A stretch of DNA of 46,083 nucleotides from Prochlorococcaceae cyanobacterium ETNP18_MAG_14 (lineage in GTDB: Bacteria > Cyanobacteriota > Cyanobacteriia > PCC-6307 > Cyanobiaceae): NCBI GenBank assembly GCA_030741055.1, contig JASLWC010000004.1, forward strand, positions 1 to 46,083. The letters are read 5' to 3'. Numbering within the stretch: position 1 is the stretch's first letter; each line of letters begins with the position of its first letter. Shown piece by piece: positions 1 to 46,083 of this stretch. The notes under the pieces were generated by a model, which saw nothing but the letters and a program-made list of their open reading frames with translations, searched no databases and was not told where the DNA came from. Both the position numbers and the translations under genes were made by a program.

Positions 1-94
1 CTAACGGGGGATAGGTATCACTCTAACTTTCGCAACGATCACGGGGGTTCTAATTATCGCGACCATGTTGCTTAAGGTAGTACTTAAGCGAGGG

Positions 95-277
95 ATGCCG
101 CTATTGAACAAGCTCAAGCTCAACGAACTGCTCGATCAAGAGCTTTCTACTCAAGAGCTAGTTACTATTACTGGCGGTAAGGGTAGGAAACCCCACAATA
201 AGAATACAGTAAAAGTTTGGAGAGATAAATATGGCATCGTGCACCAAGAAGCCAAATTTGTGCAGACCAATTATTAA
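95..277 (+). CDS. Short peptide with double-glycine (C39-type) leader, putative bacteriocin/microcin precursor; ORF track starts at 65, ATG at 95 is preceded by a purine-rich GCGAGGG
   Basis: MPLLNKLKLNELLDQELSTQELVTITGG | KGRKPHNKNTVKVWRDKYGIVHQEAKFVQTNY; leader has the LSxxELxxIxGG pattern; basic core without Cys. Confidence 0.6.
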   Translation: MPLLNKLKLNELLDQELSTQELVTITGGKGRKPHNKNTVKVWRDKYGIVHQEAKFVQTNY

Positions 278-299
278 GTCTAGATCTTTAGATTCACCG

Positions 300-327
300 A
301 CACCCTCTGCCTTTAGGTAGGGGGTGT
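300..327 (+). terminator. Putative terminator hairpin downstream of the GG-leader peptide
   Basis: ACACCCTCTGCC-TTTA-GGTAGGGGGTGT forms a 12-bp stem (two G-U pairs), 22 nt after the stop. Confidence 0.55.
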
Positions 328-480
328 GAATTTCATCCTACTGCCATGGCTAGTTTTTGACACAACTTAAACACTTGCTATTTCAAAGCCATGATAGCTG
401 TCAGTAAGGATTGCAACACTGAGTTTCCCGTACAAACTTAGTTATTAGATCAATAGCTTTACACCTAACATTTGCAGTGT

Positions 481-618
481 ATGAATTGGGCTTTCAATAC
501 AGGTGATGAAAATCAGCAAACCAAACAAGCTCAGGCGATGAAAAAATGGATTGCGGATGAACCCCTCAGAAAGCGTCTATGGCAAAAACATTACCGCCAA
601 GCAAATACTTCTAGTTGA
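481..618 (+). CDS. Hypothetical small protein (45 aa)
   Basis: ATG-initiated ORF read directly: MNWAFNTGDENQQTKQAQAMKKWIADEPLRKRLWQKHYRQANTSS*. Confidence 0.35.
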   Translation: MNWAFNTGDENQQTKQAQAMKKWIADEPLRKRLWQKHYRQANTSS

Positions 619-629
619 TAGGGAAGGTA

Positions 630-812
630 TTAGCGTTCTGCTGATCCTTCCACTTCATCTGGGTTATCTAGTGACCAATCCCGTAGTGCGGCAATTATTA
701 CGAACCAGCTAAGTCGCAGTCTTGCAAGCAGACCTGGGTTTTGAGCAAGCTCAGCATATTTGGCGCGCCCACAGGGCGTTTTGATCCAGGTATTGATGTT
801 TGAGTGAGTCAT
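630..812 (-). CDS. Hypothetical protein
   Basis: 60 aa ORF, no competing ORF; family not recognised. Confidence 0.4.
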   Translation of the reverse strand: MTHSNINTWIKTPCGRAKYAELAQNPGLLARLRLSWFVIIAALRDWSLDNPDEVEGSAER

Positions 813-850
813 GTTCTTGGTTGGTGCTCCTAGCCTAGGAATGCTGAACT

Positions 851-2962
<2,112 letters not shown>

Positions 2963-3382
2963 TTACGAATCGATGGGCACAATGCGATCGATGCGCCATG
3001 AATCGTCAACCTTGGAGAATGTGAAATCCATTTTTAATTCATCCTTACCATCAGATTTCAGCTTGATTGTGAGGATGACTTGACCTTCTTGGAGCCTGGG
3101 CCGACCGGATTTGAGATTTCTGTAGCGGTTGAGTTTTAGACCGGCCAGGAAGTTGATGAACTGCTGTCTATTCACGTGCTGCCGATAGGTCTTGGTGGTC
3201 AGCAAGTAGGCAGCATCAATTCGACCTGCGGCCACCTGAGTGAAGAACTGCTTAATCAGGGGGTTGATTCCCCTGGCACTGAATACCAGCCTTACAGCGG
3301 TGATGGTCCAGTAGAGCAGAAGGGCACCAGCTCCGGCCAGCAGGGCCTTGGTGCCAATATCCCGTGCTAGGGCCAGATCCAT
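2963..3382 (-). CDS. Conserved hypothetical, N-terminal TM segment plus DUF4864/NTF2-like domain
   Basis: ORF with hydrophobic N-terminus (ALLAGAGALLLYWTITAV). Confidence 0.65.
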   Translation of the reverse strand: MDLALARDIGTKALLAGAGALLLYWTITAVRLVFSARGINPLIKQFFTQVAAGRIDAAYLLTTKTYRQHVNRQQFINFLAGLKLNRYRNLKSGRPRLQEGQVILTIKLKSDGKDELKMDFTFSKVDDSWRIDRIVPIDS

Positions 3383-3507
3383 CGTCTTGTTTCTGCAATT
3401 AACAATTGAGTCTGACTGACTGGCTTCTCAAATATCTCTCTTGAGGGTCTGTGTGAAGCAGGCAGACTGTCAGAGCTTGACTCAGGGGCCTGCCCCAGAC
3501 GACTTAA

Positions 3508-4056
3508 ATGCCCCTAGTGCCCCTGTTGCCGCTTTTTCATCGCTTCAATCGGGAACATTTCAATGGGGCTTTGGTGGTTGGATCTCAGCCCCTTTTGTCC
3601 GTGCGCTGGAGTGATGGGCGTTTGCGCAAGACAGCAGGTTTCTATCGCCGTGGTTTAAGGGTTGAAGCTAGTCAGGGTTGCGAGATCGTGCTATCTCGCC
3701 CTGTGTTGGAGCTACTGCCTCAGACTGCAACAGAAAGCACCCTTTGCCACGAGATGATCCACGCTTGGATTGATCTGGTATTGCAGGTAAACGAAGGTCA
3801 TGGCCCCCACTTTCGCTCCCGGATGTCGGCCATTAATGCTGCTCAGAGACAGTTTCAGGTGAGTGTGCGCCATCAATTTCCGGTGCCAAAAACACCGCCG
3901 AGGTGGTGGGCGGTTTGTCCTCGTTGTGGTCTGCGTTCTCCTTACCAGCGGCGTGTTGATCGGGCAGCCTGCCGGCAATGTTGTGACCGTCACTATGGGG
4001 GTAGCTGGCATGGCAGCTGTGTGCTCGTCTATGAACCTGCGTATCAGGAGGCTTGA
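3508..4056 (+). CDS. SprT-like zinc metalloprotease-family protein
   Basis: CHEMIHAWID (HExxH-like HEMIH) and C-terminal zinc ribbon CPRCG...CRQCC. Confidence 0.85.
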   Translation: MPLVPLLPLFHRFNREHFNGALVVGSQPLLSVRWSDGRLRKTAGFYRRGLRVEASQGCEIVLSRPVLELLPQTATESTLCHEMIHAWIDLVLQVNEGHGPHFRSRMSAINAAQRQFQVSVRHQFPVPKTPPRWWAVCPRCGLRSPYQRRVDRAACRQCCDRHYGGSWHGSCVLVYEPAYQEA

Positions 4057-4155
4057 GTGGAAATATTTCTTGGCGTGCTTCAGGTCAGTGGGGTTTCAAT
4101 TGCCTTGATCGGTTGGCAACGGGAACAGTGGTTGCAGCGGCGGCGGCGGCGGTAA
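4057..4155 (+). CDS. Possible 32-aa hydrophobic small protein with Arg tail (GTG start)
   Basis: VEIFLGVLQVSGVSIALIGWQREQWLQRRRRR*, starts directly after the SprT-like stop codon. Confidence 0.35.
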   Translation: MEIFLGVLQVSGVSIALIGWQREQWLQRRRRR

Positions 4156-4164
4156 CGTCGAAGC

Positions 4165-4686
4165 ATGGATACACCACGCCAACCTCGTCAAAGGTCCAGG
4201 GATCCGTTGGACCGTCGTTTTGATCAGTGGATCGAGACGGGGCGTCAGTTGGTAGATGGTGTAGCTGGCACCCGCCCAGGTCAGCGTGGCTCGGGTCGCA
4301 CAGATCGCCGCTCTACTCCGAGCCTGGGAACGGTTGGACGCTGGGTGGGAGACAAAATTGATTGGTTCCTGGAAGAGGATGAAGACTGGCTGGAGCCCTG
4401 GCAGGCTGAGACTCAGCCCACTGCGTCTGCAACTAAGCGACCCCTGGAGGCCATCTCTCGCCGTGCTCCTCCAGTGATATCTCCAGCTTCTACTGATAGT
4501 GATGATGTCTCTTGCGCGGATGAATGGCCCGATGAGTCATCTTTTCAGGTTGATCATTGGCAACGTCGTCCACCAGAGCGGATTGCTGTTGAAGGAGTTT
4601 CGAATAGCTATCCATCAGTCCCAGACCCATCCGAACGCCCCCTGGGTCGACGACCTCTGCCGCGCTCTAGTCGGCGACGTGAATGA
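4165..4686 (+). CDS. Conserved hypothetical, basic/acidic low-complexity protein
   Basis: 173 aa ORF, colinear with upstream genes. Confidence 0.6.
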   Translation: MDTPRQPRQRSRDPLDRRFDQWIETGRQLVDGVAGTRPGQRGSGRTDRRSTPSLGTVGRWVGDKIDWFLEEDEDWLEPWQAETQPTASATKRPLEAISRRAPPVISPASTDSDDVSCADEWPDESSFQVDHWQRRPPERIAVEGVSNSYPSVPDPSERPLGRRPLPRSSRRRE

Positions 4687-4721
4687 GAATTTGTGAGATT
4701 ATTAGCCTTAATTAGGCCACT

Positions 4722-4751
4722 CACTCAAGCTGCAGCGCTGCAGCTTGAGTG
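4722..4751. terminator. 30-nt perfect palindrome, possible bidirectional terminator between convergent genes
   Basis: CACTCAAGCTGCAGC|GCTGCAGCTTGAGTG; both halves exactly reverse-complementary; no clear T-tract. Confidence 0.4.
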
Positions 4752-5174
4752 GTGTGTTCTTTGTGAGACTCGAAAATGGCAGCCACGTTGAGCTAGTTGA
4801 TTATTGACATCACCAACAAGCTCTTCAGGAAGATCTTCAGACATTTGTTCGGCAGTGGCATTGATGGAGGGGGATCCCTCTTCAAGGGCTTCAATTAGCT
4901 GGACCCATTGATCCACCTGAATTGTTCGGCTGATTTGTTGGTAGCCGCATTTCTCTAGCAAAGCTCTGCAGATTGAGGCATTCCATAAAGCTGTGCGTGG
5001 TGGGGTTTGGGGTCCATGTTTGTGTGCGGCACCAGCTTCAAGGGCTCCTGGAGTAGGTCTTCCATGTCGATCGCGCCAGCCCTGTTGCTGTAGGGCTCGG
5101 CCGCAATTGATTGCCGAGATGCCGTAGATGCGTCCGAGATCAGTGAGGCTGAGCCAGGTCTGTGAGGGTGCCAT
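4725..5174 (-). CDS. Hypothetical protein
   Basis: 149 aa ORF; family not recognised. Confidence 0.6.
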   Translation of the reverse strand: MAPSQTWLSLTDLGRIYGISAINCGRALQQQGWRDRHGRPTPGALEAGAAHKHGPQTPPRTALWNASICRALLEKCGYQQISRTIQVDQWVQLIEALEEGSPSINATAEQMSEDLPEELVGDVNNQLAQRGCHFRVSQRTHHSSCSAAA

Positions 5175-5265
5175 GGAGAGGGGAACCGCTGCGGCTATCT
5201 TCTCGAACGCATAACGGTTGGCAAGTTGTCAAGTTGTAAACCAAATTAACCAGCAAATCTGTTGA

Positions 5266-5844
5266 TCAGCAGATTCGAATTCCTTTTCTGGGAGCTGGTC
5301 CTAGCCACATTTCTAGCTCTGGGCTGAACACTTCTCTGATCACTGTTAGTTCGCGCTCTTGGCGAAAGAAGCGGTAATGCCGGCTCCAAAATGGTCCCGC
5401 TCGGCAGAATTTCGACTCCAGCCAGTCGGCGGTCACAAGGGCAAGTCCATCCACTTCACGAAAGAGTTCTGAGCGACCTTTTGTAAGGCTGTCCCAGATT
5501 GGTTGATTGCGATTGTGTAGGTGTTTTTCGGCTTCATCGTGATTCCACCAGCTTTCGGCCCAGGCCAGGGTATGGGAACCGCAGGTCAACCACACCTGGC
5601 GCCTCAGCAGCGGTGGTTTAAGTTCGCTCACCTCCTTGGGTGCTGATTTATCGGCAGTGGGTTCCGGTTGCATGGTAATTAGCGTCACCTGTACTTCATG
5701 GCCGGTCAGTAACCGCAGGTGGCGGGTTGGGCTGCCGTCTCCAAGCAGCAGCAGTCGCCAAGGACCGGGCAATTGCCAGGGGCCTTCACCAGAGAGCACT
5801 GCCTTGGTGGGAGCGTCCCAGATTCGTGTTGGGGAGATCAGCAC
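5266..5844 (-). CDS. Chorismate lyase-family protein (cyanobacterial type)
   Basis: 192 aa; resembles chorismate lyase (RRQVWLTCGSHTLAWAESWWN, GRSELFREVDGLALVTADWLESKFCRAGPFWSRHYRFF). Confidence 0.65.
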   Translation of the reverse strand: MLISPTRIWDAPTKAVLSGEGPWQLPGPWRLLLLGDGSPTRHLRLLTGHEVQVTLITMQPEPTADKSAPKEVSELKPPLLRRQVWLTCGSHTLAWAESWWNHDEAEKHLHNRNQPIWDSLTKGRSELFREVDGLALVTADWLESKFCRAGPFWSRHYRFFRQERELTVIREVFSPELEMWLGPAPRKGIRIC

Positions 5845-5858
5845 TGATGGGGACTGGC

Positions 5859-6557
5859 TCAGAAGGCGCCTCCAATGTTGAGGCGACGCTGCTTGCCTTG
5901 GCGTTCAATGACGGCCCCGTTTGCGCTCACTGTGGCTACTCGCCAGTTGCTGCTGCCGATGTTCTCACCTGGTGTCGCGGAGGTAGAGGTTTGTCCCATC
6001 TGAAAGATTGCCGAGCTATTGCCACGGGGGCCATGCACTACACCTACTAGTACGGGCACTGTTTCGTCTGCATCTTGCTGAATTTGACTTGAATTAGAGG
6101 AGAACCTTTCTTTACCGATGGGAATGGTCACAGCTTCCAAGCCCTTCAGCCAAGCAGGATCAGGCGGAGGTGGTGGAAGTTCTGCCAGCTCACCGCTAGG
6201 GCTTTGCTTACTGATCTCCAAGCTGTAGCCCGCTCCCTGGGCAGTTGTTTGAGATGCGTTGGGTAGCTTGCTAATACGCTCGATTAGCAGCAGATTTCGT
6301 TCTCGATCTAGTTGGGCTTGTGAGGCTTGCCAGTGATGAGCAAGCCATAAACTGCTGATCAGACCAGTAGTTGCCAAGCCAGCAAGACTGAGCATTGGCC
6401 AGGATGGGCGTTTGCTGATCACGTGGTCGTGGATATGCACCTTGGCAGCGTTCATAGGTACCTCTGGATCACTGAAAACACGATCCATTACCTGTTCAGC
6501 CTTTAGGTTCCAGTAGGCCTTAGAGGTGGTGAGGCGAGAGTTCACCGGCAGTCTCAA
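5859..6557 (-). CDS. Conserved hypothetical membrane-anchored protein
   Basis: One TM segment (PMLSLAGLATTGLISSLWLA), Pro-rich linker. Confidence 0.6.
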   Translation of the reverse strand: MRLPVNSRLTTSKAYWNLKAEQVMDRVFSDPEVPMNAAKVHIHDHVISKRPSWPMLSLAGLATTGLISSLWLAHHWQASQAQLDRERNLLLIERISKLPNASQTTAQGAGYSLEISKQSPSGELAELPPPPPDPAWLKGLEAVTIPIGKERFSSNSSQIQQDADETVPVLVGVVHGPRGNSSAIFQMGQTSTSATPGENIGSSNWRVATVSANGAVIERQGKQRRLNIGGAF

Positions 6558-6569
6558 TCACACCCAAAG

Positions 6570-8531
6570 TTATCGATCTTGACCAGAGGCGGCGAGGGTG
6601 CGGCGTTTTTCTAGCTCCAGCCAGATCAGTAGGGCGTTGAGATCAGCCTTGCTTACTCCGGGAACATGGCTGGCCTCAGCCACACTGAGTGGCCGTATAT
6701 TTGCGAGTTTTTCGCGTGCTTCTTGAGAGAGGGTAAGGATTTTGGTGTAATCGATATCTGTAGGTAGGCGTCTTTGCCCCTGTCGCTTTACTTGATCGAT
6801 TTGTTGTTGCTGTCGTTGTAGGTAACCGCTGTATTTAATATCGATTTCGGCTCCTTCTCGCACCGCTAGGGGTAGGTTTGGATCAGCCAGGCCATGTCTT
6901 ACCAGTTCGCCAGTGTGCATTCCTGGTCGGCGTAGAAGATTCGCCAAGGTGATCGATCCCTTGATTTTGGCGCCGGTTTCTGTTTCTACGGCAGCTGCTC
7001 TGGGATCGCTTGCTTTGAGGCGTTGTTTTTCAAGTCGCTGCTTTTCGGTTTCTAGAGCTGTTTGTTTGCTCTTGAATAGTTGCCAGCGGCTTGCGTCGAT
7101 AAGTCCTAGCTGATGGCCGATGGGGGTTAGACGACGGTCTGCGTTATCTCCACGCAGCACCAGGCGGTATTCGCTACGGCTGGTGAGCACTCTGTAGGGC
7201 TCGTGCAGGTCATTGCTGACAAGATCATCAATCATTGTGCCGATATAGCTGTCCTCGCGTGGAAATCGCACGGCTTCCTTGCCCTGAACTAAACGGGCGG
7301 CATTGAGGCCGGCCACCAGCCCTTGAGCAGCTGCTTCTTCATAGCCGGTGGTGCCATTTAGCTGGCCGGCGCTAAACAGTCCGGCCACTCGCTTGGTTTC
7401 CAGTGAAGGCTTGAGTTGAGTAGCAGGAAGGTAGTCGTAATCGACTGCGTAGGCTGGACGAAGCATCAGGCATTGCTCCAGGCCCGGTAAGGTACGCAGC
7501 AGTTCAAGTTGAAGCCGTTCTGGAAGTCCGGTAGAGAAGCCCTGCACATAGATTTCTGGTGTGTCGCGACCTTCGGGTTCCAGGAAGATTTGATGTGAGC
7601 TCTTATCAGCGAAGCGCACGATTTTGTCTTCAATAGAAGGGCAGTAGCGGGGTCCTTTGCTGTCAATAAAGCCGCCGTAGATAGGTGTCAGGTGGAGGTT
7701 GTCTTTGATCAGCTGATGAGTGATCGCTGTGGTCCGGGTGATATGGCAGCTCATTTGTTCTCCGCTTACCCAGGCTTTTGGGTCGAAAGAGAAGAAGCGA
7801 TCTGCTGCATCACTGGGCTGTTCCTCCAGTTGGTCGAATGCGATGCTGCGCCGATCGACTCTGGCTGGTGTACCTGTTTTAAGTCGATCGGTGTGCAGGC
7901 CTAGTTTCTGTAGGGCCTCGGTGAGTCCCTCTACTGCTTGTTCACCGGCTCGGCCTGCTGGCATTGACTTATTGCCTATCCAGATCTGCCCGCCAAGGAA
8001 GGTGCCTGCTGTGAGGATTACAGCTTTGGCGCTGTAGACGCTGCCGAAATAGGTGCTCACACCAGTAATTTGAGCTGCATGGCCATGCGCTGGCTCCCAG
8101 TTCTCGTCAGCGCCTGAGTAATCACCATTCACTTCAAGACCAGTCACCATTGCTTCGCGAAGGGTGAGGTTGGCTGTCTGCTGCAGTATTTGCAGCATCT
8201 GTCGGCAATAGAGACGCTTATCAGTTTGGGCGCGCAAGGCCCAGACTGCTGGACCACGGCTTGCATTGAGCATGCGTTTTTGCAGTGCCGTTGCGTCGGC
8301 TAGGCGTCCGATAACTCCGCCGAGGGCATCCACCTCATGAACCAGTTGGCTCTTGGCTGGACCACCTACTGCAGGATTGCAGGGCTGCCAGGCGATGCGG
8401 TCGAGGTTGAGGGTGAACAGTGCTGTGGATAGGCCCAGCCGCGCTGTTGTAATCGCTGCTTCGCAGCCGGCGTGACCACCACCGACGACTATTACATCGA
8501 ATTGTTCGTTAACTGGAGCACTTAAGGGCAT
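6570..8531 (-). CDS. mnmG: tRNA uridine-5-carboxymethylaminomethyl synthesis enzyme MnmG (GidA)
   Basis: 653 aa; FAD motif [51 protein letters not shown]. Confidence 0.98.
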
Positions 8532-8577
8532 AGGGCCCGTGGAGTTTTAGAGCAGGTGCAATCAATCTATGGCTGCT

Positions 8578-9996
8578 TTAGGCGGCCAGATTGCGGAAAC
8601 GTGTGAATTGGGGTTCGAAAAGTAGCTTTACGGTGCCGACTGGGCCGTTGCGGTGCTTGGTCACGATTACTTCGGTGATTCCGCGGTCGGCGGTTTCTGG
8701 GTTGTAGTACTCGTCGCGGTAGATCATCAGAACCAAGTCAGCGTCTTGCTCGATTGAGCCTGATTCGCGCAGGTCACTGAGCATTGGGCGTTTGTTGGTG
8801 CGTGACTCAACTCCACGGCTGAGCTGTGATAAGGCAATAACCGGTACGTTCAGTTCCCGTGCCATGCCCTTGAGGCCGCGGGTAATCCGCGAGAGTTCCT
8901 GTACTCGGTTGTCAGGGGTTGAGCCTTCCATTAGCTGTAGGTAGTCGATTACTACAAGACCTAGTTCTTTGCCCTGTTCGGCCATCAGTCGCCTGCATAG
9001 GGAGCGCATCTCCAGAACGCCTGAGTTGGGTTTGTCATCTATATAGATGGGTAGTTGTCCAAGGGTGTTGATGCCTTGGCCTAGTAGAGGCCATTCCTCT
9101 TGTCGCAAACGGCCTGTTCTGAGCCTGCTGCTCTCAATACCAACTTCCATTGAAAGAAGGCGATAGGTGAGCTGCTCTTTGCTCATTTCCAGGCTGAAAA
9201 CGCATACAGGCAGGTTGTGGAGTTGGGCCACGTTCTTGGTCAGGTTGAGCACCATGGAGGTTTTTCCCATGGCGGGGCGTCCAGCAACGATGATCAGGTC
9301 ACTGCGTTGCAGGCCTTGGGTCATTGCATCGAGGTCGTAGAAGTTCACCGGGATGCCGGCCACTGAGGTGCCAAGCGAGCGACTTTCTATCTCGTTAAAG
9401 GTGCTGGTGAGGATTTCTGCGGTCGGTGTAAGTCCTTTGGATGGCTTTTCTTGGCTAATCGCAAAAATCGTTTGTTCTGCTTTATCGAGAACTTGTTCCA
9501 TCGGCAGGGCTTGGTCAAAGCCGAGCTGAATGACTTCGTTCCCTGAGCGAATTAATTGACGCCTCAGAAACTTATCCATTACCAATCGGGCTACTTGCTC
9601 GATCGATGCCGTGGAGGCGACGCGTTCTACTAGCTCAATTAGACGGTTGCTACCACCGACCTTTTCTAGAGATCCGGTATCTGCCAGCCAGGCGCTCATC
9701 GCTGTGAGGTCTGTGGGCTTGCCCTGGCTGTGAAGCATCAGGGCTGTACGGAAGATTTCTCGATGGGCGTTGAGATAAAAAGCCTCAGGCTGTAGTACAT
9801 CGACCACTCGGCCGATGGCATCAGGATCAAGCAGGATGCCGCCTAGTACAGCTTCCTCTGCCTCCAGATTTTGAGGAGGCACGGAATCCGGTAGGGCTTC
9901 AAATCTTGGTTCTCGTGAAGTGTTAGATGCTTTTCTGAAGGGCCTAGACCCCTCCGCGGCGGTGTCGCCGTTGCTTGGTAGGGGGGCGCTCACCAT
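8578..9996 (-). CDS. dnaB: Replicative DNA helicase DnaB
   Basis: Walker A AGRPAMGKTS; VVIDYLQLM; SDLRESGSIEQDAD. Confidence 0.98.
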   Translation of the reverse strand: MVSAPLPSNGDTAAEGSRPFRKASNTSREPRFEALPDSVPPQNLEAEEAVLGGILLDPDAIGRVVDVLQPEAFYLNAHREIFRTALMLHSQGKPTDLTAMSAWLADTGSLEKVGGSNRLIELVERVASTASIEQVARLVMDKFLRRQLIRSGNEVIQLGFDQALPMEQVLDKAEQTIFAISQEKPSKGLTPTAEILTSTFNEIESRSLGTSVAGIPVNFYDLDAMTQGLQRSDLIIVAGRPAMGKTSMVLNLTKNVAQLHNLPVCVFSLEMSKEQLTYRLLSMEVGIESSRLRTGRLRQEEWPLLGQGINTLGQLPIYIDDKPNSGVLEMRSLCRRLMAEQGKELGLVVIDYLQLMEGSTPDNRVQELSRITRGLKGMARELNVPVIALSQLSRGVESRTNKRPMLSDLRESGSIEQDADLVLMIYRDEYYNPETADRGITEVIVTKHRNGPVGTVKLLFEPQFTRFRNLAA

Positions 9997-10057
9997 GAAG
10001 AAGAGCAGACGTTATAGGGAGACCCACTCTGCCTTGTTAAGCAAGCCTTGCCAGGGA

Positions 10058-10516
10058 TCAGTAGCTAACTACTTCGAGGTTGATTTCGGCATTCACTTCA
10101 TTGTGAAGCTTCACTTGCACCTTGTAGCTACCGGTGCGGTGGATTTCGGGGACGATGATGTTGCGGCGGTCGATCTCTTTCTTAGTGGCCGCTTCGATTG
10201 CTTCGGCTACATCACCATTGGTGACAGTGCCAAATAAGACGTCGTCTTCACCGGTTTGCTTCTTAACAGTGAACCGTCCAATGGTGACCATGGCGGTTTG
10301 GAAGTCGAGGGCTTCCTGTTTTAGTGCCGCTTGATGTTCAGCCTGCTTGGCTTGACGGTGAGCGACCTGTTTCATTACGGCTGGTGTCACAGGGACGGCC
10401 TTGCCGTAGGGAAGTAGGAAGTTGCGTGCGTAACCAGGAGCAACTTCCACCAAGTCGCCGTCTTTACCGAGGCTGAGAACTTCCTCGTTGAGGACGACTT
10501 TTACACGCTTGGCCAT
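10058..10516 (-). CDS. rplI: 50S ribosomal protein L9
   Basis: [40 protein letters not shown]. Confidence 0.98.
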
Positions 10517-10560
10517 GGTTAATGAAAGGACGGACGACGACTGATTAGCGATCGATCACC

Positions 10561-11499
10561 TTACGACGTGATCGGTAGCTGAATCTTGCGAGCCAAACCA
10601 AGAGCTCGCAGCAGCCTGATGTGTTGCCAGGTGAGGTCGATCTGACCGCGCTGCATGCCGTGAATAGCTGAGTGCGGGAAGGCGTGATGGTTGTTGTGCC
10701 AACCCTCACCGAAGGTTAGTGCTGCTACCCAGGGATTGTTGCGGGAGTTCTCACCGGTCTCGAAGACCACGCTGCCCCAGCAGTGAGTGGCAGAATTCAC
10801 CAGCCAGGTGATGTGATAAACGATCACTAGGCGAAGGGGGATCCCCCAGAGCACTAGTGCCCAGCCGCCGCCGGCAGCTCCGCTGACGCTACCGATCCAG
10901 AACAGCAGACCAGCCAGGGGTAGTTGCAACAACAGGAAGTATTTATTCAGCCAACGGTGATAGGGATCACGGGCCAGATCAACTGATAGGCGAGGCACTG
11001 TCCGCATGGCTGGAATCGGTTCGAACATCCAGCCCATGTGGCTCCACCAGAAGCCTTTATGACTGTTGTGGTGGTCGGCGTCGGTATCGGAAAACTTGTG
11101 GTGGTGGCGATGGAGCCCGACCCAGTCGATCGGCCCGTGCTGACAGCTCAAGGCACCACAGGTAGCAAAAAAGCGTTCCAGCCAACGAGGAACTCGGAAG
11201 GAGCGGTGCGAGAGCAGGCGGTGGTAGCCGATCGTCACTCCTAGGCAGGCGGTAACCCAGTAGAGGACGAGTAGGGTTGTGATCGCTTGCCAGCTCCAGA
11301 AACTGGGCTGCAAAGCGTATATAGCTAGAACATGAATGGCGATCATGAATCCGATCGTTCCCCAACGCCTTGATTCTTTCGCTGGGCAAATAGCCGGGCG
11401 GCGGAAGGGGCGCTGAAGGTTTGATGACAGGGTTAAGGCCTTGTGCGAAGCTACGGGTCTACTCACCGAAGAACGCGTTCTTATCACTCTTGAAGCCAT
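10561..11499 (-). CDS. Acyl-lipid/acyl-CoA fatty acid desaturase (DesC-like), copy 1; ATG at 11499 preferred over GTG at 11532
   Basis: Histidine boxes HRLLSH, HRHHHK, HNNHH. Confidence 0.9.
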   Translation of the reverse strand: MASRVIRTRSSVSRPVASHKALTLSSNLQRPFRRPAICPAKESRRWGTIGFMIAIHVLAIYALQPSFWSWQAITTLLVLYWVTACLGVTIGYHRLLSHRSFRVPRWLERFFATCGALSCQHGPIDWVGLHRHHHKFSDTDADHHNSHKGFWWSHMGWMFEPIPAMRTVPRLSVDLARDPYHRWLNKYFLLLQLPLAGLLFWIGSVSGAAGGGWALVLWGIPLRLVIVYHITWLVNSATHCWGSVVFETGENSRNNPWVAALTFGEGWHNNHHAFPHSAIHGMQRGQIDLTWQHIRLLRALGLARKIQLPITS

Positions 11500-11523
11500 G
11501 AGCGATCCGTCGAATGTTCGCAA

Positions 11524-11548
11524 ATTATACACGATACGGATCCGTATC
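11524..11548 (-). promoter_or_regulatory. Putative -10 box and palindromic operator of desaturase copy 1
   Basis: TATAAT on minus strand at 11529-11524; perfect palindrome GATACGGATCCGTATC at 11533-11548. Confidence 0.5.
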
Positions 11549-11550
11549 TA

Positions 11551-12297
11551 GTGACTGGCCCTGATGTTGAATGTGATTCTGAAGCCAGGGGCTATCGCGA
11601 GCGCTTGGAGGATGGGCGGCGGGCCATGGCTCATCTCATTCATGTGTGGCATGAGCGCAATGGTTGGTCGCATAAGGTTTTGCCCGCTCTTGCGGAATGT
11701 CTGGATCTTGGTCGAGTTCATAATTCGCAGATCTCCAATCTTCGCAACGGCAAACTTGCTTCTCCAGGCCCTGAAGTGTTTCTTGCCTTGGGTCAGGCCA
11801 ACGCCATACTTCATGCTGGTTTGGAGCCGATTCGCGATCGCCTGAAGGAGGGCCATCCCGACTTACTCAAGGTTTTATCTGAGAGTGCCCTTCCTTTGGA
11901 AGGAGAAGATGGCCAGCCCCTTGGGGCTGGCGTCCTATTTGAGATTTTTGTTGGCCTGGCGTCTTTGCCCTCAGGTTTTGATTGGCGGATTGAGGAGGAT
12001 GAGGCTGCCGCCCTAAGTGCTGCTTTGGCAGATCGTCTCTGCGATGGGAAATCTTGGCGTCACTGTCGTGACAAGGTGATGGCGGCTTATCCAGTCAGTA
12101 AGGCACAGCGCAGGGAGCGCTTTGCGGCTGTGATGGCTGGCCTGAGGGACTACAACGCCGAGGAGCTCGATGGGGAATTGCTAGATCTGCACTCCACTCA
12201 GGTTGCCTTGGGTGGGTTTGATCGCAAGGGGGCTGAGGGTTTTTTGGATGATCTTCGCGCTCGAGCGGTGTTGTTGGCTGATCAGGAAGCGCCGTGA
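11551..12297 (+). CDS. Conserved hypothetical with an XRE/Cro-like HTH-resembling segment
   Basis: 248 aa (GTG start; internal ATG at MAHLIHVWHERN); ALAECLDLGRVHNSQISNLRNGKLASPGPEVFLALGQAN resembles an HTH_3 pattern. Confidence 0.65.
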   Translation: MTGPDVECDSEARGYRERLEDGRRAMAHLIHVWHERNGWSHKVLPALAECLDLGRVHNSQISNLRNGKLASPGPEVFLALGQANAILHAGLEPIRDRLKEGHPDLLKVLSESALPLEGEDGQPLGAGVLFEIFVGLASLPSGFDWRIEEDEAAALSAALADRLCDGKSWRHCRDKVMAAYPVSKAQRRERFAAVMAGLRDYNAEELDGELLDLHSTQVALGGFDRKGAEGFLDDLRARAVLLADQEAP

Positions 12298-12299
12298 GA

Positions 12300-13202
12300 T
12301 TAGCGGGAAATCTGTACTCGACGGGCTAGGCCAAGACGGCGCAATACCTTTATGTGTTGCCAGGTGATATCTAATTCAAACCAGCGCATACCGTGACGGG
12401 CACTTGCGGGATAAGCATGGTGGTTGTTGTGCCAGCCTTCGCCGAAGGTGAGCAGTGCCACCCACCAGCAGTTACGAGAAAGGTCGGGGCTCTCGAAGTT
12501 GCGGTAGCCAAATGCATGGGTCGCGGAGTTCACCAGCCAAGTCACGTGATAAACAACAACCAGTCGTAGCGGGATGGCCCAGAGCACAAGGCCAAGTCCG
12601 CCGCCGTGCACCTGAGCCAGTTCTCCGTACCAGTAGAGACTTAGGCCAATGGGGATTTGCAGCAAAAGGAACCAACGATCAAGCCATCGAAAGAAAGGGT
12701 CTGCCTGCACATCCGCCGCAAAGCGGTTCCTATGACGCAGGGCGGGAATTTCATGCAGCATCCACTCGCTATGTGCCCACCAGAGACCTCGGCCGGCATC
12801 GTGGTGGTCATTGGGTTGGTCGGAGTAGCGGTGGTGATGACGGTGCAGAGCGACCCATTCAATGGGGCCGCTCTGACAGGCCAGAGTGCCCATGATTACC
12901 AGAAGTTTCTCCAACCAAGAGGGTGCGACAAAGCTGCGATGAGCTACCAGTCGATGGAGCCCCAAGGTCACCCCAAGCACCGTCATCCAATAAAGAACGC
13001 CAAAAGCTACTAACCCTTGCCAGCTCCAGTTTGCAGGTAGCAGTGCAAAGGTGGCAGCTACATGCATAGCCACCATGAAACTGGTAGTGCCCCACTTGAA
13101 TCGACGTTGATGGGCCGGCAGAGGCTCTCGGGGTGCGATTACAGCAGCCCATTCGTTTTGTTGACGGCTGGTGGACTCATAGACCGGAAGGTTTGAAACC
13201 AA
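12300..13202 (-). CDS. Fatty acid desaturase (DesC-like), copy 2
   Basis: HRLVAH, HRHHHR, HNNHH boxes; paralogue of the ORF at 10561. Confidence 0.9.
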   Translation of the reverse strand: MVSNLPVYESTSRQQNEWAAVIAPREPLPAHQRRFKWGTTSFMVAMHVAATFALLPANWSWQGLVAFGVLYWMTVLGVTLGLHRLVAHRSFVAPSWLEKLLVIMGTLACQSGPIEWVALHRHHHRYSDQPNDHHDAGRGLWWAHSEWMLHEIPALRHRNRFAADVQADPFFRWLDRWFLLLQIPIGLSLYWYGELAQVHGGGLGLVLWAIPLRLVVVYHVTWLVNSATHAFGYRNFESPDLSRNCWWVALLTFGEGWHNNHHAYPASARHGMRWFELDITWQHIKVLRRLGLARRVQISR

Positions 13203-13475
13203 GAGGAACTCCTTGTGTTTGGGACGGCTGCTTGGCTTTCAGTGCTGGCGACGTGAGCAGATCATTCTCAAATCTAAAGGAACCATGAAATCGACTCCTT
13301 TGCTCTTGTGCAGGTTTGTGCATTCTTCACCTTTGCTTAGCTCTGGCAGCTGGGCAAATCATTCGCAAAGGCCTTACTAGGCAAACTGTTGCCTGCTCGT
13401 AAATGCTGCTACTTAGCTCTTAATAGCGGATTTTGGCTGACGTTCTACGAAGGTTCAGCATGGGGATGACTGATC

Positions 13476-14792
13476 TTGATCCCAACTTTTGTGCAGAGAT
13501 TTTCCGTAGTTGGCTTTGATGAAGAGCTTGTGCAGCAGTGGGCCAGGCGGCATGTCAATGCTGTTTGCAGGCGCCTTCAGGGGCTTGCAAACCAACGTAC
13601 TGCTGCTGTAGCGCCTCGCCTTGAAAAGGTGTTGGAGGCATTTAGTAGCGAACGTGTTGCGACACAACACTTCGCTTCCCTCACTGGTTATGGCCATGGC
13701 GATCAGGCCAGGGAAGTCGTTGATCGGGTGTTTGCTCGGGTGCTCGGTGCTGAGAAGGCAGCTGTACGGCTCCAATTCGTTAGTGGTACCCATGCGATTG
13801 CCGCGGCTTTGTTTGGCGTACTTCGGCCTGGTGATCAGTTGTTGTCAGTAACCGGGCAGCCTTACGACACATTGGAAGAGGTGATTGGTCTGCGGGGATC
13901 CGGTCAGGGTTCTATTGCTGAATTCGGGATTTCTTATCAACAGCTACCCCTCACTGCTGAGGGCTGCGTAGACATCCCAGCATTGGAAAGAGCTCTGGAG
14001 GTGCCAAGGCGGATGGTGTTTATTCAGCGCAGCTGTGGCTATAGCTGGCGGCCATCTCTGTCGATCGCAGCTATTGACGAGCTCTGTGCTCGCATTCATG
14101 CATCTCAGCCGGAGTGTGTTTGTTTTGTCGACAATTGCTATGGAGAGCTGGTTGAGGAGAGAGAGCCCCTCGAGGTTGGTGCCGACCTGATTGCAGGCTC
14201 CTTGATTAAAAACCTGGGTGGCACAATCGTTCCCACAGGTGGTTATGTCGCAGGCCGGGCTGATTTGGTGGAGCAGGCCTGTTGCCGGCTCACTGCACCG
14301 GGGATTGGTAGTGAGGGTGGCATTGGTTTTGATCTCTATCGCTTGGTATTGCAGGGTTTGTTCCTGGCTCCGCAAATGGTGGCAGAGGCTTTGATTGGAG
14401 CTGATCTAGTGGCTGGTGTGTTCGACGGGCTGGGCTTTGCCGTGAAGCCTGCGCTTGGAGCCCATCGTGGGGATTTAATTCAGGCGGTGCAGCTTGGAGA
14501 TCCTGAGGCTTTGAAAGTTGTTTGCAGGGCTTTTCAGGCATGTTCCCCGGTAGGGGCTTATCTCGATCCTGTACCAGCTGCTATGCCCGGCTATGCCAGT
14601 GATTTAGTGATGGCAGGGGGCACATTTATCGATGGCAGTACCAGTGAATTCTCTGCCGATGCCCCCCTGCGTCCCCCTTACAACCTCTATGTGCAGGGAG
14701 GTACCCATCGCACTCATGTGGAATTGGCCCTCATTCGGGCTTTGGTGGCATTGGTGCGCGCCGGTTTGCTTGATTTGCCCCAGACTGGTTGA
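13476..14792 (+). CDS. Methionine gamma-lyase-like / aluminium resistance family PLP enzyme; exact start uncertain (TTG)
   Basis: PLP fold motifs: VSGTHAIAAALFGVLRPGD, FVDNCYGELVEEREP, GSLIKNLGGTIVPTGGYVAG. Confidence 0.85.
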   Translation: MIPTFVQRFSVVGFDEELVQQWARRHVNAVCRRLQGLANQRTAAVAPRLEKVLEAFSSERVATQHFASLTGYGHGDQAREVVDRVFARVLGAEKAAVRLQFVSGTHAIAAALFGVLRPGDQLLSVTGQPYDTLEEVIGLRGSGQGSIAEFGISYQQLPLTAEGCVDIPALERALEVPRRMVFIQRSCGYSWRPSLSIAAIDELCARIHASQPECVCFVDNCYGELVEEREPLEVGADLIAGSLIKNLGGTIVPTGGYVAGRADLVEQACCRLTAPGIGSEGGIGFDLYRLVLQGLFLAPQMVAEALIGADLVAGVFDGLGFAVKPALGAHRGDLIQAVQLGDPEALKVVCRAFQACSPVGAYLDPVPAAMPGYASDLVMAGGTFIDGSTSEFSADAPLRPPYNLYVQGGTHRTHVELALIRALVALVRAGLLDLPQTG

Positions 14793-14811
14793 GCTTTGCC
14801 TCGCTGGCTCG

Positions 14812-15201
14812 ATGGCTTTCAATTTTCCTGATCACTTTCGCTTCGCCGAAACCCATGAATACGCCAGGTTGGATGGTGATTTGGTGCGTGTAGGTATCAG
14901 TGCCTTTGCTGTTGATCAGCTGGGAGACATCGTCTTTGTAGATCTGCCGGAGGTAGGTGCTGCGTTAGAGCGGGGTTCCAGTTTTGGCTCTGTTGAGTCG
15001 GTTAAAGCTGTTGAGGAGCTGCATGCTCCGATCAGTGGTGAGCTGGTGCGGCGTAATGAGTCGGTGCTTTCCAGTCCGGATGAACTTCAAAATGATCCTC
15101 ATGGTGAGGGTTGGCTGCTTTTAGTTCGTCCGTCAGAACCAACTCAGTTGCAGGAGTTGATGGATGCAGCCACCTACGCAAGCAAGTTGGCTACTGAATA
15201 A
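14812..15201 (+). CDS. gcvH: Glycine cleavage system H protein
   Basis: MAFNFPDHFRFAETHEYARLDGD; lipoyl site GSVESVKAVEE; ORF track overextends to 14632. Confidence 0.96.
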   Translation: MAFNFPDHFRFAETHEYARLDGDLVRVGISAFAVDQLGDIVFVDLPEVGAALERGSSFGSVESVKAVEELHAPISGELVRRNESVLSSPDELQNDPHGEGWLLLVRPSEPTQLQELMDAATYASKLATE

Positions 15202-15256
15202 ATCCCGTGGGAATCTTATAAAGGGCCAGGTTTGGCGACAGATTTTCTAAAGTTGC

Positions 15257-18229
15257 TTGCTCCGTCTTTATGAATCTCCCTTGACATTGCTTGAACAGCG
15301 TCCAGTTGAGACTTCAAGCAGTCAGTCGTCCCCTTTTTGGGCTAGGCACATTGGGCCGAGTTCTGAGGATCAGCAGCAAATGCTGCTGGAGCTTGGGCAT
15401 CGTGATTGGCAGACTTTTATTGAGGCTGTAGTTCCCCCCGATATTCTTGATACAACTCCGCCCAGGGGTGTCCTTCCTGAGGGCTGTGGGGAAGAGCAAG
15501 CGATAGAGGAACTGCGTGTAATCGCAGCTACCAATCAGTTGAAGCGCTCGTTGATCGGGCTTGGCTATTACGGCACAGCAACACCTGCGCTGATTCAGCG
15601 CCAGGTATTGGAAAATCCTGCTTGGTATACCGCTTATACGCCTTATCAAGCTGAGATCTCTCAGGGCAGATTGGAGACTCTGTTCAATTTTCAAACACTA
15701 ATTAGTGAGCTAACGGGGTTGGCGATAGCCAATGCTTCGTTGCTTGATGAGGGAACTGCAGCCGCTGAGGCGATGAGCCTCAGCTTTGCTGCTTGCAAAC
15801 GGCCTGAGGCCCATCGCTTTCTTGTGGATGCGGAGGTGCTTCCCCAGACTCTTGCAGTGCTGAAAACCCGTGCGGAACCCCTTGGTATCCATCTTGAGGT
15901 AGCCGAGCCGATCAGCTTTCGATTCGACGCTGAGGTCTTTGGTGTTTTGCTTCAGTTGCCTGGCCGCAGTGGAAGGCTTTGGGATCCCACTGCCTCGATA
16001 AGGGCAGCTCATCAGGTGGGGGCACTGGTGACAGTTGCGATTGATCCTCTGGCTCAGGTGTTGATTGCTCCTGTGGGTGACTTAGGTGCAGATATTGCTG
16101 TTGGCAGTGTTCAACGTTTTGGGGTGCCCGTTGGTTTTGGCGGACCTCACGCTGCCTTTTTTGCTGTTCGTGAGGCTTTTAAGCGACAAGTTCCCGGTCG
16201 TCTAGTTGGTCAGTCTGTGGATGCGGAGGGTCAACCGGCCTTGCGGTTGGCTTTGCAGACCAGGGAGCAACACATTCGTCGAGACAAAGCCACCAGCAAC
16301 ATCTGCACGGCTCAGGTATTGCTGGCCGTGATGGCGACGTTCTATGCAATTCACCATGGTCCTGATGGCCTTACGGCAATTGCTCGTCGGGTGCTGCGCT
16401 TACGGGCTCAACTCGAGCGGGGATTGGTCCAGATGGGCTATCCAGTGCAGCCGCTAGCACGTTTTGACACTGTTGAAGTGATTTGCCCTGAGGCTCCGGC
16501 TGTTCATCAGGCAGCAGCTTTGGCAGGCTTCAACCTGCGGTTGCTTCCTATCGGTGTTGCGCCAGAGGAAGCCAATGGATTTGGGATCAGTTTTGATGAG
16601 CTCAGCACCGATCAGGAGCTAGGCAAGATCCTTCAGATTTTGGCGGAGGCTGTGGGTCAGTCCTTGCCAGTAATTGAAGACCTTCCTGTAGAGGAGCTTT
16701 TGGAGCTGCCTTTGCGCCAGCGACCCTGGCTGCAACAGTCAGTGTTTCATCTATATCGCAGCGAAACTGAGCTGCTGCGTTACATCCAGCGTCTCGTTAG
16801 TCGCGATTTCTCATTGGTGCACGGGATGATCCCTCTGGGTAGTTGCACCATGAAGCTCAATGCTGCAGCTGAGCTGATGCCAGTGAGCTGGAGGGAGTTT
16901 GCGGCGCCCCATCCGTTTGCCCCTTCAGATCAATGCAATGGTTATCGGCGATTAATTCAGGACCTAGAAGGTTGGTTTGCATCTATCACTGGCTTTGCTG
17001 GAGTGTCTTTGCAGCCGAATGCCGGTTCTCAAGGGGAATTTGCCGGTTTACTAGTGATTCGGGCTTGGCATCATTTTCGTGGTGAGCAGCAAAGAGATGT
17101 TTGCCTGATTCCTACTAGTGCTCACGGCACCAATCCAGCCAGCTCTGTGATGGCTGGTTTGCGAGTGGTGCCTGTGGCTTGTGATCAGGAGGGCAATGTT
17201 GACCTCGACGATCTGGCATGCAAGGCATCTGCTCATGCCTCTGAGTTGGCGGCGCTAATGATCACTTATCCCTCAACTCATGGCGTTTTTGAGCCGAAGA
17301 TCCGCGAGATCTGTGAGCTCGTCCATCGCCATGGTGGTCAGGTGTATCTGGATGGCGCCAATCTCAATGCTCAGATCGGGTTTTGTAGCCCTGGTACTTA
17401 TGGCGCTGACGTCTGTCATATCAATCTGCACAAGACGTTTTGTATTCCCCATGGTGGAGGCGGACCAGGCGTAGGCCCTATAGCGGTGGCTGCTCATTTG
17501 ATGCCCTTTTTGCCAGGCCATCCCCTTGCTAGCTGCGGTGGTGAGCAGGCGATCGGTCCAGTTTCTGCTGCGCCATGGGGCAGTGCAGGCATCCTGCCGA
17601 TCACTTGGATGTATCTGCGCATGATGGGTGCTGAAGGTTTGCGGCAGGCCAGTGCTGTTGCGCTGTTGTCTGCTAATTACCTGGCCCATCGGCTTCACCC
17701 TTATTACCCGGTGCTTTTCAGGGGTCAATCAGGGCTGGTTGCCCATGAATGCATCCTGGATCTGCGTCCTCTCAAGCGCAGTGCCGGTTTGGAAGTAGAC
17801 GATATTGCCAAGCGGCTAATGGACTACGGCTTTCATGCTCCAACTGTGAGCTGGCCTGTGGCTGGGACAGTGATGGTGGAACCCACCGAAAGCGAGAGTC
17901 TTGAGGAATTGAATCGCTTCTGCGATGCCATGATCGCCATACGGGAAGAAACGGCGGCGATTGAGTCGGGGCAGATGGATCCCCACAACAATCTGCTGCG
18001 GCGGGCACCTCATACTTTGGCTGCTGTTACCGCAGAGGTTTGGGATCGGCCTTATTCGCGCACTGAGGCGGCGTTCCCATTAGCTGATCAGCGTCAAAGC
18101 AAGTTTTGGCCTGCAGTTTCTCGTATTGATAATGCCTATGGCGATCGCAATTTGGTGTGTAGTTGCCCAACGGTTGATGAGCTCACTGATAAAGATGTTC
18201 GCCAGCCTCCCCTGGTGCAAACCAGTTGA
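15257..18229 (+). CDS. gcvP: Glycine dehydrogenase (decarboxylating) P protein; start uncertain (non-ATG in ORF track)
   Basis: 990 aa; [17 protein letters not shown] lysine region [21 protein letters not shown]. Confidence 0.97.
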
Positions 18230-18336
18230 AGGCAGTAATTTGTCATTGAAAACCGAATTTTTGGCTTTCAATACATTGCATGCCGCAGTTTTTTGATCAT
18301 ACTGACCGGCATCTGCACCATTGCTGGGGGGACAGC

Positions 18337-18600
18337 ATGGATAGCGACACTTCACTCAATCAACTACAAAAACGCATGGGAAGCGGTGGCCTAAGCCTTC
18401 CCACCCTTCCAGATGGATTGGAAACAGCTCGTCTTCAAGGACATACCTTGGCGATGGATGGAACCAATGTGGTGCGCGTTCCTTTTGGTGTTCGTCAGTC
18501 CAGGCGGCAACGACCTGAGCGTCCGGAGCGATGGGCCACGGTGGTGTTGCCATTTAATTCTCATGGTGGGCATCCAACACCTCCTCCTCATGCAGCCTGA
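18337..18600 (+). CDS. Conserved hypothetical small protein
   Basis: In-frame ATG within ORF 18280-18600: MDSDTSLNQLQKRMGSGGLSLPTLPDGLETARLQGHTLAMDGTNVVRVPFGVRQSRRQRPERPERWATVVLPFNSHGG. Confidence 0.55.
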   Translation: MDSDTSLNQLQKRMGSGGLSLPTLPDGLETARLQGHTLAMDGTNVVRVPFGVRQSRRQRPERPERWATVVLPFNSHGGHPTPPPHAA

Positions 18601-18604
18601 TTAA

Positions 18605-18871
18605 TCAGGCTGCGTCACATAGGTTTTTCCCCTGAGAGAGACGCCAATCCAGCAGAGACTTGACTTCCTCTAGGGAGCAGCTTTTGGTACGGAAGGGCAG
18701 TATCAACATCGGGCTGCGTTCAGGCCTAACCAACCAGGTTTGGTTTGCCTGTGGCAAGAGTAGGAAGCCGCGATAACGCACTGCAAATTCGTGGCCAGGC
18801 TTAGATCCCATTGGGCCGAGAAGTAATTGCAATGATTGGCACATTTCAGTACACAACATGTGGTGTGCCAA
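18605..18871 (-). CDS. Conserved hypothetical protein
   Basis: 88 aa ORF, convergent with the preceding gene. Confidence 0.5.
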   Translation of the reverse strand: MAHHMLCTEMCQSLQLLLGPMGSKPGHEFAVRYRGFLLLPQANQTWLVRPERSPMLILPFRTKSCSLEEVKSLLDWRLSQGKNLCDAA

Positions 18872-19293
18872 CCCCTTTCAGAAAGTCTTTATAATTACGA
18901 AGGGCTCTTGTTGCCGTCCTCGCGAGCTTCCATAAGGCCTTTTGCTCAAAGGAGTCTGGATGAATTCCAAGTTAGTGAAACTACATTTAAGGGTGTTCGA
19001 TTTGACTGACAACCTCCCTTGCTTACTCCATATCTAGTGGAGGTAAAGCTCGGTATAGTTGAAGTCGAAGCTCCAGATCGTTAGCGAGACCACCTTGATC
19101 GCGGCCTTTGCGATAAATGCAGCTTTCGGCGCATCGATCAAAGATTGAGAGGGTGTTTCAGCAGCAGCAGCTTCTGGTCAGAATCTTCCCAGCTCTTATT
19201 CATGCTCTATCTAGTTGCGTTTGCTGATTATTTAGTGGTTGTTGTGGCATGTAATCGAGAGAACGTGCTGATTTCGATTACATTTCTGCTCGC

Positions 19294-21147
19294 CTAATAG
19301 TTGGCTCCTGTGCGGCGATGATGAACGGCTGTTGTGCCTTCTGCGTCGAGCACGCCCCCGTGGCTTAATTCTGCATAGATGAGCCAGTGATCACCACATT
19401 CCATGCGCAGTCTCACCGTGGCCTCGAGCCAAGCCAGTGCCTCGGGCAGGATCGGTTGGCCGGCTGGACTGCTGTCGAGTTCTAGTCCTGCAAAGCGGTC
19501 TGCGCCGGGTGGAAATGGTTGCAGGAATTGCTTCATCAATTGGTTTTGTCGGCCTTCGGCCAGCACATTGATGGCGAAGCAGTCATCACGCTGCAGCAGA
19601 GTTTCCACTGCTCGGTCTTTAGCGATCGAAACGGTGAGGCCTGGAGGTGAAAAGCTTGCTTGGCTAACCCAACTGGCCACCATGGCGCCGCTGAGGCTTT
19701 TATCTCCTTCACCTTTGCGGACTGTGAGCACGCATAGGGCACCCACCACTCGACCTAGAGCTAACACTGCTGGATCGCTGCGACTTGCACTCATCCCACC
19801 GGCAGTGCGTCGCTGCTGACGGCTTTGTCCTTTCAGCAGGCTTCGACCAAAGTGCGTGCCTGTTTCCTCGAGAGTTTTGATCATCGCAGCATCTGGACTG
19901 AATTTCACTTTGATCGGATCAAATCCGAATTGAAAACCGCCGTCTCGCAGTTTGCTTTCGAGAAGGTCGAGTGCTTCGCCGCTCCAGCCGTAGCTGCCGA
20001 ATACGCCGACTGGTTTGCTGCGGTCGCCCTCTGCAAGCAGCGTGCCTAGGGTCGAGATGATTGGCGTTGGTGCATGGCCTCCCAGGGTTGGTGAGCCGAT
20101 CAGATAGGCATCTGCTTCTTGAATCGCTTGTAGTAGCTCATCAGCGGGGGTGAACTCGCAGTTGATACTTTTCACACGCACTCCGGTTCTACTCACGCCT
20201 TGGGCCAGGGCATCAGCGATCGCGGCTGTGTTGCCGTAGGCACTAGCGAAAAGCAGCAAGACGTTGATTGCGGCATCTTGATGTCCTTCACTCCAGCGCC
20301 GGTAGTCGCTGAGTAGGCTGCGCCAGCTCGCTTCTATGGCTGGACCATGGCCTGGTGCGATGGTGCGGATGTCTAGCTCTTCGAGCCTGTCGACGAGGCT
20401 ATTTACCTGGTTGCTTATCGACGCCATTAGGCAGTCGTAGAAATGGCGCCGCTCTTCTTCCGTGCTGTTGCGGTTGGCTTCTGCCCAGTTGCTTGTGCAG
20501 AGGTGAGCAGCGAACAGCTTGTCGCTCATCAATAGGCCAAGGCTTTCTTCAAAGGCCAACAGGCCGCCTGGCCAACGCGCTGTCGGAGCAGGAATCAGCC
20601 TCAACTGATGATTGTTGCTCAGTTGAAGAACTTGTTCTTGCCGAATAATCTGGATATCTGGTAAGGGAGCTATCGCTGGGGTTACCTCGTCTTGCTCACC
20701 CGGTGCTGTTGGTTTGCGTTGATTCCAGAGCTCTTTGATTAGTTTGGCGCCGGGATTGGAGCTGATTAATTCCAGCTGGGGATAAACATCAGCCAGCTTC
20801 TGTAGTAAGGCGATGCGGTTGGGGTTGATGTGTCCAACGACAACTTGAAGGGCTGTGGTGTTGCTCTCTAGAGCATTGGCGAGGGCGGGCATGAACACCT
20901 CGGCATAGGCAGCTCCGGGTGGGTGAACCAATACCGCTGAGTGATGATCCCCCTCACTGTTTTGACCAGCGGCAAACAGGAAGCTATTGGCTGTGCTGCC
21001 TCGTTCAAGGGCATATTCCGATTCAAAACGCAGTCGTTGGGGACTCAGGCCTCGCAGGCTGACTAGACCTGCTTCTATTGGGATGCTGATTGTTTGGCGT
21101 TGGCTGATGGCTGTGTCTGTTGCTTGATGGCTAGAGGATGTTTTCAT
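19294..21147 (-). CDS. flv1: Flavodiiron protein, Flv1-like (degenerate diiron ligands)
   Basis: 617 aa; beta-lactamase-like + flavodoxin (LLLFASAYGNTAAIADALAQG) + flavin reductase; HINPNR instead of HxExDH. Confidence 0.8.
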   Translation of the reverse strand: MKTSSSHQATDTAISQRQTISIPIEAGLVSLRGLSPQRLRFESEYALERGSTANSFLFAAGQNSEGDHHSAVLVHPPGAAYAEVFMPALANALESNTTALQVVVGHINPNRIALLQKLADVYPQLELISSNPGAKLIKELWNQRKPTAPGEQDEVTPAIAPLPDIQIIRQEQVLQLSNNHQLRLIPAPTARWPGGLLAFEESLGLLMSDKLFAAHLCTSNWAEANRNSTEEERRHFYDCLMASISNQVNSLVDRLEELDIRTIAPGHGPAIEASWRSLLSDYRRWSEGHQDAAINVLLLFASAYGNTAAIADALAQGVSRTGVRVKSINCEFTPADELLQAIQEADAYLIGSPTLGGHAPTPIISTLGTLLAEGDRSKPVGVFGSYGWSGEALDLLESKLRDGGFQFGFDPIKVKFSPDAAMIKTLEETGTHFGRSLLKGQSRQQRRTAGGMSASRSDPAVLALGRVVGALCVLTVRKGEGDKSLSGAMVASWVSQASFSPPGLTVSIAKDRAVETLLQRDDCFAINVLAEGRQNQLMKQFLQPFPPGADRFAGLELDSSPAGQPILPEALAWLEATVRLRMECGDHWLIYAELSHGGVLDAEGTTAVHHRRTGANY

Positions 21148-22922
21148 CAGTAGTGATTTCCTACTTTTCGGTGATGTACAGCGGTACTGGCTTCAGCATC
21201 GGCCACGTTGCCCTGTTCAACGACGGCATAAATAATCCAGTGATCGGGGCTTTCTAGGCGCTGTTCAACTCGACAACCGAGAAATGCCAGAGCGTCAAGC
21301 AGCACCGGACCACCTTCAGCGGCATCGTCAAGCACGTTGATGCCTTCAAAGCGATCAGCACCTGGAGGGAACCGCTTGAGGAAATGACGCATTAATGGTT
21401 GGTAGTTGTCCTCTCGGAGCACGTTGATTACGAAGCGATCACCCACTTGCATCAAGGTTTCGATGGCGCGGTCTTTGGCTACTGCCACTGTGAGCCCTGG
21501 TGGTGTGAAGCTAGCTTGGCTAACCCAGCTCGCCACCATGGCACTGCGTCGCCTGTTGCTGCCTTCGCCCTGACTAGCTGTAACCACATACAACCCGCCA
21601 CTGAGGCGACCGAGGGCTTTGTCGAGATTGCTATCTAAACTTTTCATTGCAGCCATAGTTTTTGCGCGGCTGAGCAGTTGGCCTAGATCGGTGCCTGCTT
21701 CTTCGAAGCGCTGGTAGTCGTTGCTATCGGGTACTTTGCGAATTCGTAGTGGTAAGAAGGCCTCCTTTTGCTCAAGGCTGCGCAATTGTGATGCCACCTC
21801 ATCAATCGGTGCATCATTGCCGCCGTAGGCATCGTATACAGCAACCCATTGCTTGGTGTTTAGCGCTGCAAGCAAGGTGCCGATTGAACTTTGCAGCTCT
21901 GCATCGGGTTGCGAAGGCCAAGTTGGCACAACTACGGCTTTGGCGCCTCCGATTAGCCCGCTTAGTTCTTGAGCTTCGCACGCTCGTAGATCAACGAGTT
22001 GCACTTGGGCATCGGCTTTGCCGATGCCATGCGCAATTGCTTGGCTGAGGCGATCACAAAAACCGTATTGGCTTAGATAACAGACAGCTGCATAGCTTTC
22101 GCTTTCGCTGCGTTGACTGCTCCATTCGCGATAGTCGTCGACCCAGAGCTTGAGATGATCACGAAGTAGTGGTCCATGACCAACGGCAATCGTGTTGATC
22201 TCTGGCAGCGTATCCACGCGTTTGAGTGCCTGCACCAAGCTGCGTGCATTGGGTCCCATCAGACAGTCGTAATAGAAACGAAAGTCGGGAGCAAGAGCAC
22301 TCGGATTTTTGTCGTAGACATCATCCGAGCAATAGTGCATCCCAAAGGCATCACAGGTATAGAGGATTCCCGTGCCGTGATCGAAGGAAAAGATTGTGTC
22401 TGGCCAGTGCAGGTTTGGTGCACTTAGGAACTCAAAACGATGTGCATTACCGCTTGTTGGGTTTGTGCCTAGATCCAACTCGTCGCCAGTTTTGACTGCT
22501 CGAGAGCGAAAGGGGCGATGCACCTGATCTTGCAGGAACTGAAGCGCCACTTTTGAGGCCAGGATTTCGATTTCGGGGTTTAAATCGATGATCTGCCCCA
22601 CCAGCCCAGAGTGGTCGGGCTCGGTGTGGCTGACGATCAGATAGTCGATCGCTGTTGGTTCGATTTGTTGCTTTAGTAGTTGCAGCCAGGTGTCTTTGAA
22701 TTTGAGGTGGCTGGTGTCGACTAATGCGGTTTTGGCACCACGTATGAGGTAGCTGTTGTAGGTAGTGCCGTTGCGCAGACCAAATTCGATATCAAAGCGG
22801 CTCCGGTCCCAGTCGAGGCAGCGGATGGTAGAGGTGTCTGTGGAGATTTCTTCGCATTGAAGCGACAACCTCTGATCCGAGTTGAGCGGTGCAACCGTGG
22901 CGCTCTCGCTGGCAACTGCCAT
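21147..22922 (-). CDS. flv3: Flavodiiron protein, Flv3-like (canonical diiron ligands)
   Basis: 591 aa; SHTEPDHSG ligand motif; ATGA overlap with the downstream flv1-like gene. Confidence 0.8.
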   Translation of the reverse strand: MAVASESATVAPLNSDQRLSLQCEEISTDTSTIRCLDWDRSRFDIEFGLRNGTTYNSYLIRGAKTALVDTSHLKFKDTWLQLLKQQIEPTAIDYLIVSHTEPDHSGLVGQIIDLNPEIEILASKVALQFLQDQVHRPFRSRAVKTGDELDLGTNPTSGNAHRFEFLSAPNLHWPDTIFSFDHGTGILYTCDAFGMHYCSDDVYDKNPSALAPDFRFYYDCLMGPNARSLVQALKRVDTLPEINTIAVGHGPLLRDHLKLWVDDYREWSSQRSESESYAAVCYLSQYGFCDRLSQAIAHGIGKADAQVQLVDLRACEAQELSGLIGGAKAVVVPTWPSQPDAELQSSIGTLLAALNTKQWVAVYDAYGGNDAPIDEVASQLRSLEQKEAFLPLRIRKVPDSNDYQRFEEAGTDLGQLLSRAKTMAAMKSLDSNLDKALGRLSGGLYVVTASQGEGSNRRRSAMVASWVSQASFTPPGLTVAVAKDRAIETLMQVGDRFVINVLREDNYQPLMRHFLKRFPPGADRFEGINVLDDAAEGGPVLLDALAFLGCRVEQRLESPDHWIIYAVVEQGNVADAEASTAVHHRKVGNHY

Positions 22923-22981
22923 GGATCCTTTTTGCCGATCTTGAAACTCTACGGAGGCCTTAAGCAGAAATGATTAATTGA

Positions 22982-24352
22982 TCAGGCCGCGGCCAGCCTG
23001 GGAAGCCAGTTCACCAGCGGTGGCGCTGCGATTATCAGCACTAATACTGCAATTTGTAGGCCTACGAAGGGCAGTGCTCCTTGGTAAATCTCTCGGGTTG
23101 TGATCTCTTTTGGTGCCACACCGCGCAGATAAAAGAGCGCGAAGCCGAAAGGAGGAGTCAGGAAAGATGTTTGTAGGTTTGCACCAATCACGACCCCCAG
23201 CCATAACAGGGCATCTGGTCCTAGCAATTGGCGAGCTGCTGGTAGTAGGAGTGGAATCGCAATAAAGGCGATTTCAAAGAAGTCGATAAAAAAGCCCAGT
23301 GCGAAGATCGTGAGCATGCTTACGGCCATAAACCCAACCTTGCCACCGGGCAAATTGAGCAATAGATCAGCAATCAGTTGATCACCGCCAACTCCTCTGA
23401 AAACGAGGCTGAAGGCTGTTGATCCCAACAAAATCGCCATTACCATCGAAGTTGTTCTTAAGGTTTGGTCGCATACCTTGGCGAGGCTGCTGCGGCTGAA
23501 GCCGCCATTCAGTGCGGCTAAGCCCATGGCGCCTGTGGCACCAATAACTCCTGCTTCTGTTGGTGTTGCAATGCCAAAAAAGATGCTGCCTAGCACTAAA
23601 AGGATTAGGCCCAGCGGGGGGATGATTACTCGCAATAACTGCATTGGTTGCACTTTGCGGAGCTCGGCGGGATCCAGTTGGGGTGCGAGTTCAGGCTTCA
23701 GCATGCTGATCACCAGCACATAGATGGCAAAGGCGCTAGCCATCAGCACGCCTGGAATTAACGAGCCGAGGAATAGATCCCCCACTGAGATACCCAGTTG
23801 GTCGCCTAGCACCACCAAGACAATGCTCGGCGGGATGATTTGGCCCAAGGTGCCAGATGCTGCGATCACTCCAGTGGCCAGCGAGCGGTTGTAGCCGGCT
23901 CGCAGCATGGCTGGCAAAGAGATCAATCCCATCGTGGTCACGGTGGCGGCAACGACCCCAGTGGTGGCCGCGAGAAGTGAGCCCACCAGCACCACGGCAA
24001 GCGCCAGGCCGCCACGCAGTCGGCCGAGTAGACGGCCCATGCTTTCGAGTAGTCGCTCGGCAATGCCTGATGTCTCGAGCATGGCACCCATGAACACAAA
24101 AGCGGGGATGGCCAGCAAGGTGAAGTTGGCCATAATCCCCAGGATTCGCTGGGGCAGGGCGGTGATAAATAGAGGATCGAACTCGCCGAGGGCGATGCCC
24201 AGCAGCGCGAAGATCACGGCAATACCTCCCAGGCAGAAAGCCACCGGATAGCCGCTCAACAGTGCCACCACGAGGGCTAAAAACATCCCAGGCCCAAGCA
24301 TGGCGGAGGGATCAAAACTGATTACATGGCCGAGCAGTTCAATCTCAATCAA
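22982..24352 (-). CDS. TRAP transporter large permease (DctM-type)
   Basis: 456 aa, multi-TM, PPSIVLVVLGDQLGISVGDLFLGSLIPG. Confidence 0.93.
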   Translation of the reverse strand: MIEIELLGHVISFDPSAMLGPGMFLALVVALLSGYPVAFCLGGIAVIFALLGIALGEFDPLFITALPQRILGIMANFTLLAIPAFVFMGAMLETSGIAERLLESMGRLLGRLRGGLALAVVLVGSLLAATTGVVAATVTTMGLISLPAMLRAGYNRSLATGVIAASGTLGQIIPPSIVLVVLGDQLGISVGDLFLGSLIPGVLMASAFAIYVLVISMLKPELAPQLDPAELRKVQPMQLLRVIIPPLGLILLVLGSIFFGIATPTEAGVIGATGAMGLAALNGGFSRSSLAKVCDQTLRTTSMVMAILLGSTAFSLVFRGVGGDQLIADLLLNLPGGKVGFMAVSMLTIFALGFFIDFFEIAFIAIPLLLPAARQLLGPDALLWLGVVIGANLQTSFLTPPFGFALFYLRGVAPKEITTREIYQGALPFVGLQIAVLVLIIAAPPLVNWLPRLAAA

Positions 24353-24914
24353 GTGCTGACTCCGGCGCGCTTCCCTTTTGATCTGAATGTCTAGTTAATG
24401 GAGCCTTTAGCTGTGCCCAAGCTCGAATGGCTTCGGCTAATCCTTGTAGGGCCAAGAGTAGAAAACCCAGCGGGATTAGAGCTTTTACCCAGTAGCGCGG
24501 TAGGCCATTCGGGTCGGGTGAGGCTTCGCCGATGCTCCATGACTGCAGAGCGGGTTCGATTGAGATCGCCATCACCCCCAGTGCAAATGGCAACAGGAAG
24601 ATCAGAGTGCCTAGCAGTTCCAGTCGGGCCTGGCGCCTTGGCCCCCAGCGGCTTTGAAGCACATCAACGCGCACATGCCCCTGACGTTGGAGGGTCCAGC
24701 CCAACCCAAGCAGAAAAACCAGATCAAAGAGATACCACTGCCCCTCAATCAGAGCGTTGGAGCTGAGGTTGTGGCCGATGGATACGCCTAAATAGCGCCC
24801 CACGACATTCCAAAGGCCTAATCCCAGCATCAGCAGCACCGCCCAGCGAGCCACGATGGCAACAGCTCGGTTGACAGCGTCAAGCCGGTCGGCGAGGAAC
24901 AGCCAGCGACTCAA
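24345..24914 (-). CDS. TRAP transporter small permease (DctQ-type)
   Basis: 189 aa, four TM segments, overlaps dctM-type gene. Confidence 0.9.
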   Translation of the reverse strand: MSRWLFLADRLDAVNRAVAIVARWAVLLMLGLGLWNVVGRYLGVSIGHNLSSNALIEGQWYLFDLVFLLGLGWTLQRQGHVRVDVLQSRWGPRRQARLELLGTLIFLLPFALGVMAISIEPALQSWSIGEASPDPNGLPRYWVKALIPLGFLLLALQGLAEAIRAWAQLKAPLTRHSDQKGSAPESALD

Positions 24915-26038
24915 GATTTATCTCTCAGTTGGTTGTAGCTAAAGCGAGCGAATGAGAACTCATTGACGTTGTTCCAGGCGTAAACCTGCTTACGGAAATC
25001 CTGCCATTGGCTAAAAAGTTTTTGGAAGCTGGCATCTTTCGCTGCGGTGTCGCTATAGAGCTGGAACGCTGCATCCTGAGCGGCATTCAGGATGCTGTTG
25101 TCATAGGCAACTAGTTCGGTGCCGCCTTTTAAAAGCCGCTGCAAAGCAGATCCGTTGAGGGTGTCGTAACGGCTAAGCATGGTGAGGTTGGCTTCGTAAC
25201 AGGCGGTGTTGAACATCGCTTGGTACTCGCTGGGGAGTTTGCTCCAGGCTTTTTGGTTCACCAGTGCAGCCAGGGTTGGACCCGGTTCCCACCAGCCGGG
25301 GTAGTAATAAAAGCGGGCAGCTTTTGCAAGGCCTAGCTTTTCATCGTCATAGGGGCCTGTCCATTCGGCTGCGTCGATGGCACCACGGTCGAGAGCTAAG
25401 AAGATTTCGCCGCCTGGTAACACTTGTACATTCACGCCGAGCTGGGCTAATACCTTGCCGCCTAGGCCAGGAATACGCATTTTCAGCCCTTGCAGCGAGG
25501 CCAGGCCATTTAGTTTGTTTTTAAACCAGCCGCCCATTTGCGCTCCTGTGTTGCCTGCTGGAAAGCTGATCACCCCAAAATCGGCATAGATGCGGTTGAT
25601 TAGTTCGTTTCCGCCTGCTTCATAGAGCCAGGCGTTTTGTTGTTGAGCGGTAAGACCAAATGGAACGGAGGTGCCGAAGGCAAATCCTGGATTTTTGCCG
25701 ATGTAGTAGTAACTGGCGGTATGACCACACTCAACGGAGCCAGCTTGAACCGCATCCAGCACTTCAAGGCCAGGAACGAGTTCGCCGCCGGCATAGGGCT
25801 TGATTTGAAAGTTGCCGCCGCTCAGTTCATTTACGCGGCGGCTGATTGTTTCTGCACCGCCGTAAATCGTGTCAAGTGAGTGGGGCCAGCTGGTGGCCAT
25901 GCGCCAGCGCACCTGCGGTTGATTGCTACTGCTAATGCTGTCTTGCTCTTTGCGGATTGTGCAGGCACTTAGTAGGCCCGCGCCGACGGCAGCTGAGAGA
26001 GCCGTAGCACCAGAGCCCAGTAGTTTTCTACGTTGCAT
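24911..26038 (-). CDS. TRAP transporter solute-binding protein, TakP-like (2-oxoacid/monocarboxylate type)
   Basis: MQRRKLLGSGATALSAAVGAGLLSAC (signal/lipobox); WRMATSWP; DAAEWTGPYDDEKLGL. Confidence 0.88.
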   Translation of the reverse strand: MQRRKLLGSGATALSAAVGAGLLSACTIRKEQDSISSSNQPQVRWRMATSWPHSLDTIYGGAETISRRVNELSGGNFQIKPYAGGELVPGLEVLDAVQAGSVECGHTASYYYIGKNPGFAFGTSVPFGLTAQQQNAWLYEAGGNELINRIYADFGVISFPAGNTGAQMGGWFKNKLNGLASLQGLKMRIPGLGGKVLAQLGVNVQVLPGGEIFLALDRGAIDAAEWTGPYDDEKLGLAKAARFYYYPGWWEPGPTLAALVNQKAWSKLPSEYQAMFNTACYEANLTMLSRYDTLNGSALQRLLKGGTELVAYDNSILNAAQDAAFQLYSDTAAKDASFQKLFSQWQDFRKQVYAWNNVNEFSFARFSYNQLRDKS

Positions 26039-26200
26039 TTGCTTCCCTGGCTCGGCGCGATTTTACGGCGCAGAAGCAAGTTAAGTGAACTCATGCCAGC
26101 AGAAGAATCACTTTGGAATGGTGTTTCACCTCTACGCCTGAACCAAAACACAAGCCTTATTAACTTTGAGGTTTGTGCTTTGGCTTGGGTTTAAGCCCAT

Positions 26201-26638
26201 TTAGCTCTCTACCTCAACTGTGATTGCGGTGTGGTTTTTGGTTTTGCTGGCTGTGATCTCGAGGATTTCGTCGTGGTAGGTCGCTTTTACCTGTTTGTGG
26301 TCTAGGGCTTTGGGGGAAGCGGAACTGACGGCTTCAGGTGCCAAGCGGAATTCGCTTAGCAGTTCATGGTCTGGAGTTTTGATCGCTGGAGCGGACTCTT
26401 TGCCAAGGTCTGCTCGCGTAGTTGACTCGTTTTTATTGCGTCGCTCGGCATTTACAACCAGCGTGCGGTCTGCAGCTGTTACATCGATGTTGTTTTTATC
26501 TACACCAGGCAACTCAAGCCGAATCGTGTAAGACATTTCGGTTTACACGATTTCAGCAGTAGGGATGCATTCGGCTGTGGCGAGTTGCTGTTCAAGTCGT
26601 GCAAATAGATCAAAGGGTGATTGGCGTAGGGTCAGCAT
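26201..26638 (-). pseudogene. Small heat shock protein Hsp20 interrupted by an in-frame TAA (26545-26543); intact downstream ORF 26201-26536
   Basis: MLTLRQSPFDLFARLEQQLATAECIPTAEIV * TEMSYTIRLELPGVDKNNIDV..., one continuous frame apart from the stop. Confidence 0.75.
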
Positions 26639-26827
26639 TTTGAGATCCTCAAGAAAGTAAATATTCGGGGCTTTATTTATTGTCCGCAAAGCCAATTTGT
26701 ATTTTCCTGATCAACTTATTCAACGAGGAATCCCCCCTTTGATATTCGCTAAGCCCTATCGTGTTCGCTTGCCTCACCAAGCATGTTGTGAGGGCCGTAA
26801 GTTTTGATTATTGGTGTAGGTTTTTGT

Positions 26828-27304
26828 TTAGATCCACCACCAGCTGCCGATAGCAGCAGCTTGCCCGCAGCGGAGGCCTTGTTCATCCCAGAGGGTCCAG
26901 ATGCGGGCATTATTGATTAGGAACCTTTGCCCTTTGCTGTCGATGCGGATGCCTTGGTAATTCGTGATGGCATCCTCTTGAAGTGCCCTGCCAAGGGCAG
27001 TGGCTCGTTCATTTTGTTCGTTGGCTGGTGCGGTTAAACGTGAAGGCATGCCGACCATCTCTCCCCAGCATCGTCGCCATAGCTGAAGTGCTGTTGCATT
27101 GGCGTAGCTGAGCTTGGGATCATCGCCGCCGTCATGGGCCAGCACGGGCTGTTCTGCGGCGAATAGCTCCTGGCTGATTAGACGTTGTGAAGACTGTTGT
27201 CGCTCACAGGCTAGGAGTGGGCGCCCAAATGCTGTTTGGTGAGATGTCAAAAGCAGGTTTACTAGCCTCTGCTTCTCTGATGACAGCCAGGGAGTTTCAG
27301 GCAC
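26828..27304 (-). CDS. MEKHLA domain-containing protein
   Basis: 158 aa; YANATALQLWRRCWGEMVGMPSRLTA PAS-like segment. Confidence 0.75.
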   Translation of the reverse strand: MPETPWLSSEKQRLVNLLLTSHQTAFGRPLLACERQQSSQRLISQELFAAEQPVLAHDGGDDPKLSYANATALQLWRRCWGEMVGMPSRLTAPANEQNERATALGRALQEDAITNYQGIRIDSKGQRFLINNARIWTLWDEQGLRCGQAAAIGSWWWI

Positions 27305-28193
27305 CGGTTGCCATTGCTTGGAGCATGGCCTTTTGGGAAAGGGTTTGTCCCTGTTCCTTGAGATGATTCAGAAAAGCTTGGCGAGCTTTTGGGAAGCGTG
27401 GTTCTTCGGCAAGCGGTAGATCTCCTGCTGCATCAAGCCCTGTGTCGCCTTCCATTGCTGGTGCAATCACCACCAGATCGGCGTCGAGGCTGGATTCATA
27501 GCGCCACCACAAGCTCGGGTCTACTACGGCCGGATGCGGTGGTAAGGGTAGATCGTCGCTTTTGCTTGGCTCTGAAGCGGCCTCCTTTTTTTCGGCAGCT
27601 GCTTCTGCAAGTTTTGTAAGTACCTCACGGCGTTGTTCGGCAAGATCTGCAAGCAATTTGTTGCGGGTGCGACCGCGCAGCTGAAACAGCACAAAAGGAT
27701 CTTCACTGAAGCGATCCCCCATCAGGAAATAGATAGCACTGATGTGTTTGCAGGGATTGGCTTTATCTGGGCAGCTGCACTCACTACGTACTTCCTGCAG
27801 TTTGAAAGGAAAAAGGCGGCGGCCACTGGCTGCAAATGCTCGCTCGATATCCGCCGGCATGATTCCAGCCAACAATTGGGCAGACCAGCGTGCTTTCTGG
27901 GTGAGGGCCTCGAGTACATAGCCCCAGTCTTCGTCGTTGAGCACATCGAGCCAAAGTTTTACCTTGTAGGGGTCTTCACCAGTGCCCTGCACACGGGCGT
28001 GAACACGGCGCCCCTCGAAGCGAATTGAGGTGACATTGCCTTCTCTTGCGTAGGTCCAGGCACGCTCTAGTCGCTTTTTGTACTTGTATGAATTAATCAG
28101 TTCCATCCATTGCTCTACCCACCAGGGTTGCTGTCCCAGCCCTTCTTCGCCGAGGGCAGTGGTGATGCCGGTGTTGTTGTTGCTATTAGTCAT
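27297..28193 (-). CDS. SWIM zinc finger domain protein
   Basis: CSCPDKANPCKHISAIYFLMGD (CxCx(n)CxH). Confidence 0.92.
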   Translation of the reverse strand: MTNSNNNTGITTALGEEGLGQQPWWVEQWMELINSYKYKKRLERAWTYAREGNVTSIRFEGRRVHARVQGTGEDPYKVKLWLDVLNDEDWGYVLEALTQKARWSAQLLAGIMPADIERAFAASGRRLFPFKLQEVRSECSCPDKANPCKHISAIYFLMGDRFSEDPFVLFQLRGRTRNKLLADLAEQRREVLTKLAEAAAEKKEAASEPSKSDDLPLPPHPAVVDPSLWWRYESSLDADLVVIAPAMEGDTGLDAAGDLPLAEEPRFPKARQAFLNHLKEQGQTLSQKAMLQAMATGA

Positions 28194-28208
28194 GACATCA
28201 TCGCTAGA

Positions 28209-31200
28209 TCAGTTGTCTTCTAGGGCTACAAGTTCGCGCAATTGACTTACGCCTAAGCCACCTAGCCAGTCTTCTCCAGAGCCGATGATGTCTTCTGCAA
28301 GTCGAGATTTTTCACGAATCATGCGATCAATCTTCTCTTCGACTGAGCCGCTGGTAATGAATTTGTGCACCATCACTCGATTGGCTTGTCCGATTCTGTA
28401 GGCGCGATCAGTTGCCTGGTTTTCAACGGCGGGATTCCACCAGCGATCGACATGAAACACATGGCTGGCACGAGTCAGGTTAAGACCCACTCCACCAGCT
28501 TTGAGTGATAGCAGGAAAAGTTGAGGTCCACGTGGATCCTCCTGGAAGCGATCCACCATGGCCTGCCGTTCCGTTTTACTTGTGCTGCCATGCAAGAAGG
28601 GAACTTCAAAGCGCCAGCGTTGTTGCAAGTAGGCCTGAAGCAGATGGCCCCATTCCGCGAACTGGGTGAATAACAGGGCTCGATCTCCAGCCTCGATTAC
28701 TTCTTCGAGTATTTCCTCCATCCGCAGCAGCTTGGCGGAGCGTTCCATGAAGCCCTTTTCAACTGTCTGTTCTTTGAGTGCTAGGGCGGGATGGTTGCAT
28801 ATCTGTTTTAGCCGGGTGAGTAATCCCAGCACCTTGCCATGGCGCTGACCTCTGGGTGCTCGGGCAATTGCCTCTAGTGTTTCATCCACTGTTTTTCGAT
28901 AGAGGACTGACTGTTCTTTGCTCAGGCCTACCCATTCACTGAGCTCTACCTTTTCGGGTAAGTCGGAGATAATTGCCTTGTCGGTTTTGAGTCGTCGCAG
29001 GATGAAAGGACCCACCCGACCCTTGAGATCTCGAAGCGAAGCCATGTCGCCGTAGCGCTCTATCGGTAGGCGATAGCGCTGTCGGAAGAAGTCTTCTTCT
29101 CCAAGCACCCTGGGGTTGAGAAAATCCATCATTGCCCAGAGCTCACTGACGCGGTTCTCTACTGGTGTGCCGGTGAGAGCGATCCGGAAACGGTTGGTTT
29201 TGTCTGGGCGGGCTATATCGCGTGCTGCTTGACTTTGCTTGGCGTTGGGGTTCTTGATTGCCTGGGCTTCATCGATTACTACACCCTGCCAGTCCACCGT
29301 TTCTAGAAGTTCACTATCTCGTTGCAGTAGCCCGTAGCTGGTGAGTACTAGGTTGAAGCCTTTGAGAGCTTTCTGTAAAGCAGCTGGGTTGGAGGGGCGA
29401 CGCGGCCCATAATGTTCCTTCACGTTTAACTCTGGAGTGAAGGCCAGTGCCTCTCGCTTCCAGTTGGTCAGTACGGACGTGGGAGCTATAAGCAATACCG
29501 GCCGTTTTAGTTCTTGTTCGGTTTTGAGGTGTTGAAGGAATGCCAGCAGCTGGATGGTTTTGCCCAGGCCCATGTCGTCGGCCAAGCAAGCCCCTTGATC
29601 GAAGCGATGCAGGAAGGCCAGCCAGCCCAGTCCTCTTTCTTGGTAAGGCCGTAGCTGACCACAGAAGCCTTCGGGAGCAGGTAGTGGATCTGGAGCTTTT
29701 TGCTGGTGGTATTGCTCCAACACGCTTTGTAGCCGTGGACCGGCCTCAAAGCGATGCACGGGCAGTCGCATCAACGTGTCGCCTTCTGTCGCGGTTAGGC
29801 GCAAGGCATCGTCGAGGCTTAGGCCTGGATTGGCGCTGCAAAAGACTTCCGCATGTTTTAGATCATTGGGACGTAATTCAATCCAGGCACCCTTGTGGTT
29901 AACCAGTGGGCTGCGTTTGCTTGCTAGTCGTTCCAGTTCACGCAGCGTCAGGGTGACGCCACCGATCATTAGTTCCCAGCTCCAGTCAAGGGTTTCGCCC
30001 AGGGTGAATCCTCTCGATCTCTCCGATAGCTCAGCTTTGATTGCTAGGCCTAGTCGACTGGCTAGTCCACCCGAGAGGCTGGCTGGCAATTCCACGCCAA
30101 CGCCAACATCACGCAGTTGGGTTGCTGCGGTGCGCACCAATACAAAGGCTTCTGCAGGTGTGAGCTGCATTGTTTCTGGTGTGGCGCTGTCGAGGCCTCG
30201 TTCGATCGGCGCAAACACCGTTAGGGCTCGTCCCATTCCTTCTAGCAGCACTTCACCTGGATGTTCCACACGGATTTCACCTAGTTGCAGCACCTGGGGC
30301 CCCGCTGCCCAGGCCGTGGCTGCTGGCACTTTGAGAGTGGGATCGGCTTCCGCTTGCAAGGCGAAGCGCAGCTCCCAAAGATCTTCTCCCTCGGCGGGGG
30401 TGAACAGTTCCATACAGGCCCTGGCTGGGGCAACGTTGCCAGCGACTCCTTCACGCCAGTGGTTACTGGCTGTAGCCAGGCGTTCAGCCTCTTCATCGCT
30501 GAGGTTGATTACGCCGGTATCGGAAGCAAGTGCCTCTTGCCAGGCAGTGAGCAATGGGTCTAGCTCTTGTGTATTTGCTTCAAAACCGATGCGGAGTTGG
30601 GCATCTATAAGGTCTTCCAGCAGGCTGGCTACGCGAAGTCGGCCGCTGCGGGGACGGCATGAAGCCACAGGGTTGGCCGCGCGCATTGCTTCCGGCCGTA
30701 AGCGGGTCATGCGGTTGCTCCGCCTTCCGGTGGGTTCTCGCCAGGGCAGGGCGCAGGTTGCCACTAGCGGAAGCCGAGCTGCTAGGTCTTCAAGGCGACG
30801 ACGATCATCTTCTCGGTTTAGTAGCGGCACCCATCGAGCTCGGTGGGGATAGCCCTCTCCCCTACTGAGTTCTACCTGTGGTAGCCAGCGTCCGCGAGCA
30901 ATCATGCTCAGTGCCCAGCGCTGCAAATGGCTCCACCAGCGCAGTTCATCGGCTAGATCGGGATGATTTCCTGAAAGGGGTAGTTTCGAAAGCCAGGCTG
31001 TTGCAGCAGCAGGTTCCACGGCTAGGCCTTCTACCTGCCAGGGCCACCATTCCGTTTGTTTGGGAATGGGTTCACCCGCCTGCAAGGGCAGTCCTGTCCA
31101 ACCTGATGCATGGACTTCGTCGTTGTCGGACTTTGCTGATGTGGTCTTGGTTTTGCTTCGAGGTTTGACTGTTCGACTGGGCAGGGTGAGGCACGCCGTG

Positions 31201-31481
31201 GCATCGATGATTCCATCGGGCAGTAGATCGTGTTCGCTTAGCCAGGCACGCAGATCGTCTGGGTTGAGGGTGAAGGGATGGAGTGCAGGAGTTGCACCGG
31301 GTCCTGCCGGTGTAGCAACTCGCCAGGTGTCTGCCCACACCAGGAGGGCAGGACGACCAGAGCTGGTCGGAGTACGGATGGCTGGTAGCCAGGTGGCGTG
31401 CAGCAGGCTCATGGCCGCGACGCAAAAAGGATGCGTTGGGTTTCTTGGAGAAGGAGTGCACTGCCGATCAACGGCAACCAC
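28209..31481 (-). CDS. SNF2-family DEAD/DEAH helicase; likely true start at internal MSLLHATWLP
   Basis: DDMGLGKTIQ, DEAQAIKN, LTGTPVENR, QATDRAYRIGQ. Confidence 0.95.
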   Translation of the reverse strand: MVAVDRQCTPSPRNPTHPFCVAAMSLLHATWLPAIRTPTSSGRPALLVWADTWRVATPAGPGATPALHPFTLNPDDLRAWLSEHDLLPDGIIDATACLTLPSRTVKPRSKTKTTSAKSDNDEVHASGWTGLPLQAGEPIPKQTEWWPWQVEGLAVEPAAATAWLSKLPLSGNHPDLADELRWWSHLQRWALSMIARGRWLPQVELSRGEGYPHRARWVPLLNREDDRRRLEDLAARLPLVATCALPWREPTGRRSNRMTRLRPEAMRAANPVASCRPRSGRLRVASLLEDLIDAQLRIGFEANTQELDPLLTAWQEALASDTGVINLSDEEAERLATASNHWREGVAGNVAPARACMELFTPAEGEDLWELRFALQAEADPTLKVPAATAWAAGPQVLQLGEIRVEHPGEVLLEGMGRALTVFAPIERGLDSATPETMQLTPAEAFVLVRTAATQLRDVGVGVELPASLSGGLASRLGLAIKAELSERSRGFTLGETLDWSWELMIGGVTLTLRELERLASKRSPLVNHKGAWIELRPNDLKHAEVFCSANPGLSLDDALRLTATEGDTLMRLPVHRFEAGPRLQSVLEQYHQQKAPDPLPAPEGFCGQLRPYQERGLGWLAFLHRFDQGACLADDMGLGKTIQLLAFLQHLKTEQELKRPVLLIAPTSVLTNWKREALAFTPELNVKEHYGPRRPSNPAALQKALKGFNLVLTSYGLLQRDSELLETVDWQGVVIDEAQAIKNPNAKQSQAARDIARPDKTNRFRIALTGTPVENRVSELWAMMDFLNPRVLGEEDFFRQRYRLPIERYGDMASLRDLKGRVGPFILRRLKTDKAIISDLPEKVELSEWVGLSKEQSVLYRKTVDETLEAIARAPRGQRHGKVLGLLTRLKQICNHPALALKEQTVEKGFMERSAKLLRMEEILEEVIEAGDRALLFTQFAEWGHLLQAYLQQRWRFEVPFLHGSTSKTERQAMVDRFQEDPRGPQLFLLSLKAGGVGLNLTRASHVFHVDRWWNPAVENQATDRAYRIGQANRVMVHKFITSGSVEEKIDRMIREKSRLAEDIIGSGEDWLGGLGVSQLRELVALEDN

Positions 31482-31748
31482 CCCTGAAGTAGTTCCACCT
31501 CTAATGATGCCAGGGCATCGGTCCCCAAGTCATGGAGCAAGCTGCAGCCTTAGAAATAGATGGCCAAATCCAGCAATAAGAGCCTGCTTAACAGGCCTTC
31601 ATTAAAGGTTTACCAGTGGGGAGCATCCCAGCGGAGGCAAGCGCCTCTGGGCTTGATCTAACCGGTGGTTTGAGTTGGCAGCCAATGTCATGTTGAGGAT
31701 CAAAGGCGATCATGGCTGGTGGATCTTTGTCCTAAGCCCGATTTCTTC

Positions 31749-34427
31749 ATGGCCGTTGCAAGATCGTTGCGTGCTGATCAGTCGCGACCTCGCACTGGGG
31801 CAGAGATTCGGAGTGCTTTTTTAGCGTTTTTTGCTGAGCGAGATCATCAGATAATCCCTAGTGCCTCGCTGGTACCAGAAGACCCCACGGTGCTACTGAC
31901 AATTGCCGGCATGCTGCCGTTTAAGCCCGTGTTCATGGGTAAAGCGGAACGCCCTGCCCCGCGCGCTACCAGTAGCCAGAAGTGTATTCGTACTAATGAC
32001 ATTGAGAACGTGGGCCGCACAGCAAGGCATCACACGTTTTTTGAGATGCTTGGTAATTTCTCTTTTGGTGATTATTTCAAGCAGCAGGCGATTGAGTGGG
32101 CTTGGGAGCTGAGTACGGAGATTTTCGGACTGAATGCAAAGAATTTGGTGGTGAGTGTTTTCCGTGAGGACGATGAGGCTGAGACCATTTGGCGCGATGT
32201 GGTTGGGGTGAACCCCAAGCGAATCATTCGCATGGATGAGGCTGATAATTTCTGGGCTTCAGGGCCGACAGGTCCCTGTGGACCATGTTCAGAGATTTAT
32301 TACGACTTCAAGCCAACGCTGGGTGATAAAGAGATCGATCTCGAGGACGACAGCCGTTTCATCGAGTTCTACAACCTGGTGTTCATGCAATACAACCGCG
32401 ATGCTGAGGGCAAACTAACTCCGCTCGCGAATCGCAACATTGATACCGGCATGGGTCTAGAGCGTATGGCTCAGATTCTTCAGGAAGTTCCTAATAACTA
32501 TGAAACCGATATTATTTATCCGCTGATTGAGACAGCTGCTGGTTTAGCGGGGCTCGATTATCAAAAGCTTGGCGAAAAGGAGAAGACAAGTCTCAAAGTG
32601 ATCGGCGATCACAGCCGCGCGATTACGCACTTGATTTGTGATGGCGTGACCGCGAGCAATCTTGGCCGCGGCTACATCATGAGGCGTTTGCTGCGCCGGG
32701 TAGTGCGTCATGGGCGTCTGCTCGGGATTGAGAAGCCTTTTCTGCCGGTAATGGGGGAAGCGGCGATTGCCTTGATGGCGGAGGCTTATCCCCAGCTGGA
32801 GGCACGTAGGGAGGTCATTCTTGCGGAACTGGATCGGGAGGAGGCCCGTTTCCTGGAAACTTTGGAACGTGGCGAAAAGCTATTGGCCGATGTTTTGCTC
32901 GCTAAGCCCAAGATGATTTCTGGTGCCCAGGCCTTTGAGCTGTACGACACCTATGGCTTTCCTTTGGAGCTCACCGAGGAAATTGCTGAGGAAAATGGTC
33001 TGAGTGTTGACGTTCAAGGCTTTGAGCTGGCGATGGACGAACAACGTCGACGGGCCAAAGCCGCTGCTGTGAGCATTGACCTCACATTGCAAGGAGCTAT
33101 CGAGCAGATGGCAGCTGATTTAGAGGCCACCAGCTTCAAAGGTTATTTGGTTTTGGATCATCCCAGCTGTGTCTTGGCCTTAGTAGTGAATGGGGAGTCG
33201 GCCGAGCAAGCCAGCGCTGGTGACAGTGTGCAGATCGTGTTGGATACAACCCCTTTCTACGGTGAAAGCGGCGGTCAGGTGGGTGATCGTGGTGTGCTCT
33301 TTGGTGAAGGATCTGGTGGCGATGGAGTGATTGTGACTGTTGACGATGTGAGTCGTAATCGCAGTGTGTTTGTTCATTTTGGTCGCATTGAGCGCGGCAC
33401 ATTGGCCGTCGGTGAACTGGTCAATGCTCAGGTGGATCGGGCTTGCCGTCGCAGTGTTCAGGCGCATCACACCGCAACTCATCTATTGCAGGCGGCACTA
33501 AAGCAGGTAGTTGACTCGGGTATCGCTCAGGCAGGTTCCCTGGTGGACTTCGATCGCTTGCGTTTCGACTTCCATTGTTCGCGAGCCGTTACCACCGCTG
33601 AGCTAGAGCAGATCGAAATTTTGATCAACGGATGGATCACGGAAGCTCATGATCTGAATGTTGAGGAGATGTCTATCGACAAGGCCAAGGCTGCTGGCGC
33701 CGTGGCGATGTTTGGTGAGAAGTATGCCGATGTGGTGCGAGTTGTGGATGTGCCAGGTGTGTCGATGGAACTCTGCGGTGGAACCCATGTGGCCAACACA
33801 GCTGAGATTGGTTTATTCAAGATTGTTGCTGAGAGCAGTGTGGCTGCCGGAATTAGGCGGATTGAGGCGGTGGCTGGTCCGGCGGTGCTGGCTTATCTCA
33901 ATGAGCGTGATGCTGTGGTGAAGCGGCTTGCAGAGCGCTTCAAGGTTCAGCCCGGTGAGATCGTTGAGCGGGTGATGGCTCTCCAGGATGAACTAAAGGA
34001 TGTCAATAAAGCTCTTGGATCAGCGAGGGCAGAGTTAGCGCTTGCTAAAGCAGTTGCCCTTGCTGGTCAGGCCGAAGCCGTTGGCAGTAGGCAGCTGTTG
34101 GTTTCTCGTCTTGACGGTGTAGATGGTGCGGGCTTACAGAATGCGGCTCAGGGTTTATTGGATCAATTGGGGGATGGGGCTGCTGTGGTGGTTGGAGGTT
34201 TGCCTAACCCCTCAGATCTTGGCAAGGTGATTTTGGTGGCGGCTTTTAGTGATGACGTCATTGCGACAGGTCTGAAGGCTGGTCAGTTCATCGGTGCTAT
34301 CGCCAAGCGTTGTGGCGGCGGCGGTGGTGGGCGCCCAAACCTGGCCCAGGCCGGGGGGCGAGATGGAGTAGCCCTCGATGGTGCATTGGCGGCGGCAAAG
34401 CTTGAGCTAAAGCAAGCTTTGACCTGA
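31749..34427 (+). CDS. alaS: Alanyl-tRNA synthetase
   Basis: [51 protein letters not shown]1 C-terminus. Confidence 0.98.
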
Positions 34428-34480
34428 GCTTTTATAAGTTATGAATGAGAGCTTTTCTAAGTTCTTGATTATTGACGGCT

Positions 34481-34506
34481 CTAGTTCAAATTTGAATTGG
34501 AACTAG
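34481..34506. terminator. Near-perfect inverted repeat downstream of alaS, possible terminator
   Basis: CTAGTTCAAATT-TG-AATTGGAACTAG, 11 of 12 pairs. Confidence 0.35.
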
Positions 34507-34811
34507 TTTCCATATTGAGGCAATAAAAGATATGCGATGGGGTATGGAGAGCTGGATTTTTGAAGGATATAGTTGATGGCCTGCACGTATGCTATGTACT
34601 ATAGATTGGCAATTTTCTCTGTCAACTTAGAACCAGTGAGAAAATTGTCTTGAGATAAATTAACCCGCTTGAAATTATGTCTCTTGGTAGGCGAATTACT
34701 ATCTATCGAGATAGAGCGTGATGAGTTTTGAGTGGATCTGTGGAGGTATTGCTTTGACGCTTAAAGTCCAGCACGGCCTAATTCTTGTTTATAAATAACT
34801 GATGGCGTTAG

Positions 34812-35381
34812 CTATTTATTCTTTTTGTAGAGCTGTTTGAGTTGCTGCGCAGTGTTTGAAATGTAGTGGTGGTTCAGACTTTTTAAGTCTTCGAGCACTT
34901 TGTCCAATAACATATCTTCTCCTTTGCATGCTGCATTAATACCATCAAGTAGCAATGTGATTCCTTTGTTGACATTGTGGACACGCTCACTTACTAAAGA
35001 AAGAAGTTCGATCAGTAGCTCGGAGTCATAGATCAGTGCCTTGAGTAGATCGTCACCGTTGATTTGGAGCAGTTCGGCTGGCCCATCGACAACGCGTACG
35101 TCAGTGGAGTTGGTGCCATCACCGAATAGGCCCATTTCCCCGAAAACTGCTTCGGCTTCAACGACAGTCAGTGTGTGCGGTGATTGACTTTGGTGTTGGA
35201 TCTGAATCGCCACTTTTCCCCGAGTGAGTAGAAGCAGGTGTTCAGCTGGTGCATCTTGTTTGAGGAGCAGCTCTCCTTGCTTGGCATACACGCTTGTGGG
35301 TTGGAGTTCCTTGGCGTGGGACGCCAGCAGCAACTTCAGTCGCTCGAGGACTCGCTGAAGTTGAGGTTCTTGCTCCCACAT
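34812..35381 (-). CDS. Cyclic nucleotide-binding-domain protein without a recognisable HTH
   Basis: LLKQDAPAEHLLLLTRGKVAIQIQ...EAVFGEMGLFGDGTNSTDVRVVDGPAELLQI. Confidence 0.85.
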   Translation of the reverse strand: MWEQEPQLQRVLERLKLLLASHAKELQPTSVYAKQGELLLKQDAPAEHLLLLTRGKVAIQIQHQSQSPHTLTVVEAEAVFGEMGLFGDGTNSTDVRVVDGPAELLQINGDDLLKALIYDSELLIELLSLVSERVHNVNKGITLLLDGINAACKGEDMLLDKVLEDLKSLNHHYISNTAQQLKQLYKKNK

Positions 35382-35583
35382 TGGTACTTTGGTTGTTTGT
35401 TCTCATGTTGCTTGTAGAGGAGCCTTTGGTCCACTAAGAGATCTGGTGTTTACTTGAGAAAAGTTGCTTTAGCATCCTCAAATGCAAGCTTTTTGAAGGA
35501 TTAGTCTTGACTCCTTGCTGTCACTTCAAGCTATCTGAATGGCATATCTGTATTAGCATTCAATAATTAAAAAAATAATTGGA

Positions 35584-36279
35584 ATGACTGTTTTCAGTGC
35601 TGAGCAGTTGCAGGCGTTGCAATTGTTCTCAGCCATAAAGCTTGATTACTGTGTGCAACTACTGGATCGCCATCTTGAAGCGAGTTATGGGGCAGAACAG
35701 GTTTTCGTGATGGAGCAGGATTGGGGTGAAACGGTGTTCTTGCTGTGTTCAGGCATGGCGAAAGTTCGTACTTATACAGCTGATGGTGATGAAGTGGTGA
35801 TGTCCGTGTTGGGAGCTGGAGATGTGTTTGGTGAGATGGCTGTTCTTGATGCAGCACCGCGATCTGCCGATGTTGTAGCCCTAACGCCAGTGAGACTGCT
35901 GAAGTTGAGAGCGGCACCTTTCGTGGCGTTGCTTGGTAAGGAAGTGGGTTTTGCACTTGCCCTCGCGCAGCTTGAGGCGTCTCGCTTGCGGGATCTAAAT
36001 CAGCGTTTTGCAATTCAGACTAGTGATGCAACCACTCGCTTACTCAATGCATTGGCCTATTTGGCCCGCAAGAGCTCTGTTGCTGATGACTCTAAAGGAG
36101 AGATTCCTTCGCTGGCCCAAAAGGAGCTTGGTCTTATGGCAGGTTTATCCAGAGAGACGGCCTCTCGAATATTGAGCAAGCTGCGGAGTCGCGGAGTGTT
36201 GGAAGAGGTGGATGGGTGTTTACGCTTGCTTGACTTGCAGCCACTTATCAAACGGGGATTGTTGCCACCTGGGTCTTAG
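35584..36279 (+). CDS. Crp/Fnr-family transcriptional regulator
   Basis: cNMP fold (GDVFGEMAVLDAAPRSADVVAL) plus HTH (LAQKELGLMAGLSRETASRILSKLRSRGVL). Confidence 0.93.
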   Translation: MTVFSAEQLQALQLFSAIKLDYCVQLLDRHLEASYGAEQVFVMEQDWGETVFLLCSGMAKVRTYTADGDEVVMSVLGAGDVFGEMAVLDAAPRSADVVALTPVRLLKLRAAPFVALLGKEVGFALALAQLEASRLRDLNQRFAIQTSDATTRLLNALAYLARKSSVADDSKGEIPSLAQKELGLMAGLSRETASRILSKLRSRGVLEEVDGCLRLLDLQPLIKRGLLPPGS

Positions 36280-36464
36280 CGTTTGATACCGGTAGCGAAC
36301 TGAATTTATTCAGCTAAAAATGCTTTCAGCTATAGCTGCTCATTGAATTCTTTTGGTGCCAATAGGCTGCTTAGTTGCTCGCATTAGATTCTTCTTTTGA
36401 TCGATAAATATGTTTTCACTGCCGTCACTTAACCTATCTATATGCGAGTAGTCATGAGCTTTTA

Positions 36465-38408
36465 TCATTGTAGATATGTAGTCTGCCGCAGGCTGGCTTC
36501 TAGGTGATCCATAAGTCGGCATGCATCATTGATTTTTAGTTCGCCTTGCTGAATAGCAACTTCGCTTGCTATACGCAATCGCTCTAATAGCAGCTCTGGG
36601 TTGTGCTCCATAGCTTTGAGTACGTCGGAATTTGTGTTACCTCGAACGACGTGGTCCACCTGGTAGCCACCACCAGGTGCCAGTCTGATGTGCACCGCAT
36701 TTGTGCTGCCGAACAGGTTGTGCAGATTTCCCATGACCTCTTGGTAAGCACCTCCGAGAAACATGCCAATCATGTAAGCCTCTCCTTTATGGAGGTTATG
36801 AAGTTCCAGAAGAGGTTTGCTCTGCCCGTCTCCGATAAAGCGAGCCAGTTTGCCGTCGGAGTCGCATGTGAGGTCAGCGAAGTGACCTAGTCGAGTGGGC
36901 TCTTCATTCAGACGGTGAATCGGCATGATTGGAAATAGTTGTTCGATCGCCCAGGTGTCTGGCGCTGAACGAAATATCGAGAGGTTTGCGTAGTAGGTGC
37001 TGGCCAGCACGGCTTTGAGATCCCGCAGGTCATCTGGAATCGTTGTGCTGCAAACCAATCGGCTCATAATTGCTTCGGCGCAAGCCCATGTGAGCTGTTC
37101 CGCCATTACTCGCTCAGGCAGACTCATATAACCCAGGCGGAAGGCGGCTAGTGCATCGTCTTTGAATTTGACAGCATCGTTCCATGCTTCCTGCAGATAC
37201 GATCCGTCAGCATCGGGTCCATTTGCAGTTGCCATAATTACTGCAAGTGTCTCCCTAAGGTTGCGAACGGTGAGAGGTTCATCTTCTGTTTGTTTGGGGA
37301 CAATGCCTGGAACAGCTCCAGCACCCAATACATCGAAAACGAGAATGGAGAAGTGGCTGGCGATCGCGCGCCCACTTTCACTGACAAGGATTGGCATGTC
37401 GATACCGTGCGGTTCACAGCATTCACGCACCGTTGCAACTACGTCATTGGCATAGTTCTGCAGTGTGTAGTTGGTGGATGCTGCGCTAGCGGTGCGGCTG
37501 CCGTCGTAGTCGACTCCTAACCCACCACCTACGTCTAGGTAGCCCATTGGGGCTCCTAGCTTGGTGAGTTCTACGTAAAGTTGTCCTGCCTCTTGCAGTG
37601 CGTCTTTGAGTACGGCGATGTCGTTGATTTGACTGCCAATGTGGAAGTGCATGAGGCGCAGATCGCCGAGTAGATCGGCTTCTCGCAGTGCTTCAACTGT
37701 TGACAGCAGATCCGGCACTGAGAGGCCAAACTTGGCGTGCTCCCCCACTGAGCTGCCCCATCGCCCGGTGCTGCGAGTCGTTAGCTTTGCTCGTACACCG
37801 ATTATTGGTGCAGCCCCGATCTCACGGCTGGAACGAATAATTCGCTCTACTTCATCGGGTTGCTCAATGACTACTACAGGTTGACGACCAAGCCTGCGTG
37901 CCAAGATTGCGGTCTCTATATAGCGTTGATCTTTATAGCCGTTACAGATTAGCAATGCCTCAGGGTCGTTGACTAATGAAAGCGCAATTAGAAGCTCGGC
38001 TTTGCTACCCGCTTCAAGCCCAAAGTGCCAGCGGCGTCCACTCTCCACAAGTTGCTCTACTACGTGACGCTGTTGGTTGCATTTCACTGGGAACACGCCC
38101 TGATATCGACCGGAGTAGCCGTACTGGGCAATGGCGTGTTCAAAAGCGCCGTGCAGCCTCTCTAGCCGGTCTTCGAGGATGTCATCGAAGCGGATGAGAA
38201 GTGGCAAGTTAAGGCTGCGGCTCTGCAGTTCCTGCACTAGTTCCACCAGATCGAGGGAACCACCTCGATCGCCGCGAGGCTGCACTAGTACGTGGCCGCG
38301 GGCATTGGTTGAGAAGTAGGGTTCACCCCAGCGATCGAGGCCATAGAGAGCTGCGCTGTTGGCAACGGTCCATGAATTGTTGCCTTGGGTAGGGTCGTCT
38401 ACCGACAT
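36465..38408 (-). CDS. speA: Biosynthetic arginine decarboxylase
   Basis: 647 aa; FPVKCNQQRHVVEQL (PLP Lys), GLEAGSKAEL, MHFHIGSQI, DVGGGLGVDYDGS. Confidence 0.97.
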   Translation of the reverse strand: MSVDDPTQGNNSWTVANSAALYGLDRWGEPYFSTNARGHVLVQPRGDRGGSLDLVELVQELQSRSLNLPLLIRFDDILEDRLERLHGAFEHAIAQYGYSGRYQGVFPVKCNQQRHVVEQLVESGRRWHFGLEAGSKAELLIALSLVNDPEALLICNGYKDQRYIETAILARRLGRQPVVVIEQPDEVERIIRSSREIGAAPIIGVRAKLTTRSTGRWGSSVGEHAKFGLSVPDLLSTVEALREADLLGDLRLMHFHIGSQINDIAVLKDALQEAGQLYVELTKLGAPMGYLDVGGGLGVDYDGSRTASAASTNYTLQNYANDVVATVRECCEPHGIDMPILVSESGRAIASHFSILVFDVLGAGAVPGIVPKQTEDEPLTVRNLRETLAVIMATANGPDADGSYLQEAWNDAVKFKDDALAAFRLGYMSLPERVMAEQLTWACAEAIMSRLVCSTTIPDDLRDLKAVLASTYYANLSIFRSAPDTWAIEQLFPIMPIHRLNEEPTRLGHFADLTCDSDGKLARFIGDGQSKPLLELHNLHKGEAYMIGMFLGGAYQEVMGNLHNLFGSTNAVHIRLAPGGGYQVDHVVRGNTNSDVLKAMEHNPELLLERLRIASEVAIQQGELKINDACRLMDHLEASLRQTTYLQ

Positions 38409-38810
38409 GGAGCACGCAGGCGGATCACTGCGGGGAATGTTCTGGAAATCTAGGAGTGCTTTTGCTTTTGGATCACTTAGGTATCAGAACTTCCTTTGTT
38501 CACTAGTTTTGGGGCTCATTTTAAGAGAGCTTCTCTAAGCAGCCAGAGGCGCTTGTTGTTCGAAGTTGGATTGCCCAGGTGATTTCTTTGCATCAGGCTA
38601 CGGCGCAAAATCAGCAGCACAGTGCTCCGTTTTCAGATTGGCCGCGCGCTCTGAGTTTGCGGCATCTCTTTGGTTGGAAATCTGGATAGAAGGCTGTTTT
38701 GGCAGGACCAAATGTAAGGCGTCGTTCTAGTGGTTAGGCGTATATCAACAAATTTGCTTGCCAAGCGGCAACTCCAGCACGGACGATGGCCCTAATAACT
38801 ACTGATCAAC

Positions 38811-39269
38811 ATGACCGTCGAACGCACCTTTGTTGCCATCAAGCCTGATGGCGTCCAGCGTGGTCTAGTGGGAAAAATTTTGGCTCGCTTTGAACGCAAG
38901 GGTTTCAAGCTGGTTGGCTTAAAGCAGCTCACCCCTAGCCGTGAACTGGCCGGAAAGCATTACGGCGTGCATAGTGAGCGCCCTTTCTTTGCCGGACTTG
39001 TTGATTTCATTACCTCCGGTCCGGTGGTTGCAATGGTCTGGGAAGGTGAGGGTGTGATTGCTAGCGCTCGCAAGTTGATCGGCGCCACCAAGCCCCTGGA
39101 GGCTGAGCCTGGCACCATCCGCGGCGATTTAGCTGTGAACATCGGTCGCAATGTGATCCACGGTTCGGACGGTCCAGATACTGCTCAGTTTGAGATCAAT
39201 CTTTGGTTCTCCTCAGAAGAGCTCAACTCATGGACCCCCTCTGATCAGCAATGGCGTGTAGAGGGCTGA
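38811..39269 (+). CDS. ndk: Nucleoside diphosphate kinase (active-site His in NVIHGSDG)
   Basis: [38 protein letters not shown]. Confidence 0.98.
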
Positions 39270-39278
39270 GTCCTTTTC

Positions 39279-39308
39279 CCTTGGGGTGTACTTCGGTGCC
39301 CCCTAAGG
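39279..39308. terminator. Hairpin between convergent ndk and C39 transporter, UUCG tetraloop
   Basis: CCTTGGGG(T)GTAC-TTCG-GTGCCCCCTAAGG. Confidence 0.6.
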
Positions 39309-39313
39309 TTTGA

Positions 39314-41536
39314 TTAGGCCACTTCTGCCAAGAGAAGTTGGTATGGAGAATCGTTGATAGCGGCCATTTCTTCATGGCGGCCTTGTTGAACAACTCTGCC
39401 ACTCTCAAGAACCAGGATCAGGTCTGCATCACGGATTGTGCTTAGGCGATGGGCCACGATGATTTGGGTGCAGCCACGGCGTCGAAAGGCTTCGTCTACC
39501 AGGCGCTCTGTTTCGGCATCGAGCGCTGAGGTGGCTTCATCGAGTATCAGGATGCTGGGGTTCTGCACCAAGGCACGAGAAATGTCGAGTCGTTGTCGTT
39601 GACCACCTGAAAGGCTGCGACCTCCTTCGCTTAGCACCGTTTCAAAGCCATCAGGCAGGCCGATAACAGTGTCGAGAATTTGGGCATCTGCTCAGGCTTG
39701 CCGAAGGTCTTGATCTGGAATGTTGTTATTCCAGAGATTGAGGTTTTCGCGAACGCTACATCCATAGAGCTGTACATCTTGTTGAACCATCGCTAGGGAG
39801 CTGACGCTGATCGCTCGCGGGATTTCGCTCAGCGCTATACGGTCGTAAAGGATTTTCCCTTCGGAAGGCATATATAGACCTGCAAGTAGCTTTGCCATTG
39901 TGCTTTTGCCAGAGCCACTACCTCCCACAAAAGCGATCCTTTGGCCGTGTTGGATCGATAGGGATAGGTCATTGATTAGCGGTGGCTTCAGTGGCATATA
40001 GCCGAAGCAAAGGTTTTGAATATCGATTGAGCCTGATAGTCGCTCTCTTCCAGCTTTTCCATCATTCCAGTTCTGTATCTTTGGTGCATTTACAAGTAAT
40101 GGGTCTCGAGGCTGTTCAAGAACATCTTCTAGGCGGAGCACTTCGGCTTCAAAGTCTGGCAGGCTTTGCACGAAGGTAATCACTTTTTCGATTTCAGCTT
40201 TTAGGTTGCCGGCAATTGCTTGGGCTGCCAGCAGCATGCCCAGAGTTAGCTGGCCTTTAATCACCAGGAAAAATCCAATTAACAAAATTGCCACCTCGTT
40301 CAAGGTGGTCATCGCGCTGGGGACCACCTTGATCCTTGCGTTGAGCAGTTGAAGCTTTTGTGTGATATTGATTAGTCAGCTTTGATAACTCGCGTAGCGC
40401 CTGAAAATGTCGTTTTCTATTGCTGCTGCCTTCACAGAGTCGATATCTTGTAAGGCGCCTACCACAACTGCATTGGCTTTTGCTCCATCTTTTTGCAGCT
40501 GTTGACTGGCGTCTTTTTGCACTCGAAGGCTAATTGCTACCACGAGGGCATTGATCCCTGTCGTGACGCCTACTAGTAATCCTAAAATGGGGCTGTATAG
40601 CAAAGTCAGCACCAGGTAAAAAATCAGCAGAACAATGCCGGTGAACATTGGAATTAATTCGCCGCCGATGAATTCGGCAATTCGGGCATTGCTACCGACC
40701 CTGCTGGCTATATCTGATGCGTAGCGTTGGGCGTAATACCGCTCCGGTAAGGCCAGAACTTGGTGTTCAAACTGAGCGGCAAAGCGCCGGGTTAGTCGTC
40801 TCTCCAGGGTGCGCCTACCTACGAGTTGAAGATGTTGTAGAACCACCTGCAGGCTTATGATGATTGCCATGCCCCACAACAATGGCTTTAACCAAGTTAG
40901 GAATTGGTTGCCGATGACCTCATCCATATAGATCTGGAGAAAGATCGGCATCACCAGCTGAGGCAGGATCAACAGCAGCCCTGCCAAAAGAATGAATAGT
41001 GCTCCTCTGGGTTCTAGTTTTAAGCGTTGCCAGACAACCGGCCAGACAGTGGGAGCTCTGCCACCTTTTTGAAAGTCTGGAGTTGGCTCCATCGTGAGCA
41101 CGATGCCGGTGTAACTGTTGTCGAACTCTTCGCGACTCACAGTTCGAGGACCTAGAGCTGGATCATTTAGAGCAACCCGATCACCGATGAAACCCTCGAT
41201 AATAAGAAAGTGGTTGAATTCCCAAAATACGATTACAGGTAGTTTGATTTGCTCTAGAGCCAGCAATCCTTTTTTGAATCCCTTGGCTTCGAGTCCTAGG
41301 CTTTTGGCCGCTAGGAGAAGATTGGCCGCATCGCTACCATCACGTGAGACGCCGCAGAGTTCGCGCAGTTGGGTAAGCGGTACATAACGGCCGTAGTGCT
41401 GGAGCATGATGCTGAGGGAGGCTGCCCCGCATTCAGTGTTTTCCAGTTGCAGCACGGTTGGAGTACGTACCCACTTTTTGCTGAGACGAGCTTGAACGCG
41501 AATCCAGAGTTGACGGCAGAAATGTAGTAGGCCCAT
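39314..41536 (-). pseudogene. C39 peptidase-containing ABC transporter (NHLM/LanT-type) with two in-frame TGA codons (40378-40376 and 39694-39692)
   Basis: N-terminal C39 domain (ENTECGAASL, NHFLIIEG, NDPALG), Walker [31 protein letters not shown]; 741 codons in one frame broken only by two TGAs. Confidence 0.85.
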
Positions 41537-41548
41537 GTCTTTTCTCCG

Positions 41549-42667
41549 TCAGTAGATCCCGCTGAGGTCTCTCAACAAGGGGATCACATAACTAATGGGT
41601 CGTCTTTCCTCAACAAGCACGCGCAGCGTTGTTGGGGTGCCGCCTGTTAATTGAAGTTCAGGTCCTTTGCTGTCGCCCCAGTCATAGCCACTAGGTGTTG
41701 TTGGGTCTTTGCGTAAGGAGGTAATCACTTCGATCAACGGACCTTCTTCTTTGGGATTGATAGCCTTGAAAAGCGACTCCTTATTGCCGAGTCGGTTGAT
41801 TACTGCTGCTTTGCTGACTGGTATACGACGCACGCTGAGGATTTCAGCTTCGATGCCACCATGACGTTGTGGTTTGGTTGTTGTTGGGGTCACGCGTACT
41901 CGCTGACCAATGCGAAGACGTTTACCATCTTTGGCGGGGAAGAAGCCCAAGCTTTCGAGTGAATAATTCTCGTTGCTTCGCTCCAGTTCAAATAGTGTTG
42001 CGGCTGGTTGCACTACTTGCCCTAATTGAACGTAGCGGTCAGTAATACAGCCTGCTCTAGGGGCTTTCACTGTCGCCGTTCTTGCCACTTCTTTTTGTAT
42101 GGCGTCAATTTCGCCGCGTTTTTGATCAATCACTCGTTGGCGATCGCCATCACTACTCTCTAAATCATATAAAAGTCTATTGTTGGATTCTTTCTTTGTG
42201 TCCCATTCTTGCTGGGTTAATGCAAATCTAATAGCCTCCCATCGTTTGATTATCTTTTCATCTTCTTTCTTCCGTCGACCAGCCATAATGTCTAAGCGCG
42301 CATCATTGGCAATTAAAAGCTTAAGCTGTTCTTTGGCTTTCTCTTCTTCTAATTCTAGCTTCACTGGTTCAATTAGTGCCAGGGATGTTTCTTGCTTTAC
42401 ACAGTCTCCTACCTTGACCTTTAAATCTTTGATACGGCCACTAGTTTCACTTTGAATTAACTGCAGGCTTTCTGCTCGCAGTAACACTCCAAGTCCTTCG
42501 ATTCTTACGGGTAAACGGCCAAAGATCGACCACAGCAGAATGCTGAGGCTGAATCCCGTCAGTGATATCAGTAAAAGCCAGTAACTAGGCCTTAGCAGTT
42601 GTAGAGGTTGGTCTAGTTGTTCAGGACTTGCCAATGCATCCAGGGCATTCTTTCGGAATAGGCTCAT
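41549..42667 (-). CDS. HlyD-family membrane fusion protein, NHLM bacteriocin-system type
   Basis: Single TM near N-terminus, biotinyl-lipoyl-like segments (LLRAESLQLIQSETSGRIKDLKVKVGDCV, TVKAPRAGCITDRYVQLGQVVQPAATLFEL); TAATG overlap with upstream gene. Confidence 0.9.
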   Translation of the reverse strand: MSLFRKNALDALASPEQLDQPLQLLRPSYWLLLISLTGFSLSILLWSIFGRLPVRIEGLGVLLRAESLQLIQSETSGRIKDLKVKVGDCVKQETSLALIEPVKLELEEEKAKEQLKLLIANDARLDIMAGRRKKEDEKIIKRWEAIRFALTQQEWDTKKESNNRLLYDLESSDGDRQRVIDQKRGEIDAIQKEVARTATVKAPRAGCITDRYVQLGQVVQPAATLFELERSNENYSLESLGFFPAKDGKRLRIGQRVRVTPTTTKPQRHGGIEAEILSVRRIPVSKAAVINRLGNKESLFKAINPKEEGPLIEVITSLRKDPTTPSGYDWGDSKGPELQLTGGTPTTLRVLVEERRPISYVIPLLRDLSGIY

Positions 42668-45498
42668 TAAATCTGCCTCTCCATTAAGCGGGCAAATAAA
42701 CCAGGTTGATTAATCAAACTTTCAAATGTGTCTTGTTGTTGAATTTGGCCCTTTTCCAGCACAATGATGCGATCGGCGTGGCGAATTGTGCTCAGTCGAT
42801 GTGCAATCACCACGCGTGTGATGTCTAGTGCTTCAAGACTGCGACTCACAATCGCTTGTGTGTGGTTATCCAGGGCGCTTGTAGCTTCGTCAAAAATCAG
42901 GATTCGTGGCCGTCGCACTAAAGCTCTGGCGATAGCAATTCGTTGGCGTTGTCCGCCTGAAAGGGTCCCTCCCCCTTCAGAAATAATGGTTTGTAGTCCC
43001 ATTGGCATTTCTCGGATGTCGTCTGCTAGCCCTGCCATTTCCGCTGCGGTCCATGCTTGCTCTTGAGTTATTAAGCATCCTCCTGCTATGGCTTCCATTA
43101 GGTTGCCGCTGAACAGGCTGGTGCTCTGTAGCACTGTGCCAATTTGACGTCTCAAGCTTTCGATACGTAGGCCATTGAGTGGTTGACCGTCGTAGCTGAT
43201 CTCTCCGTTTTCAGGCTTGCTAAATCCCAGCAGCATTCGCACGATTGTCGATTTACCTGATCCTGAGGGGCCTACTAGAGCTAGAAACTCTCCTGGATTT
43301 GCCCGAAAGCTCACTTCATCTAGAACAAGAGGGAGGTCGGGGGCATAGCGATAACTAACGCGGTCGAATTTGATCTCTCCATACAGATCTGTTGGTTCTA
43401 TGGCTTCATCCATCACTTCTGGTGAGGCTGTTAGCAAAGGCTTTGCTCGTTCATAGAGCACAGGCATATCGAATGCTTCCACTGCAAGTCCTGCGAAGCT
43501 GACCATGCTTCCGATAAATGTGGCAAAGGCAGAAAAAAACCCAAGTAATTGGCCAACATTTGGTGCATTCAATGTCGGGCTGTCCGCGGCCTCAGCGATC
43601 AGCTTTGTGATCACGATAAAGAGCAGCAATTGGCCAAGATTGGGCATTACATTCTGCAAGATTTCTGCGGTTGCCTCTTTGATATCCACGGCATTTTCTA
43701 GAGCTATGACGCGTTGGAACTGTTCTCCCCACCATCGAGATGCAGCAGCCTCTGCTCCTGCTAGACGCAATTTCGGTACGGAGCTGATCAGCTCAAGATT
43801 GCGACTTTGGGCTTGGCCTTGCCCCTCCTCTTGTTGGCGTATTAGTGGGCGAGTTTGCATCCCGATCAATGCTGTTGGCAGAAGCACCATCAGCGAGATC
43901 ACGAATGCCAGCAATGTCAGTTTGACGCTTATCTTCAGCATGAACAGCACATAAATGCTGGTGAGCACTACCTTGATTAAGCCCCCTTCCAAGAGTTCTT
44001 GGATTTGATCGCGCAGTTGGGCGATGGAACCAAATCGGAGTGTGATGTCGCCGAGGTTGTATTGACGGAAGAAATCTGTTGGCAGGGTCAGTAAGCGTTT
44101 AATACTGGCCAGCTGGGACTTGGCCCCACCTTTTTGTTGTGTGATCTGTATAGATCGGCTTTGGATCCATTCCAATGCCACTCGTGTCATGCCAGCTGCG
44201 ATCAGAATCAGACCTATTTGTAGTAATAAGCCAAGGTCTCTGTCAGGCAAAGCTGAGTTGGTGATTACGATGTTGAACGTGGGGGTAAGCAAGCCCAGAA
44301 GCGTCGCTAAAAACATCACGCCCACACCTATACGGAAGCCTTCGGTGAGTATTCCTAGGCATGCCCCAGAAGCTAATCCGGTGATACCCATCCCGAAGAT
44401 CCAACGAGCAGCACCAACCTCTCGGCCAATGGCAAGTAGGAAACCTATTGCGATTCCTAGGAGCAGACCACTCATCACAAACTTGGTGAAATTTGTTGGT
44501 TCTCCATAGGCAAAACGCAAAAGCCCTAAGGCTGTTAGATCCTTGGTTTGGAATGTGGGGCTGATGGCTATAACCCTTGGATTCAGTTCTTCCAGCAATT
44601 GGCTGGCTTTAGAGAGTGGTATTGGCTTGGCCATCTGTTCTGGTGCCCAGATCTGATAGCCGTTTGCAGTGGAACGAAGCACAACTGGGCTTATAGGCGT
44701 CTGATCGAGAAAGCCGATGAGGTCGCCACAGTCTTTCTCCAGCAGGCTTTCGTTGAGCAGCACATCCCGTCCGATCAAGTTTGCTGATTCCAGAATCAGC
44801 CTGAGCCGTGCTCGGGGATCAGGAGTATTTCGAACCGGTGCCTTCAGTGGCGCGGAGCCTGGCTGGGTAAGGGTTGCGACGCAAGCTAGAAGTGGGTCTT
44901 CACGAACAGCTGCTTCTAGGGGTAGCGCTTGATTGCTTTGGCTGGCTTTGCCTGCTGTTTCAAAACCAAGAAATAGTTGTGCTTCGCTTTGCGGACTTAG
45001 TGGCTCATGACTGTGTTGTCGTAAGTGGTGCTGTTCCCAGGATTTTTGATGGTGGGCCTCGAGCAGGATGATTAGAGCAGCTTTGCTGGGGGGTTCTTGC
45101 TTAGGGCGATCGGTAAGTTTTTCTAATAGCAAAGCTTGCAGGATTTCCAGGCCTTGTTGTTGCTCTTGATCTGATTTGCTCAGTAACGTGAGCTCACTTT
45201 TGGTGATGGCTTTGAGTCGAAGACGGCTGGAGTCGTTTAGGTCATTGACGTCTAATCCAGGTAGGATTGTGCCTGCTGTCAGGCTTAGAAGGCCAACTCT
45301 TGAATTAAGCGATCCATCTCCAGAGAGTTGTTCGAGGATCAGTCTTACTTCCCCTTCAGCAATCTTGAAAGGATCGCAGGGCCAGGGTCGTTCTTCTCCA
45401 GGTAGAAGTCTCAAGGCATCAACCCTCCTTATCCTGAAACTGTCTGCACAGCCAGTCAAAGCGCAACCCGGCTGAACTGATGGCTGAGAGTTGCTCAA
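42667..45498 (-). CDS. NHLM bacteriocin-system ABC transporter, permease/ATPase (no C39 domain); true start may lie downstream of 45498
   Basis: 943 aa; TM domain, [44 protein letters not shown]. Confidence 0.9.
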   Translation of the reverse strand: MSNSQPSVQPGCALTGCADSFRIRRVDALRLLPGEERPWPCDPFKIAEGEVRLILEQLSGDGSLNSRVGLLSLTAGTILPGLDVNDLNDSSRLRLKAITKSELTLLSKSDQEQQQGLEILQALLLEKLTDRPKQEPPSKAALIILLEAHHQKSWEQHHLRQHSHEPLSPQSEAQLFLGFETAGKASQSNQALPLEAAVREDPLLACVATLTQPGSAPLKAPVRNTPDPRARLRLILESANLIGRDVLLNESLLEKDCGDLIGFLDQTPISPVVLRSTANGYQIWAPEQMAKPIPLSKASQLLEELNPRVIAISPTFQTKDLTALGLLRFAYGEPTNFTKFVMSGLLLGIAIGFLLAIGREVGAARWIFGMGITGLASGACLGILTEGFRIGVGVMFLATLLGLLTPTFNIVITNSALPDRDLGLLLQIGLILIAAGMTRVALEWIQSRSIQITQQKGGAKSQLASIKRLLTLPTDFFRQYNLGDITLRFGSIAQLRDQIQELLEGGLIKVVLTSIYVLFMLKISVKLTLLAFVISLMVLLPTALIGMQTRPLIRQQEEGQGQAQSRNLELISSVPKLRLAGAEAAASRWWGEQFQRVIALENAVDIKEATAEILQNVMPNLGQLLLFIVITKLIAEAADSPTLNAPNVGQLLGFFSAFATFIGSMVSFAGLAVEAFDMPVLYERAKPLLTASPEVMDEAIEPTDLYGEIKFDRVSYRYAPDLPLVLDEVSFRANPGEFLALVGPSGSGKSTIVRMLLGFSKPENGEISYDGQPLNGLRIESLRRQIGTVLQSTSLFSGNLMEAIAGGCLITQEQAWTAAEMAGLADDIREMPMGLQTIISEGGGTLSGGQRQRIAIARALVRRPRILIFDEATSALDNHTQAIVSRSLEALDITRVVIAHRLSTIRHADRIIVLEKGQIQQQDTFESLINQPGLFARLMERQI

Positions 45499-46083
45499 GC
45501 CCCAGCTGTTCGTCGTCGATCATCTTCTCGGCCATCAAGCTTGATTTTGCTAGTCCTCGGCTGAGAAGTTGATCGCGACTGCGTTGGGAGAGCATGCTTG
45601 CTATGCCCTTGTAGAAACGTTTGGCCAGATTTGGATCTGCATTAAGGGTGATTATTAGTTCTTGCTTCTCCAGCACTAGTAGCTCTAGACCGGAGAGCGT
45701 GTCCACATTGGCAGTGGCACCCCCGGCGTTGGGGTTGAGCATTGTCAACTCGCCGAGTAGTTCACCCCGGCGAGAGCTGCCCACTGATCGCCAGCTTCCT
45801 TCTTCGGTGATACTGATCCGGGCTTCCCCTGCGAGTAGTAGATATAGGTTGGGGACATCATCACCTTCTTGAAGAAGAACATCTCCGGCTGCGAGACGTT
45901 GCAATCTGCCAATTTTAGCGAGCCAGCCAACATCCTGTTCTTCTAGTTCTGCGAACAGCACTAGAACCTTGCGAAGGGGTTCTTGGTCATTGCTCGCAAC
46001 ACGGTGAATCCATGCGTTCTGGCCCTGTACTTGGAGGGCTAGTTTTTCAGCGATGACGCGATATAGGAGATGGCCAATGAAAG
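45419..46083 (-). CDS. Cyclic nucleotide-binding-domain protein of the export cluster, 5' end beyond window
   Basis: Frame stays open from the ORF-track start (45961) to the window end: FIGHLLYRVIAEKLALQVQGQNAWIHRVASNDQEPLRKVLVLFAELEEQDVGW...; cNMP fold GDVLLQEGDDVPNLYLLLAGEARISI. Confidence 0.8.
   Translation of the reverse strand, partial: FIGHLLYRVIAEKLALQVQGQNAWIHRVASNDQEPLRKVLVLFAELEEQDVGWLAKIGRLQRLAAGDVLLQEGDDVPNLYLLLAGEARISITEEGSWRSVGSSRRGELLGELTMLNPNAGGATANVDTLSGLELLVLEKQELIITLNADPNLAKRFYKGIASMLSQRSRDQLLSRGLAKSSLMAEKMIDDEQLGLEQLSAISSAGLRFDWLCRQFQDKEG

Follow-up and report, generated by a model that had tools for sequence, protein, structure and literature searches.

A divergent double-glycine-leader precursor gene and an interrupted C39 exporter on one contig of a Prochlorococcaceae genome

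A putative secreted peptide at the contig edge

The window, i.e., the whole stretch of DNA analyzed here (46,083 nt), is the complete contig C85 of assembly G000 (positions 1–46083). The small gene at its left edge probably codes for the precursor of a secreted peptide that is small, basic, and unmodified; the peptide appears to be stranded or decaying in this genome. The leader would direct the peptide to an ABC transporter with a C39 peptidase domain, and this transporter would cleave behind Gly-Gly and carry a core of 32 aa out of the cell. The natural exporter would most likely be the NHLM cassette at 39.3–46 kb of the same contig. Two stop codons interrupt the peptidase-transporter of this cassette, and thus the peptide is probably stranded, barring a working transporter in the fifth of the genome that the assembly lacks. 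From one MAG, in which the gene lies at a contig edge, we infer that this peptide would be cleaved and exported, would stay unmodified, and would act outward, as a signal or as a growth inhibitor. The G000 assembly comprises 1.54 Mb in 140 contigs, with a completeness of 78.8%. Prochlorococcus MIT0701 (G004) and the closed genome G003 (2,410,873 bases) belong to the same genus.

Precursor gene and leader

The features at the left edge of the window were as follows.

95–277, + strand: precursor gene, 60 aa plus stop (start at ATG 95; leader length equal to that of the sisters)
95–178, + strand: leader MPLLNKLKLNELLDQELSTQELVTITGG (independent leader HMM; DNA identity to a sister in G001)
179–274, + strand: core KGRKPHNKNTVKVWRDKYGIVHQEAKFVQTNY, 32 aa, basic, without Cys (translation; predicted structure)
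300–327, + strand: hairpin 3′ of the gene that lacks the form of a canonical intrinsic terminator (folding against shuffles; terminator scan)

The listed open reading frame covered 65–277 (+) and encoded 70 aa from an alternative upstream ATG at 65. The start at ATG 95 (60 aa) was preferred because the resulting 28-aa leader fits the sister leaders of 28–29 aa. The leader ended in ELLDQELSTQELVTITGG, a motif of the LSxxELxxIxGG type terminating in GG, and cleavage is expected after this GG (codons 173–178). In C39 transporters in general, the peptidase domain recognizes the leader of a substrate and cuts after GG during export (PMC6363468, PMC4997328).

A preliminary description had recognized a Cys-free basic peptide with a 32-aa core behind a C39 double-glycine leader, and the sequence was as it described. 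The leader pattern together with an ORF of plausible length occurred once in the window and in 0 of 100 dinucleotide shuffles. A leader HMM built from sister leaders only, with the window sequence left out, matched the window peptide (E = 5.8e-7 in its genome, leader columns 11–29), and positions 121–159 shared 87% DNA identity over 39 nt with a sister in G001. At 28 aa, and with no match to Nif11 in Pfam or NCBIfam, the leader was not of the NHLP/Nif11 type, as had also been stated. The leader also matched the TIGR04149 family (21.5 bits, E = 1.6e-4), which would fit a peptide modified by a radical-SAM-type enzyme. However, the score did not reach the curated cut-off (25) and only the GG leader was aligned; we consider such a modified peptide extremely improbable.

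Promoter evidence for the gene was weak, and the candidate Shine-Dalgarno sequence for ATG 95, a GAGG just 1 nt from the start, was not counted. The hairpin comprised 12 bp with a 4-nt loop, and the region 270–350 folded at −25.2 kcal/mol (z −2.2; 5 of 200 shuffles were as good). The strong hairpin of the preliminary description was real, but it was not terminator-like: a T-tract was absent after 300–327 and the terminator scan was negative. The Rfam search of the window edge gave no match. No immunity gene was evident from 278 to ligA, and the left side ends at the contig end. On the + strand, frame 1 of positions 1–75 read LTGDRYHSNFRNDHGGSNYRDHVA and then a stop, 19 nt before ATG 95. This stretch may be the 3′ part of a further small peptide gene; it had no match among the sister-family loci compared.

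Sister genes: a shared leader before variable cores

The search for sister peptides proposed in the preliminary description was productive: the same leader was found before unrelated cores in G000 itself and in G001, MIT0701, UW105, and G328. Within the genus, the peptides returned had ELLDQEL in common and differed in their cores. A short-leader HMM (22 sister leaders, the window left out) had hits in 12 of the 400 genomes of the family. Marine picocyanobacteria (Prochlorococcus and Synechococcus) hold dozens of such sisters: MIT0701 had about 25 copies, the closed genome G328, which belongs to another genus, had at least 17, and G000 had four including the window gene, the others being C22:27965, C47:4519, and C47:4829. 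Among 16 members in MIT0701, mean identity was 80% over the upstream 100 nt, 74% for leader residues, and 6% for core residues. In these alignments, a fixed leader joined to a hypervariable core is the pattern familiar from prochlorosins.

A conserved block of ~100 nt, containing TTCACCAGAAGGGCTGTGATCTTGAAGGAGTCGAGGGGGCAACACCCCC, preceded the ELLDQEL leaders in two genera and was seen at L036, L041, L111, and L174–L183 (MIT0701, UW105, and G328). It held a small GGGGG/CCCCC hairpin, whose length varied, and the block gave no match in Rfam.

Selection could be followed at a sister locus. The members on contig C22 of G000 (L100 5966–6187) and contig C29 of G001 (L093 5001–5219) were orthologous by their neighbors and shared a core of the form KGFSY...EYEKYF. 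The dN/dS of this pair was 0.10 for the core and 0.45 for the leader, so the core was more conserved than the leader. This indicated purifying selection on the core, and thus that this core at least is a functional product. A third KGFSY-type core stood after a different leader in MIT0701 (C18; L035 784–972), and 0 of 2000 shuffles scored equally. No orthologue of the window gene was found, so the selection figure covers the sister locus only.

The window gene resembled its sisters only from base ~121. The N-terminal half of its leader reads MPLLNKLKLN, vs. MTTxNTDYNNT in the sisters, and the DNA upstream was unrelated to their ~100-nt conserved block. Because this block was absent, the window copy was called divergent and not typical. 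Positions 1–643 showed no synteny with MIT0701, G002, or G003, in which alignment began at 643–649; the contig of G001 begins at window position 999 and fell outside this comparison. The gene lies <100 bases from the contig end in a non-syntenic block; with the sisters' upstream block and N-terminal leader half also missing, the copy may be misassembled or dead. If dead, the gene would be part of a leader joined by recombination to unrelated DNA, and would be unexpressed or non-functional. The late onset of the likeness, the unrelated upstream DNA, the contig edge, the missing orthologue, and the weak promoter evidence all point this way. However, the frame was intact, the start gave the usual leader length, the GG was correctly placed, and the basic core was of ordinary length with a predicted beta-hairpin. 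We therefore consider a dead remnant unlikely and prefer a precursor of a secreted peptide.

Core peptide

The core was basic (6 Lys, 2 Arg, and 2 His vs. 1 Asp and 1 Glu) and contained no Cys, so lanthionine rings are impossible. Single-sequence AlphaFold predicted a helix for the leader and a beta-hairpin for the core (precursor residues 38–54, block pLDDT 91) in a model of low overall confidence (pLDDT 65, pTM 0.27).

No core homologue was detected in the 400 family genomes; the sole match was weak (44%, E = 0.018) and lay inside a 423-aa frame. The preliminary description had named conservation of the whole ORF as a cytosolic protein without GG constraint as the finding that would speak against a secreted peptide, and what was found instead was a core without homologues behind a leader that recurs. 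The whole window peptide had no relative among genome contigs and viral contigs, the sister-leader alignment had no match in viral contigs, neither the window peptide nor a sister peptide had a match in the phage collection, and the PDB sequence search gave no match. Kinship of the window core with the KGFSY core of the C22 sister was rejected, as 821 of 2000 shuffles scored equally well.

Core DNA at 188–251 aligned in frame with L190–L194 of other Prochlorococcus at 75–81% identity (44.6 bits; chance expectation ~0.02, a rough extrapolation from shuffles). The matched segment is part of a large RNase R-like protein, with KPHNKNTVKV in the window and KPDNKNIVKV in that protein. The match came from a broad search, and thus an RNase R origin of the core is treated as a lead only. 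It is conceivable, though we hold it very unlikely, that the leader and, in most sisters, the upstream block act as a portable export cassette that would capture new cores, even fragments of housekeeping genes.

Exporter cassette and its probable decay

The right end of the window carried four genes of an exporter cassette.

39314–41536, − strand: NHLM-type C39 peptidase/ABC transporter (TIGR03796; 991.7 bits, 2 TGA)
41549–42667, − strand: HlyD-like adaptor belonging to this cassette (TIGR03794; 239 bits, over cut-off)
42667–45498, − strand: second ABC transporter in this cassette (TIGR03797-like; 638 bits, curated cut-off 709 not reached)
45419–46083, − strand: bacteriocin-transport-associated cyclic-nucleotide-domain protein (TIGR03896; profile match), running off the window

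The TIGR03796 transporter is the likely cognate exporter of the peptide, judging from its distribution among genomes. It was found over cut-off in 24 of the 400 family genomes and in 10 of the 12 that were positive for the short leader (Fisher p = 4.7e-12); with strict ELLDQEL matches it was present in 5 of 7 genomes (p = 1e-5). Both p-values are too small because the test ignores relatedness; the overlap covers several genera. The peptide-positive genomes without a transporter over cut-off were G001 and G334; in G001 a C39 gene was not seen, and its contig ends inside the cassette. The distance from the cassette to ligA was 50–57 kb in G003 and MIT0701 and ~37 kb in the window.

In the window, the TIGR03796 gene was interrupted by in-frame TGA codons at 40376–40378 and 39692–39694, so the broken C39 transporter noticed earlier at ~39 kb from the peptide gene was indeed broken. 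The assembly yielded only one further C39-like transporter, on contig C77. It was of the long type and carried Ser and Arg at the positions of the catalytic Cys and His, so it should not cut the leader. With the cognate-type transporter broken and the C77 protein lacking catalytic residues, export in G000 appears doubtful. The search for LanC in the G000 genome gave no match.

The peptide might nevertheless be active and exported, if a working C39 transporter lay in the absent part of the genome or if the TGA codons were consensus errors. The completeness of 78.8% leaves room for such a gene, and other members of the genus had intact TIGR03796 genes, some together with a second C39 transporter. 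However, the stops stood at two separate single positions of a gene that was otherwise full-length. A sister of the same lineage, C47:4829 of G000 (L114 2330–2416), also had an in-frame TGA in its leader, and the same TGA was found in C3 of G001 (L115 2573–2659). The identical codon in two assemblies indicated a real pseudogene, which suggested real decay of the system. We regard an active, exported peptide as possible but doubtful, and a stranded or decaying precursor as the better explanation. A genome that retains a peptide gene while its exporter is broken offers a natural experiment on how such a system gets lost and on the transporter that the library depends on.

Comparison with known systems

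Prochlorosins, the Nif11-leader lanthipeptides, form the well-known hypervariable secreted-peptide library of picocyanobacteria. The short-leader family occurs in the same genomes and shares with them a conserved leader, hypervariable cores, and a GG site; it forms a parallel, little-described library that tracks the same exporter type. In contrast to prochlorosins, the window leader has 28 aa instead of ~65, and this member, with no Cys in its core, cannot be a lanthipeptide.

The window cassette resembles the Group V/NHLM export clusters of cyanobacteria (PMC3140520, PMC2887384) in its short C39 transporter, HlyD, second ABC transporter, and CAP-domain protein. Unlike in those clusters, the precursor is ~39 kb away and does not adjoin the cassette, and stop codons break up the C39 gene. 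EbfG1-4 and PteB of Synechococcus elongatus PCC 7942 are likewise small GG-motif proteins of a cyanobacterium exported by a C39 transporter (PMC4997328); the likeness concerns the GG motif and the type of export, with no core similarity claimed, and the exporter in the window, unlike theirs, is broken.

The earlier interpretation as a class II-like microcin or signaling peptide stood in part. Like the class II microcins of enterobacteria, the window peptide would be unmodified and has a double-glycine leader, a likeness drawn from sequence only. The double-glycine leader agreed with this interpretation, but assignment to a microcin class would be tentative; no immunity gene was evident from 278 to ligA.

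Short-leader GG precursors of picocyanobacteria outside NHLP and Nif11 were already recognized in a survey (PMC3140520). Of the kinds that have a name, CCRG-2 peptides and GG peptides such as EbfG come nearest to the window peptide. PMC8120280, citing Aharonovich and Sher (2016), describes the CCRG-2 peptides, a RiPP family, as small peptides that Prochlorococcus and Synechococcus secrete. They are like the window family in their short double-glycine leader, variable core, and host organisms. With the CCRG-2 model NF033456 (cut-off 24), a G003-type sister passed at 24.5 bits, two typical ELLDQEL sisters scored below the cut-off at 19–21 bits, and the window peptide had no match at E up to 10. 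By these profile comparisons, the window peptide is a new member, and a divergent one, of a kind of secreted precursor that is already known; it is not CCRG-2 according to the model, and it is not a prochlorosin.

A second short-leader family, PKENEEINEELSTDELKSVSGG, was observed at L118 1957–3870 (MIT0701), L044 and L046 (G003), and L048 (G002). Its core was partly conserved, since the motif GSGSGxTLKDWK recurs there.
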